Source of the DNA: Chryseobacterium sp. CH25
GTDB taxonomy: Bacteria; Bacteroidota; Bacteroidia; Flavobacteriales; Weeksellaceae
Direction: 5' to 3'
Assembly: GCF_004119455.1 (NCBI RefSeq)
Contig: NZ_NRQT01000009.1
Span: forward strand, 62,001-126,000
Length of the DNA: 64,000 bases
Below, in pieces: positions 1 through 64,000 of the stretch (position 1 is its first letter; each line of letters begins with the position of its first letter). A program made the translations under genes and the position numbers. The notes under the pieces are model-generated. The model was not told the origin of the DNA and searched no databases. It worked only from the letters and a program-made list of their open reading frames with translations.

Positions 1-1363
1 TTTTCTGTAATGCAAAATGTGGACTTGCCGCTGCACTGAACTTTTTTTCAAACGATAGATTTTTATTGTAAAGATCCTTACCATTAACAACAAACAATCC
101 AGGAAGAGCTAAGAGGTCTTTCCTTTTATAGCTGAGCTGGTTGATGCTCACGCCTGCAAGGAACATTAAATCCCAAGGTTTATAAGTGATTTTCTCAACT
201 GCAAAATAATTGGACTGATTGTTTGTGTTATTAAAGTAAGAACCATCATATAATGGTCTTAAAACAGGTTCTTCTGTGATTTTTACACTTTTGTAGCGAT
301 AATTGGTAATAGTGGATTGTGATTGCTGAATTTCAACTCCAAATTCTGTCTGGCTTTTGAAATGCTCCCATTCTTTATTAAATTCAAATACGGATCTGAG
401 TCCATAATTAGAAAAAGATGAGGTTTCATTAGCTCCGGCAGCAATTCTTTCCCCTGTTGTACCTGTATAGAAAACGGTAGTATTGTTTTTGAAATTAGGC
501 GTAATTTTCCAGATATGGCCAATTCCCACTCTTGAAGTAACAAATTTTGTTTTGGCCCCACGTCTGATGTAGGCAAAATTTCCGTTATCAATCCCATTAT
601 AATAGTCGTCATAGGAGATCTGCCCCGAAACCTGCTCCAGCGAGTTGCCATGAGAAGCCAATAAAGTTATTTTCTGGTTATTATTAAGCTTAAACTCTCC
701 GTTGATATTATAAAAGTTCTTAATGCTCTTACCGTTAGGGCGGTAACCGTCACTTCCAATATGTCCATAATTGGCAGTAATGGAGTGGTTATCTCCCACA
801 CTAGTTGCCGAAGTAGAGCTTTGAAATAACCCAAAAGACCCGGTCATAAACTGTTCTGAAACAGAATTTCCCTTTTTGCTTTCCGGTTGCATATACAGTC
901 TCACTGCGCCTCCGGAACCTCCGCCATACAATGTGGCTGCAGGACCTTTTATCACTTCTATACGGTTTACCAGTCCGAAATTGACATCATCCAGAACAGT
1001 AACTCCATCAGCTCCGGTAAGCGGAATATTGTTAAGATACATTTTGATCCCCCAGTTATTGAACTTCTGATCATTTCCATATCCACGTATGACAATTCTC
1101 TGTCCGCCCAGCTGAGTTCTCTTTTCTACCTGAACTCCGGCCATAGTATTAAGGCTCTGCTCTATAAAAGCAGGATTATTACGATTGATTTCATACTCAG
1201 AAATAATTTCTGTGGATTGTGCGTGTTTTTTAAATTCTTCCCTTTCTTTGATGACTTTCGCTCTTGCGTGGATTTCCACCTCATCAATACGGTTTTCATT
1301 TTCCTGAGCATTGGCAAAAGCAATGGCTGACAAGGAGAGAGCAAGGATGTAGATTTTTTTCAT
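1..1363 (-). CDS. TonB-dependent outer-membrane receptor (partial, 3' end outside window)
   Basis: Outer-membrane receptor that probably imports an iron chelate or similar nutrient with energy from TonB. The ATG at 1363 starts a signal peptide (MKKIYILALSL..) ending ..FANAQ. The plug domain follows: an R-x-Q-L-G-G-Q-R-I-V-I-R-G-Y-G segment near residue 90 and the hallmark RIEVIKGPAATLYGGGSGGA near residue 135. The rest visible is beta-barrel with alternating aromatic/polar strands. About 454 codons are present without a stop, so the C-terminal barrel lies beyond the left edge; family members are usually 650-800 residues. No carboxypeptidase-like N-terminal extension is seen, so it resembles siderophore receptors more than SusC proteins. 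The substrate cannot be told from this sequence. Confidence 0.9.
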   Translation of the reverse strand, partial: MKKIYILALSLSAIAFANAQENENRIDEVEIHARAKVIKEREEFKKHAQSTEIISEYEINRNNPAFIEQSLNTMAGVQVEKRTQLGGQRIVIRGYGNDQKFNNWGIKMYLNNIPLTGADGVTVLDDVNFGLVNRIEVIKGPAATLYGGGSGGAVRLYMQPESKKGNSVSEQFMTGSFGLFQSSTSATSVGDNHSITANYGHIGSDGYRPNGKSIKNFYNINGEFKLNNNQKITLLASHGNSLEQVSGQISYDDYYNGIDNGNFAYIRRGAKTKFVTSRVGIGHIWKITPNFKNNTTVFYTGTTGERIAAGANETSSFSNYGLRSVFEFNKEWEHFKSQTEFGVEIQQSQSTITNYRYKSVKITEEPVLRPLYDGSYFNNTNNQSNYFAVEKITYKPWDLMFLAGVSINQLSYKRKDLLALPGLFVVNGKDLYNKNLSFEKKFSAAASPHFALQK

Positions 1364-1580
1364 TAAGACAGTCTGTTTTTTACAAACATATTGAAAAAAC
1401 AGGAAATTTGAAATGAGTGCTGTTTTATTTTTACTATTTAGATAAAGTATTGATAAGTTATATTGTGAATCGGTGGTGATTTGTTTATTAAGTTTTATTC
1501 TATAAAAGAGCCTCTTAAAAAGAAGCAGTATTTGTAACTATATGAAATGCAAAAGATGATGATAGTCTATAAAAATCAAA

Positions 1581-1604
1581 AAACCTCGCAAATAGCGAGG
1601 TTTT
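1581..1604 (-). terminator. Rho-independent terminator of icd
   Basis: An 8-9 bp stem (AACCTCGC / GCGAGGTT) with a 5-nt loop lies just past the icd stop and is followed, on the minus strand, by a T-rich tract. It is A/T-flanked on both sides and could also work for plus-strand transcripts. Confidence 0.8.
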
Positions 1605-1630
1605 TGTATAATTAATTAGGTCTCTGAAGA

Positions 1631-3871
<2,241 letters not shown>

Positions 3872-3882
3872 TTATAGTCCCA

Positions 3883-3890
3883 CAAATTTA
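3883..3890 (-). promoter_or_regulatory. icd: Possible -7 element for icd
   Basis: On the minus strand this reads TAAATTTG, matching the Bacteroidota -7 consensus TAnnTTTG, about 35 bp before the icd ATG. No good -33 TTG is found at the right distance, so the call is weak. Confidence 0.3.
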
Positions 3891-4143
3891 CTAAATATGA
3901 TTGTTTTTTTGGAGGATTTTTAAATAAAAAAAGAATAGAAAAGCTTCTTTTTGATTTTTATATCTGAACAATTGTATATTCTCCGGTTCCGTTAAAATTG
4001 ATATTAAATTCAACGTTGAAGTTTTCAGAGCCTGATATGAAGTTGGAAATTGCTAAAAAACTGATGGCCAGACTAAAGTATTTTTATTTTCACTTTAAGA
4101 TTAATTTAACCTTATATTAGATAGAGAAATTTTCTTTTTTGAT

Positions 4144-4151
4144 TAAATTTG
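4144..4151 (+). promoter_or_regulatory. tpx: Possible -7 element for tpx
   Basis: TAAATTTG matches the TAnnTTTG consensus 22 bp before the tpx ATG. A -33 TTG at normal spacing is not evident. The remainder of the 326-bp icd-tpx spacer (3848-4173) shows no gene. Confidence 0.4.
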
Positions 4152-4173
4152 AAAAACTAAAAAAATAAATATT

Positions 4174-4677
4174 ATGTCAACGACAATCACTTTAAAAGGA
4201 AACGAAGTACACACAATAGGAACATTACCAGCTGTAGGAACCACTGTTAAAGATTTTGCACTGGTTGATTCAGGGTTAGCTGTGAAGACTCTTCAAACTT
4301 TTGAAGGAAAAAAGAAAGTATTCAATATTTTCCCAAGTATTGATACTCCTACTTGTGCAGCTTCAAGCAGAAAATTCAATGAAGAAGCTTCTAAATTGGA
4401 TAACACTGTTGTAATTAACGTTTCTAAAGACCTTCCGTTTGCGTTAGGAAGATTCTGTGCAGCAGAAGGATTAGATAAGGTGGAAACACTTTCAGATTTC
4501 AGAAGCAGCTTTGGTGATGATTATGAAGTAACCATTACAGATTCTCCATTAAAAGGTCTGTTAAGCCGTGCTGTAATTGTTACGGACGAAAACAATAAAG
4601 TGGTTTACACAGAGCAGGTTTCAGAAATTGCTGATGAGCCTAACTACGATGCAGCTTTGGCAGCATTGAACAAATAA
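4174..4677 (+). CDS. tpx: Thiol peroxidase (Tpx, atypical 2-Cys peroxiredoxin)
   Basis: Reduces hydrogen peroxide and organic, especially lipid, hydroperoxides using thioredoxin. At 167 residues it has the family length. The peroxidatic cysteine is C61 in SIDTPTCAASSRKFN and the resolving cysteine is C95 in GRFCAAEGL, the same numbering as in E. coli Tpx. The catalytic Thr (T58) and Arg downstream of C61 are present. Single-gene unit with a promoter-like element upstream and a hairpin terminator at 4696-4730. Confidence 0.97.
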   Translation: MSTTITLKGNEVHTIGTLPAVGTTVKDFALVDSGLAVKTLQTFEGKKKVFNIFPSIDTPTCAASSRKFNEEASKLDNTVVINVSKDLPFALGRFCAAEGLDKVETLSDFRSSFGDDYEVTITDSPLKGLLSRAVIVTDENNKVVYTEQVSEIADEPNYDAALAALNK

Positions 4678-4695
4678 TAGAAATAATCTTTGTAG

Positions 4696-4730
4696 AAAGC
4701 CTTGTGAAAATGATTTGCAAGGCTTTTTTT
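4696..4730 (+). terminator. Terminator after tpx
   Basis: Nine-bp perfect stem AAAGCCTTG / CAAGGCTTT with a 13-nt loop, followed by a run of T, 19 bp after the tpx stop. Confidence 0.8.
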
Positions 4731-4750
4731 GAATCCAAAATACACAATAT

Positions 4751-5325
4751 ATGATGACCGAACATTACGAGAAATACGGAGAACTTTTTCAGGTAGATCA
4801 GGAACATTTTGATGAGTTTTATTCCTTGTTGAAAGATACCCGGCTTTTAAAGTCAGATTTCTTTTTAAAACAGGGTGATAAATGCAGATATCTTGGATTT
4901 ATTAAAAAAGGAACAATCAGATGCTTTTATATCAATGATCAGGGCAGAGAAATCAATTTCGGATTTTATTTTGAAAATGAATTTTTTACCGATTATGAAA
5001 GCATCCTTTGTGATACCGTCTCCAACATGAATATTCAGGCATTGGAAAATTGTGAGATTTTACTGTTGAGTAAAGAACATTTGCAGGCATTATATCAAAA
5101 AGAAGCCTATTGGCAGAAATTCGGACGGTGATGAGTGAGAAAATTTATCTGGATGCCAAAAAAAGAATTGATGATCTGATATGCCTTTCTCCGGAAAACA
5201 GATATTTAAACCTTCTTAAAAAACAGCCACTTCTTTTCCAGAAAATAGCCCAGAAGCATATAGCCAGTTATCTGGGGGTTACAGAACAGTCTTTAAGCAG
5301 AATCAGGAGCAGGATTGTAAATTAA
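4751..5325 (+). pseudogene. Crp/Fnr-family transcriptional regulator, split by a -1 frameshift
   Basis: A cyclic-nucleotide-binding-like N-terminal domain (KQGDKCRYLGFIKKGTIRCF, then GFYFENEFFTDYES) is read in one frame from 4751 and stops at 5129-5131 after WQKFGR. The C-terminal helix-turn-helix half (SEKIYLDAKKRIDDLI.. to IASYLGVTEQSLSRIRSRI) continues in the -1 frame to 5325. Restoring one base, for example a G in the GG at 5127-5128, gives a continuous protein of about 191 residues, like the intact paralogue at 9247-9837. It may be a real null allele or a sequencing error. The regulator precedes a palindrome and the hydrolase gene at 5401, which it probably controlled. Confidence 0.8.
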
Positions 5326-5365
5326 CTTAAGTTAACGTCCGGTGGTATTTTAGATTGTAGCTTTA
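5322..5365 (+). promoter_or_regulatory. Palindromic operator plus -7 element in front of the hydrolase at 5401
   Basis: A perfect 14-bp palindrome TTAACTTAAGTTAA (5322-5335) overlaps the regulator stop codon. A near-consensus -7 element TAGCTTTA starts at 5358. The palindrome centre is 29.5 bp upstream of the -7 element, the position of a class II Crp/Fnr activator site (about -40). The same spacing is seen at 9840-9884. Confidence 0.5.
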
Positions 5366-5400
5366 CATTATTAAAATTTAATACTTAAATACTTAACATC

Positions 5401-6090
5401 ATGGAACAAAAAGATTTAACCATTATTTTGGTACACGGAGCCTGGGGAGACGGATCTCACTGGCAGTACATTATTCCTTCTCTTGTAAAAGCAGGGTATA
5501 AAGTAAGAAGCGTTCAGAATCCTCTTACTTCATTACAGGATGATATTAATAAAACAAAAGATCTTATTGATGCCCAGGAAGGGAAAGTTCTTTTAGTGGG
5601 ACATTCTTATGGCGGAGCGGTTATTTCAGGAGCTGGACACCATGATAAAGTAGTTGGATTGGTTTACATTGCTGCTTTTGCACCTGATGCAGGAGATAGC
5701 TTAGGCTCTCTGTTAGGAAGAAGAGAATCTCCGGGTGGAGCAAGTATTTATCCTGATAATAAAGGCTTTTTATGGATCAAATATGATGAGTTTAAATCCG
5801 CATTCAGTCAGGATCTGGATGATGAAAAAGCGTTGGTAATGGCATTGTCTCAAAAACCTATTCATGGACAGTGTTTTGGAGATGTTGCAGGAGAACCGGC
5901 ATGGAAAACAAAACCAAGCTGGTACCAGATTTCATCCGATGACCGTATGATTCCGGCAGAAACGGAAAAAGAGATGGCAGAGCGTATGCAGCCTAAAAAA
6001 ATAATTACATTAGATGCAGGGCATGCTTCATTAGCTTCACATCCTGAAGAAGTTACGCAGTTGATTCTAGAGGCGGCATCTTCTCTGTAA
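5401..6090 (+). CDS. Alpha/beta-fold hydrolase (esterase-like)
   Basis: A 229-residue cytoplasmic alpha/beta hydrolase. The oxyanion segment LVHGAWGDGSHW is near residue 15, the nucleophile elbow GHSYGG near residue 68, the acid in SSDDRMIP near 181 and the catalytic His in DAGHASLASHPEEV near 205, all in the usual order. It resembles the alpha/beta hydrolases often found beside Crp/Fnr regulators in flavobacteria; the natural substrate is unknown. It follows the frameshifted Crp/Fnr gene with a 75-bp gap that contains a palindrome and promoter-like element, suggesting a regulator-target pair. Confidence 0.9.
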   Translation: MEQKDLTIILVHGAWGDGSHWQYIIPSLVKAGYKVRSVQNPLTSLQDDINKTKDLIDAQEGKVLLVGHSYGGAVISGAGHHDKVVGLVYIAAFAPDAGDSLGSLLGRRESPGGASIYPDNKGFLWIKYDEFKSAFSQDLDDEKALVMALSQKPIHGQCFGDVAGEPAWKTKPSWYQISSDDRMIPAETEKEMAERMQPKKIITLDAGHASLASHPEEVTQLILEAASSL

Positions 6091-6106
6091 AATATAAATT
6101 AATCAT

Positions 6107-6158
6107 AAAGACCTGTAAGGCTCTGGAAAATTTTAACTATTTTCACAGGGCTTTTTTT
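6107..6158 (+). terminator. Probable terminator after the hydrolase
   Basis: Arms AAAGACCTGT and ACAGGGCTTT (one mismatch) are separated by a long A/T-rich loop and followed by a T run. Confidence 0.5.
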
Positions 6159-6174
6159 ATGAATAAAAATCAAC

Positions 6175-6522
6175 ATGGTAAAAAGAATCGTAGCTAATAT
6201 AAAAACAGATGATCTTACAAAAGGAAACCTCTTTTATCAGGATATTTTAGAACTTGATGTCCTGATGGATCATGGCTGGATAAAAACCTTAGGAACTGAC
6301 GAGGAAGCTAAGGTTCAGATCAGTTTTGCCCAACAAGGAGGTAATGAGACCGAAGTTCCTGATTTGTCTATAGAAGTAGATAATGTTGATGAAATTTATA
6401 GCAAAATGAAAAAGGGAGGTTTTAAGATTGTTTATGATATCACGAATGAAGATTGGGGAGTGCGAAGATTTTTTGTAAAAGACCCGTTTGGGAAGGTGAT
6501 TAATATTCTTTCTCATCAATAA
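6175..6522 (+). CDS. VOC-family (glyoxalase/bleomycin-resistance fold) protein
   Basis: A 115-residue single VOC protein with the beta-alpha-beta-beta-beta pattern: an N-terminal strand with KTDDLTKGNLFYQDILEL, and a C-terminal RRFFVKDPFGKVINIL strand, where the DPFGxxxN motif is the usual family ending. Family members bind a metal and act as lyases, isomerases, dioxygenases or drug-binding proteins; no specific activity can be assigned. It lies 12 bp after a terminator and so may be transcribed separately from the hydrolase. Confidence 0.85.
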   Translation: MVKRIVANIKTDDLTKGNLFYQDILELDVLMDHGWIKTLGTDEEAKVQISFAQQGGNETEVPDLSIEVDNVDEIYSKMKKGGFKIVYDITNEDWGVRRFFVKDPFGKVINILSHQ

Positions 6523-6546
6523 ACATTAAACATTAAACATATCATT

Positions 6547-6573
6547 CAATAAGAACGGGCTTTAGCCAAAACC
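6547..6573. repeat. Dispersed GGCTTTAGCC repeat
   Basis: Contains ACGGGCTTTAGCCAAAACC, a short palindromic core (GGCTTTAGCC) seen again at 33887-33916 (degenerate) and twice in 34615-34685. Each copy is intergenic. Confidence 0.6.
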
Positions 6574-6597
6574 TAAAAATATTAATATATAATTATC

Positions 6598-7002
6598 ATG
6601 AAAGCAGAACAAATCATCCCTGTCCTAAGAATTTTTGATTACCAAAAAATGCAGGAGTTTTATATCGATTGGCTAGGCTTTGAAATTGTCTGGGAGCATC
6701 GTTTTGAAGAAAATTTTCCGGTTTATATAGAAGTTAAAAAAGATAATATCATTCTTCATTTGAGTGAACATCATGGAGATGCAAGTCCCGGCAGCAGCAT
6801 TTTTATCTGGGGTGAAGGTGTTCCGGAATACCATAAAGAACTCATTGATAAAAATTATAAATACAACCGTCCCGGACTGGAGAAAACATTCTATGATGCC
6901 GTTTCTTTTACAGTACACGATCCTTTTGGAAATAAAATTATTTTCAATGAAAAATATGATGAAGAAAAACATGGGCTTTTAAAGTTCCATTCACATGAAT
7001 AG
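6598..7002 (+). CDS. Glyoxalase-superfamily (bleomycin-resistance-like) protein
   Basis: A 134-residue VOC protein. IIPVLRIFDYQKMQEFYIDW at the N-terminus, LHLSEHHGDASPGSS in the middle and VSFTVHDPFGNKIIFNE at the C-terminus are typical of the bleomycin-binding-protein branch, which acts as a dimer that sequesters a ligand. The HL-S-EH segment and the terminal Glu could bind a metal. It is the second VOC gene in a row (75-bp gap with a dispersed repeat). Substrate unknown; antibiotic resistance is not demonstrated by sequence alone. Confidence 0.88.
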   Translation: MKAEQIIPVLRIFDYQKMQEFYIDWLGFEIVWEHRFEENFPVYIEVKKDNIILHLSEHHGDASPGSSIFIWGEGVPEYHKELIDKNYKYNRPGLEKTFYDAVSFTVHDPFGNKIIFNEKYDEEKHGLLKFHSHE

Positions 7003-7014
7003 ATCATCCAAAGC

Positions 7015-7596
7015 TTACTTTTGTTGAGTTTTTATACTGTCTAATTTCCTCATAAGCTCCTGGTCTGTAGCACCACCACAGTTAGAATGAATAACCTTGC
7101 CATTGCTGTTGATCAGTATTCTGGCAGGAGTGCAGAAGGTGTTGTATTTAATCTGTTCCTGCCGTTGTGGGGATTTAGTATTATCAATCTGGTCAAACTG
7201 AATATTTCCGGCATCTTTTAACGCTTTTTCATGTGCTGTTTTGTCATCTTCCAGTCCTTCCAGTATGCCTATAAAGCCTGCCTGATCTTTATATTCAGCA
7301 AATAGCCTATTCATATCATCGGTCATATTATAGCTTACATTATGGTCTTTTTCCAAAGACTTTTTACTGTAAATAAAAATAAGGAGGTTTTTTCCCTTAT
7401 AATCATTGGAATTGAACAGATGACCATTCATTGTCTTTGCTGAAAAAGGCTGTGGAGTAGCACCAATAAAGAAATCCAACCTGTTTTTATTCCATTCTTC
7501 CCGTATTTGATCGATATTCTCTGCAGTTGTTGTTTCCTTTTTTTCTTTACAGGAAGAAAGTGAAAGTGCTATGAATAATAATAAAAGCTTTTTCAT
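7015..7596 (-). CDS. Lipoprotein with a thioredoxin-like fold lacking CxxC
   Basis: The start at 7596 is chosen because it gives a clean lipoprotein signal (MKKLLLLFIALSLSSC, lipobox LSSC); an upstream in-frame ATG at 7650 would add an unlikely 18-residue extension. The mature part has the AhpC/TlpA-like order: FSAKTMNGHLFNSNDYKGKN, LLIFIYS, then TPARILINSNGKVIHSNCGG, where the cis-Pro TPA segment is kept. Where a CxxC motif would be expected, the sequence reads SKKSLEKD, so redox activity of the usual kind is unlikely. About 193 residues, convergent with the VOC gene at 6598. Function unknown. Confidence 0.75.
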   Translation of the reverse strand: MKKLLLLFIALSLSSCKEKKETTTAENIDQIREEWNKNRLDFFIGATPQPFSAKTMNGHLFNSNDYKGKNLLIFIYSKKSLEKDHNVSYNMTDDMNRLFAEYKDQAGFIGILEGLEDDKTAHEKALKDAGNIQFDQIDNTKSPQRQEQIKYNTFCTPARILINSNGKVIHSNCGGATDQELMRKLDSIKTQQK

Positions 7597-7713
7597 ACCT
7601 ATGATGATGTATTGATGGTTATTGATCCAAAAGTCATAAAAAAAGAGCACATAACCAATTTTTGAGAAATATTTTTATTGATTAGGGCCGGTATTCATTT
7701 GGAATATTAAACC

Positions 7714-7721
7714 TAACTTTG
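7714..7721 (+). promoter_or_regulatory. -7 element in front of the DUF763 gene
   Basis: TAACTTTG matches TAnnTTTG, 18 bp before the ATG at 7740. The nearest TTTG (7698) is closer than usual for a -33 box. Confidence 0.4.
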
Positions 7722-7739
7722 TTTTTCCAAAATTGAAAA

Positions 7740-8951
7740 ATGAAACGTTCAGGAACTGCAGATTTACCTCTTCACTATGGCAAAGTACCGCCATGGCTGT
7801 ATGAACGTATGTCTGTTCTCGGGCTTTCCATTGTTGAAGCTATTCTTACAGATTATGGTAAAGATGAGGTGCTTCGCAGATTGGCAGATCCGTTTTGGTT
7901 TCAGAGTTTCGGAGCAGTAATGGGCATGGACTGGCATTCTTCAGGGATAACCACATCCGTAATGGGTGCCTTGAAACGTTCTATTAATCCCAATTCTCAA
8001 TCACTGGGACTTTATATTTGTGGTGGAAAAGGAAAATTTTCCAGAGAAACACCATCAGAACTTATTCATATAGCTGAGAAAACAGGATTGAATGGAAATG
8101 AACTGGTAAGAGCCAGCAAACTCTCTGCTAAAGTTGACAATACAGCCATACAGGACGGATATCAGTTGTATCTGCACAATTTTATCCTGTCAGACAATGG
8201 AAACTGGAGTGTCATTCAACAGGGAATGCATGATTCTGATGGTACAGCAAGACGCTATCACTGGCATTCTGAAAAGATCACTTCATTTATAGAAGAACCT
8301 CACACAGGAATTAACGGGATTTCAAGAGGACATATTCTAAACCTTACTGCATCCCAAGCAGCAGAGAACCGTAAAGGGATCCTGGATATTTCTCACACAG
8401 ATTCTATAGAGGTCATGAAAGACTTTTCAAGGCTGATACTTCCTGCACATCATGATGTTCGGGCTTCCGATGTAGATCTTAAGCGTCTCGGAGCTCTTTT
8501 GTATCTCACCCGTGAGGAGCAACCCCAGAATTTTGAAGATTTATTAATGTTGGAAGGAGTAGGGCCGAGGACTATGCAGTCTCTGGCGTTGGTAAGTGAG
8601 GTTATTCATGGCGCGCCATCAAGATTTAAAGATCCGGCGAGGTTTTCCTTTGCTCATGGCGGAAAAGACGGGCATCCTTTCCCTGTCCCTATAAATGTAT
8701 ATGATGAAAGTATCAGTATTCTCAGAAAAGGAATCGAAAAGTCAAAACTTGGAAATTCAGATAAGCTAAATACCCTGAATAAGCTTCATCAGATTGTAAC
8801 CAAAGCTGAAAAGGATTTCACCCCAGATTTTGACATTCAGGAAGTCATTGAAGAAGAACGTCAGAATTCGTGGCGATTTGGTGGAAAAACAGTAATGGGA
8901 GATGCTCAAAAACCTGTCCCACCTAAACCTATTCAACTCTCTTTATTTTAG
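7740..8951 (+). CDS. DUF763 domain protein with HhH-like motif and C-terminal clamp-type peptide
   Basis: A 403-residue protein whose start MKRSGTADLPLHYGKVPPWL is the hallmark of the uncharacterised DUF763 family, found in bacteria and archaea. Conserved stretches include FGAVMGMDWHSSG (near 60), CGGKGKFSRETP (near 100), QGMHDSDGTARRYHWHSE (near 160) and FAHGGKDGHPFPVP near 310. A helix-hairpin-helix-like LLMLEGVGPRTMQSLAL lies near 270. The last five residues are QLSLF, matching the bacterial sliding-clamp binding pentapeptide (QLxLF). Clustered His/Asp residues suggest a metal-dependent enzyme. A role in DNA processing is inferred only. Monocistronic by layout. Confidence 0.9.
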   Translation: MKRSGTADLPLHYGKVPPWLYERMSVLGLSIVEAILTDYGKDEVLRRLADPFWFQSFGAVMGMDWHSSGITTSVMGALKRSINPNSQSLGLYICGGKGKFSRETPSELIHIAEKTGLNGNELVRASKLSAKVDNTAIQDGYQLYLHNFILSDNGNWSVIQQGMHDSDGTARRYHWHSEKITSFIEEPHTGINGISRGHILNLTASQAAENRKGILDISHTDSIEVMKDFSRLILPAHHDVRASDVDLKRLGALLYLTREEQPQNFEDLLMLEGVGPRTMQSLALVSEVIHGAPSRFKDPARFSFAHGGKDGHPFPVPINVYDESISILRKGIEKSKLGNSDKLNTLNKLHQIVTKAEKDFTPDFDIQEVIEEERQNSWRFGGKTVMGDAQKPVPPKPIQLSLF

Positions 8952-9030
8952 GAGGAAGATATAGCTCCTTCCAAAATAATTTCTTCTCAGAATCTTAATT
9001 GTTCCAACAATAAAAAACAAATATTAGTAT

Positions 9031-9083
9031 AACCATTCCACTCCACCGGAGGGGTGTCAAATCGCAGATTTGACGGGGTGGTT
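9031..9083. repeat. Extragenic palindromic element
   Basis: Inner arms TCAAATC / GATTTGA (3-nt loop) and outer arms AACCA / TGGTT enclose C- and G-rich tracts; the element is unusually G+C-rich for this region and lies in the 295-bp gap between DUF763 and Crp/Fnr genes. It looks like a REP-type hairpin of Bacteroidota genomes; no gene is seen in this gap. Confidence 0.55.
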
Positions 9084-9246
9084 TCCTTCTGTAATCAAAC
9101 TCCTGTTTAATTATGTGTTTTTATTAAGTTGTCATAAATTCAATGAAATATATGCTGTTGAATCATGGTTTAATTATTTTGTTTAATAATTATTGCTTTT
9201 AATCCAATTAAAAATTTTAATTTTAAAGTCTTAAAAAAATGACCAA

Positions 9247-9837
9247 ATGACTCACAAATCCCTCGAAATATGTTACGATTTCCCGTTTTTTCTTCAGGAA
9301 GAACTTGATGAAATATTTCAGGCTCATGAAAAAACATCTTTTCAAAAAGGGGATTTTATTCTTGAGGAGGGCAAAATGGCCAATGAATACTATATTCTGG
9401 ATAGCGGATTAGCCCGTTCTTTTGTCAATGATTTTAACGGAAATGAAGTAACTACCCACTTTTTTGTGGAGAATGAGGTGATTATTGAAGTTTTATCCAT
9501 GTTTCAAAGAATCCCAACGCAGGAAAATATTGTTTGTATTACAGACTGTGAATGCTGGAAGCTGGATTATGATACTTTTGAGGAACTCTTTCACAAAATA
9601 CCAAATCTTAGAGAATGGGGAAGAGCATGGATGTCTAAAGAACTTTTCGCTTATAAACAAAGATCCGTGGAAATGTTCACTCTATCAGCTACCAGAAGAT
9701 ATTTGAACCTCCTGGAACAGAAATCTAAAGTTATACAGTTTGCTCCATTAAAACAGATTGCATCTTACCTTGGCGTAACAGACACTTCTCTGAGCAGAAT
9801 CCGTAAAGAATTGGTCTCCCATCCCAAGAAAATTTAA
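9247..9837 (+). CDS. Crp/Fnr-family transcriptional regulator
   Basis: A 196-residue regulator with an N-terminal cNMP-binding-like beta-barrel (FQKGDFILEEGKMANEYYIL, residues about 30-120) and a C-terminal winged helix with recognition helix IASYLGVTDTSLSRIRKEL near 170-190. It lacks Fnr-type iron-sulfur cysteines in the N-terminus, and the cAMP-binding Arg/Ser pair is not obvious, so its ligand is unknown. It is immediately followed (2 bp after the stop) by the palindrome CTTGCC-N4-GGCAAG and then a VOC gene, its likely target. Paralogous to the broken gene at 4751. Confidence 0.92.
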   Translation: MTHKSLEICYDFPFFLQEELDEIFQAHEKTSFQKGDFILEEGKMANEYYILDSGLARSFVNDFNGNEVTTHFFVENEVIIEVLSMFQRIPTQENIVCITDCECWKLDYDTFEELFHKIPNLREWGRAWMSKELFAYKQRSVEMFTLSATRRYLNLLEQKSKVIQFAPLKQIASYLGVTDTSLSRIRKELVSHPKKI

Positions 9838-9839
9838 AT

Positions 9840-9884
9840 CTTGCCCTATGGCAAGTAGATTTTCATTACACCTTGGTAATTTTG
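9840..9884 (+). promoter_or_regulatory. Palindromic operator plus -7 element in front of the VOC gene at 9915
   Basis: CTTGCC-CTAT-GGCAAG (9840-9855) is a perfect 16-bp inverted repeat. A consensus -7 box TAATTTTG starts at 9877 and the ATG is at 9915. There is no normal -33 box; the palindrome occupies that position, as expected of an activator-dependent promoter. Its centre is 29.5 bp from the -7 box, exactly as at 5322-5365. Confidence 0.6.
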
Positions 9885-9914
9885 GTTAAAAGTTTAACAC
9901 CAAAATTATAAAAA

Positions 9915-10322
9915 ATGAAAATCAATCAAATCTATGTCAATTTACCTGTAAAAGATGTACAGAAGACCAGAGCATTCTGGACAGCACTCGGTTTTTCTAT
10001 TAACGAGCAGTTTTCTGATGATAAAGCAGTGTGTGTAGTGATGAAAGAAGATCATATCTATACCATGTTTCTGAAAGAAAAATTTTTCCAAACTTTTACC
10101 AACAGACCTTTTGCCAAAGGAGATACCACTCAGGTACTTCTTGCCATTGGAGTAGAAAGTAGAGCGGAAGTGGATCAAATGGTAACCACAGCCATTGAAA
10201 ATGGAGGTTCTAAATATAGTGAGCCTATGGATCACGGATGGATGTATCAAAGTGCTTTTGCCGATTTAAACGGACATCAGTGGGAAGTAATGTACGCAGA
10301 TGTTTCCCAACTCCCATCCTAG
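9915..10322 (+). CDS. VOC-family protein
   Basis: A 135-residue glyoxalase-fold protein: YVNLPVKDVQKTRAFWTALG at the N-terminus, a central TTQVLLAIGVESRAEVD and a C-terminal YQSAFADLNGHQWEVMYAD, the typical D-x-x-G-x-x-W-E ending in which Glu is a metal ligand in active members. Likely the direct target of the preceding Crp/Fnr regulator given the palindrome and promoter between them. It is 30 bp upstream of a DinB-fold gene and probably cotranscribed with it. Substrate unknown. Confidence 0.87.
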   Translation: MKINQIYVNLPVKDVQKTRAFWTALGFSINEQFSDDKAVCVVMKEDHIYTMFLKEKFFQTFTNRPFAKGDTTQVLLAIGVESRAEVDQMVTTAIENGGSKYSEPMDHGWMYQSAFADLNGHQWEVMYADVSQLPS

Positions 10323-10352
10323 TAATTGATGAATCAAATTATCACATGAGAT

Positions 10353-10814
10353 ATGGAAACAAAATCAAATGAGATAGAATTGGTAAAAAACCAGGTCTTC
10401 AGTACAATGAAGATTGTGGAGCTGAATACGGAAGGTATTACCCATGAAGAATCAATGGTCTTTCCTAATAACGAAGCCAATTGTATGAACTGGATTTTAG
10501 GTCATCTGATCTACATAAGAAATCCATTGTTGAATATTCTGGGCGAAGCATCTGTTTGGGATAGTGAAAAATTTTCATGTTACAATAGAGGAGAAATTGC
10601 TCTGAATAGGAAAGATGAATTCATCAATTTTGAGGAATTGAAATCATACTTTCAGCAATCTCAGGAAAAACTGGAAGCAAAGCTGAATACCCTTGAACAT
10701 TTTAATACAGAAAATGTCAATGATATTTCAACTCTTTGTCTTCACGAAATTTATCATGCAGGGCAATTGGGTTATCTCCGCAGAATTCTGGGAAAACCAG
10801 GAGCTATAAAATAA
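10353..10814 (+). CDS. DinB-family protein (four-helix metal-binding fold)
   Basis: A 153-residue DinB/YfiT-like protein. The family features seen are a NWILGHLIYIRNPLL helix near residue 48, with the first metal-type His, and HEIYHAGQLGYLRRILG near 132 with the H-x3-H pair, so all three ligands of the usual metal site are present. Family members include thiol transferases (bacillithiol, mycothiol) and damage-inducible proteins; a thiol-transferase-like detoxification role is only inferred. Follows the VOC gene by 30 bp in the same direction. Confidence 0.85.
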   Translation: METKSNEIELVKNQVFSTMKIVELNTEGITHEESMVFPNNEANCMNWILGHLIYIRNPLLNILGEASVWDSEKFSCYNRGEIALNRKDEFINFEELKSYFQQSQEKLEAKLNTLEHFNTENVNDISTLCLHEIYHAGQLGYLRRILGKPGAIK

Positions 10815-10904
10815 ACTGTTAAGCATGAAAATCTGCTTAATCCGCAAATTCTGTAGAGAAAATTCAACTCAAAAATATCTAGTTTCTAACTAAAAAATAA
10901 AATA

Positions 10905-11429
10905 ATGAACACACCAAAATCAAAAAAAATGGAGCTCATTATTCCGGCTTACAGAATGCATACCCAAAGCTTTATGAATGTTTTGGACGGCATTTCGGAA
11001 GAAGATGCATTGAAAAGAATTGAAAACAAAACCAATCATATTGTTTGGATGGCAGGGAACTTTGTGAATATGCGTTATGGTCTGGGAATGGTACTAGGCC
11101 TTCAGGATCAGGATCCTAATAATGATCTGTTTTTTCAGGGAAAAACACTGGATGAAAGTCTGAAATACCCAACATTAGCAGACCTGAAGAAAAATTTCCA
11201 TGAAGTTTCCCCTAAAGTATACCAGAAACTATGGGAAGTAACAGATGAAGAGCTGGATGAAATCTTTGAAATCGGAATGAATATCCCTTTTATTAAAGAA
11301 ACCAAGCTCAATTTTGCAGGAATGTGTATTGGCCGTGAAGACTATCTGAGTGGACAGATCGGTCTGATGAGAAGAATTTTAGACTATCCGGGAATGAAGT
11401 ATGATGTAGATGAAAATCTTAATTACTAA
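10905..11429 (+). CDS. DinB-like protein without the metal-site histidines
   Basis: A 174-residue protein with the same helical plan as its upstream neighbour: MHTQSFMNVLDGISEEDAL, then NHIVWMAGNFVNMRYGL in place of the NW..GHL helix, and REDYLSGQIGLMRRILDYPG in place of HEIYHAGQLGYLRR. All three metal-binding His positions are replaced (N, R/E, S), so it is likely non-metallated or has another role. The stop overlaps the start of the next gene (TAATG), indicating translational coupling with the hydrolase. Confidence 0.75.
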   Translation: MNTPKSKKMELIIPAYRMHTQSFMNVLDGISEEDALKRIENKTNHIVWMAGNFVNMRYGLGMVLGLQDQDPNNDLFFQGKTLDESLKYPTLADLKKNFHEVSPKVYQKLWEVTDEELDEIFEIGMNIPFIKETKLNFAGMCIGREDYLSGQIGLMRRILDYPGMKYDVDENLNY

Positions 11430-12217
11430 TGATGAGCCCAATAGAAAAAGGATATAAACGTGTTAACGGAATTCAGCTGTATTATGAAATCTATGGATCC
11501 GGAAAACCTCTGGTCTTAATTCATGGTGGTGGCTCATCAATTCTCTATGATTATAAAGAGGTTATTGCAAGGCTGGGAAATAAGTTTCAGCTTATTGGAA
11601 TAGATCTTCAGAATCATGGACGAAGCGAGCATCGTGATATTCCTGAAACATTTGAACAGGATGCTGATGACGTAGCTGGTCTTTTAGCGGAACTTAATAT
11701 TCATAAAGCTTCATTCTGGGGATTCAGTAACGGTGGAAATACCGTAATGCAGATTGGGCATCGTCATCCCGGAATCGTGGAAAAACTGATTGTTGCCTCA
11801 GCATTTTATAAAAGAGAGGGTATGATGGACGGCTTTTTCGAAATGATGGATGAAGCCACTTTTGAATCAATGCCGGAACCATTTAAAATCAATTTTTTAA
11901 ACCTAAACCCAGACTTTTCTAAGTTGGAAAATCTCTTTGATAAAGACAGTAAGAGAATGCAAACTTTTGTAGACTGGGATGATAAAGTACTGAGTGCTAT
12001 TCAGTCACCAACCCTTTTCATCAGTGGAGATCAGGACGTGATGAAACCGGAACATACCGTAGCAATGTGGCGTCTGGTAGAAGGCTCTCGGTTGATGATT
12101 CTCCCGGCAACTCATGGAACTTATATGATGGCTGATTTTGATGGCAGTCTCAATGAAAACTTAATCAATTTTACAATCAAAGAAGTAGAAATATTTTTAA
12201 ATCATCACAATCACTAA
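11429..12217 (+). CDS. Alpha/beta-fold hydrolase
   Basis: A 262-residue hydrolase: oxyanion segment LVLIHGGGSS near residue 30, strand with IDLQNHGRSEHRD, nucleophile elbow GFSNGG near 97, acid in ISGDQDVMKPEHT near 197 and catalytic His in LPATHGTYM near 228. This layout fits esterase/haloperoxidase-like enzymes. The ATG overlaps the preceding DinB-like stop; a second ATG follows directly at 11432. The gene is the end of a VOC-DinB-DinB-hydrolase operon (9915-12217). Substrate unknown. Confidence 0.9.
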   Translation: MMSPIEKGYKRVNGIQLYYEIYGSGKPLVLIHGGGSSILYDYKEVIARLGNKFQLIGIDLQNHGRSEHRDIPETFEQDADDVAGLLAELNIHKASFWGFSNGGNTVMQIGHRHPGIVEKLIVASAFYKREGMMDGFFEMMDEATFESMPEPFKINFLNLNPDFSKLENLFDKDSKRMQTFVDWDDKVLSAIQSPTLFISGDQDVMKPEHTVAMWRLVEGSRLMILPATHGTYMMADFDGSLNENLINFTIKEVEIFLNHHNH

Positions 12218-12315
12218 TTGCACTCATTTTTTCACATTAAGATATTTGTGCCATTTGTGAAACTATTTGTGTCATTCGTGTTTTAAAAAAAAATAACATT
12301 TTAAAATTAAAAATC

Positions 12316-12747
12316 ATGGCAAAATTAAATCCGTACCTAAATTTTGATGGAACAGCTGAAAAGGCATTCAATTTTTACAAATCAGTTTTTGGAGGTGAGT
12401 TCGTAGGCGAAGTCCATAAAATGGGAAATGCTCCCGGTACCGAAAATCTTTCTGAAGAAGAAAAAAACAGGGTAATGCATATTGCACTTCCAATTGGAAA
12501 TGACCTTTTAATGGCTTCCGATATTGTTCCAAGCTTTGGACAGAAGTTAAACGTAGGAAATAACAATTATGTTTCTATTTTTCCGGATTCGAGAGAAGAA
12601 GCAGACAGACTTTTTAAAGGACTTTCTGAAGGTGGGAATATAGAAATGCCAATTGAAGACCAGTTTTGGGGAGATTATTTTGGAAGTTTTCAAGACAAAT
12701 ATGGTGTTCATTGGATGGTAAACTATAATGAAGAATACGGGAAATAA
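12316..12747 (+). CDS. PhnB-like VOC protein
   Basis: A 143-residue VOC protein of the PhnB / 3-demethylubiquinone-methyltransferase-like branch. LNPYLNFDGTAEKAFNFYKS at the start and WGDYFGSFQDKYGVHWMVNY at the end are the standard motifs of that branch. Despite the branch name no methyltransferase fold is present. A Rho-independent terminator follows. The upstream gap has degenerate TTTGTGxCATT-type short repeats. Function unknown. Confidence 0.88.
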   Translation: MAKLNPYLNFDGTAEKAFNFYKSVFGGEFVGEVHKMGNAPGTENLSEEEKNRVMHIALPIGNDLLMASDIVPSFGQKLNVGNNNYVSIFPDSREEADRLFKGLSEGGNIEMPIEDQFWGDYFGSFQDKYGVHWMVNYNEEYGK

Positions 12748-12767
12748 TCTTATATTTAACTAATTAT

Positions 12768-12800
12768 AAAAAGAGATGCCCGTTTTCGGGCAGCTCTTTT
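12768..12800 (+). terminator. Terminator after the PhnB-like gene
   Basis: Strong hairpin: AAAGAG-A-TGCCCG / CGGGCA-G-CTCTTT with a TTTT loop and a trailing T run. Confidence 0.9.
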
Positions 12801-12822
12801 ATTCAATCAAAAAAAATAAACT

Positions 12823-13236
12823 ATGGACCCAATTAAAATAGACATCACCATTTTAGCGCCGGTAGAAAAAGTATGGAATTACTTCAACGAACCCAAACAT
12901 ATCACCAAATGGAATTTTGCCCATGAAAGCTGGCATTGTCCAAGTTCTGAAAACGATCTGAAGGTAGGTGGAAAGTTTAAAAACAAAATGGAAGCAAAAG
13001 ATAAAAGCTTCGCATTTGATTTTGAAGGGGTGTATGATGAAGTAACTCCTCACGAAATTATTAAATATCACATGGAAGACGGGCGTAAAGTAGAAGTGAT
13101 CTTTGATAAGATTGATGAGAATACTACAAAAGTGATTGAAATTTTCGATCCGGAGAAACAAAATTCAGTGGAAATGCAGAGAGATGGCTGGTATGCTATC
13201 CTTAATAATTTCCATAAGTATGTTGAGAATCATTAA
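12823..13236 (+). CDS. SRPBCC (AHSA1/START-like) protein
   Basis: A 137-residue helix-grip protein. IDITILAPVEKVWNYFNEPK at the start and a C-terminal helix (QRDGWYAILNNFHKYVEN) frame the ligand cavity; LKVGGKFKNKMEAKD and FEGVYDEVTPHEIIKY are typical of the AHSA1 domain. These proteins bind hydrophobic ligands or act as stress proteins; no specific role is visible. It is followed after 35 bp by the alpha-CTD-like gene and may be cotranscribed with it. Confidence 0.87.
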   Translation: MDPIKIDITILAPVEKVWNYFNEPKHITKWNFAHESWHCPSSENDLKVGGKFKNKMEAKDKSFAFDFEGVYDEVTPHEIIKYHMEDGRKVEVIFDKIDENTTKVIEIFDPEKQNSVEMQRDGWYAILNNFHKYVENH

Positions 13237-13271
13237 AAACATTTTTTGTCGCCATGATCAATTTAGTTATC

Positions 13272-13511
13272 ATGTCAAAGAGTTTGAATTCCATTTATGC
13301 TGTCAGCTATGATCCTGAGGAGGATTTCCTTCTGGGAGTCATTGCAGTGCCTGCGAGAAGAGCCCTGAAGAAAGAAAAAATAGATTCTTTGGAAAAACTG
13401 TCAGATTATTCTGAAAAAGAGATCTTACAATTGCATGGTTTCGGAAAGAATACCATGATGAAGCTGAAAGATTATATGAAAGAGAATCAGAAGTGTTTTA
13501 AAGAAGCATAA
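13272..13511 (+). CDS. Small RNA-polymerase alpha-CTD-like (helix-hairpin-helix) protein
   Basis: About 79 residues. I favour the ATG at 13272 (MSKSLNSIYAV..) over an in-frame ATG at 13254. The segment VPARRALKKEKIDSLEKLSD followed by YSEKEILQLHGFGKNTMMKL reproduces the two helix-hairpin-helix-like halves of the RNA polymerase alpha C-terminal domain, which binds DNA UP-elements and activators. Here it stands alone, without the alpha N-terminal domain. Such small proteins are annotated in flavobacteria but their role is unknown; it could modulate transcription or simply bind DNA. Confidence 0.7.
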   Translation: MSKSLNSIYAVSYDPEEDFLLGVIAVPARRALKKEKIDSLEKLSDYSEKEILQLHGFGKNTMMKLKDYMKENQKCFKEA

Positions 13512-13650
13512 AAGTAAAAAAACTTGATTTTTTATCGTGTCATTGCGGATAGATGAGTATAATTCTCTTTAAATGCAAGGACATTGGACTTCTTTTGCTT
13601 TATGTTTTCTTAGATGTATCAGTTTATAATGAAATATAGATATAGGCTCT

Positions 13651-13686
13651 GTCATTCTGAATGAAGCGGAGCGCAATGAGAATCTC
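13651..13686. repeat. GTCATTCTGA-type dispersed repeat
   Basis: Begins GTCATTCTGAATGAAGCGGA and ends GAGAATCTC. Related copies lie at 18412-18439, 18574-18610 and, shortened, 27503-27522. All are intergenic. Confidence 0.65.
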
Positions 13687-13803
13687 AACATGAAAAATCT
13701 TCCAGAATGAATAGTTTCTACAGATTTTATGAATAAATTGGCTACAGAATAAATTCAATTATCAAGAAAAACAAATTAAACTGAACTTTTAAAATTTAAA
13801 CTT

Positions 13804-14670
13804 ATGAATAACGATATTTTTCCGTGTCTTTGGTATGACGGAGATGCTAAGGCATCTGCAGAATTCTACTGTAAAGTTTTTGGTGGTGAAATTACCGCAG
13901 ATACTCAGGTAGTAATGAACATTGATCTGTTTGGACAAAGACTAATGCTTCTTAATGGTGGACCTCAGTTCAAAAAGAATCCTTCCATTTCTTTTACAAT
14001 ACTTTGTGAAACGGAAGATGAAGTTCAGAAGTACTGGGACCAACTGGTAGAGGGCGGAATGGCTTTAATGGAGCTTGGTTCTTATTCCTGGAGTACAAAA
14101 TACGGATGGGTACAAGACAAATATGGAGTAACCTGGCAGTTGTTTTTTGGAGAAAAGGCAGAAGGGCAGAAAATTGTTCCTACCTTGATGTTTATTCATG
14201 AAAATAATGGTAAAGCTAAAGAGGCTATGGAGTTGTATACCCAAACCTTCCCTGATTCAAAGATGGGAGATATTCTAACTTACGGAGAAGGGGGAGAAGG
14301 CCATGATATACAGGAACCTGCTGAAAATGTACAGCATGCGCAAGTGACCATTGATAATTATACCCTATACTGCATGGATAATTCTTACGATCATCAGTTT
14401 GATTTTAATGAAGGTATTTCTTTGGTTGTAATGACAGACGATCAGCAGCAAACCGATACTTACTGGAATGCACTTACTTCAAACGGAGGTAGAGAAAGCA
14501 TGTGTGGCTGGTTAAAAGATAAATACGGGCTAAGCTGGCAAATCGTTCCTAAAAGACTCATTCAACTGATGAACGATCCTAATCAGGAAAAAGCTTATAA
14601 GGTGGTACAGGCCATGATGAAAATGCAGAAAATCATGATTCAGGATTTAGAAGACGCTTATCATTCTTAA
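13804..14670 (+). CDS. Two-domain PhnB-like VOC protein
   Basis: A 288-residue fusion of two VOC modules. Domain 1 opens with FPCLWYDGDAKASAEFYCKV and ends WVQDKYGVTWQLFFGE; domain 2 opens with PTLMFIHENNGKAKEAMELY and ends WLKDKYGLSWQIVPKRL, so each has the D-K-Y-G-x-x-W ending. A C-terminal helix of about 35 residues follows. The internal duplication is what most VOC enzymes achieve by dimerising. It sits 20 bp before two SRPBCC genes, probably in one transcript. Function unknown. Confidence 0.9.
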   Translation: MNNDIFPCLWYDGDAKASAEFYCKVFGGEITADTQVVMNIDLFGQRLMLLNGGPQFKKNPSISFTILCETEDEVQKYWDQLVEGGMALMELGSYSWSTKYGWVQDKYGVTWQLFFGEKAEGQKIVPTLMFIHENNGKAKEAMELYTQTFPDSKMGDILTYGEGGEGHDIQEPAENVQHAQVTIDNYTLYCMDNSYDHQFDFNEGISLVVMTDDQQQTDTYWNALTSNGGRESMCGWLKDKYGLSWQIVPKRLIQLMNDPNQEKAYKVVQAMMKMQKIMIQDLEDAYHS

Positions 14671-14690
14671 AACAATTAAAATATAGATAC

Positions 14691-15119
14691 ATGGAACAAT
14701 TATCATACGAAATAGAAATTAATGCAGAACCGGAAAAAGTATGGAGCGTCCTTTGGAGTGATATTACTTACAGACAATGGACTACCGCTTTTACAGAAGG
14801 CTCTTTTTATGAAGGAGCATTGGAAGAGAATAGCATTGTAAAGTTCTTAGACCCCAAAAACAATGGAATGTACAGCAGGGTTATAAAGGTAGTTCCCAAT
14901 GAGACAATAACATTCCTGCATCTGGGAGAAATTTATGAAGGAATTGAAGTTGCCCAGGAATGGGGTGATGCAACAGAAGCTTACTTTTTGGAAGAGAATG
15001 ATGAAGGAACATTGTTAAGAACTGTTATTAATACTCCGGCTGAGTTTAAATCTTTTTTTGAAGAAAAATTTCCAAAAGCAATGAATATAGTTAAACACCT
15101 TTCGGAAAATCAGCTGTAA
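14691..15119 (+). CDS. SRPBCC-family protein
   Basis: A 142-residue START/AHSA1-like protein: YEIEINAEPEKVWSVLWSDI at the start, TAFTEGSFYEGALEENSIVK and a C-terminal helix (FFEEKFPKAMNIVKHLSEN). It is clearly paralogous to the next gene (shared start pattern E-I/T-x-A-x-x-x-V-W-x-x-L-W). Both follow the two-domain VOC gene, so a common transcript is likely. Ligand unknown. Confidence 0.85.
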   Translation: MEQLSYEIEINAEPEKVWSVLWSDITYRQWTTAFTEGSFYEGALEENSIVKFLDPKNNGMYSRVIKVVPNETITFLHLGEIYEGIEVAQEWGDATEAYFLEENDEGTLLRTVINTPAEFKSFFEEKFPKAMNIVKHLSENQL

Positions 15120-15164
15120 AGAAATACTTATCTGAAATAAAACCAATCACAAAAATTTAAAAAT

Positions 15165-15623
15165 ATGGAAACCTTATCGTTCGAAACAATAATAGATGCT
15201 CCTTTACAGAAGGTATGGGACATTCTTTGGGGACCGGAAACCTATGGCCAGTGGACTCAATATTTTGGTGCCGGATCCTCTGTCATGAAATCCGACTGGC
15301 AGGTAGGTGGAAAAACATATTTCCTTAATGAAAAAGGAGATGGAATGGTTTCTACCATAGACAGTTTGGATGAACCCAATCAAATTGTTTTTAAACATCT
15401 GGGAATGACTGAAAATGGAGTAGAAGATACACACAGCAAAGAAGTCATGGAATGGAGCGGCTGCTTTGAAAAATATTTCCTGACTGATTTTGATGGAAAA
15501 ACAAAGCTTCATACCGAAGTTCAGGTAGATAAAGAATGGCGGGACCACATGAATACAGGATTTACGAAAGGACTGATGGTAGTGAAGAGTCTGGCAGAAG
15601 GTGTTAATCTTACCGCAGTGTAG
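15165..15623 (+). CDS. SRPBCC-family protein
   Basis: A 152-residue paralogue of the preceding gene: FETIIDAPLQKVWDILWGPE, YFGAGSSVMKSDWQVGGKTY, VFKHLGMTENGV and a C-terminal helix ending KSLAEGVNL. The helix-grip fold is expected to hold a hydrophobic ligand. A 45-bp gap separates the pair. The short downstream gap carries a degenerate GGCCTCTAGCC remnant. Confidence 0.87.
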   Translation: METLSFETIIDAPLQKVWDILWGPETYGQWTQYFGAGSSVMKSDWQVGGKTYFLNEKGDGMVSTIDSLDEPNQIVFKHLGMTENGVEDTHSKEVMEWSGCFEKYFLTDFDGKTKLHTEVQVDKEWRDHMNTGFTKGLMVVKSLAEGVNLTAV

Positions 15624-15717
15624 AAGAGTTTGAAGTTCAAGGCTTAATGTTGTTAGGAAGAAGTGTAGGCCTCTAGCCAAAATTATCTTAATCTCTCATC
15701 TGGTAATTCGGAAAAAT

Positions 15718-16176
15718 ATGAAATTATTAGTCATTCTCTTCGGTGTGTTTATCTTAGCTTTATTGGCAACCCTGTTATTTCAAGGGAAGGCGGATTTTCT
15801 GTTTTCAGGAAATCTTGGTATGGCGGTTTTCATCATATTTACAGGGTTTTCCCATTTTAAATTTCAGAAAGGAATGGCCATGATGATTCCCGATTTTATG
15901 CCCGCTAAAATGTTTTGGGTGTATTTTACCGGACTTTTAGAAATTGCTGCAGGAATAGGGCTTATGATTCCTTCTATTCGTGAAACGACAGCTGTTTTAC
16001 TGATTATTTTCTATGTATTGGTTTTCATCGCGAATATCAATTCATCTCAAAAGAACATTAATATTTTTAAAGCAGATTATACCGGGCCGGGAATGCAGTA
16101 CCTCTATACTCAAAGAATTCCTATGCAGGTTATTTTAATAGCATGGACCTGGTATTTCGGAATCTACTTACAATAA
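15718..16176 (+). CDS. DoxX-like four-helix membrane protein
   Basis: A 152-residue inner-membrane protein with four hydrophobic segments (about 3-21, 33-50, 69-87 and 92-110, plus a weaker C-terminal segment 132-150). The motif FTGFSHFKFQKGMAMMIPDF and FTGLLEIAAGIGLMIP are characteristic of the DoxX superfamily. Members have been linked to thiosulfate or redox stress handling, but the role is not settled. It ends the plus-strand cluster of detoxification-type genes and is followed by a terminator. Confidence 0.82.
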   Translation: MKLLVILFGVFILALLATLLFQGKADFLFSGNLGMAVFIIFTGFSHFKFQKGMAMMIPDFMPAKMFWVYFTGLLEIAAGIGLMIPSIRETTAVLLIIFYVLVFIANINSSQKNINIFKADYTGPGMQYLYTQRIPMQVILIAWTWYFGIYLQ

Positions 16177-16182
16177 ACATAC

Positions 16183-16211
16183 AGGCGGCTCTTAGAGCTG
16201 CTTTTTATTTT
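16183..16211 (+). terminator. Terminator after the DoxX-like gene
   Basis: GCGGCTC / GAGCTGC stem (one G-U pair) with a TTA loop and a T-rich tail, 10 bp after the stop. Confidence 0.7.
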
Positions 16212-16346
16212 TAAAACTTTCAAAACAAATGTTAAATATTGTAACGTTTTGAGTTTTGAATTGTCTTATATATAAAGAAACTTATTTTTTATTGATTGAA
16301 ATATTGAATTAGGTACTCTGTTTTTTAAATTTTAAAAACGTAAACT

Positions 16347-18353
16347 ATGAATCTAAATTCCAAAATTTTCGGTACAGCCTATATTGTACTTTCCGCTATT
16401 ATGATGAATGCACAAAATTCCACAGCTAAACTTCCGGGAGATCCTACGCTTCCTTCTACCAAAGCCAATCTTGAGAAACTGGTTTCTTACGATAAAGGAA
16501 ATTTCAAATATAAAGTGGAAGACTACTTTGCAAGGCCAAAAGCTTCAGTATTTAAGATTTCCCCTGATGGAAAATATCTTTCTTATAAAGAAAAAGATCA
16601 GGACAAGAAAAATCATGTATACGTTAAAGAGCTTAGTTCAGGAAAAATCACCAAAGCGATTGTTGAAAAAGATGATCTGATAAAAAGTTATGGATGGCTG
16701 AATAAAAGCCGTCTGTATTATACTCAGGATAAAGGCGGTAATGAAAATATCCATCTGTATGCAGCAAATGTAGACGGAACAAACCTTAAGGATTTAACAC
16801 CATTTGATGGCATCACATTGGGAGAAATTAATCCCATCAAAGACACAGATTTCGTTGTGGTTACAATGAATAAAAATAATAAGCAGATTTTCGAACCTTA
16901 TAAAATCAATTTTGTAACGGGAGAAATAACTCAGCTTTATGAAAATAAAGATGTCAACAGCCCTATTGATGGATATATTTTTGATAAAGACGGTAATTTA
17001 AGAGGCTATAGCATTCTTGAAAACGGATTAACTACTAAAACCTACTACAAAGATTTACAGACAGGAAAATTCAATCTTCTGAAATCTGCAGACTGGTCAG
17101 ATACTTTCAGTATTATCAGGTTTAATGATAATTCTAAGAACAAAGATGAAGCGTATGTAGTGACTAATCTGGATAGTGATAAGGCGAGAATTGTTTTATA
17201 TGATTTGAAGAAAAATGCAGTAATTAAAGAAGTATATGCTAATCCTGTATATGATGTAAGTTCTATAAGTGTAGCTGGTAAGAACAGAAATTATGAATTG
17301 GACTATATTAGTTATGAAGGGTTAAAAGGAGAAACAGTTCCGGTAAGTAAATTTTATAAAGAAATTGATGACCAGTTAAAATCTCAGTTTGGAGATAAAG
17401 AATTTGGTATTGTTTCTTCAGATGATAATAATGATAAGCTTTTGGTAGTAGTAGGTAGTGACAAATTATACGGAACTTACTATGAGTATGATACTAAAAC
17501 CAAGCAGACAAAGCTTCTTTACAATCTGATGCCACAGCTGAAAGAAGAAGATATGGCTGAAATGAGGCCTATTGAATTCAAAAGCAGAGACGGATTAACC
17601 ATTCGTGGATATATTACTTTACCTAAAGCGGCGCTGGAAGGCAAGAAAGTTCCTCTGATTGTAAATCCTCACGGTGGTCCTCAGGGAATCAGAGATCATT
17701 GGGGATTCAATCCGGAAACTCAATTGTTTGCCAGCAGAGGATATGCAACACTTCAGGTGAATTTCAGAATTTCCGGTGGTTATGGAAAAGAGTTCCAGAA
17801 GGCCGGCTATAAGCAGATCGGAAGAAAAGCTATGGATGATGTGGAAGATGGGGTAAAATATGCAATCAGCCAGGGCTGGGTAGATAAAGATAAAATAGCA
17901 ATCTATGGAGGAAGCCACGGTGGATATGCTACTTTGATGGGATTAATTAAAACTCCTGATTTATATGCCTGTGGAGTAGACTATGTGGGAGTATCCAACA
18001 TTTTCACCTTCTTTTCTTCTTTCCCGGAATATTGGAAACCTTACAAAGAAATGGTAAAACAGATCTGGTATGATCTGGATAATCCGGAAGAAGCTAAAAT
18101 TGCAAAAGAAGTATCTCCTGTATTTCAGATTGATAAAATTAAAAAGCCATTATTCGTAGTACAAGGAGCCAATGACCCTAGAGTAAACATCAACGAATCT
18201 GATCAGATTGTAAAAGCAATGCGTGCGAAAGGATTTGAGGTTCCATACATGGTAAAATATGATGAAGGACACGGATTCGGAAAAGAACCTAACAGAATTG
18301 AACTGTATAAGTCAATGTTAGGATTCTTTGCTGAGAATTTCAATAAAAAATAA
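16347..18353 (+). CDS. Secreted S9 (prolyl-oligopeptidase family) serine peptidase
   Basis: A 668-residue peptidase with a signal peptide (MNLNSKIFGTAYIVL.. to ..MMNAQ). An N-terminal beta-propeller (about 50-400; repeats such as KISPDGKYLSYKEKD) precedes the catalytic alpha/beta-hydrolase domain: VNPHGGPQGIRDHWGF (near 447), nucleophile GGSHGG (near 525), acid in VQGANDPRVN (near 610) and His in DEGHGFGKEPNR (near 645). This is the dipeptidyl/acylaminoacyl-peptidase type (S9A/S9C-like) used to cut peptides in the periplasm. Monocistronic, with an exceptional 11-bp terminator stem. Confidence 0.95.
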   Translation: MNLNSKIFGTAYIVLSAIMMNAQNSTAKLPGDPTLPSTKANLEKLVSYDKGNFKYKVEDYFARPKASVFKISPDGKYLSYKEKDQDKKNHVYVKELSSGKITKAIVEKDDLIKSYGWLNKSRLYYTQDKGGNENIHLYAANVDGTNLKDLTPFDGITLGEINPIKDTDFVVVTMNKNNKQIFEPYKINFVTGEITQLYENKDVNSPIDGYIFDKDGNLRGYSILENGLTTKTYYKDLQTGKFNLLKSADWSDTFSIIRFNDNSKNKDEAYVVTNLDSDKARIVLYDLKKNAVIKEVYANPVYDVSSISVAGKNRNYELDYISYEGLKGETVPVSKFYKEIDDQLKSQFGDKEFGIVSSDDNNDKLLVVVGSDKLYGTYYEYDTKTKQTKLLYNLMPQLKEEDMAEMRPIEFKSRDGLTIRGYITLPKAALEGKKVPLIVNPHGGPQGIRDHWGFNPETQLFASRGYATLQVNFRISGGYGKEFQKAGYKQIGRKAMDDVEDGVKYAISQGWVDKDKIAIYGGSHGGYATLMGLIKTPDLYACGVDYVGVSNIFTFFSSFPEYWKPYKEMVKQIWYDLDNPEEAKIAKEVSPVFQIDKIKKPLFVVQGANDPRVNINESDQIVKAMRAKGFEVPYMVKYDEGHGFGKEPNRIELYKSMLGFFAENFNKK

Positions 18354-18375
18354 ACCGGCAATTTTTATAATGTTG

Positions 18376-18411
18376 GAAACGGAAGATATAATGTCTTCCG
18401 TTTCTTTTTTT
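18376..18411 (+). terminator. Strong terminator after the S9 peptidase
   Basis: Perfect 11-bp stem GAAACGGAAGA / TCTTCCGTTTC, 7-nt loop, then seven T. Confidence 0.92.
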
Positions 18412-18439
18412 GTCATTGCGAGCGAAGCGAAGCAATCTC
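18412..18439. repeat. GTCATTGCGAGCGAAGCGAAG-type repeat
   Basis: A compact copy of the family at 13651, abutting the preceding terminator. It ends GCAATCTC. Part of a 600-bp spacer (18354-18955) that holds at least four repeat copies and only one tiny ORF. Confidence 0.65.
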
Positions 18440-18458
18440 TATATGAGTTGTACGTAAA

Positions 18459-18537
18459 GTTGGAAAACGCAATGACGCAAAGAAAACAGAATAGTTGTAT
18501 GCTTTAAGGCGCAAGGATTTTATCTATGATAAAATTT
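18459..18537 (+). repeat. 79-bp dispersed repeat, forward copy
   Basis: Runs from GTTGGAAAACGCAATGACGC to a GCGCAAGGATTTTATC end. Its reverse complement is at 21248-21326 with roughly 80-85 percent identity by eye, so the two copies form a long inverted pair around the ECF operon. Confidence 0.7.
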
Positions 18538-18573
18538 GTACTACTACAGATAAATGAATAATCAACTGTTTTT

Positions 18574-18610
18574 GTCATTCAGAGCGGAACGAAGTGTAGC
18601 GTGGAATCTA
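18574..18610. repeat. GTCATTCAGAGCGGAACGAAG-type repeat
   Basis: Third copy of the GTCATT..GAATCT family in this window, ending GTGGAATCT. Intergenic. Confidence 0.6.
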
Positions 18611-18660
18611 AATTTCTCTCGGATAGTGCAGCTATTTTCCACTGAAAATCTTTGATTTTC

Positions 18661-18719
18661 TTGCGCCTTAAAAATATACATAATCATAATAGCTTCTTGC
18701 GCATTTGCGTTTTCCCAAC
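18661..18719 (-). repeat. Partial copy of the 79-bp repeat
   Basis: TTGCGCCTTAAA..ATTTGCGTTTTCCCAAC resembles 21270-21326 in the same orientation, and 18459-18520 inverted. It is more diverged than the other two. Confidence 0.55.
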
Positions 18720-18873
18720 CTAAGTTCTCGCAAATTTCCCAGATAATCAGGATACTTAATTTTACAAGTTGCTGCTGTTTCTTCAGTTTAGAAGTGAAAC
18801 AAAAACTATCATCAATAATCTTAACCTATATCATTCGTCATTTATCACTCATCAATTATAATTAAAAACTCCG

Positions 18874-18942
18874 ATGGATAAAAGAAAACCCAAAATTCCG
18901 GAAAAATATTTTAAATTTATTAAAGTAAAACCAAAAGCATAG
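18874..18942 (+). CDS. Possible 22-residue basic peptide ahead of the ECF sigma gene
   Basis: ATG at 18874 to TAG at 18940-18942 encodes MDKRKPKIPEKYFKFIKVK plus PKA: 9 Lys/Arg in 22 residues and regular alternation of basic and aromatic residues. It ends 14 bp before the sigma-factor ORF, so it could be a leader peptide that couples translation. It may equally be a chance ORF in AT-rich DNA; only conservation could decide. Confidence 0.4.
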   Translation: MDKRKPKIPEKYFKFIKVKPKA

Positions 18943-18955
18943 CCGTCATAGCAGT

Positions 18956-19534
18956 ATGGAGGTTGTCGAAAAAATAACAATGCCACAGAAGGATAAAGAA
19001 AGTATCATCTCGCAAACCGTTTCCAATTACGGAGGGAAGCTGATGTCTTATATTCGTCCCAAAGTGAAAAACACGGAGGATGCGGAAGATATTCTGCAGG
19101 AAGTGTGGTATCAGTTCAGTAGTCTTACCAATCTTTCCGAGATTGTGAATGTAGGAGGCTGGCTGTACAGGGTAACGGCGAATAAAATCACAGACCGTTA
19201 TCGTAAAAAGAAAACAGAAAATCTGGAAGATTTCGTCTATGAGGACGAAGACGGAAGTTTTTCCATCAAAGATATTTTATTGATGGATGACAGTGCGGGC
19301 CCTGAAGTGAAGATGTTTCAGGATGAAATCTGGAAAAAACTGTTTGAAGCGCTTGATGAACTTCCCGAAAAACAAAGGCTGGTCTACGTAGAAAACGAAC
19401 TGAACGACAAAACCCTCCAGGAGATCGCCGATGAACAAGGGGAGAACATCAAAACCATCATCAGTAGAAAAAACTATGCTGTGAAGCACCTGAGAAACAG
19501 ATTGAGAAAATTATACGAAGATTTAAAAAGTTAG
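18956..19534 (+). CDS. ECF-type RNA polymerase sigma-70 factor
   Basis: A 192-residue group IV sigma factor. Region 2 is NYGGKLMSYIRPKVKNTEDA and EDILQEVWYQFSSL, with VGGWLYRVTANKITDRYRKK for -10 recognition; region 4 is LDELPEKQRLVYVENELND, then TLQEIADEQGENIKTIISRK as the helix-turn-helix for -35 recognition. A second ATG at 18980 is an alternative start. No classical FecR-type anti-sigma gene follows; the next two small membrane proteins may play that part. Confidence 0.93.
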   Translation: MEVVEKITMPQKDKESIISQTVSNYGGKLMSYIRPKVKNTEDAEDILQEVWYQFSSLTNLSEIVNVGGWLYRVTANKITDRYRKKKTENLEDFVYEDEDGSFSIKDILLMDDSAGPEVKMFQDEIWKKLFEALDELPEKQRLVYVENELNDKTLQEIADEQGENIKTIISRKNYAVKHLRNRLRKLYEDLKS

Positions 19535-19545
19535 AAAAAGAAATT

Positions 19546-19878
19546 ATGAATCATAAACACAAAAAAGGCTGGATTTTTTTATTGTTATGTCCGCCATTAA
19601 TTCTCCTAGCCGTTACGTGGATCGTAATGTCACTTTGGAATTGTCTTCTTCCGGAAATTTTAGGAGTAAAATCCATTACATTCTGGCAGGCAATGGGAAT
19701 CCTGATTTTAAGTAAAATTCTTTTCGGAGGTTTTCATTTTGGAAAAGGAATGAAGGATTTTAAAGAGAGAAAGATGAGAGAGAAAATGGAAGGATTATCG
19801 CCTGAAGAAAAAGAGAAATTTAAAGAAGCCTGGAGAAACAGATGCTCTGGAGGATTCTTCAACAGAAATAACGAATAA
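19546..19878 (+). CDS. Small membrane protein of the ECF sigma operon
   Basis: A 110-residue protein not recognised as a named family. Two hydrophobic segments (about 9-32 and 43-62) are followed by a highly charged helical tail (GMKDFKERKMREKMEGLSPE.., 65-100) ending in a Cys/Gly/Asn stretch. It starts 11 bp after the sigma factor stop, so cotranscription is very likely. A membrane-anchored anti-sigma role is a guess from position only. Confidence 0.75.
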   Translation: MNHKHKKGWIFLLLCPPLILLAVTWIVMSLWNCLLPEILGVKSITFWQAMGILILSKILFGGFHFGKGMKDFKERKMREKMEGLSPEEKEKFKEAWRNRCSGGFFNRNNE

Positions 19879-19969
19879 TTTAAAAATTTTAAAGAAGTAG
19901 TAAAGTAAAATTAAAATTCATTCGTCTCTATAAAAAACAAGAAGTAGTAAAATTTAAAATTTTGAAAAA

Positions 19970-20227
19970 ATGAAAAATTCAGCATTAAAAGGAGCTCTTG
20001 GAGCATTAGCCGTAGTAGGTGTAGCCTTAATTGCAAAAAAAGCAGCACAAAGAAAAAGATTTATCAGAGGTATTTTTGATGAATACGGAATCAAAGAAAA
20101 ATCCCCTTTCGGATTAGCCGACAAGATCAGAGAAATGAATGATGAAGACTATCAGGAACTGAAAGGTAAATTCAAAAAAGAATTCAACTCAAGATGTTGC
20201 AGAAAGGATAATACCTGTGAAGCATAA
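19970..20227 (+). CDS. Small protein with N-terminal hydrophobic helix, ECF operon
   Basis: An 85-residue protein of unknown family. The first 25 residues (LKGALGALAVVGVALIAKKA) form a membrane segment or signal anchor; the rest is charged and helical (IRGIFDEYGIKEKSPFGLAD, then KIREMNDEDYQELKGKFKKE) with a C-terminal CC..C triple. It lies 91 bp after the previous gene and ahead of a very strong terminator, so it is probably the last gene of the sigma-factor operon. Confidence 0.72.
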   Translation: MKNSALKGALGALAVVGVALIAKKAAQRKRFIRGIFDEYGIKEKSPFGLADKIREMNDEDYQELKGKFKKEFNSRCCRKDNTCEA

Positions 20228-20255
20228 AAAGTAAAATACTAAATTGAAATTGTTT

Positions 20256-20299
20256 AATTCCGGCTCGGGAAGCGAAGCTTCCCGAGCCGGAATTTTTTT
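20256..20299 (+). terminator. Exceptionally stable terminator ending the ECF operon
   Basis: Perfect 18-bp stem (left arm AATTCCGGCTCGGGAAGC, 3-nt GAA loop) followed by seven T. The stem is far richer in G+C than the surroundings. Confidence 0.95.
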
Positions 20300-20340
20300 A
20301 TTTAAAATTGCTAGATAGATGGAATGAAATTCCATATTCA

Positions 20341-20371
20341 TTGGAAACCTGATTATTAAATACTAAATTTG
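20341..20371 (+). promoter_or_regulatory. Promoter of the secreted hydrolase at 20398
   Basis: TTG at 20341-20343, 20-bp spacer, TAAATTTG at 20364-20371: a full match to the Bacteroidota -33/-7 consensus, with about 20 nt of leader before the ATG. Confidence 0.65.
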
Positions 20372-20397
20372 TTCTTCGGATTAAAATATATTTCATA

Positions 20398-21045
20398 ATG
20401 TTGTCAAAGAGTTTTTTTATCACTGTACTTACCATTTTTTCTATCATTGTGTACGGACAGAAATCTGAGCTAAAACAGAAACAGTATGTTTTCTTCCTGC
20501 ATAATAAGTTTCTGGAAGATCATTCTGTAGATGAAGTGCATCCCAAATACGGTATTGTAGAGTATGAAAAAGTCCTTCACCAGCTGAAGGACAGCAGTAA
20601 TATTATTCTTTTTGAAAAGAGGAAGCGTAATACTGATCCGGCAGTCTATGCACTAAAAATAAAGAAACAGATTGACCAACTGATAAAGAAAGGAATTAGA
20701 GCCGAAAATATTACGGTTGTCGGAACATCACAAGGTGGTTATATTGCACAGTATGTTTCCTATTACCAAAAAAATCCGGAGCTTAAATTTGTTTTTATTG
20801 GAGCTAGTTTTAAAGATGATTCTTTGGAGAAAGATCCGGATTTCAGGTTGTATGGAAAAATACTTTCCATTACAGAAAAATCAGATGACGGCCATGTTCC
20901 TCTCTCTCAGGAGCAACGGTTCATCAAATCAAATATAAAAAATTTTAAAGAGATTGAACTTAATACAGGGCTTAATCATGGCTTCTTATTCAAAGCTCTG
21001 GATGAATGGATTGTTCCAACAAAAGCATGGATTGATAGTAAATAA
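20398..21045 (+). CDS. Secreted alpha/beta-hydrolase-like protein
   Basis: A 215-residue protein with a signal peptide (MLSKSFFITVLTIFSIIVYG-Q). The mature part has YVFFLHNKFLEDH near the oxyanion position, a nucleophile elbow GTSQGG (near 110), a possible acid in SITEKSDDGHVPLS (near 160) and a His in LNTGLNHGFLFKALDEW (near 195), so all three triad positions can be found. It resembles small periplasmic esterase-like proteins; substrate unknown. Monocistronic with a good promoter. Confidence 0.8.
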   Translation: MLSKSFFITVLTIFSIIVYGQKSELKQKQYVFFLHNKFLEDHSVDEVHPKYGIVEYEKVLHQLKDSSNIILFEKRKRNTDPAVYALKIKKQIDQLIKKGIRAENITVVGTSQGGYIAQYVSYYQKNPELKFVFIGASFKDDSLEKDPDFRLYGKILSITEKSDDGHVPLSQEQRFIKSNIKNFKEIELNTGLNHGFLFKALDEWIVPTKAWIDSK

Positions 21046-21247
21046 TTTATAGTGTCTAACTAAAGAATTTTCTTAGTGGTAGAATCATTGATTTAAAATA
21101 TACAAAAGACACAAGGCATATATTTAAATGTATAAGGAAGCTAACCAATCTGTAGAAAATGAATACACCTATTTTTTACCATGAAAAATGAATAAATAAA
21201 AGAATTCGTGCATTCGTGGCCAATTAAAACCTATTTTATTGGCATTC

Positions 21248-21326
21248 AATTTTATCGCAGATAAAATCCTTGCGCCTTAAAGCATATAGTCTTTCAATAT
21301 TCTTTGCGCCATTGCGTTTTTCCAAC
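21248..21326 (-). repeat. 79-bp dispersed repeat, inverted copy
   Basis: Reverse complement matches 18459-18537 over its whole length. It fills part of the 367-bp spacer 21046-21412, which otherwise shows no gene; a -7-like TATTTTTG at 21396-21403 may serve the J-domain gene. Confidence 0.7.
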
Positions 21327-21412
21327 ACTTTAGATTAAACTTTGAAACAGTGGCTATTTTCCAATAAACACAAAGCAAAAAGAAAAATAAATCCCTATTT
21401 TTGTACTGCTCA

Positions 21413-22060
21413 ATGAAAGACTACTACTATTTTCTCGGTATATCTCAGGATGCTTCAGATGAAGACATCAAAAAAGCATATCGAAAGCTTTCCCTGAAAT
21501 ACCATCCCGATAAAAATGATAACGACGATTTTTTTGCAGACCGTTTTCGTGAAATTCAGGAAGCATATGAAACATTGAGTGATCCTTCGAGGAGAAAATC
21601 TTATGATCAGAATTTAGAAAGTCATCAGAGAAGCTTCAGGTATAATATTCCACCTGCTATTAAAACTTTTACAGCGAATAAAATCCACGCGAAGAAAGGA
21701 GAGGAGATTATCATCAGCTGGCAGACAAGCAATGCTGATGTAGTAAAGGTTCTGCCTTTTGGGCTAGAGAAACCTTATGGAGAAAGGATCTTTAAGATCA
21801 CAGAATTTAAGGATGGAAAATTCCAGCTATTGCTTCATGCAACCAATTCATTATTACATAAAACTGTAGTACAGGGAATTACGATCACTGAGGTTTTTGA
21901 AAATGATACTGAAAAATTCAAAAATACAGTAGATGAAATGTTTAGACCACAGCCCAGTACGGTAGTGAACAAAACGGGTCAGCCTAAAATTGTTATGTTG
22001 TTTTGGGGAGTTATAATTTTGGCTGTTGCCTTATATTTCCTGGTTAAGGAATTGTTTTAA
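21413..22060 (+). CDS. J-domain protein with C-terminal membrane anchor
   Basis: A 215-residue protein starting at the ATG 21413 (an upstream in-frame TTG at 21401 is less likely). Residues 1-65 are a complete J domain: [35 protein letters not shown] with the HPD motif, and [21 protein letters not shown] beta-rich middle region (about 85-150) has a [19 protein letters not shown] stretch, and the last 20 residues ([17 protein letters not shown]) are a membrane helix. No G/F or zinc-finger domain, so it is a type III/C J protein that would recruit DnaK to the inner membrane. The client is unknown. Confidence 0.88.
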
Positions 22061-22209
22061 GCCATTTTCTTCCTTCCCGGGCACTTTTTACATCTTTTCC
22101 CTTTCTTGAACTTCTTGCAGCAAGATTTCTTTTCACAGAACATCTCTTCATTGTTGAATGCATACACAGGTGCCAAAGGCGGAACTTTAAATGGGACAAT
22201 CATATTCAT
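22057..22209 (-). CDS. 50-residue Cys/Lys-rich small protein
   Basis: Reads [20 protein letters not shown] then a basic tail [20 protein letters not shown] and KCPGRKKMA, with five cysteines (C, CC, C, C) in 22 residues, consistent with a small metal-binding knuckle. The stop overlaps the stop of the J-domain gene by four bases, tail to tail. On its own strand a TATATTTG -7-like box ends only 4 bp before the first ATG, suggesting a very short leader or use of the second ATG at 22203. Similar Cys/Lys-rich tails occur in flavobacterial small proteins from memory; function unknown. Confidence 0.6.
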
Positions 22210-22684
22210 GCTGCAAATATATTAATTTAGAATAAATATAATTAATAAAATTTCATAAAATTCTTTAAACCTGATGAATAGCAGTCTGTCTCTCTTTTTA
22301 TACAACTGAAAAGCGTTAAAAAAGTATCTGAAGTATCATAGAGATTTACCGGTTTTGTGAGTGAAAGCCCTTTTTATTGAAATATAAATGATGAAAGTTT
22401 AATAGGCTTCAGTATACCCCCAATGAAATCAGGAAGCCGGCTTGAAAAATGTATTTATTTCACGGTCTTTCCTCATCAGATCTGAGATTTTTGGCGAAAT
22501 GATTCAATTTTTAAGGATTACAGTATTATTTTATTCATAATAAATTCATAGTATCGTTGATTATAATTTATAAAATCAATATAATTAGTGTTTAAAACAA
22601 ATGAAACTTGGATTAACGATTGGTAAAAGCGAAGTGTGTTGTAATAACTGAACAGATTAGTGAATTATCAATGGATTTAGACTG
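22210..22684. other. Intergenic spacer without recognised gene
   Basis: AT-rich spacer between the small Cys-rich gene and the gcvP promoter. Stops occur in all frames and no repeat of the families seen elsewhere is evident. Confidence 0.5.
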
Positions 22685-22715
22685 TTGTACAATCATGTAA
22701 AAAATTGTAATTTTA
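22685..22715 (+). promoter_or_regulatory. gcvP: Probable gcvP promoter
   Basis: TTG at 22685-22687, 20-bp spacer, then TAATTTTA at 22708-22715 (one mismatch to TAnnTTTG), leaving a leader of about 30 nt before the ATG. No glycine-riboswitch-like structure is apparent. Confidence 0.45.
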
Positions 22716-22750
22716 CCCATCTTTTTACAAACAAAATCTAATAAATAAAA

Positions 22751-25609
22751 ATGAATACAGAACAGTTTGTGAGCCGTCACATTTCCTTAAATGAAGCCGA
22801 TAAACAGGCGATGTTGGAAAAACTTGGCGTTTCTAGTATTGAAGAGTTAATTTCTCAGACCATTCCTTCTTCTATCCGTTTAGAAAAAGATCTTGAGATC
22901 TCAGATGCACTTTCGGAATACGAAATGCTAAACCACTCTAAAGAGCTGGCATCAAAAAATACCGATTATACAAGTTATATTGGTTTCGGATACCACAATA
23001 CACTTTTACCATCAGCAATCCAGAGAAATATCTTTGAAAACCCAAGCTGGTATACTGCATATACGCCATATCAGGCTGAAATTGCACAGGGAAGATTAGA
23101 AGCGCTTCTTAACTTCCAGACTGTAGTGTGTGACCTTACAGGGTTTGGTCTTGCTAACGCTTCTTTGTTAGATGAATCTACTGCTGCTGCTGAAGCTATG
23201 CACATGTTCTTCAACAACAGAACTAAAGATCAGAAAAAAGCAGATGCTAATAAATTCTTCATCTCTGACCTTGTATTGCCTCAGACAATCTCTGTATTGA
23301 AAACTAAGGCAGAAGGATTAGGAATTGAAGTTGTTGTAGGAGACCACAAAACACATGCATTTGATGCATCTTATTATGGTGTTTTATTACAATATCCTGG
23401 TAAAAACGGAATTGTTCTGGATTATACAGAAAATATTGTAGAATACAAAAAATTAGACCTTCAGGTAGCTGTTGCATGTGATCCAATGGCATTGGTGAAA
23501 TTAAAGTCACCGGCTGAAATGGGTGCTGACTGTGCAGTAGGTACTTCTCAGAGATTTGGTATTCCATTAGGATACGGAGGTCCTCACGCAGCATTCTTTG
23601 CTTGTAGAGAAGAATATAAAAGAGATATTCCTGGAAGAATCATTGGGGTTTCTCAGGATATGTATGGAAAACGTGCATTAAGAATGGCGTTACAGACAAG
23701 AGAACAGCACATTAAGAGAGAGAAGGCAACTTCCAATATCTGTACTGCTCAGGTTCTTTTGGCAGTAATGGCTGGTATGTATGCTGTTTACCACGGTCCA
23801 AAGGGATTAAACTATATTGCTGACCAAATTCACTTTAAAGCAAATGCTTTAAAAGGAGGTCTTGCAGCATTGGGTTATCAGGTAGTAGAAGAGCCAATCT
23901 TTGATACCGTGAAAATTACAATGGCTGAAGATGAGAAAGCAAAATTAGTAAGACTGATGCTGGATCACAGACTTAACCTTAACTACTTCACAGAAGGCGT
24001 AGTAAGTATTGCGATCAACGAAAGTACTACATTAGAGAAATTAAACTATCTGATGGCTTCTTTCGCTCAGTTTAAAGACAAACAGACTTTCAAATTAGAA
24101 ATCAAAGAAGGATACAGTATTCCTGAAGAAAATCTTAGAAAAGATCAGATTCTTACAGAAGAGGTATTCAACAGATATCATACAGAAACAGAATTGATGC
24201 GTTATATCAAGCGTCTTGAGAGAAAAGATTTATCATTGACACACTCAATGATCTCTTTAGGATCTTGTACAATGAAATTGAACGCAGCTACTGAAATGTT
24301 GCCGCTTTCATGGGCAGATTGGGGTAGTGTACACCCATTTGTACCGGTAGATCAGGCTGGAGGATATCAGCAGATGATTGCAGAGCTTGAAAAAGACCTT
24401 GCTGAAATCACTGGTTTTGCTGGAACTTCATTACAGCCAAACTCTGGAGCTCAGGGAGAATATGCAGGATTAATGGTAATCAGAGAATACCATATCTCAA
24501 GAGGAGATCACCACAGAAATGTAGTATTGATTCCTCAGTCTGCACACGGAACTAACCCGGCTTCTGCTGCCATGGCAGGAATGAAAATCGTAGTCGTTAA
24601 AAACCTTGAAAACGGGGAAATCGACTTTGAAGATCTAAAAGCTAAAACAGAATTACATTCAGCAAACTTATCTGCTGTAATGATTACATATCCTTCTACT
24701 TACGGATTCTTTGATGCTAACATCAAGGAAATTACAAACTTAATCCACGAGCACGGAGGACAGGTTTACATGGATGGTGCCAACATGAACGCTCAGGTAG
24801 GATTTACAAGTCCAGGAAACATTGGAGCAGACGTTTGTCACTTAAATCTTCACAAGACTTTTGCAATTCCTCACGGAGGTGGAGGTCCTGGAGTAGGTCC
24901 AATCTGTGTGGCTAAACACTTAGTACCATTCCTTCCTTCTAATGCAAACATCAAAATCGGAGCTAAAGAGGCTATTGATGGTATTTCTGCAGCACCTTAC
25001 GGTTCTGGGTTGATCCTGAACATTTCTTATGCTTACATCAAGATGCTAGGAACAGACGGATTGAAAAAAGCTACTGGTCACGCGATCATGAATGCTAACT
25101 ACCTGAAAGAAATCTTAGCTGAGCATTTCCCAATCTTGTATTCAAACGAAAACGGAAGAGTAGCTCACGAATGTATCGTAGATTTCCGTCAGTTCAAATC
25201 TTTAGGAATTGAAGTGGCTGATGTAGCGAAGAGATTAATGGACTACGGGTTCCATGCTCCTACAGTTTCTTTCCCGGTAGCAGGAACATTAATGATTGAG
25301 CCTACAGAATCTGAAAGCAAAGCAGAAATTGATCGTTTTGCAGAAGCTTTAATCTCTATCAAGCAGGAAATTGATGAGATTGCAAACGGAGAAGCAGATC
25401 CGGCAAACAACGTATTGAAAAACGCTCCTCACACAGAACAATTGGTAATCTCTGATTCTTGGGATAAACCATACAGCAGAGAAAAGGCAGCTTATCCATT
25501 AGAGTGGGTAAGAGACCACAAATTCTTCGCTTCTGTATCAAGAGTAGATGAAGCTTACGGAGACAGAAACTTAGTATGTACTTGTGAGCCTATTGAAGCT
25601 TATATGTAA
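22751..25609 (+). CDS. gcvP: Glycine dehydrogenase (decarboxylating), fused P-protein
   Basis: PLP-dependent P-protein of the glycine cleavage system: decarboxylates glycine and passes the aminomethyl group to lipoyl-GcvH. At 952 residues it is the fused homodimeric form. The first half has the P1-like module (YIGFGYHNTLLPSAIQRNIF, YTAYTPYQAEIAQGRLEALL), the second the catalytic P2-like module with the PLP lysine K702 in LHKTFAIPHGGGGPGVGP. Codon use is more biased than in neighbours, as in a highly expressed gene. gcvT and gcvH are not in the window. A terminator follows, and its 3' end has a decayed copy at 27341. Confidence 0.98.
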   Translation: MNTEQFVSRHISLNEADKQAMLEKLGVSSIEELISQTIPSSIRLEKDLEISDALSEYEMLNHSKELASKNTDYTSYIGFGYHNTLLPSAIQRNIFENPSWYTAYTPYQAEIAQGRLEALLNFQTVVCDLTGFGLANASLLDESTAAAEAMHMFFNNRTKDQKKADANKFFISDLVLPQTISVLKTKAEGLGIEVVVGDHKTHAFDASYYGVLLQYPGKNGIVLDYTENIVEYKKLDLQVAVACDPMALVKLKSPAEMGADCAVGTSQRFGIPLGYGGPHAAFFACREEYKRDIPGRIIGVSQDMYGKRALRMALQTREQHIKREKATSNICTAQVLLAVMAGMYAVYHGPKGLNYIADQIHFKANALKGGLAALGYQVVEEPIFDTVKITMAEDEKAKLVRLMLDHRLNLNYFTEGVVSIAINESTTLEKLNYLMASFAQFKDKQTFKLEIKEGYSIPEENLRKDQILTEEVFNRYHTETELMRYIKRLERKDLSLTHSMISLGSCTMKLNAATEMLPLSWADWGSVHPFVPVDQAGGYQQMIAELEKDLAEITGFAGTSLQPNSGAQGEYAGLMVIREYHISRGDHHRNVVLIPQSAHGTNPASAAMAGMKIVVVKNLENGEIDFEDLKAKTELHSANLSAVMITYPSTYGFFDANIKEITNLIHEHGGQVYMDGANMNAQVGFTSPGNIGADVCHLNLHKTFAIPHGGGGPGVGPICVAKHLVPFLPSNANIKIGAKEAIDGISAAPYGSGLILNISYAYIKMLGTDGLKKATGHAIMNANYLKEILAEHFPILYSNENGRVAHECIVDFRQFKSLGIEVADVAKRLMDYGFHAPTVSFPVAGTLMIEPTESESKAEIDRFAEALISIKQEIDEIANGEADPANNVLKNAPHTEQLVISDSWDKPYSREKAAYPLEWVRDHKFFASVSRVDEAYGDRNLVCTCEPIEAYM

Positions 25610-25631
25610 TTAGAATTTTTTCTAGATATAA

Positions 25632-25664
25632 CAAATCCCTTTCAGTGATGAGAGGGATTTTTGT
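25632..25664 (+). terminator. gcvP terminator
   Basis: AAATCCCT / AGGGATTT stem with a 12-nt loop and T-rich tail. The same hairpin region is duplicated, with mutations, near 27467-27500. Confidence 0.8.
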
Positions 25665-25724
25665 TTTAAATATTGTAAGTTTTAGTTTTTATAGAATTGA
25701 AGATTTCGAACGATATTTTGTGTT

Positions 25725-26525
25725 TTAATTTGCTATAAAATAGAAATACTGCTTATCGAGTGGTTCGTATTTCATGATTTGAAAAAGATGATTGTCTTGT
25801 TCCATTTCATTTTTTGAACTGTAATAAATGCCATATGAATTATCTGTAAATCCATCTATGATATAAAATATTCCTTTGTTTGTTCTGATGGCACAATAGA
25901 AATTTAATTTCTTGATTAGACTGAGTATTTCAATATCTTCATTTGAAAATTTTATTTTATTTTTAATCGTTATTTCTGGTGAAATAGGATAAGGAGAATT
26001 TTTATTGATGAGATAGCTCCAAAAAACATTGTTTTCTTTATAAATATCATCAATTCTTTGAATGGTACTTTGGTTAAGGTAAATTTTATGTGGTGATTTT
26101 AAAATGTATTCAGAGAGTGTATTAAATATCTTAATATTCTTTTTAAAATGGGAATTCCAGTTGCTTTGAGCATTAATTCCTTCATTTAAAAATATATTGG
26201 GTTTATTCATCGCCACTTTTTCAGGAAGTTCATATTTGTTGGAAAATGCACCCCAAATGAAATTAGGAATCTGACTGGATGAATATATTGAATCCAATGC
26301 CCGAACTTGTTTTTCTTCCAATGGTCGTATATCCCATTTAGAAAACGGTTTAGAATAAAATAGGAAAGTTTCTAATGATGCAGATTCTTTTTCAGTAGTT
26401 TTGTCTAAATACTCAAAAGCTTCTTGATCAAACTTCTTATCAGATGTGTTTTGGGCAAATCCTGTTATTGATATTAAAATGATTAAGAGGGTAGAAGAAA
26501 TTTTCATTAGCTTAAATGTTTTCAA
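25725..26525 (-). CDS. Secreted protein of unknown function, paired with ankyrin protein
   Basis: A 266-residue protein not recognised. A signal peptide (KISSTLLIILISITGFAQ) is present; the ATG at 26507 is an alternative start giving a 4-bp gap to the upstream gene, whereas 26525 overlaps it by 14 bp. The mature part is rich in Asn, Lys and aromatic residues with no cysteine motif or repeats; FYCAIRTNKGIFYIIDGF near 215 looks like paired beta strands. It is downstream of the ankyrin gene 26512-27234 in one operon, and the pair is enclosed by the gcvP 3' end and its decayed copy. Confidence 0.8.
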   Translation of the reverse strand: MKTFKLMKISSTLLIILISITGFAQNTSDKKFDQEAFEYLDKTTEKESASLETFLFYSKPFSKWDIRPLEEKQVRALDSIYSSSQIPNFIWGAFSNKYELPEKVAMNKPNIFLNEGINAQSNWNSHFKKNIKIFNTLSEYILKSPHKIYLNQSTIQRIDDIYKENNVFWSYLINKNSPYPISPEITIKNKIKFSNEDIEILSLIKKLNFYCAIRTNKGIFYIIDGFTDNSYGIYYSSKNEMEQDNHLFQIMKYEPLDKQYFYFIAN

Positions 26526-27234
26526 GTAATTTTATTACTTCAGCATTACCTTTTTCCTTAGCTATTTGCAAGGCTGTCTTGCCATCCTTATTTTTGATAG
26601 TTAAATCAGGTTTATATTGTAAAAGCAACTGTACACCTTTCACATTACCAGCTTGAGCACAGTACATGATTGGTGTTTCATTATCGCTATCCAGATTATT
26701 AATGTTGGCTCCTTTTTGAGCAAGAAATTCTGCAATATCAAGATAGTTTCTGGATACTGCTATACAAAATGGAGTTGAATGATCTGCAGCAATAGCATCC
26801 ACTTCAGCTTCGTTTTCTACAAGCATTTTCACAATATCTAATTTGCCGTTTCTGGCTGCAAAAGTAAGAGGAGTCCATCCGTTTATATCTTTTAAATTAG
26901 GATTGGCTTTGTTTTTTAATAACAAATCTGCAATACTAATGAATCCTTCCTGGGCTACCATATGTAATGCTGTACTTTTGCTTTTCAATTGGGTATTGAC
27001 ATTAGCTCCTTTGTTAATCAGAAGTTCAACTAGTTTTAAATTTCCAGTTCCAGAGGCAGCAAATAGAGGAGTTAATTCGTATTCTCCCTGTTTTTTATTT
27101 ACGTTTTCACCTTTTTCAATAAGGCTTGCTACTTTTTCGAAATTCTGAGCTTCAATAGCTTTGATAAGTTTCTGTGAGTATACGGAGCTAAACGCTAATA
27201 ATGATAAAGCAATAAAGATGCTTTTTGTTTTCAT
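26512..27234 (-). CDS. Secreted ankyrin-repeat protein
   Basis: A 240-residue protein with signal peptide (MKTKSIFIALSLLAFSSVYS-Q) and about six ankyrin repeats of 32-33 residues filling residues 25-240, for example TPLFAASGTGNLKLVELLIN, TALHMVAQEGFISIADLLLK and TPLTFAARNGKLDIVKMLVE. Ankyrin stacks bind other proteins; export suggests a periplasmic partner, perhaps the product of the downstream gene, with which it overlaps. A second exported ankyrin protein is next to catalase at 56929. Confidence 0.92.
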   Translation of the reverse strand: MKTKSIFIALSLLAFSSVYSQKLIKAIEAQNFEKVASLIEKGENVNKKQGEYELTPLFAASGTGNLKLVELLINKGANVNTQLKSKSTALHMVAQEGFISIADLLLKNKANPNLKDINGWTPLTFAARNGKLDIVKMLVENEAEVDAIAADHSTPFCIAVSRNYLDIAEFLAQKGANINNLDSDNETPIMYCAQAGNVKGVQLLLQYKPDLTIKNKDGKTALQIAKEKGNAEVIKLLENI

Positions 27235-27340
27235 GTTGTATAAGTTATTTTTAATAAAGGATCAAATATATAATAATATCTTTAGAAGTAACTCTCTTGA
27301 GATTTTTATGGTAATTTTATTATAGAATGTAATCTATAGC

Positions 27341-27500
27341 GGGTAAGAGACCACAAATTCTTCGCTTCTGTATCAAGGGCAGACAAAGCTTACAGAGACA
27401 GAAACTTAGTATATACTTAAGTTTATTGAAGGTTATATGTAATCAGACCTTTTTCAGATATAATAAATCTCTTTCAGTAATGAGAGGGATTTTTGTTTAT
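27341..27500 (+). pseudogene. Decayed duplicate of the gcvP 3' end and terminator
   Basis: About 160 bp starting GGGTAAGAGACCACAAATTC align with 25506-25664 at roughly 87-88 percent identity (17 mismatches, two small gaps by hand count). It covers the last 34 gcvP codons, the stop region and the terminator hairpin. An in-frame TAA (27418-27420) and a 2-bp deletion show it is not coding. It is a direct repeat of the gcvP tail. Confidence 0.85.
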
Positions 27501-27502
27501 CG

Positions 27503-27522
27503 TCATAGCGAAGCAGTCTCAA
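27503..27522. repeat. Short GTCATAGCGAAGCAGTCTCA repeat
   Basis: A shortened member of the GTCATT..AGCAATCTC family (compare 18412-18439), directly after the gcvP remnant. Confidence 0.45.
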
Positions 27523-27557
27523 TAATTAAATGCTTTTCTGTAACGTTAACTATATAA

Positions 27558-27584
27558 AGAAACCTCCCAAAAATTGAGAGGCTT
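27558..27584 (-). terminator. Possible terminator for the small lipoprotein
   Basis: On the minus strand, GAAGCCTCTC and GGGAGGTTTC form a stem with one or two mismatches and an A/T loop, 19 bp past the stop at 27603. Confidence 0.5.
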
Positions 27585-27602
27585 CTGTGTTATATTTATT
27601 TT

Positions 27603-27776
27603 TTATCTTCTCTTATAGCTGTAGGCTACCAGAATGGCTACTCCCATAGTAAGTACGGTGATCATTGAAATGGTTTCAATGGAGATTCCACTTTTCATCT
27701 GTGTGTTTTCTTTTTCACAAGAATAAAAGAATAATACTGTCAATAACAGACAGCCCGAAAGTAATTTTCTAATCAT
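27603..27776 (-). CDS. 57-residue lipoprotein-like membrane protein
   Basis: ATG at 27776, TAA at 27603-27605. The N-terminus MIRKLLSGCLLLTVLFFYSC is a lipoprotein-type signal with C20 as probable lipidated residue (LFFYSC). After a short polar linker (EKENTQMKSG) a second hydrophobic segment ISMITVLTMGVAILVAYSY ends in KRR. So it would be anchored at both ends. Codon use and a terminator-like hairpin support it as a gene. Function unknown. Confidence 0.65.
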   Translation of the reverse strand: MIRKLLSGCLLLTVLFFYSCEKENTQMKSGISIETISMITVLTMGVAILVAYSYKRR

Positions 27777-27868
27777 AATTGCATTTATTTGGTTATTAAT
27801 GTTTTATAATCAAAAAGTATACCGATTTTGTAGACTATATGTAAGTTGACTTTTATTATTTGTTGTAC

Positions 27869-28300
27869 TTAATCTTCATTTATTTTTCTTGAGATTTTAT
27901 CTATTGTCATTTGGTATTGAGCATAGCCTGCGATGGTTATCAGAATAAAAAATATACTGGGTACAACCAGTTCTATAATCCAATGTTGTACAAGAAAATG
28001 AAGAATGAGAAAAAGTACCCCCGCGTATATTAAATTGAAGAAAATGGGGTAGAATGCTCCAATTTTGTACGTCAGAATTCTGGTATTTTCGTCATAAATA
28101 AAATGTTCCTTAGCTGGAGATATGGTGATAGGATATCTGCTTGAAAAGTCCAGTTTTATCAGATCATCTTTTCCTGTTATGTGATTACCCTGGATTTTTA
28201 TATCATGCATTTCTCTTTCAATAAATGAATCACGCACAGTATCGGTAACATTTTTGAAAGTTTTTCCTTCTTTTATCTTAATGGTAAATGTATAGAACAT
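27869..28300 (-). CDS. Membrane protein of unknown function, cotranscribed with yggS
   Basis: A 143-residue protein. The first 75 residues are soluble (FYTFTIKIKEGKTFKNVTDT..), then two membrane helices (about 83-103 and 108-126, FNLIYAGVLFLILHFLV and LVVPSIFFILITIAGYA). No family recognised. Its ATG overlaps the yggS stop (TAATG at 28300), so it is translationally coupled to yggS. Confidence 0.78.
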   Translation of the reverse strand: MFYTFTIKIKEGKTFKNVTDTVRDSFIEREMHDIKIQGNHITGKDDLIKLDFSSRYPITISPAKEHFIYDENTRILTYKIGAFYPIFFNLIYAGVLFLILHFLVQHWIIELVVPSIFFILITIAGYAQYQMTIDKISRKINED

Positions 28301-29049
28301 TATTTTTTCGCCTTATTATTGTTTCCTTCATCCCAATAATAACTATCCGGATAGATTCTTGTTCCAAATACAGCCGTACCAACACGTACAATGGTAGCGC
28401 CTTCTTCTATGGCTGTTTCAAGGTCTCCACTCATTCCCATAGAAAGTTCATTCATTTCCACATTAGGAATATTTTCCTGGATGATTTCCCGTTGAAGTTT
28501 TTTAAGAATTTTAAAACAGGATCTTACCTTTTCAGTTTCTGCACTGAACAGGCCAATGGTCATCAAGCCTTTTATCTTTAATGTAGAAAACTCTGAAACC
28601 TTTCGGGTTAATTCAATAGCCTCATTGGGTTCCACTCCAAACTTACTTTCCTCATTGGAAGTATTTACCTGGACCAAAACTTCAATAGTTCTGTTCTCAG
28701 CAGAAAGTCTCTGGTGCAGTTTTTCTGCCAGTTCCAGACGATCAAGTGACTGAATACAGGTGACATCATATTTCAGAATATCTTTAACTTTATTGGTCTG
28801 AAGATGGCCAATAAAGTGATTATTGTGAAAAGTGTCTTTCAATTCTTCATATTTCTCCTTCAGTTCTTGTACTTTATTTTCTGCAATCAAGGTTTGGCCG
28901 TTTTCCAGGGCAATTTTAATGCGTTCTGCGGAAACCGTTTTGGTGGCCAGTAAAAGTTTAACCTCATCAGGATTTCTTCCTGCTTTTTCGCAGGCATTTT
29001 GAATCCGGTTATTGATGATTCTCAGGTTGTGAAGGATGTCTTCTTTCAT
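28300..29049 (-). CDS. yggS: YggS-type PLP homeostasis protein (PLPBP)
   Basis: A 249-residue PLP-binding protein of the YggS/PROSC family, a single alanine-racemase-like TIM barrel that buffers pyridoxal phosphate and affects amino-acid metabolism. The PLP lysine is K37 in LLLATKTVS; NNHFIGHLQTNK (near 77), LVQVNTSNEESKFG (near 130), LSMGMSGDLETAI (near 203) and VRVGTAVFGTR (near 222) are family signatures. It overlaps the AAA ATPase upstream by four bases and the membrane protein downstream by one, making a tight three-gene operon. Confidence 0.95.
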   Translation of the reverse strand: MKEDILHNLRIINNRIQNACEKAGRNPDEVKLLLATKTVSAERIKIALENGQTLIAENKVQELKEKYEELKDTFHNNHFIGHLQTNKVKDILKYDVTCIQSLDRLELAEKLHQRLSAENRTIEVLVQVNTSNEESKFGVEPNEAIELTRKVSEFSTLKIKGLMTIGLFSAETEKVRSCFKILKKLQREIIQENIPNVEMNELSMGMSGDLETAIEEGATIVRVGTAVFGTRIYPDSYYWDEGNNNKAKK

Positions 29050-29765
29050 GACTGTACAGGTTCTTTAGCTTCCAGTTTTTGAATTAAAGCAGTTTTTACA
29101 GCTGTTAAAGCATGATCCTTAGCTTCTGCAAAAGAAATGGAATACTTCCTCTCAATCGTTCTCATATCTTCCGGGAATTGGCTAAGTAAGGTGTCATAGA
29201 AGGTATCCAGAAACTCAGTAGAAGGCATTTCGTAATTGATTCTAAGCTGGAAACGTCTCAATAGAGCCGTATCAATAATTTCCGGATGATTGGTAGCGCA
29301 CAGTAACAGTGCATTTTCAGGGTAATAATCAATAAGCTGAAGTAAGGTGTTTACTAATCTTCTCATTTCACCCACATCTTTATCGTCGCTTCCTCTTGCT
29401 TTTCCGATCTGGTCCAGCTCATCAAGGAAAAGAACAGATCTTTCTCTGGCTGCCTTATCAAAAATCATTTTGATATTCTGGGAGGTTTCTCCAATTCTGG
29501 AGGAAACAATATTGCTTAAGTTTAAAATGATAATATTTTTTCCAAGAGCATTAGCAATGGCTTTTGCAGTCATGGTTTTCCCGCATCCTGAGCTTCCCTG
29601 AAGTAGTATTTTATGATTCACCGGAAGGCCGTATTCCTGAAGTTCTTTGCTGTAGGTATGTTCCTTAATGAGCTGTACAAGTTGATCTCTGTTATTTTTA
29701 TTGAGAAATACATCGTTAAGGCTTACTTGTTCTTTATCTTGAATAATGAGGTTGTACAGATTCAT
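29046..29765 (-). CDS. AAA-family ATPase (FtsH/Vps4-like single module)
   Basis: A 239-residue ATPase. Walker A is GSSGCGKT (57-64), Walker B VLFLDELD (D115/E116), sensor-1-like ALLLCATNH (near 152-160) and a pair of Arg fingers in ALLRRFQLRI (near 170). There is no protease or membrane domain, so it is a stand-alone AAA module. First gene of the operon with yggS and a membrane protein; its partner is unknown. These small ATPases often act on a neighbouring protein, so the membrane protein at 27869 is a candidate. Confidence 0.9.
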   Translation of the reverse strand: MNLYNLIIQDKEQVSLNDVFLNKNNRDQLVQLIKEHTYSKELQEYGLPVNHKILLQGSSGCGKTMTAKAIANALGKNIIILNLSNIVSSRIGETSQNIKMIFDKAARERSVLFLDELDQIGKARGSDDKDVGEMRRLVNTLLQLIDYYPENALLLCATNHPEIIDTALLRRFQLRINYEMPSTEFLDTFYDTLLSQFPEDMRTIERKYSISFAEAKDHALTAVKTALIQKLEAKEPVQS

Positions 29766-30219
29766 GATGACTATTAATGGTTCTTGAATCTAACAAAGAT
29801 AAGGCTTTATTAAATGAGAGAAAACATCCTGAATAGGAATAAACAGCTAGGCCAGTAGAGAAAATTAATGGAGAATGAGTATAATTTGTATGAGGTGGTA
29901 AAGAAGGGGGGTGAATGTAATGGTATTTTGGTTCAACGAGAATGAAATTTGACGCAAAGTTTTTATGATTATAACGTTATATTTATAAGTGAGCAAAGAG
30001 GGAATCAATGAATTGATTCTTTCTAAGCATCTGCATATCCATATAGCTTCTTCTGCTGCGGAGCAGTCATCTTAGCTCCCTAAAGTAAAACGCAAGAACC
30101 ATTAGAACTTTGCGTTTGAAAAAAGATGTTAAGCTTACAAAAGTCAATGATATTTTTCTTTAAGATAACTGAAAGCTTTTTGTCATCAACCTTGGTAACA
30201 GGTTCTAGGTATCTGTAAA
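29766..30219. other. Intergenic spacer, no gene recognised
   Basis: Left part of a 1.2-kb gene-poor spacer. All frames are closed by stops. It has AT-rich sequence with a few direct and inverted short motifs (for example CTGCTGCGGAGCAG near 30053) but nothing I can name. Confidence 0.45.
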
Positions 30220-30247
30220 AAAATAAATCCGGACTAATGCCCGGATT
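30220..30247 (-). terminator. Minus-strand terminator in the 30-kb spacer
   Basis: On the minus strand AATCCGG-N7-CCGGATT (G-rich loop) is followed by TATTTTTTT. It would end a short transcript coming from the 26-codon ORF at 30407-30487. Confidence 0.7.
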
Positions 30248-30291
30248 CATCATTGGATATTAAAATTTGTTATGAAACTAAGATCTTTTTG

Positions 30292-30358
30292 TTATGTTTT
30301 TGGGCCCTTTTACCTCACTGGTAAAAGAGCAGTCTGATTTCTCAGAGTAAAAACATAA
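30292..30358. other. Three-stem RNA-like element
   Basis: Closing stem TTATGTTTTT / AAAAACATAA (10 bp, perfect) encloses hairpin CTTTTACC-TCACT-GGTAAAAG (8 bp) and hairpin TCTGA-TTTC-TCAGA (5 bp), with GGGCCC in the junction. Plus-strand segments GGTAAAAGAGCAG and GTCTGATT resemble the D arm and anticodon arm of tRNA, but there is no T arm, and the second loop has only four bases. It folds equally on either strand; on the minus strand it lies between a tiny ORF and a terminator. Confidence 0.5.
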
Positions 30359-30406
30359 AACAATATAATTAGTATAGTTTTGCTATAGGCTTATTTATTT
30401 TAATGA

Positions 30407-30487
30407 TTAGTTTCTTTCTCTTCTTACTGTCATGAAATATGATGAGAATACTACTAAACATGTTGCGATACCGATATAAGTTACCAT
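30407..30487 (-). CDS. 26-residue hydrophobic peptide (candidate)
   Basis: ATG at 30487 to TAA at 30407-30409 encodes MVTYIGIATCLVVFSSYFMT plus VRRERN: one membrane helix followed by a basic tail. Third-position choice looks like that of true genes. A sigma-54-like promoter lies about 60 bp upstream, and a structured element and terminator lie downstream, making a self-contained unit. The layout recalls small membrane peptides, including type I toxins, but no homologue can be named. Confidence 0.5.
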   Translation of the reverse strand: MVTYIGIATCLVVFSSYFMTVRRERN

Positions 30488-30547
30488 TTGTATTATTTTT
30501 AATTATTTGACTTTTTTTATCAATCTTTCAATTGCAATATTACAGCT

Positions 30548-30563
30548 TTCAAATCACGTGCCA
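30548..30563 (-). promoter_or_regulatory. Sigma-54-like promoter for the 26-codon ORF
   Basis: Minus strand TGGCACG-TGAT-TTGAA fits the -24/-12 pattern TGGCACG-N4-TTGCW with one mismatch (TTGA for TTGC). Expected start about 50 nt before the ATG at 30487. Confidence 0.4.
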
Positions 30564-30966
30564 AAGTAAAACACTATGATGTATATCAGTGTGTTAAGGG
30601 TGTTTTATTTAAAATTTAAGAGATTTTAAGTTTATGTTTTGTTAATGTGTTATTATGAATTTGTTAATATATTTATTGTTCTGTCTTTAAAAATGTATGA
30701 AAATGTTAACCGTTTTCAGTCTTATATATTAGACTTGATAAAACAAACAATAAGTAATGCTCTGCATAATACTGAGAAAAAATGAAAAGTTGAAGTGTAA
30801 AATTTCAGCAGGAAAGTAACTTCTATGTTAAGAAAATTTATTTTTACCGGTAGTTTTTACGTTGGATATTTTTTGTCAGGTGTCAGATTCTATGACATTC
30901 TTAGTACGTCATAAATGGAAAATTGTTTGTTTCGTGAAGGTAAAAAGGAAGTTATGAGATAACTTT

Positions 30967-30998
30967 TTGGGAACAGGGTAGAGGTTTTGTTATTTTTG
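30967..30998 (+). promoter_or_regulatory. Promoter of the SMR efflux gene
   Basis: TTG at 30967-30969, 21-bp spacer, TATTTTTG at 30991-30998; the ATG is at 31014, giving a short leader. A TGTCA-N7-TGACA inverted repeat (30881-30897) about 80 bp upstream could be an operator. Confidence 0.6.
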
Positions 30999-31013
30999 TA
31001 GAAATAATACTTT

Positions 31014-31349
31014 ATGGGACGCAGTTATCTTTTTTTGGCTTTAGCTATTGTATTTGAAATCATAGCGACTACCTTTCTGAAGAAATCAGAAGAGTTTTCT
31101 AAACTGTTACCATCCGCTGTTACTGTAATAGGATATGCCTGCGCCTTTTATTTTTTAAGTTTAAGCCTTCGTCAGATTCCAGTAGGGATTACTTATGCTA
31201 TCTGGTCTGGAGTAGGAATTGTCTTTATCACAATAATTGGAGTGGTGGCCTTTAAACAGGTTCCGGATCTTCCCGCTATTATTGGAATAGCCCTTATTAT
31301 TATTGGAGTGATTGTGATTAATGTATTTTCAAAAATGGGAACCCATTAA
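31014..31349 (+). CDS. SMR-family multidrug efflux protein
   Basis: A 111-residue four-helix inner-membrane protein of the small multidrug resistance family (EmrE/QacE/SugE type), which exports cationic compounds in exchange for protons as a dimer. The essential membrane Glu is E15 in ALAIVFEIIATTFLKKSE; helix 3 has the GITYAIWSGVGIVFITIIG signature (residues about 58-76) with the dimer-forming Gly motif. It stands alone, so it probably functions as a homodimer. Whether it exports quaternary amines or guanidinium cannot be told with certainty. Confidence 0.94.
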   Translation: MGRSYLFLALAIVFEIIATTFLKKSEEFSKLLPSAVTVIGYACAFYFLSLSLRQIPVGITYAIWSGVGIVFITIIGVVAFKQVPDLPAIIGIALIIIGVIVINVFSKMGTH

Positions 31350-31400
31350 TAGGTAACGATACGATCTGTTAATATTTATGACTTGTTTTTAGATTGTTAT

Positions 31401-31835
31401 CTATTTTAATTTCTTTATATCAGATTGGAAAAACTGAAACAGAAAAATATGGTCATAGAAAATTTCCAGACTGTTTTCGATGATAAAATCTGTGTGATAA
31501 GTGGTATTGGTTACCGTTTCTTCTTCCACAAACACAAACCAGAGTTCAGAAAGTTGATGTCTTCTTTTGAATTCTTCAGCTGCATTACAGTCTATAAAGG
31601 ATGAATGCTTCAGATTATAAAAAAGAACTCCTTTCTTCATTCCATTTTGTTCTATAATATTAATAGGATGTTGAATGTAATTGAGAATTTTAATATTAGA
31701 GTCAAAGCATTCTATAAAATGATGAAGGTCGATAAGCTGTATTACTTTTTCCTCTTGTTGTGAGGCTGTCATAAAAAAACATTCTGATGTGATCTCCTCG
31801 GTTAATTCTTGAAAAACTGCTAATTCCATATGCAT
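31401..31835 (-). CDS. Hypothetical cytoplasmic protein divergent from the LytS gene
   Basis: A 144-residue protein without signal peptide, membrane helix or known motif. It is acidic and rich in Phe and His, alternating predicted helices and strands (HHFIECFDSNIKILNYIQHP, then NLKHSSFIDCNAAEEFKRRH). ATGs at 31835 and 31829 are both possible. It is divergent from the LytS/LytTR operon and shares an upstream region containing repeated ATACGAAA half-sites, so it may belong to that regulon. Confidence 0.65.
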   Translation of the reverse strand: MHMELAVFQELTEEITSECFFMTASQQEEKVIQLIDLHHFIECFDSNIKILNYIQHPINIIEQNGMKKGVLFYNLKHSSFIDCNAAEEFKRRHQLSELWFVFVEEETVTNTTYHTDFIIENSLEIFYDHIFLFQFFQSDIKKLK

Positions 31836-31883
31836 TAATTAAAGGTTGCAAAGAAAAAAAGAATAAGGTTGCCTTGATATTTT

Positions 31884-31970
31884 TTTATACAAAACCGCCG
31901 GTATTTTATACGAAATCCGATCAGGATACAGAAGATATAATTGGTATAATAAAGTATGGGTTTCGTATAA
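31884..31970. promoter_or_regulatory. Candidate LytTR binding sites
   Basis: Half-sites TTTATACAAAACC (31884-31896) and TTTATACGAAATCC (31905-31918) are direct repeats 21 bp apart, two helical turns, as LytTR regulators require. A third, inverted, half-site GGTTTCGTATAA is at 31959-31970. A -7 box TATTTTTG (31999-32006) follows before the kinase ATG. Confidence 0.55.
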
Positions 31971-32029
31971 TATTATAGGTATAAGCTAAGGGATTGTCTA
32001 TTTTTGTATTTAGATATTAATCCAAAAAT

Positions 32030-33105
32030 ATGAAATATAGGTTATGGCATTTTAAAGAAACCCTTGCAATGGACTTCCTGGTGGAAGACCGTTACAAATA
32101 CGCCAGGCACCTGCTGTTTCTGATCTCTTTTTTCCTTTGGCTGTATAGTGGCAGGTTCTGGCAGTCATTTTCAGGAATACATCAGTTGTATGTACTGGTC
32201 TTTGTATACTCAATCCTAATTACCATGATCTATATTAATATTTATATCCTGGTACCAAAGCTTTTCTTTACAACAAGATATATTGCCTATTTAGTACTTC
32301 TTGTCATTATGGGAGTAATAGGAATTAATATTATAGGATTTGGTTTCAGGTCGGTTTTTGCTGATTTCAGAGTTGAAAATATTCACAGAGAGACTGAAAA
32401 AGGAAGTGTTTATGAAGGAGTATTGATGTGCATTCCAATTATATTTACTACCACCACAGTTAAGTTGTTGCAGAAATGGATTAAAGATAATCAAAGAATC
32501 AATGAACTGAGTAATCTGACCATGCAAATGGAACTTAATGAACTCAGAAACCAGATCAATCCTCATTTTTTGTTCAATATGCTGAATAATGTAAAAGCAC
32601 TCATCAGAACGGATCCTGCAAAAGCTTCAGTAGTGATTGTTAAACTTTCAGAGTTCCTCAGGTACCAGCTTTATGAGAACAGTGTGGAGAAAACATTATT
32701 AACTTCAGAAATTGATTTCCTGTCCAATTTTTTAAACCTTGAAAAATAAGAAGGGAAAATTTTACCTTTGATATTCAGACAGAAGCAGGGAACAGGACGA
32801 TTAATACTACCTTTATTCCTCCAAACCTGTTTACTACTTTTGTAGAAAATGCTGTAAAACATAGTGTTGATATAAGTGGGAAAGAATCCTATGTAAAAAT
32901 AAATATCAGTATTGAAGGTCAGAATCTCTATTTTAAGTGTATCAATTCCCGGGATCCTGATTATTTTATTTCAGATAAGAAAAACAGCGGATTAGGTCTT
33001 GCCAATATTAAAAGAAGGCTGGAATTGCTCTATACTGATACCTTTGACCTGAAAATAACTTCGGAACCTAAAGAATATATTGTCCATTTAAAAATTCCTG
33101 TATAA
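32030..33105 (+). pseudogene. LytS/YehU-type sensor histidine kinase, split by a -1 frameshift
   Basis: The membrane half (four helices, about residues 25-150) and the His_kinase domain with NQINPHFLFNMLNNVKALIR are in frame from 32030, but translation stops at 32747 after NLEK. The HATPase half continues in the -1 frame: RRENFTFDIQTEAG, PPNLFTTFVENAVKHSVD (N box), SGLGLANIKRRLELLY (G box), ending at 33103-33105 overlapping the regulator ATG. One extra A in the A5 run 32742-32746 would restore a 358-residue kinase. Everything else is intact, so a recent mutation or a sequencing error is likely. Confidence 0.85.
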
Positions 33106-33827
33106 TGAATTGTATTATTGTTGATGATGAACCTCTGGCAAGAGCAGAAATGCGTTCGCTTATTAGTGAAACGTCAAACATAGATATTTTAGGTGAGTTT
33201 TCCAATGCTCCCTCTGCACTGGATTTTTTTAAAGATAATGAGGTAGATCTTATTTTTCTTGATATTGAAATGCCGATGGTAACGGGATTAGAATTTGTAG
33301 AAATGCTTCCCAAAAGATCGCTGATTATCTTTACCACAGCTTATTCCCAATATGCTTTGAAAAGTTATGAGCTGGAAGCTGTAGATTATCTTTTAAAACC
33401 CATTGACCCACAAAGACTTGAAAAAGCTATCAATAAGGCCGTTTTATATACCGAACTCCTCTCTAATGATACCATAAAAAATACTGTAGAATCCAATACT
33501 GCTGACTTTTTATTCATTAAAGCAGACCGGAGATTTTACAAGATCAGTTTTTCAGATATTAAATTTATAGAAGGATTGAAAGATTATGTAGTGATTCATA
33601 CCAAACAGCAAAAGCTCATTACAGCTATGAATCTAAAAACAATTCATCAGAAAATTTCAGGAGAAAACTTCATCCGGGTGAGTAAATCATATGTAGTGAA
33701 TGCAGATTATATTGATTCATTTGATAACCACAATATATACATTGAAGAAGCAGAAATTCCTATAGGAGAAGTGTATAAAACCGAGTTTTTTACAAAATAT
33801 GCGGGTGGACTTTTAGGTGGAGACTAA
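33105..33827 (+). CDS. LytTR-family response regulator
   Basis: A 240-residue regulator. Receiver domain 1-120: acidic pocket D7/D8/E9, phospho-acceptor D53 in LIFLDIEMPMVTG, Thr in FTTAYSQYAL and Lys in YLLKPIDPQRL. LytTR DNA-binding domain 140-237: FLFIKADRRFYKISFSDIKF, IKFIEGLKDYVVIHTK and FIRVSKSYVVNADYIDSF. Its ATG overlaps the kinase stop (TAATG), the standard LytS-LytTR arrangement of Bacteroidota. It may bind the ATACGAAA repeats upstream of the kinase. Confidence 0.95.
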   Translation: MNCIIVDDEPLARAEMRSLISETSNIDILGEFSNAPSALDFFKDNEVDLIFLDIEMPMVTGLEFVEMLPKRSLIIFTTAYSQYALKSYELEAVDYLLKPIDPQRLEKAINKAVLYTELLSNDTIKNTVESNTADFLFIKADRRFYKISFSDIKFIEGLKDYVVIHTKQQKLITAMNLKTIHQKISGENFIRVSKSYVVNADYIDSFDNHNIYIEEAEIPIGEVYKTEFFTKYAGGLLGGD

Positions 33828-33886
33828 TTTTTATAAGTAATGAATGATATAATTGTTCAGCATTTATCATTCATACACATATCAAC

Positions 33887-33916
33887 ATCAATAGGAGTGG
33901 GCTTTAACTGACACCT
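33887..33916. repeat. GTGGGCTTTA-type dispersed repeat
   Basis: CATCAATAGGAGTGGGCTTT followed by a degenerate end; the 5' half is identical to the copy at 34615. Confidence 0.55.
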
Positions 33917-33950
33917 AAAATAAGTATTGAATCCACTTCTCTCAAAATAT

Positions 33951-34559
33951 TTATGTTTTTGGGAGTTGTTCTACCAGTTCAAGTCTTTTTACAATGCTTT
34001 CTTTTGCTAATAAAGTTCCGGGAGATAAAACAGCATTGGCACCGATTTTTGAATCATCGCCCACCAATGACCCAAACTTTTGAGTTCCTGTTTTAATAAT
34101 TTTAGCATTGAAAAGTACTGATATTTCTTTGTCTTTCCTTTCATTATAATGATTAGCACAAATGGATCCAGCCTCAAAATTTACTCTGCATCCAATAATG
34201 CTGTTCCCGATATAATTAAAATGGGCAACAGCTGTTTCATCGAAGATTATGCTTTGTTTGATTTCACTTCCCGGTCCAATTTTTACATTCTTTCCGATAT
34301 AAACAGGGCCTCTTATATAAGCATTAGCTCCAATAAAAGCTCCTTCATCAATAATAACCAGGCCTTTGAAAGTCACATTCTGTTCCACAATAACTGTTTT
34401 GTGAATAGCACAGGATTCCTGTATGACAAAATCATCAGTTAGATGACTGAGCTTACGATCCATTATATCTTCAAGCGTCTTAATGACTTCCCAGGGCTGA
34501 ATATTTTGATCCGGAATGAACGAAGAAAAAGAATCAATGAAATGGTTGATGACAATCAT
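33951..34559 (-). CDS. Left-handed beta-helix (hexapeptide-repeat) protein
   Basis: A 202-residue protein whose residues about 45-190 are hexapeptide repeats ([LIV]-G-x-x-x-x), for example NVTFKGLVIIDEGAFIGANA and GPVYIGKNVKIGPGSEIKQS. The segment VAHFNYIGNSIIGCRVNFEA is like the acetyltransferase loop of GlmU and related sugar-1-phosphate nucleotidyltransferases. There is no nucleotidyltransferase domain. It may be an acyltransferase acting on a sugar nucleotide. Neighbours are unrelated, so the substrate is open. Confidence 0.8.
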   Translation of the reverse strand: MIVINHFIDSFSSFIPDQNIQPWEVIKTLEDIMDRKLSHLTDDFVIQESCAIHKTVIVEQNVTFKGLVIIDEGAFIGANAYIRGPVYIGKNVKIGPGSEIKQSIIFDETAVAHFNYIGNSIIGCRVNFEAGSICANHYNERKDKEISVLFNAKIIKTGTQKFGSLVGDDSKIGANAVLSPGTLLAKESIVKRLELVEQLPKT

Positions 34560-34614
34560 TTTTAATGTTTTTTATAGATAATGTTGCAGTTAAATTTCAA
34601 TATTTGCTTGGCTG

Positions 34615-34685
34615 TATCAATAGGAGTGGGCTTTAGCCCACTCAAACTATATAAGATCAAATTTATCCGGCTTTAGCCAAAACCT
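34615..34685. repeat. Double copy of the GGCTTTAGCC repeat
   Basis: TATCAATAGGAGTGGGCTTT with AGCCCACTC (34615-34643) holds the palindrome GAGTGGGCTTTAGCCCACTC; a second core CCGGCTTTAGCCAAAACC is at 34668-34685. It fills the gap between two minus-strand genes. Confidence 0.65.
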
Positions 34686-34699
34686 GGTATTAATGATCT

Positions 34700-35326
34700 T
34701 TATTGCTTTTGTCCTACAAAACGGATCACAGAACCCGTTCCGTTGTGAAATAAGCCTTCCTCAAGCTCAATTTCTACTTCCTGAAGTTCTACAATGGAGT
34801 AGTTGGGAAAATCAGCTTTAATTTCTTCAATAGAAAATAGATCCTTAATCTCTCTCGGTCCACCTACTTTTTCATTTTTGGTGACATAATCAAGATGCTT
34901 TTTACTGAAAGCTTCGAAAATAATAAAGCCGCCTTTACGAACGTATTGATCAAGCATTTGATGAATTGATGATTTAATGTCGCCCGGAAAATGAGCGTAG
35001 ATAAGAGCGATCGCATCAAACTGTTGTTCATGATAATTCAAAGTCTGTAATTCACCTACCTGATAATCGATGGTTACACCATTCTGTTCTGCAAGTTGTA
35101 AAGCCTTCTGCCTGCCCTGCTCACTGATATCAAAAGATGAAGTATTCCAGCCTTGTAATGCTGCATAGACAGAATTTCTTCCTTCACCATCGGCAGGAAA
35201 AAGAATCGTTCCCGGAGTTAATTTTTTAAGCTGTTCTTCCAGATAATTATTGGGAGCAGTTCCATATACAAACTCCTCGTGGGTGTATCTTTCGTTCCAC
35301 TTATCAAGCCATGTGCTGTCTTTCAT
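34700..35326 (-). CDS. Class I SAM-dependent methyltransferase (TehB-like)
   Basis: A 208-residue methyltransferase. The start [20 protein letters not shown] is typical of the thiopurine/tellurite-resistance-type group; motif I is [16 protein letters not shown] (near 42), with P/A replacing the usual G-x-G start; acidic loop [12 protein letters not shown] (near 63), [14 protein letters not shown] (near 100) and [13 protein letters not shown] near 130. The substrate may be a small thiol, metalloid or drug; sequence alone does not decide. Confidence 0.88.
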
Positions 35327-35484
35327 TTTTTATAGTTTTTAATGGGATCAAATGTAAGGTCTTTTTACCTGCAGTAATCAACGGAAAAAACTTTGATAAT
35401 AATAGATTTTTTGAATGATGATGTCTGTCTAAGAAATATCTGATTACTATTCCATACAATTAAAATTTGGAGTAATTTTGAAAA

Positions 35485-36843
35485 ATGATGAATTTAAACC
35501 AGATTTTCACCAATCAACGTACAGGAAACAATCCAAATACTAAGGCTTCAAGAACTGATTTTCAAAGGGATTTCGACAGAATTATCTTCTCTTCTGCATT
35601 CAGAAGACTGCAGAATAAAACCCAGGTTTTTCCGCTTCCCGGAAGTGTTTTTGTGCACAACAGGCTGACGCATTCCCTGGAAGTGTCATCCGTAGGAAGA
35701 AGTTTAGGAAGTATTATTGGTGAATTCATTGCTGAGGACTATAAAAATGATCTAACTGAAGATTCTAAGAATTTTTATCTATATAATTTAGGAAACGTAA
35801 TTGCTGCGGCATGTCTTTGCCATGATGTGGGAAATCCCGCTTTTGGACATTCGGGAGAAGACGCTATTGCAAGTTATTTTGAAAGAAACGAAAAAGACCT
35901 GAAGTCCAAATTCAACGAAAAAGAATGGGCTGATCTGGTTAATTTTGAAGGAAATGCCAATGCCATCAGAGTATTGGCTCAGCAGCAGCAGGGAAAAGAT
36001 GCCGGCGGAATTCAACTTACCTTTTCTACCCTGGCAAGTATTGCAAAATACCCATGTGAAGCTGTAGCAAAGAAAAAAGGAATTATCCACCGTAAAAAAT
36101 TCGGATTTTTCCAGAATGAAAAAGATATTTTCCTTGAAATTGCAAAAGGGACCCAACTTATTTCAGAATGTGAAGAACCTCATATTTTCAAAAGACATCC
36201 TTTTGTATGGTTGGTAGAAGCTGCCGATGATATCTGCTATAACATTATTGATATGGAAGATGCCCACAGATTGGGAATCGTTTCAACAGCAGACTGTAAA
36301 AACCTGTTTTTTGAGCTGGTGAAATCTGAAACAGATGATGTTCAGAGGATTGAGACAAAGCTAAGCTCGATTTCTAATGAAAACGAACAGATTTCTTATT
36401 TAAGAGCTAAAGTAATCAATGCTTTAATCAATAAATCTATTGAGATGTATAAGTATAACTTTGAAACGATTCTTAAGGGGAATCTCAAAAACGGTTTACT
36501 TGACATCTATAAAAAAGAAAATAAAGCATTACAAGATATTGAAAGCTTTTCCGTGGAAAAGATCTACAACCATAAAGCCGTTGTAGAAATTGAAAATGCA
36601 GGTTATAATGTAATGTATGAATTGCTGGATCATTTCATTCCTTCTATTATGAAACCGGAAGAGGAGAGAAAATCTTACGATAAAAAAGCATTAAAGCTTC
36701 TTCCAAGACAATTTGTCTATGAAAACGGAACAGATTATCAGAAAGTTCTGGGAATCATAGATTTTGTTTCCGGAATGACAGATAATTATGCCACAGACCT
36801 TTACAGAAAAATTAAAGGAATTGATATCGGAATGACGGTATAA
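35485..36843 (+). CDS. dgt: Deoxyguanosinetriphosphate triphosphohydrolase
   Basis: Cleaves dGTP to deoxyguanosine and tripolyphosphate, trimming dNTP pools. The 452-residue length and the opening (RTDFQRDFDRIIFSSAFRRL) fit the Dgt family. The HD metal site is H63 in HNRLTHSLEV and H113/D114 in CLCHDVGNPAFGHSG; a further conserved Asp lies in VEAADDICYNIIDMED near 250. An ATG at 35488 is an equally likely start. A TAATTTTG -7-like box ends only 4 bp before the ATG, so the transcript may be nearly leaderless. Single gene. Confidence 0.95.
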   Translation: MMNLNQIFTNQRTGNNPNTKASRTDFQRDFDRIIFSSAFRRLQNKTQVFPLPGSVFVHNRLTHSLEVSSVGRSLGSIIGEFIAEDYKNDLTEDSKNFYLYNLGNVIAAACLCHDVGNPAFGHSGEDAIASYFERNEKDLKSKFNEKEWADLVNFEGNANAIRVLAQQQQGKDAGGIQLTFSTLASIAKYPCEAVAKKKGIIHRKKFGFFQNEKDIFLEIAKGTQLISECEEPHIFKRHPFVWLVEAADDICYNIIDMEDAHRLGIVSTADCKNLFFELVKSETDDVQRIETKLSSISNENEQISYLRAKVINALINKSIEMYKYNFETILKGNLKNGLLDIYKKENKALQDIESFSVEKIYNHKAVVEIENAGYNVMYELLDHFIPSIMKPEEERKSYDKKALKLLPRQFVYENGTDYQKVLGIIDFVSGMTDNYATDLYRKIKGIDIGMTV

Positions 36844-36855
36844 GCCTATTACATA

Positions 36856-36928
36856 GAGGCTGGAAGCTGGAAGAAAGGATTTAGGAAGTTACTGCTTCAC
36901 ACTTCAATTACTTACAGCTTTCAGCCTC
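36856..36928. repeat. Imperfect hairpin of GGAAGCTGGAAG type
   Basis: Arms GAGGCTGGAAGCTGGAAG and CTTACAGCTTTCAGCCTC pair in 16 of 18 positions around a 37-nt loop, between dgt and the SPFH gene. Confidence 0.5.
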
Positions 36929-37005
36929 AAACTTCCTTACCTATAAATTTACTCCAGTTTAAATATTATTTCTATCTTTATAAGAATCAATATAAAAACT
37001 AAACT

Positions 37006-37956
37006 ATGGGTATTTTTCTGGCTCCCGTTATTATCTTCGGGCTTATTATTTTATTTGCATCGTTTTTTGTGGTTAAGCAGGAAACGGCAGCAATCATTGA
37101 ACGCTTTGGAAAATTCCAGGCTGTAAAGCATTCAGGACTTCATCTCAAACTTCCAATTATAGATCAGATTGCGAAAAGGTTAAATCTTAGAATTCAGCAG
37201 TTGGATGTGATGATTGATACCAAAACTCTTGATAACGTATTCATCAGGATGAAAATCTCCGTTCAGTATCAGGTGATCAGAAGCCAGGTAGGAGATGCAT
37301 ACTACCGACTGGAAAATCCGGAAAATCAAATTACTTCTTTTGTTTTTGACGTTGTACGTGCCGAAGTTCCTAAACTGAAACTGGATGATGTTTTTGTAAG
37401 AAAAGATGATGTTGCAGTCGCAGTGAAAAGTGAACTTCAGGAAGCAATGAACAGTTATGGATATGATATTATCAAAGCTTTGGTAACAGATATTGATCCA
37501 GACGAGCAGGTAAAACATGCCATGAACAGAATCAATGCTGCGGAAAGAGAAAAAACTGCCGCAGAATATGAATCCGAAGCACAAAGAATCCGAATTGTAG
37601 CCGTTGCAAAGGCAGAAGCAGAATCCAAGAAGTTACAAGGACAAGGGATTGCAGATCAAAGGAGAGAAATTGCAAAAGGACTTGAAGAATCTGTGAGAAT
37701 GCTGAATAATGTAGACATTAATTCTCATGAAGCATCAGCTCTTATTGTTGTGACTCAGCATTATGATACTTTACATTCAGTAGGAGCAAGCAACAGAAGT
37801 AATCTTGTCCTTCTTCCTAATTCCCCAACAGCAGCGAGCGGAATGCTGAATGATCTTGTGGTTGCTATGACGACAGCCAATACCGTAGGAGAAGCTAGTA
37901 AAGGAAAGTACCCTGAACCCCCAAAAGACCAGGGGTATTCAAGAGATAGGGAGTAG
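37006..37956 (+). CDS. SPFH-domain (stomatin/prohibitin-like) membrane protein
   Basis: A 316-residue protein with an N-terminal membrane anchor (3-22, FLAPVIIFGLIILFASFFVV) and the SPFH/band-7 domain from about 25 to 200 (VKQETAAIIERFGKFQAVKH, RAEVPKLKLDDVFVRKDDVA, ALVTDIDPDEQVKHAMNRIN). A coiled coil rich in Ala/Glu (AAEREKTAAEYESEAQRIRI..) follows. Such proteins build membrane microdomain scaffolds (HflK/QmcA type). No NfeD-type partner is adjacent. The 3' spacer has a bidirectional terminator. Confidence 0.93.
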   Translation: MGIFLAPVIIFGLIILFASFFVVKQETAAIIERFGKFQAVKHSGLHLKLPIIDQIAKRLNLRIQQLDVMIDTKTLDNVFIRMKISVQYQVIRSQVGDAYYRLENPENQITSFVFDVVRAEVPKLKLDDVFVRKDDVAVAVKSELQEAMNSYGYDIIKALVTDIDPDEQVKHAMNRINAAEREKTAAEYESEAQRIRIVAVAKAEAESKKLQGQGIADQRREIAKGLEESVRMLNNVDINSHEASALIVVTQHYDTLHSVGASNRSNLVLLPNSPTAASGMLNDLVVAMTTANTVGEASKGKYPEPPKDQGYSRDRE

Positions 37957-38110
37957 GGAAGCCGGAAAAGGGGAGTTCTGGTAGTCGAAAATAAAGATGG
38001 AAATCTTTTTATAATACTTGTTGGACTCTAACATTGATACGAGCGAATAAAGATAAATTTACGGTCTACAATAACTTCCAGTATCCATCTTCAAATCTCC
38101 TAACCAAATA

Positions 38111-38140
38111 AAAAAGCTTCAGAAATTTCTGAAGCTTTTT
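38111..38140. terminator. Bidirectional terminator between convergent genes
   Basis: A 30-bp perfect palindrome, half AAAAAGCTTCAGAAA, gives T tails on both strands. It serves the SPFH gene (+) and the DUF4377 gene (-). Confidence 0.9.
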
Positions 38141-38144
38141 TATT

Positions 38145-38759
38145 TTATTTCTTTGTTTTAGAAACCTGCTCTACCAATGTATATTTAATTGAAGAGGCAT
38201 CTGCCGGTGGATTAGCGATTTTTTCTGTTTTTACTTTTAAAACATATTCGTAACCCGGCTCATAAGTGAACCCTTCAATATTGCTGTAGAAATTACTCCA
38301 GTTTTCAGAAGCATTTTCTTTTACCTGTAGACACTTCATACGGCCTGCTCCAGCAGAACAGTCTACCGTTTCTGCTCCCACGATAAGTGTTTTTTCACCT
38401 GCTACAGCCACATCTTTTTTAGTTTTAGACACCTGCTTTACCAATGTGTATTTAATGGAAGAAGCATCTGCCGGTGGGTTAGCAATTTTTTCTGTTTTTA
38501 CCTTTAAAACATATTCATACCCTGGTTCATAAGTAAATCCTTCGATGTTTGTGTAAAAATTTGTCCAGTCTTCTGAAGCCTTTTCTTTTACCTGCAAACA
38601 TTTCATAGGAGCTACTCCTGTACAGTCTGCTGTTTGTGGTCCTACGATGAAAGTTTTTTCATCTCCAGCGGATACTCCAGCTGTTGTTGTACACTGCGTC
38701 ATTGCGAATAATGCTAATGCGGGTGCTGCCCCTTTTAGAATTGTTGCTATACTTTTCAT
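38145..38759 (-). CDS. Lipoprotein with two tandem DUF4377 domains
   Basis: The ATG at 38759 gives a lipoprotein signal (MKSIATILKGAAPALALFAM-TQC, lipidated C23); an upstream ATG at 38795 is less likely. Residues about 32-115 and 119-204 are two copies of one domain, each with MKCLQVKE, NIEGFTYEPGYEYVLKVKTE and IANPPADASSIKYTLV; most of each copy is identical. The sequence matches the DUF4377 family, normally one domain (often META-linked). Each copy has a Cys pair. An internal duplication, probably recent. Outer-membrane or periplasmic location; function unknown. Confidence 0.88.
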   Translation of the reverse strand: MKSIATILKGAAPALALFAMTQCTTTAGVSAGDEKTFIVGPQTADCTGVAPMKCLQVKEKASEDWTNFYTNIEGFTYEPGYEYVLKVKTEKIANPPADASSIKYTLVKQVSKTKKDVAVAGEKTLIVGAETVDCSAGAGRMKCLQVKENASENWSNFYSNIEGFTYEPGYEYVLKVKTEKIANPPADASSIKYTLVEQVSKTKK

Positions 38760-39052
38760 AAACTTGATTTTGAAACCATACCTCGCAATTACCATGCCGA
38801 AATTTTTATGAATTAGCGGATTTCAGCTATTGTTTTTTAGTTTTTTAATCATTTAATTTGACGGGTTCAATAAATAACGGTAGAGGAAATAATCTTTTAA
38901 ATAGAGGGAAATGAAGTGAGAAATATTGGAAACCAGGAAACTGTAAACAATGCAAAAAGCTCTGAGTTGGATTTTGTTTTAAAACAAAACTTGAGGCATT
39001 ATAGAGTTTGCATTTTGTAGAAAAGAAAAGAGAAGAGAAAGAATTTGAATTG

Positions 39053-39859
39053 ATGAAAAAATTAATAGTATTAGTTTCTGCGGTTTTTATAACTGGTAAT
39101 GCGTCTGCTCAAAAAGTGGACAATGCATTGCAGGGCTATTTTGAAGAACAGGGAAATGAGACTTTTTATAAAAGTTTCAATTTTGACGGAAATGGTAAAA
39201 TTGTGGATGGTTTTAAAAGCAGTTATTATTTTACCAGAAATGATAGCCTAATCGTGATTCCGGATAAAGATGTATTTATTTTTAAGATTAAAAAAGATAA
39301 GCTAATTGGTATTTCAAATTGGGTGAAAAACGGAATCTGGATTCGTAAAAAAGACAGTACTGAAGTTAATAACAGAGTAAATCCTGTAGAAGCTCAGAAA
39401 AGAGCAGCTTTATTGGCTGGGTATTATGATAAGACGAAAAATATGTCAGGATTGGATGCTCTGTTTTCCAATACAAATGATTATACCAAAATTAGTGAAG
39501 ATTTTTGTAATCAAGGGTTGGCTAAGGCCTGTCTCAACGCTTTTGGATTAAAGATGATGGAGTACACTCCCGGATTTTTTGGAGATTTGGAAAAAATCAA
39601 AGATAAGAAGTTGAAACCCCATCCGGAGCTCATAGAACTTTCCCAAAAAACGATAAACCTTGGAGAAATGGAAGGGTATAATGTTCTGGGAGCTTATTAT
39701 CACCTTTTAGGACTTCGTGAAAAGGCTTTTGAAACCTGGAAAGAAGGCGAGAAGCATGGTGATCCGGCCTCTATGATGTCTATGGGGCTTATAGAAGTGG
39801 GTGAAGAAATGGATAAAGCTCCTAAAAGTCCTGCTGTTAAAAAGAAAAAGAAAAAATGA
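39053..39859 (+). CDS. Secreted protein with a Sel1/TPR-like C-terminus
   Basis: The start at 39053 (MKKLIVLVSAVFITGNASAQ) gives a signal peptide and 268 residues; an in-frame TTG at 39008 is unlikely. A beta-rich N-terminal half contains FNFDGNGKIVDGFKSSYYFT. The C-terminal half has Sel1-like helices: QGLAKACLNAFGLKMMEY and NVLGAYYHLLGLREKAFETW then EGEKHGDPASMMSMG. The tail is Lys-rich. It overlaps the next gene by 4 bp (TGATGA type), so they form an operon. Role unknown, perhaps protein binding. Confidence 0.78.
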   Translation: MKKLIVLVSAVFITGNASAQKVDNALQGYFEEQGNETFYKSFNFDGNGKIVDGFKSSYYFTRNDSLIVIPDKDVFIFKIKKDKLIGISNWVKNGIWIRKKDSTEVNNRVNPVEAQKRAALLAGYYDKTKNMSGLDALFSNTNDYTKISEDFCNQGLAKACLNAFGLKMMEYTPGFFGDLEKIKDKKLKPHPELIELSQKTINLGEMEGYNVLGAYYHLLGLREKAFETWKEGEKHGDPASMMSMGLIEVGEEMDKAPKSPAVKKKKKK

Positions 39860-40314
39860 TGAAGAAGAGATTGTTGTTTTCGTCCGCTTTGGTTTTTGCC
39901 TCTTTAGTGAGTGCACAGAAACTTAAAAAAGAAGATGTTATAGGATTCTGGAAACTGAAAGAATCCGGATTTTATGAAGGAAAAAAGAAAGTTGTTAAAG
40001 ACTTTGATAATTGCAGACTGATGAGAAATTATGCTATCAGGGAAGATGGTTTTGCGGTGTATAATTATATAGAAGGACAAGTGGGAGACTGTATACCATC
40101 GGAGCCAAGACTTTCTTTCTGGAAGATCATAGACAATAGGATTCAGTTTTTTGTGGATGACAAAACTATTCTGGAAGAGGTTATTGTTACTTTCAATAAA
40201 GATAATACGATGACTTTCTCAAGCTATATTCCTGTTCCGGTTAAAGATAATGATCCAGAGCTGGAAAAGATATTAAATACTGTTCATTATAATATTGTAG
40301 AATCTGTTTATTAA
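39856..40314 (+). CDS. Secreted lipocalin-like hypothetical protein
   Basis: A 152-residue protein with signal peptide (MMKKRLLFSSALVFASLVSA-Q). Mature protein begins LKKEDVIGFWKLKESGFYEG, the G-x-W start of lipocalin-like domains of Bacteroidota, with further beta strands and two Cys (N-CRL and GDCIPSEP) that may form a disulfide. Start overlaps the upstream stop. The next gene follows after 9 bp. Function unknown. Confidence 0.75.
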   Translation: MMKKRLLFSSALVFASLVSAQKLKKEDVIGFWKLKESGFYEGKKKVVKDFDNCRLMRNYAIREDGFAVYNYIEGQVGDCIPSEPRLSFWKIIDNRIQFFVDDKTILEEVIVTFNKDNTMTFSSYIPVPVKDNDPELEKILNTVHYNIVESVY

Positions 40315-40323
40315 GAGAAGCCT

Positions 40324-40791
40324 ATGAATTATGTTACTGTTATTTATCTCCTGAATTTGTTGGTGTATGCCATCTATTTCTTTGGGAAAAGTGGAAGTGA
40401 GGTAGATATTAGCCCTGTAAATTATACAATTTCTGCGATAATGTCATTTTTTCTAATCTTGGGTGGGTATCTGAATGCAAAGAAAAACATGACTTACAGA
40501 TCCGTCCTTTGGATGTTTTTTGTAAATGTTTTATTTTTTGTTATGTCTGGGTTGTTCGACCAGTTTGGAAATGATTTTAATCTTTTTTCAACCGTAGGGA
40601 ATGACAGTTTTATTTTTACTCTGGCTTTAATAGTTTATAATGGCTATCTGTTTCCTTTGATTGTGAATCTGGATAAAACAGGTTTTGCATTACTATTACC
40701 GGTATTATTATCTTTTATTCTTCCATCTTTAGGGTATTGGATAAGAAAAATAACTGTAACTAAAAATCCAGATCTGGCTGAAGAAAATTAA
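40324..40791 (+). CDS. Four-helix membrane protein, unknown function
   Basis: A 155-residue membrane protein with helices at about 4-21, 36-54, 64-83 and 95-140 (two close segments: SFIFTLALIVYNGYLFPLIV and FALLLPVLLSFILPSLGYWI). No known motif. It follows the lipocalin-like gene by 9 bp in a three-gene operon of unknown role. Confidence 0.7.
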   Translation: MNYVTVIYLLNLLVYAIYFFGKSGSEVDISPVNYTISAIMSFFLILGGYLNAKKNMTYRSVLWMFFVNVLFFVMSGLFDQFGNDFNLFSTVGNDSFIFTLALIVYNGYLFPLIVNLDKTGFALLLPVLLSFILPSLGYWIRKITVTKNPDLAEEN

Positions 40792-40922
40792 CCTATGTCT
40801 AATGGTTTCCCATTTAAATAGGTGATGAGTTAGTTCAAGACAATAAGGAATAACATTCGTACTTAAAACGAAGTTGGCCTTAAATATTCGTATCATCTTC
40901 ATTCTGCTTAATGGTTTTGAAT

Positions 40923-41243
40923 TTAGCTGGCTATTCCTGTAAACTTTTGTCTGCCAATTAATAGCTCAAAAAAGAGTCTGAAATCAGAGATGAGTGACCA
41001 TAATGGATATTTAAACGTGGCGGGTCTGTTTCTTTCAATAACCGCATGGCTAAACCAGGCGAATCCGTATCCCACAATCGGAATATACCATAGGAATCTC
41101 TCTTTTCCTGAGCTGATAACATATCCTATGACAACAAATATAAGCAGTGTGCCGATAAAGTGAAAAATTCGGGTTCCTGTTTTACTGTGTTCCGTAAGAT
41201 AAAACTGGTAGAACTCCCTGTATGTTTTGATTCTTTCAGACAT
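40923..41243 (-). CDS. DUF962 / Mpo1-like membrane protein
   Basis: A 106-residue protein with the DUF962 signature: YREFYQFYLTEHSKTGTRIFH at the start with the His, GYGFAWFSHAVIERNRPATF near 60 with the catalytic-type His, and two to three membrane helices. Yeast Mpo1, in the same family, is an Fe(II)-dependent dioxygenase acting on 2-hydroxy fatty acids; the conserved His residues remain here, but the bacterial activity is not established. Lies between convergent units. Confidence 0.85.
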   Translation of the reverse strand: MSERIKTYREFYQFYLTEHSKTGTRIFHFIGTLLIFVVIGYVISSGKERFLWYIPIVGYGFAWFSHAVIERNRPATFKYPLWSLISDFRLFFELLIGRQKFTGIAS

Positions 41244-41317
41244 GGTGGTGTTAGTTTGTTGGTTCTGTTGGGTTTACAGCAATAATTCTGCCGCTTTTAA
41301 AATCAGGTATAAAAAAG

Positions 41318-41354
41318 AAAAGGCAAAATAGCTTAGTCTGCTATTTTGCCTTTT
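41318..41354 (-). terminator. Terminator after the amino-acid permease
   Basis: Perfect 15-bp stem (AAAAGGCAAAATAGC and its complement) with a 7-nt loop; T-rich tails on both strands. It lies 22 bp past the permease stop. Confidence 0.9.
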
Positions 41355-41376
41355 TTTAATGTTTTATATATTGCTG

Positions 41377-43047
41377 TTAAGCTTTATTCAGTTTACTGTT
41401 TTTATAACCGTATCCAAAATAGATCACTAAACCTATAATAAACCACATTCCGAACCAGAACCAGTTCTCATGGCTCATTCCGGTAAGAAGGTATAAACAT
41501 GAGCTTAATCCTATTAATGGAATAAGAGAAAGGTTCTTGATGAAAGCAACCCCACATAAGATCAGGTTGATCAGAATAAAAAAGAAAATAGATGCTCTGA
41601 ATTCTCCATCCTTAGGATCGCTCCAATTCATAAGCGTTTGGAAAAACTCAGGCTGCCAATAGTAGAAAGCAATCAGTCCACCAATGAAGATAACAGGGAA
41701 AATAATCTTACCGTTGATATAAGGAAGGTGGAATCTACCTTTGATTTTTTCCTTAGCCGGAAGCACTAAAACTCCTGCACATACCAATACAAAGGCGAAG
41801 ATCGTTCCGATACTGGTAAAATCAAGGATGAAAGTTTTATCTGTAAATAAGATAGGAATCCCTACCACAATCCCTGTAACGATGGTTGCAAAAGAAGGTG
41901 TTTTGTATTTTGGGTGGATTTTAAGGAATTTTTGAGGCATCAAACCATCACGGCTCATCGCATACCAGATTCTTGGCTGTCCCATCTGGAATACCAATAA
42001 AACAGTAGTGATAGCAACAATTGCCACAAAAGAAACAATCAGTTCCATCCAGGCCACATTTGCATTTGTTTTTTCAAAGATGAAAGAAAGCGGGTCTCCC
42101 ACACCATCAAATTTTCTGTAATCTACCATTCCCGTTAATACAAGAGTAAGGGCAATATAGATCACTGTACATAATACAAGAGAGATAATCATCCCTTTTG
42201 GTAATGTCTTTTGAGGATCCTTTGTTTCTTCAGAAAGTACACTTAAGGCATCAAAACCAATATAGGCAAAGAAAACCCCTGAAACAGCACTCATTACTCC
42301 TGTAAAGCCATTAGGCATAAAAGATGGAGATCCTGTTACAGGACTTATCGGTGTCCAGTTATCTGTATTGATATAAGCGAAACCTACCAAAATTACCAGT
42401 AGGATTACCCCTAACTTTAAAATAACCAATGAGTTATTGAAGTTTTTACTCTCTTTTACCCCTACATAACAAAGCCAGGTAATTAATCCATTGATGACCA
42501 AAGCTGGAACATCTACAATAAACTTAAGACTTCCAATCAGTGGAGCTGTATTCCATGCGTTGATTAATTCTTTGTTTTCTGAACCGTTCATTATTGCTTT
42601 ACTGGCTTCCGTATAACTGCAGGTAAGATAATCAGGGATATGCATTCCCAGACGTCCTAAAAAGCTGGTGAAATAATCAGACCATGAAAAAGCTACATAA
42701 ATATTTCCGAAAGAATATTCCATAATCAGAGCCCAGCCGATGATCCAGGCAATTAATTCCCCGAAACTGGCATAAGCATACGTGTAGGCAGAACCTGCTG
42801 TAGGAATTCTGCTGGCAAATTCAGCATAGCACAACGCGGTAAAACCACAGGCAAAGCCGCAAATCAAATAGAGAAGGATCACTCCCGGGCCACCTCTGAA
42901 AACGGCTTCTCCCAAACTGCTGAAGCTCCCTGCTCCTATAATCGCCGCAATACCAAAAAATACGATGTCCCATACACCTAAAACTCTTAAAAGTCCTGTT
43001 GAAGTATCTGTATCCGAATAGACTTTCCTTCTAAAAAGTTGACTCAT
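41377..43047 (-). CDS. APC-family amino-acid permease (CAT type)
   Basis: A 556-residue transporter with 12-14 membrane helices. The start LGVWDIVFFGIAAIIGAGSF holds the unwound helix-1 motif GxGxF-like (IIGAGSF); GGPGVILLYLICGFACGFTA and FASRIPTAGSAYTYAYASFG are standard APC signatures, and FFAYIGFDALSVLSEETKDP is the cationic-amino-acid-transporter helix-6 motif. It imports or exchanges amino acids across the inner membrane; which one is unclear. Monocistronic. Confidence 0.94.
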   Translation of the reverse strand: MSQLFRRKVYSDTDTSTGLLRVLGVWDIVFFGIAAIIGAGSFSSLGEAVFRGGPGVILLYLICGFACGFTALCYAEFASRIPTAGSAYTYAYASFGELIAWIIGWALIMEYSFGNIYVAFSWSDYFTSFLGRLGMHIPDYLTCSYTEASKAIMNGSENKELINAWNTAPLIGSLKFIVDVPALVINGLITWLCYVGVKESKNFNNSLVILKLGVILLVILVGFAYINTDNWTPISPVTGSPSFMPNGFTGVMSAVSGVFFAYIGFDALSVLSEETKDPQKTLPKGMIISLVLCTVIYIALTLVLTGMVDYRKFDGVGDPLSFIFEKTNANVAWMELIVSFVAIVAITTVLLVFQMGQPRIWYAMSRDGLMPQKFLKIHPKYKTPSFATIVTGIVVGIPILFTDKTFILDFTSIGTIFAFVLVCAGVLVLPAKEKIKGRFHLPYINGKIIFPVIFIGGLIAFYYWQPEFFQTLMNWSDPKDGEFRASIFFFILINLILCGVAFIKNLSLIPLIGLSSCLYLLTGMSHENWFWFGMWFIIGLVIYFGYGYKNSKLNKA

Positions 43048-43103
43048 TCAATAAACTATATTTGATTTGAAAAAAACAAATGTAATGATTTTTTATTTTG
43101 ATG

Positions 43104-43393
43104 TTAACAGTCGTTAAGAACATTTAGGTAAAAATACTTAACGAAAAGCATTAAGTCTTTATAAACAGGCATTTCCATATAGCTGTCATTATACCATTTT
43201 ATCTCCATTGGTTTCCCTGTATCCTTCATGGTTTTATCACTTACATTTTTACCTGTTCCGTAATTGAGCTGCCAGTATGAGCATCTGTTTTTCCAAAATA
43301 AGAGTATCTGTAACTACTGTTTTCTGGAAGTAGAATTTTTTATACCTGCTGGAGGTTCATAAAAATTAATGCTAAAAGTATCTTAAATTTCAT
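43104..43393 (-). pseudogene. Decayed gene for a small secreted protein
   Basis: An ATG at 43393 begins a signal-like MKFKILLALIFMNLQQV but is stopped by TAA after 17 codons. Another minus-strand frame then reads NRCSYWQLNYGTGKNVSDK, MKDTGKPMEIKWYNDSY and YKDLMLFVKYFYLNVLNDC up to a stop at 43104-43106. Continuous protein-like sequence in shifted frames suggests a pseudogene of some 90 residues. The 600-bp spacer 43048-43650 has nothing else recognisable. Confidence 0.45.
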
Positions 43394-43650
43394 ATTACAG
43401 TGCATTTATGGTATGTTTTTAGCTGCTGTTGAAAAAGTATCAGTTCAGAATGTATTTCTGATAACTGATAGCTAAAATTGTTTACATTTTTATCAGACTG
43501 AAGTAAGAGTTTTTATCAATCAATAGTGAAATATTTTTTACTGTTGTGAATATCCTGATTACAGTATTAAATCTGCTAAAACTTGCTTAAACAATAAGTT
43601 TTTAATATTTTCGTTAACTTATTTAGACTAATTTTCTTATATCAAGAAGA

Positions 43651-46614
43651 ATGAAATCAAAAAAAATACTTTTAGCGGCTGCGGTCATCTATTTCGGAAT
43701 TTCCGACGCTCAACAGTCCCAATATTTTACACAGAAAGAAAATTACAGATTCAATCTAGCTGAAAATCTTTATCAGACTAAAATATACAACGCCTCCCAA
43801 TACGAATACGCAAGACAATATTTCTACAATCAGAATTTGTCACGTTCAAAGAAGGAGGCGGCTCAGTTTTTTGATAATGTAATTGGTGTGATTCTTCAGA
43901 AAAATCATGCTGAAGAGGGATTGACAGCTTTCATGAAAGAATATCCTAATTCTGCCTATTTTGCTCAGGCCAACCTTCCTTTAGCAGATTATTATCTGGC
44001 AAAAAAGGATTTTGACAAAGCATTGGAAACTTTGAAAAAAGTAAACCAATATCAGCTTTCAAAAGAAGAGAATACCCAATATATTATGAAGCTGGGCTAT
44101 GCTAAGTTCATGATGGGAGATTCTAAAGGGGCTACTGATGCTCTGGAGGAAGCTTATAAAACAGCAGATGAGTCTCAAAAAGGAAATATAGCCTATATGC
44201 TTGGCCATCTGTATTACAGTAACGGGCAAAATGATAAGGCATTTCAGTATTTCGATTCTGTAAAAGATCAGGACAAATTTTCAAAGCTTGTACGTCCGTA
44301 TTATGTACAGATGTATTATAATGATAAGAATTATGATAAAGCAATCTCTGAAGGAAATGCTTTATTGAACGAGAATATTTCAGAATCCTATAAAGCGGAA
44401 GTACACAAGATTATTGGAGAAAGTTATTTCATGAAAGGGGATTATAATTCAGCATATCCTCATTTGAAAGATTATCTGAATGTACAGCAGAATCCATCCG
44501 AAAATGATCTTTATGAGATGGGATTTGTAGCGGCTCAGCTGAAGAAATATGACGAAGCCGTTTCTTATTATAACCAGCTTGTGAACAGTAATTCAGCATT
44601 AGCACAGAATGCCTATTATCAACTTGGAAATGCTTATTTAGCTGTAGATAAAAAACAGGAAGCCCTTTCTGCATTCCGTTCTTCTTATCAGATGGATTAT
44701 GATGCGAAAGTGAAAAAGTTAGCTCACGAACAGTATGCTAAACTTGGATACGACATTGGAAACCCGTTTGAAAATCCATCTACAGTTCTACAGAACTATA
44801 TCAATGATAACCAGAATGCATCGAATGCTTCAGAAATGAGATCATTATTGGTGAAATCATATCTGTATTCCGGAAACTATAAAGAAACGCTGAATGCTAT
44901 TGACAGATTACAAGGCTCAACACCTGAAATCAATAAAGTAGATCAGGAAGTTTCTTATTTACTGGGAACAGAAGAATTTAATAAAGGGAATTATGACGAA
45001 GCTGAAAAGTATTTCTTAAGAAGCTTAGGATTTAATATCAATAAAGAATTTAACAGCAGAGCTTTATACTGGCTTGCTCAGGTATATTATCAGAAAGGAA
45101 ATTATCCGTCTGCTATTGTTCGTTATGAAAAACTTCTGAACGAAAACTTCCCTGAAAAACAACAGCTACCTTATGATTTAGGATATGCTTATTTTAAAGC
45201 TAAGAAATTCGATCAGGCTGCTACTTATTTTAAACAGTATCTGACAAATCCTAAACCTGAATTTAAAAATGATGCAGAACTTCGTCTGGCAGATATTCAC
45301 TATGCAAATAATGATCTGAATGAAGCGATTGCGATCTACGATAAAAATGCAGACGCCACAGACTACACGGTATACCAAAAAGCAATGGCTTTAGGGTTTA
45401 AAGGAGATACTCAGGCGAAGATTACCAATCTGAAAAACTTATTATCGAAATATCCGGATTCTGAATATTATGATGATGCTCAATACGAAATAGGTACAGC
45501 TTATGCTGCTCAGGATGATTTTGCCAATTCCAATGATTATTTTGGAAAAGTTATCAAAACTTCATCAGACAAAGACCTTATCGCTAATGCTTCCATTTAC
45601 AGAGCGCAGAATTATATTGATCAGAACCAGAATGATAAAGCCCTTTCTGAACTGAAATCATTGGGAGAGCAGTATAAAAATACAGCATACGCTCAGAAGA
45701 TTGTTCAGGCATCCAAGCCTATCTTTACGAAAAATGGGGATGTTTCAGGCTACGAAAGTTTTGCAAGAAGTATAGGTGTAAATGTTGATGCTTCTGAAAT
45801 TGATGAAATCAACCTATCTACCGGAAAACAGAATTTCGCGAAGAAAGATTATAAAAATGCAATTTCTTACTATGAGAAATACCTAACGCAGAATCCAACA
45901 GGAGAAGGCCTTTATCAGGCTAAATATGAATTGGGAGAAAGTTATTATCAAACTAATAATACAACAAAAGCTTTACTTGTTTTACAGGAGGTAGCAGGTG
46001 TTCAGAATGATTATCAGGATGATGCTCAAACCCGTTTAGCACAAATCTTTATTGCACAGGGGAATACAGCTGAAGCCAAGAAATATCTTGAAGGCATTAA
46101 AAACTCTTCCAATATCAGCATTAAGAACTATGCAAATGTTGAGTTAATGAAGCTATATGCAGATGAGAAGAACTTTTCTGAAGCAGAAAAATTAGCCAAT
46201 GCCGTTATTGCCAACTCTAAAAACTCTGCGGCAGTTATTGAAACTGCGAAAGTAATCAAGGCAAGAAGTCTGATGAATTCAGGAAAAGATAAAGATGCTC
46301 AGACAGCTTATAGTGCTCTTGAAAAATCATCCAATACTTCGGTAGCTGCAGAAGCTTTGTATGCAAAAGCTTACTATCAGAATAAAGGAAAGGCATTCAA
46401 ATCTTCCAATGAAACCATCTTTAAACTTGCTAATAATTATGCTTCTGAAGAGTATTGGGGAGCTAAAGCATTGGTAATGATGGCTAAAAACTATATTGGA
46501 CTGAAAGACAACTACCAGGCAAGTTATACATGTGACCAGATTATTGCGAACTATAAGAGCTTCCCGGACATCGTAGCAGAAGCGAAAGAAGTTAAAAAAC
46601 AGATTAAGAAATAA
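43651..46614 (+). CDS. Large exported TPR protein
   Basis: A 987-residue protein with signal peptide (MKSKKILLAAAVIYFGISDA) and TPR units over nearly its whole length, about 20 or more, for example NIAYMLGHLYYSNGQNDKAF, AQNAYYQLGNAYLAVDKKQE and ALYWLAQVYYQKGNYPSAIV. Long TPR solenoids in the periplasm serve as scaffolds for envelope machines. It heads an operon with a lipoprotein (4 bp gap region) and a beta-barrel protein, so it likely works with them in the outer membrane. Confidence 0.9.
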   Translation: MKSKKILLAAAVIYFGISDAQQSQYFTQKENYRFNLAENLYQTKIYNASQYEYARQYFYNQNLSRSKKEAAQFFDNVIGVILQKNHAEEGLTAFMKEYPNSAYFAQANLPLADYYLAKKDFDKALETLKKVNQYQLSKEENTQYIMKLGYAKFMMGDSKGATDALEEAYKTADESQKGNIAYMLGHLYYSNGQNDKAFQYFDSVKDQDKFSKLVRPYYVQMYYNDKNYDKAISEGNALLNENISESYKAEVHKIIGESYFMKGDYNSAYPHLKDYLNVQQNPSENDLYEMGFVAAQLKKYDEAVSYYNQLVNSNSALAQNAYYQLGNAYLAVDKKQEALSAFRSSYQMDYDAKVKKLAHEQYAKLGYDIGNPFENPSTVLQNYINDNQNASNASEMRSLLVKSYLYSGNYKETLNAIDRLQGSTPEINKVDQEVSYLLGTEEFNKGNYDEAEKYFLRSLGFNINKEFNSRALYWLAQVYYQKGNYPSAIVRYEKLLNENFPEKQQLPYDLGYAYFKAKKFDQAATYFKQYLTNPKPEFKNDAELRLADIHYANNDLNEAIAIYDKNADATDYTVYQKAMALGFKGDTQAKITNLKNLLSKYPDSEYYDDAQYEIGTAYAAQDDFANSNDYFGKVIKTSSDKDLIANASIYRAQNYIDQNQNDKALSELKSLGEQYKNTAYAQKIVQASKPIFTKNGDVSGYESFARSIGVNVDASEIDEINLSTGKQNFAKKDYKNAISYYEKYLTQNPTGEGLYQAKYELGESYYQTNNTTKALLVLQEVAGVQNDYQDDAQTRLAQIFIAQGNTAEAKKYLEGIKNSSNISIKNYANVELMKLYADEKNFSEAEKLANAVIANSKNSAAVIETAKVIKARSLMNSGKDKDAQTAYSALEKSSNTSVAAEALYAKAYYQNKGKAFKSSNETIFKLANNYASEEYWGAKALVMMAKNYIGLKDNYQASYTCDQIIANYKSFPDIVAEAKEVKKQIKK

Positions 46615-46617
46615 AGC

Positions 46618-47106
46618 ATGATGTTTAAATTAGTAACATATTCTTTTTTAATTTCTGTTTCACTATCCAGCTGTATTCCTTCGTATAGCGCCACTCCTAA
46701 AGAATATAATAGGGCAAAAGTGAACTTTACAAGGCAAAAGGCTTTTGTGGTGAATAAAGAATTAGAAAGAGAGTTTAATATTTTAAAACATTCTGATATC
46801 TATGAAATTGTGGAAGACAGTACCAATGCAGCAAAAATAACACTGCATCCTATGGAAACACGTACTCCTTCATGTGGGAATCCGATGATTGGAAGTATGA
46901 TTACTGTCGGTTTGTTGCCTTCCGGGTTTCCTTATGATATTTCTTATCGTTATGATGTAACTGAAAACAGTACAACGAAAAATTATCAATATCAATTAAA
47001 AGTTTATCAAAGCCTTTGGCTGTTTAATATATTCAGGGTAGGCAGAACTTTTTCAAAACAATCGGGGAAAGCTTTATTAGGGAGTTATATGGCTTCTAAT
47101 AAATAA
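46618..47106 (+). CDS. Small lipoprotein of the TPR / beta-barrel operon
   Basis: A 162-residue protein with a lipoprotein signal (MMFKLVTYSFLISVSLSSC, lipidated C19). The mature part has the pattern FVVNKELEREFNILKHSDIYE and an H-P-M-E-T-R-T-P-S-C-G-N-P stretch near 82. Not recognised as a named family. It starts 4 bp after the TPR gene stop and 33 bp before the beta-barrel gene, so the three are probably one transcript. Confidence 0.8.
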   Translation: MMFKLVTYSFLISVSLSSCIPSYSATPKEYNRAKVNFTRQKAFVVNKELEREFNILKHSDIYEIVEDSTNAAKITLHPMETRTPSCGNPMIGSMITVGLLPSGFPYDISYRYDVTENSTTKNYQYQLKVYQSLWLFNIFRVGRTFSKQSGKALLGSYMASNK

Positions 47107-47139
47107 ACCCAATATATATTTTTTTCAAATAAAGAAAAT

Positions 47140-48918
47140 ATGAACAAGAAAATTCAATTATTATCCATAATATTTTTAGGGGTTTCGCAGTTCGCGTTTT
47201 CCCAGATCAAGGAGGAGAAACTGGTTCTTAACAAAAAGAGAGAGCCGGAGGTAAAGAAGATCGAGAAAAAGAAGACTTCCGTGGAAACTATTAAAAATTA
47301 TCCGCCGGAAGAGAAATCCCAGAATCCTGTAAAATATACCATTACAGACGTTCCTGCGGTTTCAGACTTTAAAACGTCTACGATTCAGGGAGAGGATGTA
47401 GCTCCGAAATTTGACGGAACGGCTCAGAACAACTATGTCCAGTTCGGAATGGGGAATTATGGTAAAATTCTGTTGGATGGAAATGTTTCCAAGACCCTTG
47501 AAAATAAATTTGAGGTGGGAGCAGATGTTCATTTGCTTTCTACAAGCGGTCTTAAAAACGATTACGACTGGAAATCCAAGCAGACTTCTGCAACGATAGG
47601 GGCTTTCCTTAATTCTTATGGAGATAAAGGTAAATTCAATATCAATGCTGAATATGGATTGAATAATTATAACTATTATGGAATCTATGCGCTGACGCCC
47701 AATGCTGATGTTGATCTGAAGCAGAAAGTGAATCAGTTCAAAGTAAATGGTTACTATGATTTCTATTCTAACGAAATTCTGAATGACGTAAGAGTAAAAT
47801 CATCATTCCTTAAAGATCATTTCGATGCTCAGGAAAACCAGGTTTCCATTTTGGCTAACTTCTCTAAGCATGCTGTTGAACTTGGGAAATCAGGAATCAA
47901 CCTGAATGCTGATTTAGGAGTAGGTTTAGAAGCGGTGAAAACCGATTTTGAAATGGTAGATAAAAATTCTTCCAATTTCTTTAATACGAATTTAACACCA
48001 AAAGTAACTTTCAGAAAAGGGGAGTCTTATTTGATGGTAGGATCAGGGTTTTCTTTCCTGAATGCTAAGAACTCAAACAGACTGATGGATCAGGTGAAGA
48101 ACAATAAAACATATTGGTTCCCGCAAGCTGAGTTCCAGGTGGCTGCTGCCAAAGAATTTAAATTCTACGGTGGGGTAGACGGTGGACTTAAGCTTAACAC
48201 TTACGGAGATCTTCTTCAGGAGAATCCTTATGCGCTTTCTGACCAGTATTTAAAGCCTACAGAAACAAAATATCACTTTTACGTAGGATTAAGAGGAGAT
48301 ATTGATGAAACGTTGAAATATGACTTCTCTGCAGGTTTTGGAAAGATGAGAGACATCATGTTCTTTAAAGCAAACCCTCTTTTTGATAACAATTACACCC
48401 TTAACCGTGCTGCTTATGACTATGCGAACACATTCTCTGCGATCTACGATGACGGAAATGTAAGCGATATTAAAGGTAGCGTACAGTATTTCCCATTAGA
48501 AAACTTAATGATTGACGGGGAAGTAAGGTTTACAAAGTATAATTTGAAGAACTATGATAATATCTACAACGTTCCTTTAGTGAATGCAAGTATTGGTGCT
48601 AAATATACAATGCTTGACAAGAAGTTATTACTAGGTTTCAAAGGGATTTTTGCAAGCGACAGAACTACCAACTCTTTTTCAATTGAAGGAATTGCAGATG
48701 CTTCAGCTCCTAATGGGATGATTTACCGTTCATTAGAAAATACGAACGATAAAGTTGGTGGTTATGCGGATTTAAATCTTTCAGCAGAGTATAAAATTCA
48801 CAAAAATTTCAGTATTTTCGCACTCGGAAATAACCTTCTGAGCTCAAAATATCAGACTTACAAGGCTTATAAAGTCTTAGGTCCACAGATTCTGGGTGGT
48901 GTGAAGATTACTTTCTAA
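47140..48918 (+). CDS. Outer-membrane beta-barrel protein (TonB-receptor-like barrel, no plug)
   Basis: A 592-residue protein: signal peptide (QLLSIIFLGVSQFAFSQ), a Lys/Glu-rich linker (about 20-70, KKREPEVKKIEKKKTSVETI), a short conserved element (YTITDVPAVSDFKTSTIQGE), and a long beta-barrel with alternating aromatic strands (YVQFGMGNYGKILLDGNVSK, then FEVGADVHLLSTSG.. and the final VLGPQILGGVKITF). The plug domain of TonB receptors is absent. The C-terminal F agrees with outer-membrane insertion. Partner of the upstream TPR protein and lipoprotein. Confidence 0.82.
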   Translation: MNKKIQLLSIIFLGVSQFAFSQIKEEKLVLNKKREPEVKKIEKKKTSVETIKNYPPEEKSQNPVKYTITDVPAVSDFKTSTIQGEDVAPKFDGTAQNNYVQFGMGNYGKILLDGNVSKTLENKFEVGADVHLLSTSGLKNDYDWKSKQTSATIGAFLNSYGDKGKFNINAEYGLNNYNYYGIYALTPNADVDLKQKVNQFKVNGYYDFYSNEILNDVRVKSSFLKDHFDAQENQVSILANFSKHAVELGKSGINLNADLGVGLEAVKTDFEMVDKNSSNFFNTNLTPKVTFRKGESYLMVGSGFSFLNAKNSNRLMDQVKNNKTYWFPQAEFQVAAAKEFKFYGGVDGGLKLNTYGDLLQENPYALSDQYLKPTETKYHFYVGLRGDIDETLKYDFSAGFGKMRDIMFFKANPLFDNNYTLNRAAYDYANTFSAIYDDGNVSDIKGSVQYFPLENLMIDGEVRFTKYNLKNYDNIYNVPLVNASIGAKYTMLDKKLLLGFKGIFASDRTTNSFSIEGIADASAPNGMIYRSLENTNDKVGGYADLNLSAEYKIHKNFSIFALGNNLLSSKYQTYKAYKVLGPQILGGVKITF

Positions 48919-48933
48919 TCATAAGCAATAAGC

Positions 48934-48980
48934 AATGAATGATAAGTAATTGAAGAATTACTCATTACTTATCATTTATT
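48934..48980. repeat. Long hairpin upstream of the tRNA
   Basis: Arms AATGAATGATAAGTAAT and ATTACTTATCATTTATT pair in 16 of 17 positions with a 13-nt loop. It may end the upstream operon although no T run follows. Confidence 0.6.
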
Positions 48981-48992
48981 CCTCATGAATAC

Positions 48993-49064
48993 GGCTGCAT
49001 AGTTTAATGGATAGAACTTCGGATTTCGGCTCCGACAGTGAGGGTTCGAATCCTTCTGCGGTCA
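48993..49064 (+). tRNA. tRNA-Arg (anticodon UCG)
   Basis: Full cloverleaf: acceptor GGCTGCA / TGCGGTC (two G-U pairs), D arm GTTT-AATGGATA-GAAC, anticodon arm TCGGA-TTTCGGC-TCCGA with anticodon TCG at 49026-49028, variable CAGT, T arm GAGGG-TTCGAAT-CCTTC, discriminator A at 49064. CCA is not encoded. It reads CGA codons (and other CGN by wobble after modification). Confidence 0.95.
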
Positions 49065-49065
49065 C

Positions 49066-49094
49066 AAAAGCTCCTTTTTTAGGGGCTTTTTTTG
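49066..49094 (+). terminator. Terminator after tRNA-Arg
   Basis: AAAAGCTCC / GGGGCTTTT stem (one G-U pair) and a T run, directly after the tRNA. Confidence 0.85.
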
Positions 49095-49156
49095 TTTTCA
49101 TTATAATGCCCCAATAGAGCATAGATTACCTTCATTAGTATAAAATTTCATAAGCA

Positions 49157-49187
49157 TTTGGTGATTAGTTTTATTTAATTATATTTG
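49157..49187 (+). promoter_or_regulatory. Consensus promoter of the GG-leader peptide gene
   Basis: TTTG at 49157-49160, 19-bp spacer, TATATTTG at 49180-49187: the best match to the Bacteroidota consensus in the window. The leader to the ATG at 49233 is about 40 nt. Confidence 0.8.
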
Positions 49188-49232
49188 GATAAGAACAAAA
49201 TGTTCTAAAAAACTAATAATTAATAAATAACT

Positions 49233-49406
49233 ATGAAAAATCTAAAAAGAATTACACGAGACAGTATGAAATCAATCAAGGGTGCGGGGCCTGTTTATTG
49301 TAGAGTAGGCTATATCTATAGATGTGACTCTATTTACGTATGTGATCCTGATCAGGGTATTTGGGATTGCGTTTGTGGATGTGTTCCTGTAACCGGACCT
49401 ATGTAA
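49233..49406 (+). CDS. Six-cysteine GG-leader (bacteriocin-like) precursor peptide
   Basis: A 57-residue peptide. The leader MKNLKRITRDSMKSIKGAG has the K-N-L-K-x-I-x-R-x-x-x-K-x-I-x-G form of Chryseobacterium bacteriocin-like peptides, whose double-glycine-type end is cut by C39-peptidase ABC exporters. The core from P20 (PVYCRVGYIYRCDSIYVC, then DPDQGIWDCVCGCVPVTGPM) has six Cys (C23, C31, C37, C46, C48, C50) and no Ser/Thr-rich tract, pointing to disulfides rather than lanthionines. Own consensus promoter and terminator. No modification enzyme or exporter is nearby, so secretion must use genes elsewhere. Role unproven. Confidence 0.8.
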   Translation: MKNLKRITRDSMKSIKGAGPVYCRVGYIYRCDSIYVCDPDQGIWDCVCGCVPVTGPM

Positions 49407-49448
49407 TTGATATCTTATACAGAATATCAGTTTATAAAATATACAATT

Positions 49449-49478
49449 AAGCCTTCTCTTTGAGAGGGTTTTTGTTTT
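49449..49478 (+). terminator. Terminator after the peptide gene
   Basis: CCTTCTC / GAGAGGG stem (one G-U pair) with TTT loop, then TTTTTGTTTTTT, about 45 bp past the stop. Confidence 0.75.
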
Positions 49479-49492
49479 TTACATCACTGCCG

Positions 49493-49510
49493 CAAAGTCT
49501 CCAGACTTTG
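49493..49510. repeat. CAAAGTCT-CC-AGACTTTG palindrome
   Basis: Perfect 8-bp arms with 2-nt loop, between the peptide terminator and the protease stop. Probably another dispersed extragenic palindrome; no second copy is seen in this window. Confidence 0.4.
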
Positions 49511-49602
49511 AGCCTATTAACAACTCTTTTTTGTGTTAATTATAAGCAGGAAAAGTCTACCCCGATTTACAAAGTAGACTTATATTAAGATAAGTGGGTG
49601 TC

Positions 49603-50445
49603 TTATTTTGGATAAACCGTTGCAATAAACTGCTTATCTGTTGGAGATAAAACTGTATTGCTGCCAACACTGAATCCGTTTGTAGTTAGCGTTGAGCTGA
49701 TACTGTAATGCATAATAGACTGTGTATCATAAGCACTATACTGTGTTTGCGAAGTTGAATATTTTGCAAAAAGGTTGTTGTCTACCTGAGCCTGAGTCCA
49801 GTAGTTTGGAGCTCCTGCATAATAAGCATATACTTTTGGCTTATCCCATGGAATAGCAGCTAGAGGATGCTGGTGTTCGTGGATCATTCCAAGAGCGTGA
49901 CCGAATTCATGAATAACAGTTCTGCTGAATTCAGTATCACTTGTTGAATCATTAAACCAGCCGAAGTTCATGGTTTCTTTATTAGAAGCTATACTAAGAG
50001 CATCTTTTCCAATATATGAATAAGATCCGGCACCGGATGTAAATGTCACACGAATCTGTGGTGTTCCAGTTGTAACAAAATTAAAAGTAATATTGGCATA
50101 TTTGGACCATTCTTTGGCATATTGTATTACCTTATTGCGAACATAGGTGCTGCCACCGTAAAGACCTACAGTGATAACGCTGCCATTTGTCCATTTTTTG
50201 CTGGTAATAACAGCTCCTTTTGAAGCTGCTCCTGGAGCTGTATCTTCTCCTGGAAGATAAACATCTTTACACATCTGTGTATTTTCAAAGCCGGCAGGGA
50301 TATCTCCTTGAGGGATTGCCAGTAATCCTGAAAGTGATTGCTGCTCCTGAGGGGCTTTTTCATCTACACTGTCATTTGTAGTGTTACATGATACTAAAGC
50401 CATTGAAATAAATGATCCTAATAAGATCTTCTTGTGTAGTTCCAT
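49603..50445 (-). CDS. Astacin-like (M12A) metalloprotease lipoprotein
   Basis: A 280-residue metzincin with a lipoprotein signal (KILLGSFISMALVSC, lipidated C20) and a propeptide-like region up to about 80. The zinc site is HEFGHALGMIHEHQHP (H179, E180, H183, H189) and the Met-turn SIMHYSI follows near 245, so the catalytic machinery is complete. Such proteases cut extracellular peptides and proteins. It is convergent with the six-Cys peptide gene. The RR/HK genes upstream are on the same strand but 512 bp away. Membrane-anchored extracellular location is likely. Confidence 0.92.
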   Translation of the reverse strand: MELHKKILLGSFISMALVSCNTTNDSVDEKAPQEQQSLSGLLAIPQGDIPAGFENTQMCKDVYLPGEDTAPGAASKGAVITSKKWTNGSVITVGLYGGSTYVRNKVIQYAKEWSKYANITFNFVTTGTPQIRVTFTSGAGSYSYIGKDALSIASNKETMNFGWFNDSTSDTEFSRTVIHEFGHALGMIHEHQHPLAAIPWDKPKVYAYYAGAPNYWTQAQVDNNLFAKYSTSQTQYSAYDTQSIMHYSISSTLTTNGFSVGSNTVLSPTDKQFIATVYPK

Positions 50446-50957
50446 AACGTTGGTTTTTATTTTGATTAGTGGTTTTATTGAACACAGAAAAAAAATAATC
50501 TATTCTGTGTGAATTAAAACTATTAATAAAAATTGAAGTTCCCGCTTTCTTTTTTTGTAAATTAAGATGAAGGTGTGTCTACACAGGTACTACACTTGCT
50601 GTAATGGCTCTTCTATAAAGGAATTCTTAAAATGTGTGACTTTTTAATTTTAATGAGATATTGATTCATATCAGTGTTTTTGTTTTATATATTAAGTGGT
50701 TTTTTTGGTATTTTGGATATGAAAAACATATATTAAATCCCTTTTTATTGATGTATAATTCTTAAATAATCAAAAAATAGTGATTTAAGTGCAAATATGT
50801 TTTGTGTTTTTCAGACGAATTTTATAGGGAAAATGCATTCAATATTGGTGATTAAATCCTGATGATTTTTATTATGGTAAAGATTTTCGGTTTATCATTT
50901 AAAAAATTCTAGAAACCTCATAGAATTGCTAGCAAAAAGCAGGCTGATTTTATGAGA
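50446..50957. other. AT-rich spacer upstream of the protease
   Basis: 512 bp without a gene. An 8-bp inverted repeat ACACAGAA / TTCTGTGT (50482-50489 and 50503-50510) lies about 40 bp upstream of the protease ATG and could be an operator or leader hairpin. No consensus -33/-7 pair is clear. Confidence 0.45.
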
Positions 50958-51596
50958 CTATTTACATTTATGGACTTGATTTTTATCCCCCAATCTGACA
51001 AGGTCAACAGTATTCTTGATGTTCAGTTTTTTATAAACTCTTGCTTTATAAGTGCTCACTGTTGAGAGGTGAAGGTTGAGTTCATTTGAAATTTCAATAT
51101 TTCCATACCCTGTAACCAGTAAATCGAATATTTCTTTTTCTCTTTCCGATAATATTTCAAGAGGGTTAATAGGGGTATCTTTTTTAGCAGAAGAAACGAG
51201 TTTTCTCACGATTTCTTGGGAATAATAGGTTCCTGTTTCCAGGATTTGCTGTACGGCTTCCAGGATATTGTTTTCATCCGATAATTTATTAATGTATCCA
51301 TCTGCTCCTTCAATGATGTATTGTGCGGCAATATCATGATCATACACTGAAAACACTAAAATTTTAAGGCTGGGCTGTATTTCTTTTATTTCACCAATCA
51401 TGCTCAGATACTTGCTTTCCGGCATATTGATATCCAGAATCAACAAATCAAATTGTTCTGCATGAAGCTGATTGGTGAGATCTGTATAAGATTCTGCACA
51501 TGAAATCTTTACATCTTTGTAATGAGATTCCAGGATAAGAGTCGTTCCTAATCTTACTACAAAATGATCATCTGCAATAATGATTTTTCTATCCAT
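50958..51596 (-). CDS. NarL/FixJ-type response regulator (copy 1)
   Basis: A 212-residue regulator: receiver 1-120 with D9/D10 and phospho-acceptor D55 in LLILDINMPESK, Ser in VFSVYDHD and Lys in DGYINKLSDENN; LuxR-type helix-turn-helix 146-205 (LSEREKEIFDLLVTGYGNIE, ISNELNLHLSTVSTYKARVY). It overlaps its kinase gene by 8 bp. It differs from copy 2 (59270) at about five or six residues in the first 205, plus the C-terminal tail. Probably phosphorylated by the kinase encoded directly upstream. Confidence 0.95.
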   Translation of the reverse strand: MDRKIIIADDHFVVRLGTTLILESHYKDVKISCAESYTDLTNQLHAEQFDLLILDINMPESKYLSMIGEIKEIQPSLKILVFSVYDHDIAAQYIIEGADGYINKLSDENNILEAVQQILETGTYYSQEIVRKLVSSAKKDTPINPLEILSEREKEIFDLLVTGYGNIEISNELNLHLSTVSTYKARVYKKLNIKNTVDLVRLGDKNQVHKCK

Positions 51597-54576
51597 ATTT
51601 TTGTTTTTTTATTTTAATGGAAACAACGGTTCCTTTAGGCGTATTATTTTTAAATTCTATTTTTCCGTTAATCATCATAAGTAACTGAAGAATAAGGTGT
51701 AATCCTAAGCTGTATTTTTGCAGGACGAGCTTTTCATTTTCTATATTATCCTGAAGCTTTTCATAATATTTCATCTGCTCCTGGCTCATGCCTTGCCCTG
51801 TATCTCTTACTTCCAGAAAAAAGATATGCTCATCTTCAATGGTAGAAAGTTCTATGATCCCATCGGTGGTGTTTTTTATGGCATTGTCTATTAAGTTATG
51901 GATGATAACTGCTATGACATTATGATTAATATTGGATTCAGTAGGGTCTTTCACGTTATTGATAATGCGTGTATTCTGCTCCCTTGCTGCTACTTCAAAA
52001 AGAGTTATTTTATTGTCAATGATCTCAAAAAGATTGTATGGTTCATTTTTTTCAGGAATATTATAGATTTCCGCATACTCTTTTAAGGTTTTAACGAAAT
52101 TGTAGAACTCTATAGAAGATTTATAAAAGCTTTCAAAATGCTTTTTTTGTATATAATGATCGTGTTCATCAGTTTCATATAGTTTCTTGGCAGTAATCGA
52201 CAGGAACTTTACAGGTGTGATAATATCATGACTTATGGTCTCCAGCAGTTTTTTCTGCTGTACACTTTCTTTTCTTAGCTGTTCTTTGGTGTATTCAAGT
52301 TTTGAAACGGTTTTTGATAATTTCTGAGTTCTTATTTCAATAATCTTCTCAAGTTCCTTCTTTTTTAGTTGCTGTCTTTTTATTCTTAATCTGACCAGCT
52401 TTAATGTTATGATAGAGAGAAATAAAACTAAGAACAGCTTAACGATGAATATTTGATAGAACAGATGTTGTACATTAATATTGAGGGTTCTGTAAACATA
52501 ATCTCCTTTGGGAGAGGTTAATACCCTTACCAAAAGTTGATACTGTCCCGGTTCCAGGTTTGAGATATAATATTTACCATCACTGCTTACCTTTTCCCAT
52601 TTTTCATTATTGGAACCTTTCAGTTGGGCTTCAATCACAAGATTGGCTCTGTTGGCATAGTAGGGTACATCTATTAGAATCAGTGCTTTATAGAAATTGT
52701 TTTCAAGGTTGATGGTATTTCCTTTTATACTGCTTTTGGAGTCATAAAATACAACCCTTTCCATAAAGAAATCTTTGGGATAATAGCTTCTTATTTTTAA
52801 AGGATTAAAAAATACCATTCCTTTCATGGATGGGAAAACAAAATCTCCGTTTGGAAGAATAGAAGTACTGGGGGAACATCCGCCATTGAACTCATTGGTG
52901 TTAAAGCCATCTTCTTTACTGTATCTGTAATAATAAACCGGGGATTTTTGATTTTTGGAATAGCTGAGGAGGTTGTTTTTCAGTACTTTGAATAAGCCAT
53001 TATTGGTGCTGATCCAGAAAAATCCGTTTTGATCTTCCCGTATGGTGTGAGAAAATAAAAGATAACCATCTTTGTCTTCAGGCATTTTGATGAGCTGTCC
53101 ATTTTTATAAAGAAAAAAACCGTTTCCCTGAGTCATGATCCAGAAATTTCCATCTTTTGTTTTTAGAATTTCTCTGATATTTACAGACTTGATTGAGATC
53201 TTTCTGAGTATATGGGAAGAGGTTTCTATGATATATAAAGCATCCCTTGTTCCTACCATCCATTTATCATGATCATATTGGTGTACAGTAGTTACAACGT
53301 TAGGGATTGCAAACTGGGAAATAGGAGTAGTAAAGCTGTCATCTTGATAGAAAACAAGCTGAGATTTTAGCGAAGGATCATGAAAAACAATAATATAATG
53401 TCCATTAAGATTCCATGCATAAGACGGTGTTTTTTTGAAATATAAATGTTCTTTTTTCGTATACCCGGAATTGCTGAAGAACCGAAGCAGTGAACGGTCA
53501 TCCTGAACAATGATATTTTTCTGATTATCATATAACAGGAAGTACTTATTAGAGGTATTGAAATGATATTGTTTTATCAGTTTACTGTCATTGTAAACAT
53601 CTCCTGAAGGAGTAATTACGCTGTTGTTTTCAAAAGGAAGCTGAGCATAAAAGATATTTTCATAAGATTTATCAGACTTGTTAACAATATGGAAATTATT
53701 AAACTTGATAATATTCAATCCATCAGATAAAGTTCCCAGATATAGTTTATTATTGGTCTCATCATGATAAATAGAAGAGAGAGAATTTCTGTTAAAATCA
53801 TATTCTGCTATTTTTTTGATGCTAAGGGTATTATGCTCGTAAAATATTTTATACAAGCTATGATCCCGGATAATAAAAGACTGATTATTGATCTGGCTCC
53901 AATACACCGTAATATCTTTGTTAAAGAAAATGTCAGGAGCATCCAGGTACGTTATTTTTGCATTGCTGATTTTAATAACTTTTTTCAGCACCCTGGAAAT
54001 AATGAAAATATTCTGATCAAAGCAAAAAGTATCTAATATATAATCTTTACGGAGGTTCTTCAGGGTTTCAATTTTATGATCCTTGTACTGGACGGTGGCA
54101 TCGTTCAGTAAATGATAATAATTATTCTTATCGAAATAGATGAAAAAATCTTTGTTATCAAGGCTCTCCAGTATTCCGTTTTTTGTAAAAATGGCATGTG
54201 ATTTACTTTCATGCAGCACTTTTCGTAAACAGTTTGTTGGTCGGTTTAAGCTGCTTATATTTCTCTTGGAAATTAATACTGTATTTTCATTATAAGCAGT
54301 GATATTATAAATAGAGTCTTTCTTCCTGTTTCCAAAAAAAGAAGTAAACCTGTTGTTTTTGAGTTTGAGGTGATTATAGGTTACAAAATTATATCCATCA
54401 TAACGTACCAATCCATTTTCTGTACTCAGCCAGATAAATCCGTAGTTATCTTTAATGATGTCTTTTACACTGTTTTGTGGAAGTCCGTTATTGGTATCAT
54501 ACCATACAGCAGCTTGCTGGCTATTAAAAAATTGAATGTTTATGAAGAATAAAATTAGAAGTGTTTTATAAAACAT
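51589..54576 (-). CDS. Reg_prop/Y_Y_Y sensor histidine kinase (copy 1)
   Basis: The ATG at 54576 gives a signal peptide (MFYKTLLILFFINIQFFNS-Q); an ATG at 54618 would add 14 residues. The periplasmic part is a beta-propeller of Reg_prop units (PQNSVKDIIKDNYGFIWLST, TENGLVRYDG, DGNFWIMTQGNGFFLY) followed by a Y_Y_Y domain (NLEPGQYQLLVRVLTSP). Counted from 54618, a membrane helix spans about 722-743, then HisKA with H797 in ETISHDIITPVKF, and HATPase with N912 (HNLIDNAIKN) and D939 (VRDTGQGMS). No receiver or AraC domain; it signals through the overlapping NarL regulator. Related copy at 59901. Confidence 0.94.
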   Translation of the reverse strand: MFYKTLLILFFINIQFFNSQQAAVWYDTNNGLPQNSVKDIIKDNYGFIWLSTENGLVRYDGYNFVTYNHLKLKNNRFTSFFGNRKKDSIYNITAYNENTVLISKRNISSLNRPTNCLRKVLHESKSHAIFTKNGILESLDNKDFFIYFDKNNYYHLLNDATVQYKDHKIETLKNLRKDYILDTFCFDQNIFIISRVLKKVIKISNAKITYLDAPDIFFNKDITVYWSQINNQSFIIRDHSLYKIFYEHNTLSIKKIAEYDFNRNSLSSIYHDETNNKLYLGTLSDGLNIIKFNNFHIVNKSDKSYENIFYAQLPFENNSVITPSGDVYNDSKLIKQYHFNTSNKYFLLYDNQKNIIVQDDRSLLRFFSNSGYTKKEHLYFKKTPSYAWNLNGHYIIVFHDPSLKSQLVFYQDDSFTTPISQFAIPNVVTTVHQYDHDKWMVGTRDALYIIETSSHILRKISIKSVNIREILKTKDGNFWIMTQGNGFFLYKNGQLIKMPEDKDGYLLFSHTIREDQNGFFWISTNNGLFKVLKNNLLSYSKNQKSPVYYYRYSKEDGFNTNEFNGGCSPSTSILPNGDFVFPSMKGMVFFNPLKIRSYYPKDFFMERVVFYDSKSSIKGNTINLENNFYKALILIDVPYYANRANLVIEAQLKGSNNEKWEKVSSDGKYYISNLEPGQYQLLVRVLTSPKGDYVYRTLNINVQHLFYQIFIVKLFLVLFLSIITLKLVRLRIKRQQLKKKELEKIIEIRTQKLSKTVSKLEYTKEQLRKESVQQKKLLETISHDIITPVKFLSITAKKLYETDEHDHYIQKKHFESFYKSSIEFYNFVKTLKEYAEIYNIPEKNEPYNLFEIIDNKITLFEVAAREQNTRIINNVKDPTESNINHNVIAVIIHNLIDNAIKNTTDGIIELSTIEDEHIFFLEVRDTGQGMSQEQMKYYEKLQDNIENEKLVLQKYSLGLHLILQLLMMINGKIEFKNNTPKGTVVSIKIKKQKYG

Positions 54577-55399
54577 TTTAATAATAAATATGCTTATCAG
54601 ATAATAGATTAAAGTCACCGTATCTGACAGCCGGCTGGATTGTCAGATATCATTTTGAACTGAAGGAAGTTGGATTGAGAATGACCATCTATGTAAATGA
54701 TTGAAGGTTTCTTTACCTACTTGTTATCTGCTTCAGAATATAGAAGAGAAGCAATGTTATTGTTGAACATGCTCCAAAGCCAATAGTACTTAATGACTGC
54801 GAGGTTTTTGTTATTGCTTGATCTTAAGGTGATTGGAAAGATGGGTTGTACACAGTCAAAATATCAAGGACAATGGGTGAAATAGCTTTTTGTTTCATAC
54901 AAAGAGTATATGGAGTGTTTTTTGTTTTGAAATATCCGTTTTTTATATCATCTGATTGTTATATTTCAAAAAAAGATAAGCCGGGTAGACCTATCTTTAA
55001 TAACTACTATTTATATTCGATTTCTCTACTTTTAGCGGTTATGTTAATATGAAATATTAATGATGATTATTCTCTTAAACGAAATTATTCTAGTGTGTTT
55101 TTTTAATTATTAGGGTTATTGCCTGTTTTTTTCCTTCATGTTTTAATTCGGTAAAATTATATAAATCTTAAGTAAAATGAAGGATTAAAGCTGTAGTTAT
55201 AAAACTACATCAATGGCAATTTTAATTGTCATGTTTATTTTTGGTTGACTGTTTTAGAATTCTTATTATTAAAAATATAGTAGATGGAATCTATTGATAA
55301 ATTTTTATTGATAGATTTTGTAAATTTTCAGGATTGAATCTATTGCCATGGAACCCAGAGGTCATCTTTCTATATTTGCCCCACTATAAATAAAAAATT
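54577..55399. other. Long divergent spacer between kinase 1 and catalase
   Basis: About 820 bp, with no credible gene. A TATATTTG -7 box at 55371-55378 lies 22 bp before the catalase ATG; the nearest TTG (55343) is 25 bp away, longer than normal, so activation by a regulator such as OxyR is possible. A TTGAATCTATTGCCA-like near-repeat around 55285-55347 has no assigned role. Confidence 0.4.
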
Positions 55400-56923
55400 A
55401 TGAAAAAAAGTGTGTTTTTAGCTGGGGTTCTTATTACTTCTACAGTCTTTTCGCAACAACTGACAACTAACACAGGAAGTCCTGTTGGGGATAATCAGAA
55501 TTCTAAAACAGTAGGGAATAACGGTCCGGTTTTATTAGAAGATATTCATTTGATTGAAAAGTTGGCGGCATTTGACAGGGAGAGAATTCCGGAAAGGGTA
55601 GTACATGCCAGAGGGGCTGGAGCTTTCGGGGAATTTGTTGCGGATGCTGATTTTTCTGATGTTACAATGGCCGATTTTCTATCAAAAGCGGGAAAAAAGA
55701 CTCCTTTATTAGTAAGGTTTTCTACAGTAGTGCATCAGCAGGGATCTCCGGAGACTTTTAGAGATCCAAGAGGTTTTGCTGTTAAGTTTTATACGGACCA
55801 GGGAAATTATGATTTGGTAGGAAACAATCTGCCAGTGTTTTTCATTAGAGATGCAATCAAGTTTCCGGATATGGTACATGCATTTAAACCTTCTCCGGTT
55901 ACTAATAATGCATCCGATAATAACCGTGTATTTGATTTTATGTCCAATATTCCGGAATCTACTCATATGTTGACCTGGTTGTTTTCTGATTACGGAATTC
56001 CTGCCAATTACAGGGAAATGCAGGGGAATGGAGTTCATGCCTTTAAATGGGTTAATGCCAAAGGAGAAGTTACTTATGTGAAATATAAATGGGTACCCAA
56101 ACAGGGAGAGAGAAATCTTACCCAGGAAGAAGCAGATAAAATTCAATCCACACAAATTGAGCATGCTACCAGAGATCTGTATACTTCTATCCAGACTAAA
56201 AACTTTCCAAAATGGGATTTATATGTACAGATGCTGAAAAAAGATGATTTTGAAAAACTTGATTTCAATCCTGTTGACGTAACTAAAGTATGGCCGGAAT
56301 CTATTGCAAAATCTGTTAAGGTGGGAACGATGACTCTTAATCAAAACCCAACAAATTATTTCCAGCAGATTGAACAGGCTGCTTTCTCGCCAGGTACTCT
56401 TGTTCCGGGAATTGAGCCATCAGAAGATAAGTTATTACAGGGAAGACTTTTCTCTTATTTTGATACTCAGAGACACAGAATTGGTGGAAACTTCCAGCAG
56501 TTACCGGTTAATGCATCAAAAAATGATGTAATGACCTACAACCAAAACGGCTACATGTCTATGAGAACTCAAAATGGAGAGGTGAACTATCAGCCGTCAG
56601 CAGCAAAACCTGAGGTAACTGATAATAAAAAATTCAAATATTCTCAAACTGTTTTTCCTGCAGGTACATCTACCGTACAGGCTAAAATAGATAAGGAAAA
56701 TAACTTTAAACAAGCCGGAGAACTTTACAGATCCTTCTCTAAAAAAGATCAGGATAATCTGATTAAGAATCTGGGAAGTGCTTTAAATAGCGTAGAGAAT
56801 AAAAAAGTAGTGGCTAAAATGATTTCTTACTTCTATCAGGCAGATGCTGAGTATGGAAAACGACTGGCTCAATATGTTAAAATGGACCGTCAGCAACTGG
56901 AATCTTTATTGTCCTCAAAATAA
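55400..56923 (+). CDS. Exported haem catalase
   Basis: A 507-residue monofunctional catalase with a signal peptide (MKKSVFLAGVLITSTVFS-Q), so the enzyme acts in the periplasm. Catalytic His is H69 in RVVHARGAGAFG, Asn is N143 in DLVGNNLPVFFIRD, and the haem-binding Tyr is in LFSYFDTQRHRIG near 348. The size fits the small-subunit clade. The gene directly precedes an exported ankyrin protein (5 bp gap), as in Pseudomonas katB-ankB and Campylobacter katA-Cj1386, where the ankyrin partner aids catalase activity or haem loading. Confidence 0.97.
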   Translation: MKKSVFLAGVLITSTVFSQQLTTNTGSPVGDNQNSKTVGNNGPVLLEDIHLIEKLAAFDRERIPERVVHARGAGAFGEFVADADFSDVTMADFLSKAGKKTPLLVRFSTVVHQQGSPETFRDPRGFAVKFYTDQGNYDLVGNNLPVFFIRDAIKFPDMVHAFKPSPVTNNASDNNRVFDFMSNIPESTHMLTWLFSDYGIPANYREMQGNGVHAFKWVNAKGEVTYVKYKWVPKQGERNLTQEEADKIQSTQIEHATRDLYTSIQTKNFPKWDLYVQMLKKDDFEKLDFNPVDVTKVWPESIAKSVKVGTMTLNQNPTNYFQQIEQAAFSPGTLVPGIEPSEDKLLQGRLFSYFDTQRHRIGGNFQQLPVNASKNDVMTYNQNGYMSMRTQNGEVNYQPSAAKPEVTDNKKFKYSQTVFPAGTSTVQAKIDKENNFKQAGELYRSFSKKDQDNLIKNLGSALNSVENKKVVAKMISYFYQADAEYGKRLAQYVKMDRQQLESLLSSK

Positions 56924-56928
56924 GAATC

Positions 56929-57432
56929 ATGAAATACTTCATCTCTGCCATCATTATATTTTTGGCCATCTGTAAGACGAATGCACAGGATGTGTTTTCT
57001 TATGCAAAGACAGGAAATATAGAAGAAATTTCTAAGTTTAAAAAAGAGATTAATTCTAAAAATACCGAAGGATATACTCCTCTTATTCTCGCTGTATATC
57101 ATAATCATTATACAGTAGCAAAATGGCTGCTCGAAAATGGAGCTCAGCCTGATCTGCAGGATCAGAGTGGTAATACCGCATTAATGGGAGCTACATTTAA
57201 AGGATATAAAGAAATGATCCCATTATTGATTTCCTATAAAGCGGATGTTAATACAAAGAATTATAATGATGCCACTGCTCTCATTTATGCTGCTGTTTTC
57301 GGTAAAACGGAAATCATCGAATTGCTCTTACAAAATGGAGCCGATAAGAATGCTAAGGATAATAGAGGAAATACAGCCTTGCAGCATGCTCAGATGCAGA
57401 ATAATGAAGAAGCGGTAAAACTACTTCAATGA
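56929..57432 (+). CDS. Exported ankyrin-repeat protein, catalase partner (AnkB-like)
   Basis: A 167-residue protein with signal peptide (YFISAIIIFLAICKTNAQ) and four ankyrin repeats: TPLILAVYHNHYTVAKWLLE, TALMGATFKGYKEMIPLLIS, TALIYAAVFGKTEIIELLLQ and TALQHAQMQNNEEAVKLL. It begins 5 bp after the catalase stop and shares its terminator at 57479. In other bacteria the equivalent protein is needed for full periplasmic catalase activity, so the same role is inferred. Confidence 0.93.
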   Translation: MKYFISAIIIFLAICKTNAQDVFSYAKTGNIEEISKFKKEINSKNTEGYTPLILAVYHNHYTVAKWLLENGAQPDLQDQSGNTALMGATFKGYKEMIPLLISYKADVNTKNYNDATALIYAAVFGKTEIIELLLQNGADKNAKDNRGNTALQHAQMQNNEEAVKLLQ

Positions 57433-57478
57433 TGATTCATCATCATGAATAATTAGATTGTTTTCCGATTTTCAATAA

Positions 57479-57518
57479 TAATCCCTCTTACCAATTTGAC
57501 AAGAGGGATTTTCTGTTT
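57479..57518 (+). terminator. Terminator of the catalase-ankyrin operon
   Basis: AATCCCTCTT / AAGAGGGATT perfect 10-bp stem with an 11-nt loop and T-rich tail. Confidence 0.88.
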
Positions 57519-57897
57519 TCTAGAAGTAAAACGTCAGGACTTAGTTATTTTTTTTCTATTAGCAACAATATTTCTTGTAATTTTTTAACTACATCAGCAG
57601 GACAAAATACTATATGAATGACGGTTTGTTTTTACAGGTATAAATTTAATTTTCACATTTCATGTTCTAAATTTGTACCGTTAAAAGTTAATTAATTCAA
57701 TACGTAAGAAATAGAAGAATTATCTAGCCGGCAATGATAAAAATACAGATAAAAAAATTATTTAAATCCTATAAGGAGTAACAAAAATTAATTTGATAGA
57801 ACCTGTTTTTATACTGGGCATAATTGCCTTTTGTAAAGAATTAGATTCTGCTTAATTGTTTATTCTTAAACCATATTTTCTATATTTTTCGTTGAGT
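57519..57897. other. Spacer before the surface-protein gene
   Basis: No gene is visible. A TAAATTTG -7-like box lies at 57668-57675 but its relation to the gene at 58019 is unclear. Confidence 0.35.
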
Positions 57898-57922
57898 CTC
57901 CTTCGGTAAGGAGGGTGTTTTT
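57898..57922 (+). other. Leader hairpin before the surface protein
   Basis: CTCCTT-CGGT-AAGGAG with a following GGTGTTTTTG resembles a terminator or attenuator about 100 bp ahead of the ATG at 58019. A comparable AGGAG/CTCCT hairpin precedes the other surface gene at 63164. Confidence 0.45.
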
Positions 57923-58018
57923 GCCTTGCTTAATATTATCAGGTACAGATAGGATCTGTAAATCATATCTATTTCTCTTCTAATATTTTTCACTTTTAAA
58001 ATACTAAAATTTAAGACA

Positions 58019-59154
58019 ATGAGAAAAAATTTAACAACTTTACTAACAGCAGTTTTTTTGATTGCCTCTGCAAGTGTTTTTGCACAGACCGCTGGAGTTG
58101 GGATTGATACTACAACCCCTAATTCTACATTGGATGTTCATGGAAAACTTGGAGCTACCGACATTGATGGACTTCAAGCACCAAGACTTACCAGAGCTGA
58201 ACTTTCTGCTAAAGGAAATGGGCTGTATGGAACTAATCAGAAGGGAGCACTGATATATATTACTGATATATCAGCAGGTGATAATGCAGGACCAAGGCTT
58301 AATATTGATGGTATTGGATATTATTATTTCGATGGTGCGGTATGGCAAAAACTGATCTATAATAATCTTTATAATGCAGATGGTACGCTTACCAGTACCA
58401 GAACTGTTACTCAAATGGTAAAGATTTAAAATTTATAAATCAGCAGACTACAACCATTAATAATAGCAGTGGTTTGGGTATTGTTCAGGATTCTGGTACA
58501 GGAACAAGAACATCAATGGGGTTTTCTAATGGAGGAGGATATTCCTTATTTATATTTTGTGATACCAACTCTGCTGCACAGATTAAGGCTGCAGGAAACA
58601 GTACTTTTCTTTCTTTAGGAACGGCGAATACAGTTGCTCCTACCGGAATTGAATTTACAACAACACCCAGTGCTGGTGCTTTAGGACAGACACAAATGAA
58701 GATTTCTCCAGCAGGGAACGTGACGACTATAAAAAATCTAGCAGTAGGATATAGTACTGAACCTACTTTTGGCTCTGAAAAATTAAGCGTGAACGGAAGT
58801 ATTAAAACGGCTGCGGCTACTTATCCGGATTACGTATTTGATCAGTATTTTGATGGAACATCAGATATTAATTCCAACTACACATTTTCCAGTATATATG
58901 ATACAGAGAAGTTTATTCAGCAAAATAAACACTTGCCTGGAGTAACTTCTATTAAGGAATTGGAAAAAACAGAAAATGGATATTCTTTTGACCTTACCAA
59001 ATTATCTACCCAAACGTTGGAAAAAGTAGAAGAATTGTATCTGCATATTATAGAGCAACAAAAGCAGATTGATCTGCAAAAGAAACAAATTGATACGCTT
59101 CTTAAGCTAACTGATCAATTACAGAAAAAGAATAAATCAAAAAGGTATAAATAA
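58019..59154 (+). pseudogene. Cell-surface (tail-fibre/S74-like) protein, split by a -1 frameshift
   Basis: Signal peptide (RKNLTTLLTAVFLIASASVF-AQ) and the surface motif GVGIDTTTPNSTLDVHGKLG open the protein. The frame stops at 58427-58429 after TVTQMVKI; shifting by one base after Q (A run 58413-58415, one A short) gives TQNGKDLKFINQQTTTINNS and continues to 59154. The C-terminal part has the peptidase-S74-like/intramolecular-chaperone-style end: FSSIYDTEKFIQQNKHLPGV, then a coiled coil (TLEKVEELYLHIIEQQKQID). Restored length is about 378 residues. Sequencing error or recent null allele. Confidence 0.82.
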
Positions 59155-59185
59155 CTTTACGATTCTTATAGAATACAGATGATTG

Positions 59186-59214
59186 AAAACGGAATATATT
59201 ATTCCGTTTTTTTT
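59186..59214 (+). terminator. Terminator after the surface protein
   Basis: AAAACGGAAT / ATTCCGTTTT 10-bp perfect stem with a 5-nt loop and eight T. Confidence 0.9.
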
Positions 59215-59269
59215 ATGTTTTAAAAGTTGAAAATATGGATAATGATTGGTCATTTTTACATCATTTTTA

Positions 59270-59908
59270 TTAACTCTTCGGATACCCCTGATTTTTATCT
59301 GCCAGTCTCACAAGATCAACCGCATTCTTAATATTCAGTTTTTTATAAACTCTTGCTTTGTAGGTGCTCACTGTTGACAGATGAAGGTTGAGTTCATTTG
59401 AAATCTCAATATTTCCATAGCCTTTAACCAGTAAGTCGAATATTTCTTTTTCCCTTTCCGATAAAATTTCAAGAGGATTAATAGGAGTATCCTTTTTAGC
59501 TGAAGAAACCAGTTTTTTTACAATCTCTTGGGAATAATAGGTTCCTGTTTCCAGGATTTGCTGTACCGCTTCCAGAATATTGTTTTCATCCGATAGTTTA
59601 TTGATGTATCCGTCTGCTCCTTCAATAATGTATTGTGCGGCAATATCATTATCATACACTGAAAATACTAAGATTTTAAGGCTTGGCTGTATTTCTTTTA
59701 ATTCACCAATCATGCTCAGATACTTGCTTTCCGGCATATTGATATCCAGAATCAACAAATCAAATTGTTCTGCATGAAGCTGATTGGTGAGATCTGTATA
59801 AGATTCTGCACATGAGATTTTTACATCTTTGTAATGAGATTCCAGGATAAGAGTAGTTCCTAATCTTACTACAAAATGATCATCTGCAATAATGATTTTT
59901 CTATCCAT
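59270..59908 (-). CDS. NarL/FixJ-type response regulator (copy 2)
   Basis: 212 residues, nearly identical to copy 1 at 50958: same D9/D10/D55 receiver core and LuxR-type helix-turn-helix. Differences are conservative (for example E-to-L near 69, H-to-N near 87, T-to-K near 162) apart from the last eight residues, which differ entirely. It overlaps its kinase by 8 bp like copy 1. The DNA-contact helix STVSTYKARVYKKLNI is unchanged, so the two regulators probably recognise the same operators. Confidence 0.95.
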   Translation of the reverse strand: MDRKIIIADDHFVVRLGTTLILESHYKDVKISCAESYTDLTNQLHAEQFDLLILDINMPESKYLSMIGELKEIQPSLKILVFSVYDNDIAAQYIIEGADGYINKLSDENNILEAVQQILETGTYYSQEIVKKLVSSAKKDTPINPLEILSEREKEIFDLLVKGYGNIEISNELNLHLSTVSTYKARVYKKLNIKNAVDLVRLADKNQGYPKS

Positions 59909-62885
59909 ATTTTTGTTTTTTTATTTTAATGGAAACAATGGTTCCTTTAGGCGTATTATTTTTAAATTCTATTTTTCCGTTAATCATCATGAGTAACTGA
60001 AGAATAAGGTGTAATCCTAGGCTGTATTTTTGGAGGACGAGTTTTTCATTTTCTATATTATCCTGAAGCTTTTCATAATATTTCATCTGTTCCTGGCTCA
60101 TGCCTTGTCCCGTATCTCTTACTTCGAGGAAAAAGATATGCTCATCTTCAATGGTAGAAAGTTCTATGATCCCATCGGTGGTATTCTTTATTGCATTGTC
60201 TATTAAGTTATGGATGATAACTGCTATAACATTCTGATTGATATTAGACTCAGTAGGGTCTTTCACATTATTGATAATGCGTGTGTTTTGTTCCCTGGCT
60301 GCTACTTCAAAAAGTATTCTTTTATTTTCAACAACTTCAAAAAGATTGTAAACTTCATTTTTTTCTGGAATATTATAGATTTCGGCATACTCTTTTAAGG
60401 TTTTAACAAAGTTGTAGAACTCTATAGAAGATTTATAAAAGCTTTCAAAGTATTTTTTTTGTATATAATGATCGTGTTCATCGGTTTCATATAGTTTCTT
60501 AGCGGTAATCGACAAGAACTTTACAGGAGTGATGATGTCATGGCTTATGGTTTCTAATAGTTTTTTCTGCTGTACACTTTCTTTTCGTAACTGTTCTTTG
60601 GTGTATTCAAGTTTTGAAACGGTTTTTAATAATTTCTGAGTCCTTATTTCAATGATCTTTTCAAGCTCTCTCTTTTTCATCTCCTGTCTTTTTATCCTTA
60701 ACTTGACTAATTTTAATATGGTGATAAACAGGATTAAGGCTATAAAAAAATTAAATAAAAGGGTCTGGTAGAACAGGTGTTTTACATTGATATTGAGTGT
60801 TCTGTAAGTATAATCTCCTTTTGGAGAAGTTAATACTCTTACCAGAAGCTGATACTGTCCCGGTTCCAGGTTTGATATATAATATTTGCCATCACTGTTT
60901 ACTTTTTCCCATTTTTCATTGTTGGAGCCTTTCAGTTGGGCTTCAATCACAAGATTGGCTCTGTTGGCATAGTAGGGTACATCTATTAGAATCAATGCTT
61001 TATAGAAGTTATTTTCCAGATTGATGGTATTTCCTTTTATATTACTTTTGGAATCATAAAATACAACCCTTTCCATAAAGAAGTCTTTGGGATAATAGCT
61101 TCTTATTTTTAAAGGATTAAAAAATACCATTCCTTTCATGGATGGGAAAACAAAATCTCCGTTTGGAAGAATAGAAGTACTGGGAGAACATCCGCCATTG
61201 AACTCATTGGTATTAAAACCATCTTCTTTACTGTATCTGTAATAATAGACCGGAGATTTTTGATCTTTGGAGTAGCTGAGAAGATTATTTTTCAGTACTT
61301 TGAATAAACCATTATTGGTGCTGATCCAGAAAAATCCGTTCTGATCTTCCCGAATGGTATGAGAAAATAAAAGATAGCCATCTTTGTCTTCAGGCATTTT
61401 GATCAGTTGTCCATTTTTATAAAGAAAAAAACCGTTTCCCTGAGTCATGATCCAGAAATTTCCATCTTTTGTTTTTAGAATTTCTCTGATATTGATGGGT
61501 TTGTTGGATATCTTTCTGAGTGTGTGGGAAGAGGTTTCTATGATGTATAAAGCATCCCTTGTTCCTACCATCCATTTATCATGATCATATTGATGTACAG
61601 TAGTTACAATATTGGGAATAGCGAACTGGAAGAGAGGAGTGGTAAAGCTGTCATCTTGATAGAAAACAAGTTGAGATCTTAGCGAAGGTCCGTGAAAAAC
61701 AATAATATAATGGCCATTCAGATTCCATGCATAAGACGGTGTTTTTTTGAAATATAAATGTTCTTTTTTCGTATACCCGGAATTACTGAAGAACCGAAGT
61801 AGTGAACGGTCATTCTGAACAATAATATTTTTCTGATCATCATATATGAGAAAATATTTGCTGGAAGTATTGAAATGATATTGTTTTATAAGTTCGTTAT
61901 CATTATAAACATCTCCTGAAGAGGTGATTACGTTATTGTTTTCAAAAGGGAGCTGAGCATAAAAAATATTTTCATAAGATTTATCAGACTTGTTAACGAT
62001 ATGAAAATTATTAAATTTGATGACATTCAATCCATCAGATAAAGTTCCCAGATATAGTTTATTATTTGCTTCATCATGGTAAATGGAAGCCAGAGAGTTC
62101 TCATTAAGGTCATAATTGATCAGTTTTTTCAAGCCAATGGTATTATGCTGAAAAGAAACTTTATATAGCGTATTATTATGAATGATAAAGCATTGATTGT
62201 TAATTTGGCTCCAGTATATTTTAATATTCTTTTGGAAGAAAGCTTCAGGGGCATCTACATAGCTAACGTTTCCAGATGAGATTTTGATGATCTTCTTTAA
62301 TGCTTTTGAGACAATAAAAATATTCTGTTCCAGGCAGAATGTATTCGAAATATCATAATCGTCATGTACTGGTATCGTTTTTTTGCCATTATATTGTATT
62401 GTTCCGGTATTAAAAAGATGATAAAAATTATTCTTATTAAAATAAAGAAAGAAGTTTTTACGATCCATCTTTTCCGGGGTTTCATTTTTTACGAATAATT
62501 CATAGGATTGGTTTTCTTTTAATACCTTTTTGGCGTAATTGGCTTGCTTGCTTAAAACGCTTACGTTTCTTTTGGATAATAGAACAATATTTTCAGAATA
62601 GGCTGTGAAATTATAAATAGAGTCCTTTTCTATGCTCCCAAAAAATACTGAGAACCTGTTATTTTTAAGATTAAGTTGATTGTAGCTTACAAAATTATTT
62701 CCATCATAACGTACTAATCCGTTTTCTGTACTCAGCCATATAAACCCGTATTTATCTTTAACGATATCTTTTACACTGTTTTGAGGAAGTCCGTTATCGG
62801 TGTCATACCATACAGAAGCGGTTTGTTGGCTATAACAGAATTGTAACCAGACTAACATCAGGAATAGAAGTGCTTTAAAATACAT
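59901..62885 (-). CDS. Reg_prop/Y_Y_Y sensor histidine kinase (copy 2)
   Basis: The ATG at 62885 gives a signal peptide (MYFKALLFLMLVWLQFCYS-Q); an upstream ATG at 62963 is less likely. Architecture as copy 1: Reg_prop propeller, Y_Y_Y domain, one membrane helix, HisKA (ETISHDIITPVKF) and HATPase (HNLIDNAIKN, VRDTGQGMS). It matches copy 1 almost residue for residue from about residue 310 on, but the first 300 residues and the membrane helix are much more diverged. Thus a common output with altered input is likely. Confidence 0.94.
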   Translation of the reverse strand: MYFKALLFLMLVWLQFCYSQQTASVWYDTDNGLPQNSVKDIVKDKYGFIWLSTENGLVRYDGNNFVSYNQLNLKNNRFSVFFGSIEKDSIYNFTAYSENIVLLSKRNVSVLSKQANYAKKVLKENQSYELFVKNETPEKMDRKNFFLYFNKNNFYHLFNTGTIQYNGKKTIPVHDDYDISNTFCLEQNIFIVSKALKKIIKISSGNVSYVDAPEAFFQKNIKIYWSQINNQCFIIHNNTLYKVSFQHNTIGLKKLINYDLNENSLASIYHDEANNKLYLGTLSDGLNVIKFNNFHIVNKSDKSYENIFYAQLPFENNNVITSSGDVYNDNELIKQYHFNTSSKYFLIYDDQKNIIVQNDRSLLRFFSNSGYTKKEHLYFKKTPSYAWNLNGHYIIVFHGPSLRSQLVFYQDDSFTTPLFQFAIPNIVTTVHQYDHDKWMVGTRDALYIIETSSHTLRKISNKPINIREILKTKDGNFWIMTQGNGFFLYKNGQLIKMPEDKDGYLLFSHTIREDQNGFFWISTNNGLFKVLKNNLLSYSKDQKSPVYYYRYSKEDGFNTNEFNGGCSPSTSILPNGDFVFPSMKGMVFFNPLKIRSYYPKDFFMERVVFYDSKSNIKGNTINLENNFYKALILIDVPYYANRANLVIEAQLKGSNNEKWEKVNSDGKYYISNLEPGQYQLLVRVLTSPKGDYTYRTLNINVKHLFYQTLLFNFFIALILFITILKLVKLRIKRQEMKKRELEKIIEIRTQKLLKTVSKLEYTKEQLRKESVQQKKLLETISHDIITPVKFLSITAKKLYETDEHDHYIQKKYFESFYKSSIEFYNFVKTLKEYAEIYNIPEKNEVYNLFEVVENKRILFEVAAREQNTRIINNVKDPTESNINQNVIAVIIHNLIDNAIKNTTDGIIELSTIEDEHIFFLEVRDTGQGMSQEQMKYYEKLQDNIENEKLVLQKYSLGLHLILQLLMMINGKIEFKNNTPKGTIVSIKIKKQKYG

Positions 62886-63163
62886 TGTTATAGATTGTAA
62901 TTGATTTTTAACTTTATGATTAATGTATTTAATTATTATTATAAATATAATAAAAATGAACAATTGTTAAAAGGGTGATATGTCGTTTATAAACTACATC
63001 TGTTTAGATGTAAAATTACAACAGCAGCAAGCTATTTTTACAGTGTTTATTTTATAATTTATAGAGGTTGTCAGATCTTTGCAGTATCAATTTATTACCT
63101 GATTTAACGATGAAAGTTAAATATGTTCCCAAACATTTTAAATAAAACTTCAGGGTCATTTAT

Positions 63164-63189
63164 ACAGAGGAGCGTACTGTCTCCTCTGT
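63164..63189 (+). other. Leader hairpin before the right-edge surface protein
   Basis: Perfect 9-bp stem ACAGAGGAG / CTCCTCTGT with an 8-nt loop, followed by TTTAAAAA, about 55-80 bp before the ATG at 63244. Regulatory or terminator role; no other feature is seen in 62886-63163. Confidence 0.5.
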
Positions 63190-63243
63190 TTAAAAATATC
63201 AGGAAATAGAAAGCAAATGAATGTCAAAAAATTAAACCTAAGA

Positions 63244-64000
63244 ATGATGAAATTTCAAAAAATTAGATCTTTAGCCGTAATCATGTTGGGGCTGTCTAAT
63301 GCTGTGTTTGCTCAAACCGGAAATGTCGGAATTAACACAACAGTTCCTACAAAAACATTGGATATCAATGGGCAATTACGGGTCAGGGATTTACCTGTTA
63401 TTCCAGCCGGAACCCCTATGGTTGCTGATGGAAATGGTAATGTCGGGATTTATAAACCTGTGAATCCCAATGATTTTGTGCTGTATAATATAGACAGCAA
63501 TGTAAGACAGAATGAGAGTATAAGTGTTCCTACGACTTCTATTTTAAATCCGGTACAAACCAATGCCCAGGATGGCGGTGGTGGAACTACAATCCAGTCT
63601 GAGAATTGTTGGGTAGTTCCAAACTCAGAAGTAATATTTAAGTTCCCTAAAGGATCTGTAAAAAGAGGTACTGCCTCTTGGAATACATGGTTTGAAATGT
63701 CTTACGGATTAGGACCCTGGACGCAAGTGAACATAATTGGTGGAACAGGAAGAATCAAGGTTCCAGCCTTTTTCCATAGCAGAGCATATGCAAGACTATA
63801 TAAAAAAGTAGGGACTGCGTGGGAGCTGGCAGATGTTGTTACAGTCACTATGCAGACCACTCAGGTTTCTCCATACCTTGATGATGCTGCAAAAAGAGAT
63901 GAGAATGGAAATTTACATGCTGTGACTGCTAACAGTAATTTAAACTTCAGATACTCTCTTTCGGCCTTTTACAGTATAGGTGACGGTACGGATGTTACTG
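63244..64000 (+). CDS. Cell-surface protein (partial, 3' end outside window)
   Basis: Open to the right edge. A signal peptide (KIRSLAVIMLGLSNAVFAQ) follows two ATGs at 63244 and 63247; an in-frame ATG at 63217 would give a nine-residue extension. The mature start GNVGINTTVPTKTLDINGQL is the Bacteroidota surface motif shared with the protein at 58019. The following region is beta-rich, with a GGGG linker (NAQDGGGGTTIQSENCWVVP). About 252 codons are visible; no domain of known function is reached. It is divergent from kinase copy 2 and may be under its control. Confidence 0.82.
   Translation, partial: MMKFQKIRSLAVIMLGLSNAVFAQTGNVGINTTVPTKTLDINGQLRVRDLPVIPAGTPMVADGNGNVGIYKPVNPNDFVLYNIDSNVRQNESISVPTTSILNPVQTNAQDGGGGTTIQSENCWVVPNSEVIFKFPKGSVKRGTASWNTWFEMSYGLGPWTQVNIIGGTGRIKVPAFFHSRAYARLYKKVGTAWELADVVTVTMQTTQVSPYLDDAAKRDENGNLHAVTANSNLNFRYSLSAFYSIGDGTDVT

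Follow-up and report, generated by a model that had tools for sequence, protein, structure and literature searches.

Between a tRNA-Arg gene, which has its own terminator and lies on the 5' side, and a gene for an astacin/matrixin-like metalloprotease on the 3' side, the window (the whole 64-kb stretch of DNA that was analysed) contains a short gene for a peptide made up of a leader and a core with six cysteines (Table 1). The cysteines are spaced C-x7-C-x5-C-x8-C-x-C-x-C, so that both the open reading frame and the spacing given in the original prediction were reproduced, and the terminator assigned to the gene was recovered as a hairpin downstream of it. No exporter, oxidase, modifying enzyme or immunity gene adjoins the peptide gene. 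The neighbouring metalloprotease is probably a lipoprotein.

Table 1. Features of the peptide locus, in window coordinates
Feature	Position	Strand	Basis or remark
tRNA-Arg gene	48993-49065		
Unit of about 340 bp (promoter, gene, terminator), also at G000:C210:402304-402661	49140-49479	+	Own copies 84% over 342 bp; no common flanks
Bacteroidota-type promoter: TTTG (49157-49160), N19 spacer, TATATTTG (49180-49187)	49157-49187	+	Motif scan; conservation of TATATTTG
Palindrome AGAACA-AAA-TGTTCT directly past the -7 box	49192-49206	+	Conserved among the closest genes
Peptide gene, including stop codon	49233-49406	+	57-aa ORF; purifying selection
18-aa leader with terminal GA, member of NF047798 (leader_Chryseo)	49233-49286	+	NCBIfam 32.6 bits, cut-off 23.5
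39-aa core with six cysteines (7-5-8-1-1) and a net charge of -2	49287-49403	+	Six Cys in 33/33 family rows
Intrinsic-terminator-like hairpin	49449-49471	+	Terminator scan
Metalloprotease gene, astacin/matrixin-like	49603-50445	-	

Relatives of the peptide (E<=1e-8) are present in 28 of the 118 genomes of the genus, those of Chryseobacterium contaminans, C. jejuense and C. pennae among them. The family alignment of 33 rows includes the window peptide, its own-genome relatives and one locus that has no start codon at the matched place (L114), and some of its rows are identical or nearly so; all six cysteines were retained in every row, with the spacing 7-5-8-1-1 in 27 rows, 7-5-7-1-1 in five and 7-5-8-0-1 in one. 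Absence of these cysteines from all relatives had been named as one outcome that would refute the earlier reading, and the alignment shows the opposite. Comparison with eight relatives gave dN/dS values of 0.08 to 0.24, at dS values (1.08 to 1.72) so near saturation that the ratios are rough and only their lowness is meaningful. Judging by these comparisons, the window gene is a real gene under purifying selection. Flanking DNA is common to the window locus and four of the 11 loci with which it was compared (G086, G006, G038 and G017), and the second copy in the same genome, on contig C210, shares flanks with two of the 11 (G056 and G054). The promoter, gene and terminator thus recur as a unit at two unrelated loci of one genome, as if the unit were a mobile cassette. 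A protein-level search of a plasmid collection with the window peptide gave no match. A search of solved structures with the peptide returned six matches up to E 10, the best of which, the designed repeat protein 7ong (E 6.5e-7), we take to be a repeat artefact because no single stretch passes on its own.

The leader (MKNLKRITRDSMKSIKGA) had been described as GG-type, and this holds for its overall pattern: it scores above the cut-off of NF047798 and has hydrophobic residues at -4, -7, -12 and -15, the first three of which mark the double-glycine-type substrates of C39 exporters. Its terminal residues, however, are GA (or GAG) and not GG. NF047798 (leader_Chryseo, 'bacteriocin-like protein'), of which the window leader is a member, covers only 18 leader positions and is silent on exporter, oxidase, core class and function. 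In residues 1-24 the leader region also resembles the CCPGW family of putative bacteriocins (NF047792; E 0.013), but with 15.5 bits where the cut-off is 80 the peptide is not a member.

Searching the whole genome (5.08 Mb in 254 contigs) with NF047798 gave 74 leader matches at E<=10, 48 of them above the curated cut-off, and thereby the further leaders that had been expected. We analysed 71 of these peptides, setting aside two long frames and one frame of 24 residues. The window contains neither C39 match of the genome and no second NF047798 match, so the gene is an orphan in its neighbourhood, as had been proposed, but not in its genome, where it is one of about 71. Most sister leaders share its hydrophobic pattern (64 of 71 at -4, 51 at -7, 63 at -12 and 47 at -15), and their genes occupy many genomic contexts. 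The number of core cysteines is even in 68 of the 71 peptides (P 2.5e-17 for a fair coin) and in 47 of the 48 above the cut-off, and one of the three odd counts (C210:290601) arises from a leader/core split that our script misplaced. Cysteine accounts for 14% of the residues in the cores and occurs in the leader of only three peptides. Even counts, together with cores rich and leaders poor in cysteine, are what disulfide pairing predicts. Most of the cores are neutral or acidic, unlike cationic antimicrobials, and the 71 peptides display 59 distinct cysteine-spacing patterns. One framework, C-x5-C-x4-CC-x3-C-x4-C, is found in five of the 71, clustered at G000:C111:1155138-1156462 (in L071), with a sixth peptide of similar spacing close by; its order, C-C-CC-C-C, is that of cystine-knot peptides.

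The sequence TTTG-N19-TATATTTG, which we take to be a promoter of the Bacteroidota kind, ends 45 bases upstream of the ATG of the peptide gene. It had been called near-perfect and the best promoter of the window, and it is indeed the sole exact match there, but 0.94 such matches are expected in dinucleotide-matched random sequence of 64 kb; because an exact consensus should occur about once in that length, the claim is weak when taken alone. The -7 box is probably real, since TATATTTG is conserved upstream of 20 of the 32 genes of the peptide family, the window gene counted in. A scan for sigma-70 promoters upstream of the gene found none. Upstream of the 71 leader genes of the genome, TAnnTTTG is enriched (19 occurrences against 6.9 +- 2.7 in shuffles), and an excess of the strict two-box promoter is unconvincing (4 against 0.7, with a shuffle maximum of 4). 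Arms of five to six bases of the palindrome that follows the -7 box are retained in all nine of the closest genes (the window gene, the C210 copy and L090-L096), L097 has a paired change (AGTAC/GTACT), and no palindrome with arms of five was found in L098 or L099. From this pattern the palindrome is possibly an operator or a hairpin at the 5' end of the mRNA. Only the tRNA reached the Rfam gathering score between 48900 and 49600, so the window gene has no known RNA leader in that interval.

The same Rfam scan found no DUF805b RNA (RF02914, cis-regulatory) upstream of the window gene. Elsewhere in the genome this RNA has 18 matches, 12 of them above the gathering score, and in 12 of the 18 it lies directly before a GG-leader peptide (L168, L171, L173-L176, L178, L180, L181 and L183 are such loci), one of these, recognized by eye, being of another leader type. 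A peptide with another GG-like leader and a DUF805b RNA before it (L178, G000:C22:132223) is encoded about 7 kb from the weak C39 match of the genome (L063, C22:138919). Among the best 30 DUF805b loci of the 118 genus genomes (L189-L218), our script placed 19 before leader peptides and inspection by eye added one (L193). The DUF805b RNA may be a marker for a secreted-peptide regulon.

Export by a distant C39-type transporter had been proposed for the peptide, and the genome search agreed with this in giving one strong C39 match outside the window (a 733-aa frame, E 9e-37) beside one weak match (a 146-aa frame, E 3e-5); export itself is a prediction. The strong match is a C39-peptidase ABC exporter encoded on contig C44. 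Leader peptides flank it, pieces of an HlyD adaptor gene lie downstream, and upstream there is a gene for a 502-aa VKOR-thioredoxin (VKOR-DsbA) protein in which PF07884 and PF13462 both score above their cut-offs. Six cysteines of this oxidase (175, 187, 254, 257, 366 and 369), which form the loop pair of VKOR and two CxxC motifs, are invariant in 16 rows. The HlyD gene consists of two overlapping open reading frames in the assembly (L070:8899-10196, minus strand), and it is intact at 19 of 20 loci of relatives, the twentieth (L152) having neither C39 nor HlyD. Export may thus be broken in this strain, or the assembly may be wrong.

Exporter, oxidase and leaders are distributed together across the genus. 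VKOR is present in 110 of the 118 genomes, and the remaining eight are exactly those without a C39 match better than E 1e-30. At least one leader match was found in 107 of the 110 genomes with VKOR, whereas seven of the eight without it have none and one (G088) has a single match (Fisher P 1.8e-8, kinship ignored). Among the C39 matches listed, VKOR lies within 8 kb of C39 in at least 103 of the 110 genomes, a count that omits some secondary VKOR rows. The three genomes that have VKOR and C39 and no leader match are G029, G053 and G090; the VKOR of G053 is divergent (22% identity, with most of the N-terminal domain missing), and a filter that was positive in two control loci found no GG-leader cysteine frames near the exporter of any of the three. 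Many genomes of the genus have several C39 genes, up to seven, so the picture of one exporter fits the window's own genome best.

We found that the oxidase begins with a domain that resembles the peptidase domain of the exporter. An AlphaFold model of this N-terminal domain alone, built from 20 rows (the divergent L164 was left out of 21), has a pLDDT of 81, and in a Foldseek search of the PDB all 15 matches at E<=1e-3 were exporters with a C39 or C39-like peptidase domain, or such domains by themselves, including ComA, LahT with a leader peptide, PCAT1 and HlyB. Structural alignment with the PCAT1 peptidase domain (VIA-align) gave Z 11.8 and an rmsd of 2.6 over 108 aligned residues, and hhalign comparison of 16 rows from across the phylum with C39 exporters gave E 4.6e-12 and a probability of 97.6. 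Other comparisons were weaker: hhalign fell short of significance when 21 close rows were used (E 0.029, probability 1.7), the Pfam C39 model scored the oxidase at 12.4 bits, below its cut-off of 22, and the full-length model (pLDDT 72) matched PCAT1 only weakly (rank 48, TM 0.15). The domain has no CGP motif, and its alignment begins at C39 residue 25, past the DCGPT of the strain's own exporter; the catalytic cysteine is missing because the domain starts after its position. An HPxxP motif (H24, P25, P28) is invariant in 16 of 16 rows. The modelled fold and the profile comparison together indicate that the oxidase N-terminus is a degenerate C39 domain. Leader binding is the role of this fold in known C39 enzymes, as in the complex 6mpz, and on this ground we propose that the oxidase would read leaders too.

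Parts of the arrangement extend beyond the genus. In a family-level sample, 107 of 246 genomes and eight of 33 genera have leader matches, and the C39-like oxidase domain was found in 35 of 395 genomes of Bacteroidota, representing nine of 170 genera. Within the DNA examined at 15 distant Bacteroidota loci, a C39 exporter is present at no fewer than ten, and candidate GG-leader cysteine peptides lie nearby on the same strand at 13, a count from a loose ORF filter with no null beside it.

By gene content, leader and cysteines, bacteroidetocins are the closest of the known systems tested. These class IIf peptides are reported to have a GG leader of 15-16 residues and, in bacteroidetocins A and B, four cysteines; the peptide is encoded in one four-gene cluster together with its C39 exporter, a 5-TM protein and a thiol oxidoreductase, an immunity gene is lacking, and activity is weaker once the oxidoreductase is lost (Coyne 2019, PMC6671954). 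Both systems belong to Bacteroidota and combine a short GG-type leader, a small core with cysteines that are paired there and predicted to pair here, a C39 ABC exporter and a thiol oxidoreductase, without an immunity gene. They differ in that the window peptide has an 18-residue leader ending in GA and a core with six conserved cysteines, that its exporter and oxidase lie on another contig and would serve some 70 dispersed genes in trans instead of forming one cluster, and that the oxidase is a VKOR-DsbA fusion to which a C39-like domain is added. Since leader length, leader ending and cluster features do not fit, we regard the Chryseobacterium system as a variant of the bacteroidetocins and not as a member. 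The exporter is of the same kind as the PCATs and class II bacteriocin exporters (ComA, LahT, PCAT1), and the oxidase N-domain has the fold of PCAT1, ComA and LahT and of the C39-like domain of HlyB; in contrast to the PCATs and HlyB, that fold is here fused to a VKOR-DsbA oxidase and has lost the catalytic cysteine. The oxidase in turn has the VKOR and thioredoxin domains, the loop cysteine pair and the two CxxC motifs of VKOR-DsbA fusions of other bacteria, from which it differs by the additional N-terminal C39-like domain and the linkage to GG-leader peptides. The peptide had been suggested to belong to an uncharacterised class, which overstates the case, since NF047798 exists and bacteroidetocins have been published. 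In the open-licence literature, a body outside which most subscription journals lie, we found no paper on this leader system, on a C39-VKOR fusion or on DUF805b upstream of peptides.

Given the observed conservation of the gene, the family to which its leader belongs, the presence of a single strong exporter, the co-distribution and the domain architecture, our best overall explanation, which we hold to be probable, is that the window gene codes for a precursor from which a small secreted peptide is made that is exported and oxidized in trans, with the oxidase reading its leader, and that acts outside the cell. The C39 peptidase domain of the exporter on C44 would cut the leader after GA; exporter and HlyD adaptor would export the window peptide and its roughly 70 sisters; and the membrane oxidase encoded beside the exporter would join the six cysteines in three disulfides. 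That a dispersed arsenal of peptides is exported and oxidized in trans in this way is, on sequence evidence, quite likely. The novel part, in which the degenerate C39 domain of the oxidase would bind the same leaders and so direct oxidation to those substrates, we put forward tentatively. Should the dead protease domain indeed be a leader reader, disulfides would form only in peptides with C39 leaders, shortly before or during export, and one exporter-oxidase pair would mature a fast-diversifying, knotted arsenal encoded all over the genome; this too is conceivable more than probable, as is the corollary that the arsenal is arranged like the venom peptide families of animals, with one leader and many cysteine frameworks. 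The mature peptides would act extracellularly, most plausibly against competing bacteria, by analogy with the bacteroidetocins; as the final function, we give antagonism somewhat less than an even chance.

The same export and oxidation could instead produce signals that are sensed by the producer's own population, a reading with which the acidic or neutral cores, the strong conservation of the window member across species and the lack of an immunity gene beside it would agree. Yet bacteroidetocins are reported to kill although they too have no immunity proteins, the peptides have no linked pair of receptor or regulator genes, and the spacing patterns of one genome are more diverse than a code normally needs, and so we consider signalling unlikely. 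Improbable, in our estimate, is also a RiPP whose cysteines are altered, to thioethers or otherwise, by an unlinked enzyme. GG leaders do occur on modified RiPPs, and in chryseobasin, another RiPP of Chryseobacterium, a DUF692 enzyme is reported to modify the cysteines; against this, the even cysteine counts and the oxidase linked to the exporter fit disulfides, and no modifying enzyme was found in the neighbourhood of the window gene. The CxCxC motif at the C-terminus might suggest an intracellular metal-binding peptide that is never exported and keeps its thiols reduced, which the canonical C39 leader and the co-distribution with exporter and oxidase make very improbable. Finally, it is hardly credible that the peptide is secreted to inhibit or otherwise partner the adjoining metalloprotease: many small peptides rich in disulfides are protease inhibitors, the two genes adjoin and other species share the locus, but the C210 copy has different flanks and 70 sisters lie in many other contexts.

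Under the explanation we favour, export and oxidation in trans with a leader-reading oxidase, what appeared to be a lone 'bacteriocin-like' open reading frame becomes part of a system that spans the phylum and can be tested, in which one exporter and one oxidase serve dispersed GG-leader peptides. If leaders are indeed read by the C39-like domain of the oxidase, bacteria can let the substrate guide where disulfides form, and the common leader would become a tag for producing disulfide-rich peptides. The system also offers some 70 candidate peptides per genome, in dozens of cysteine frameworks, for activity screening.
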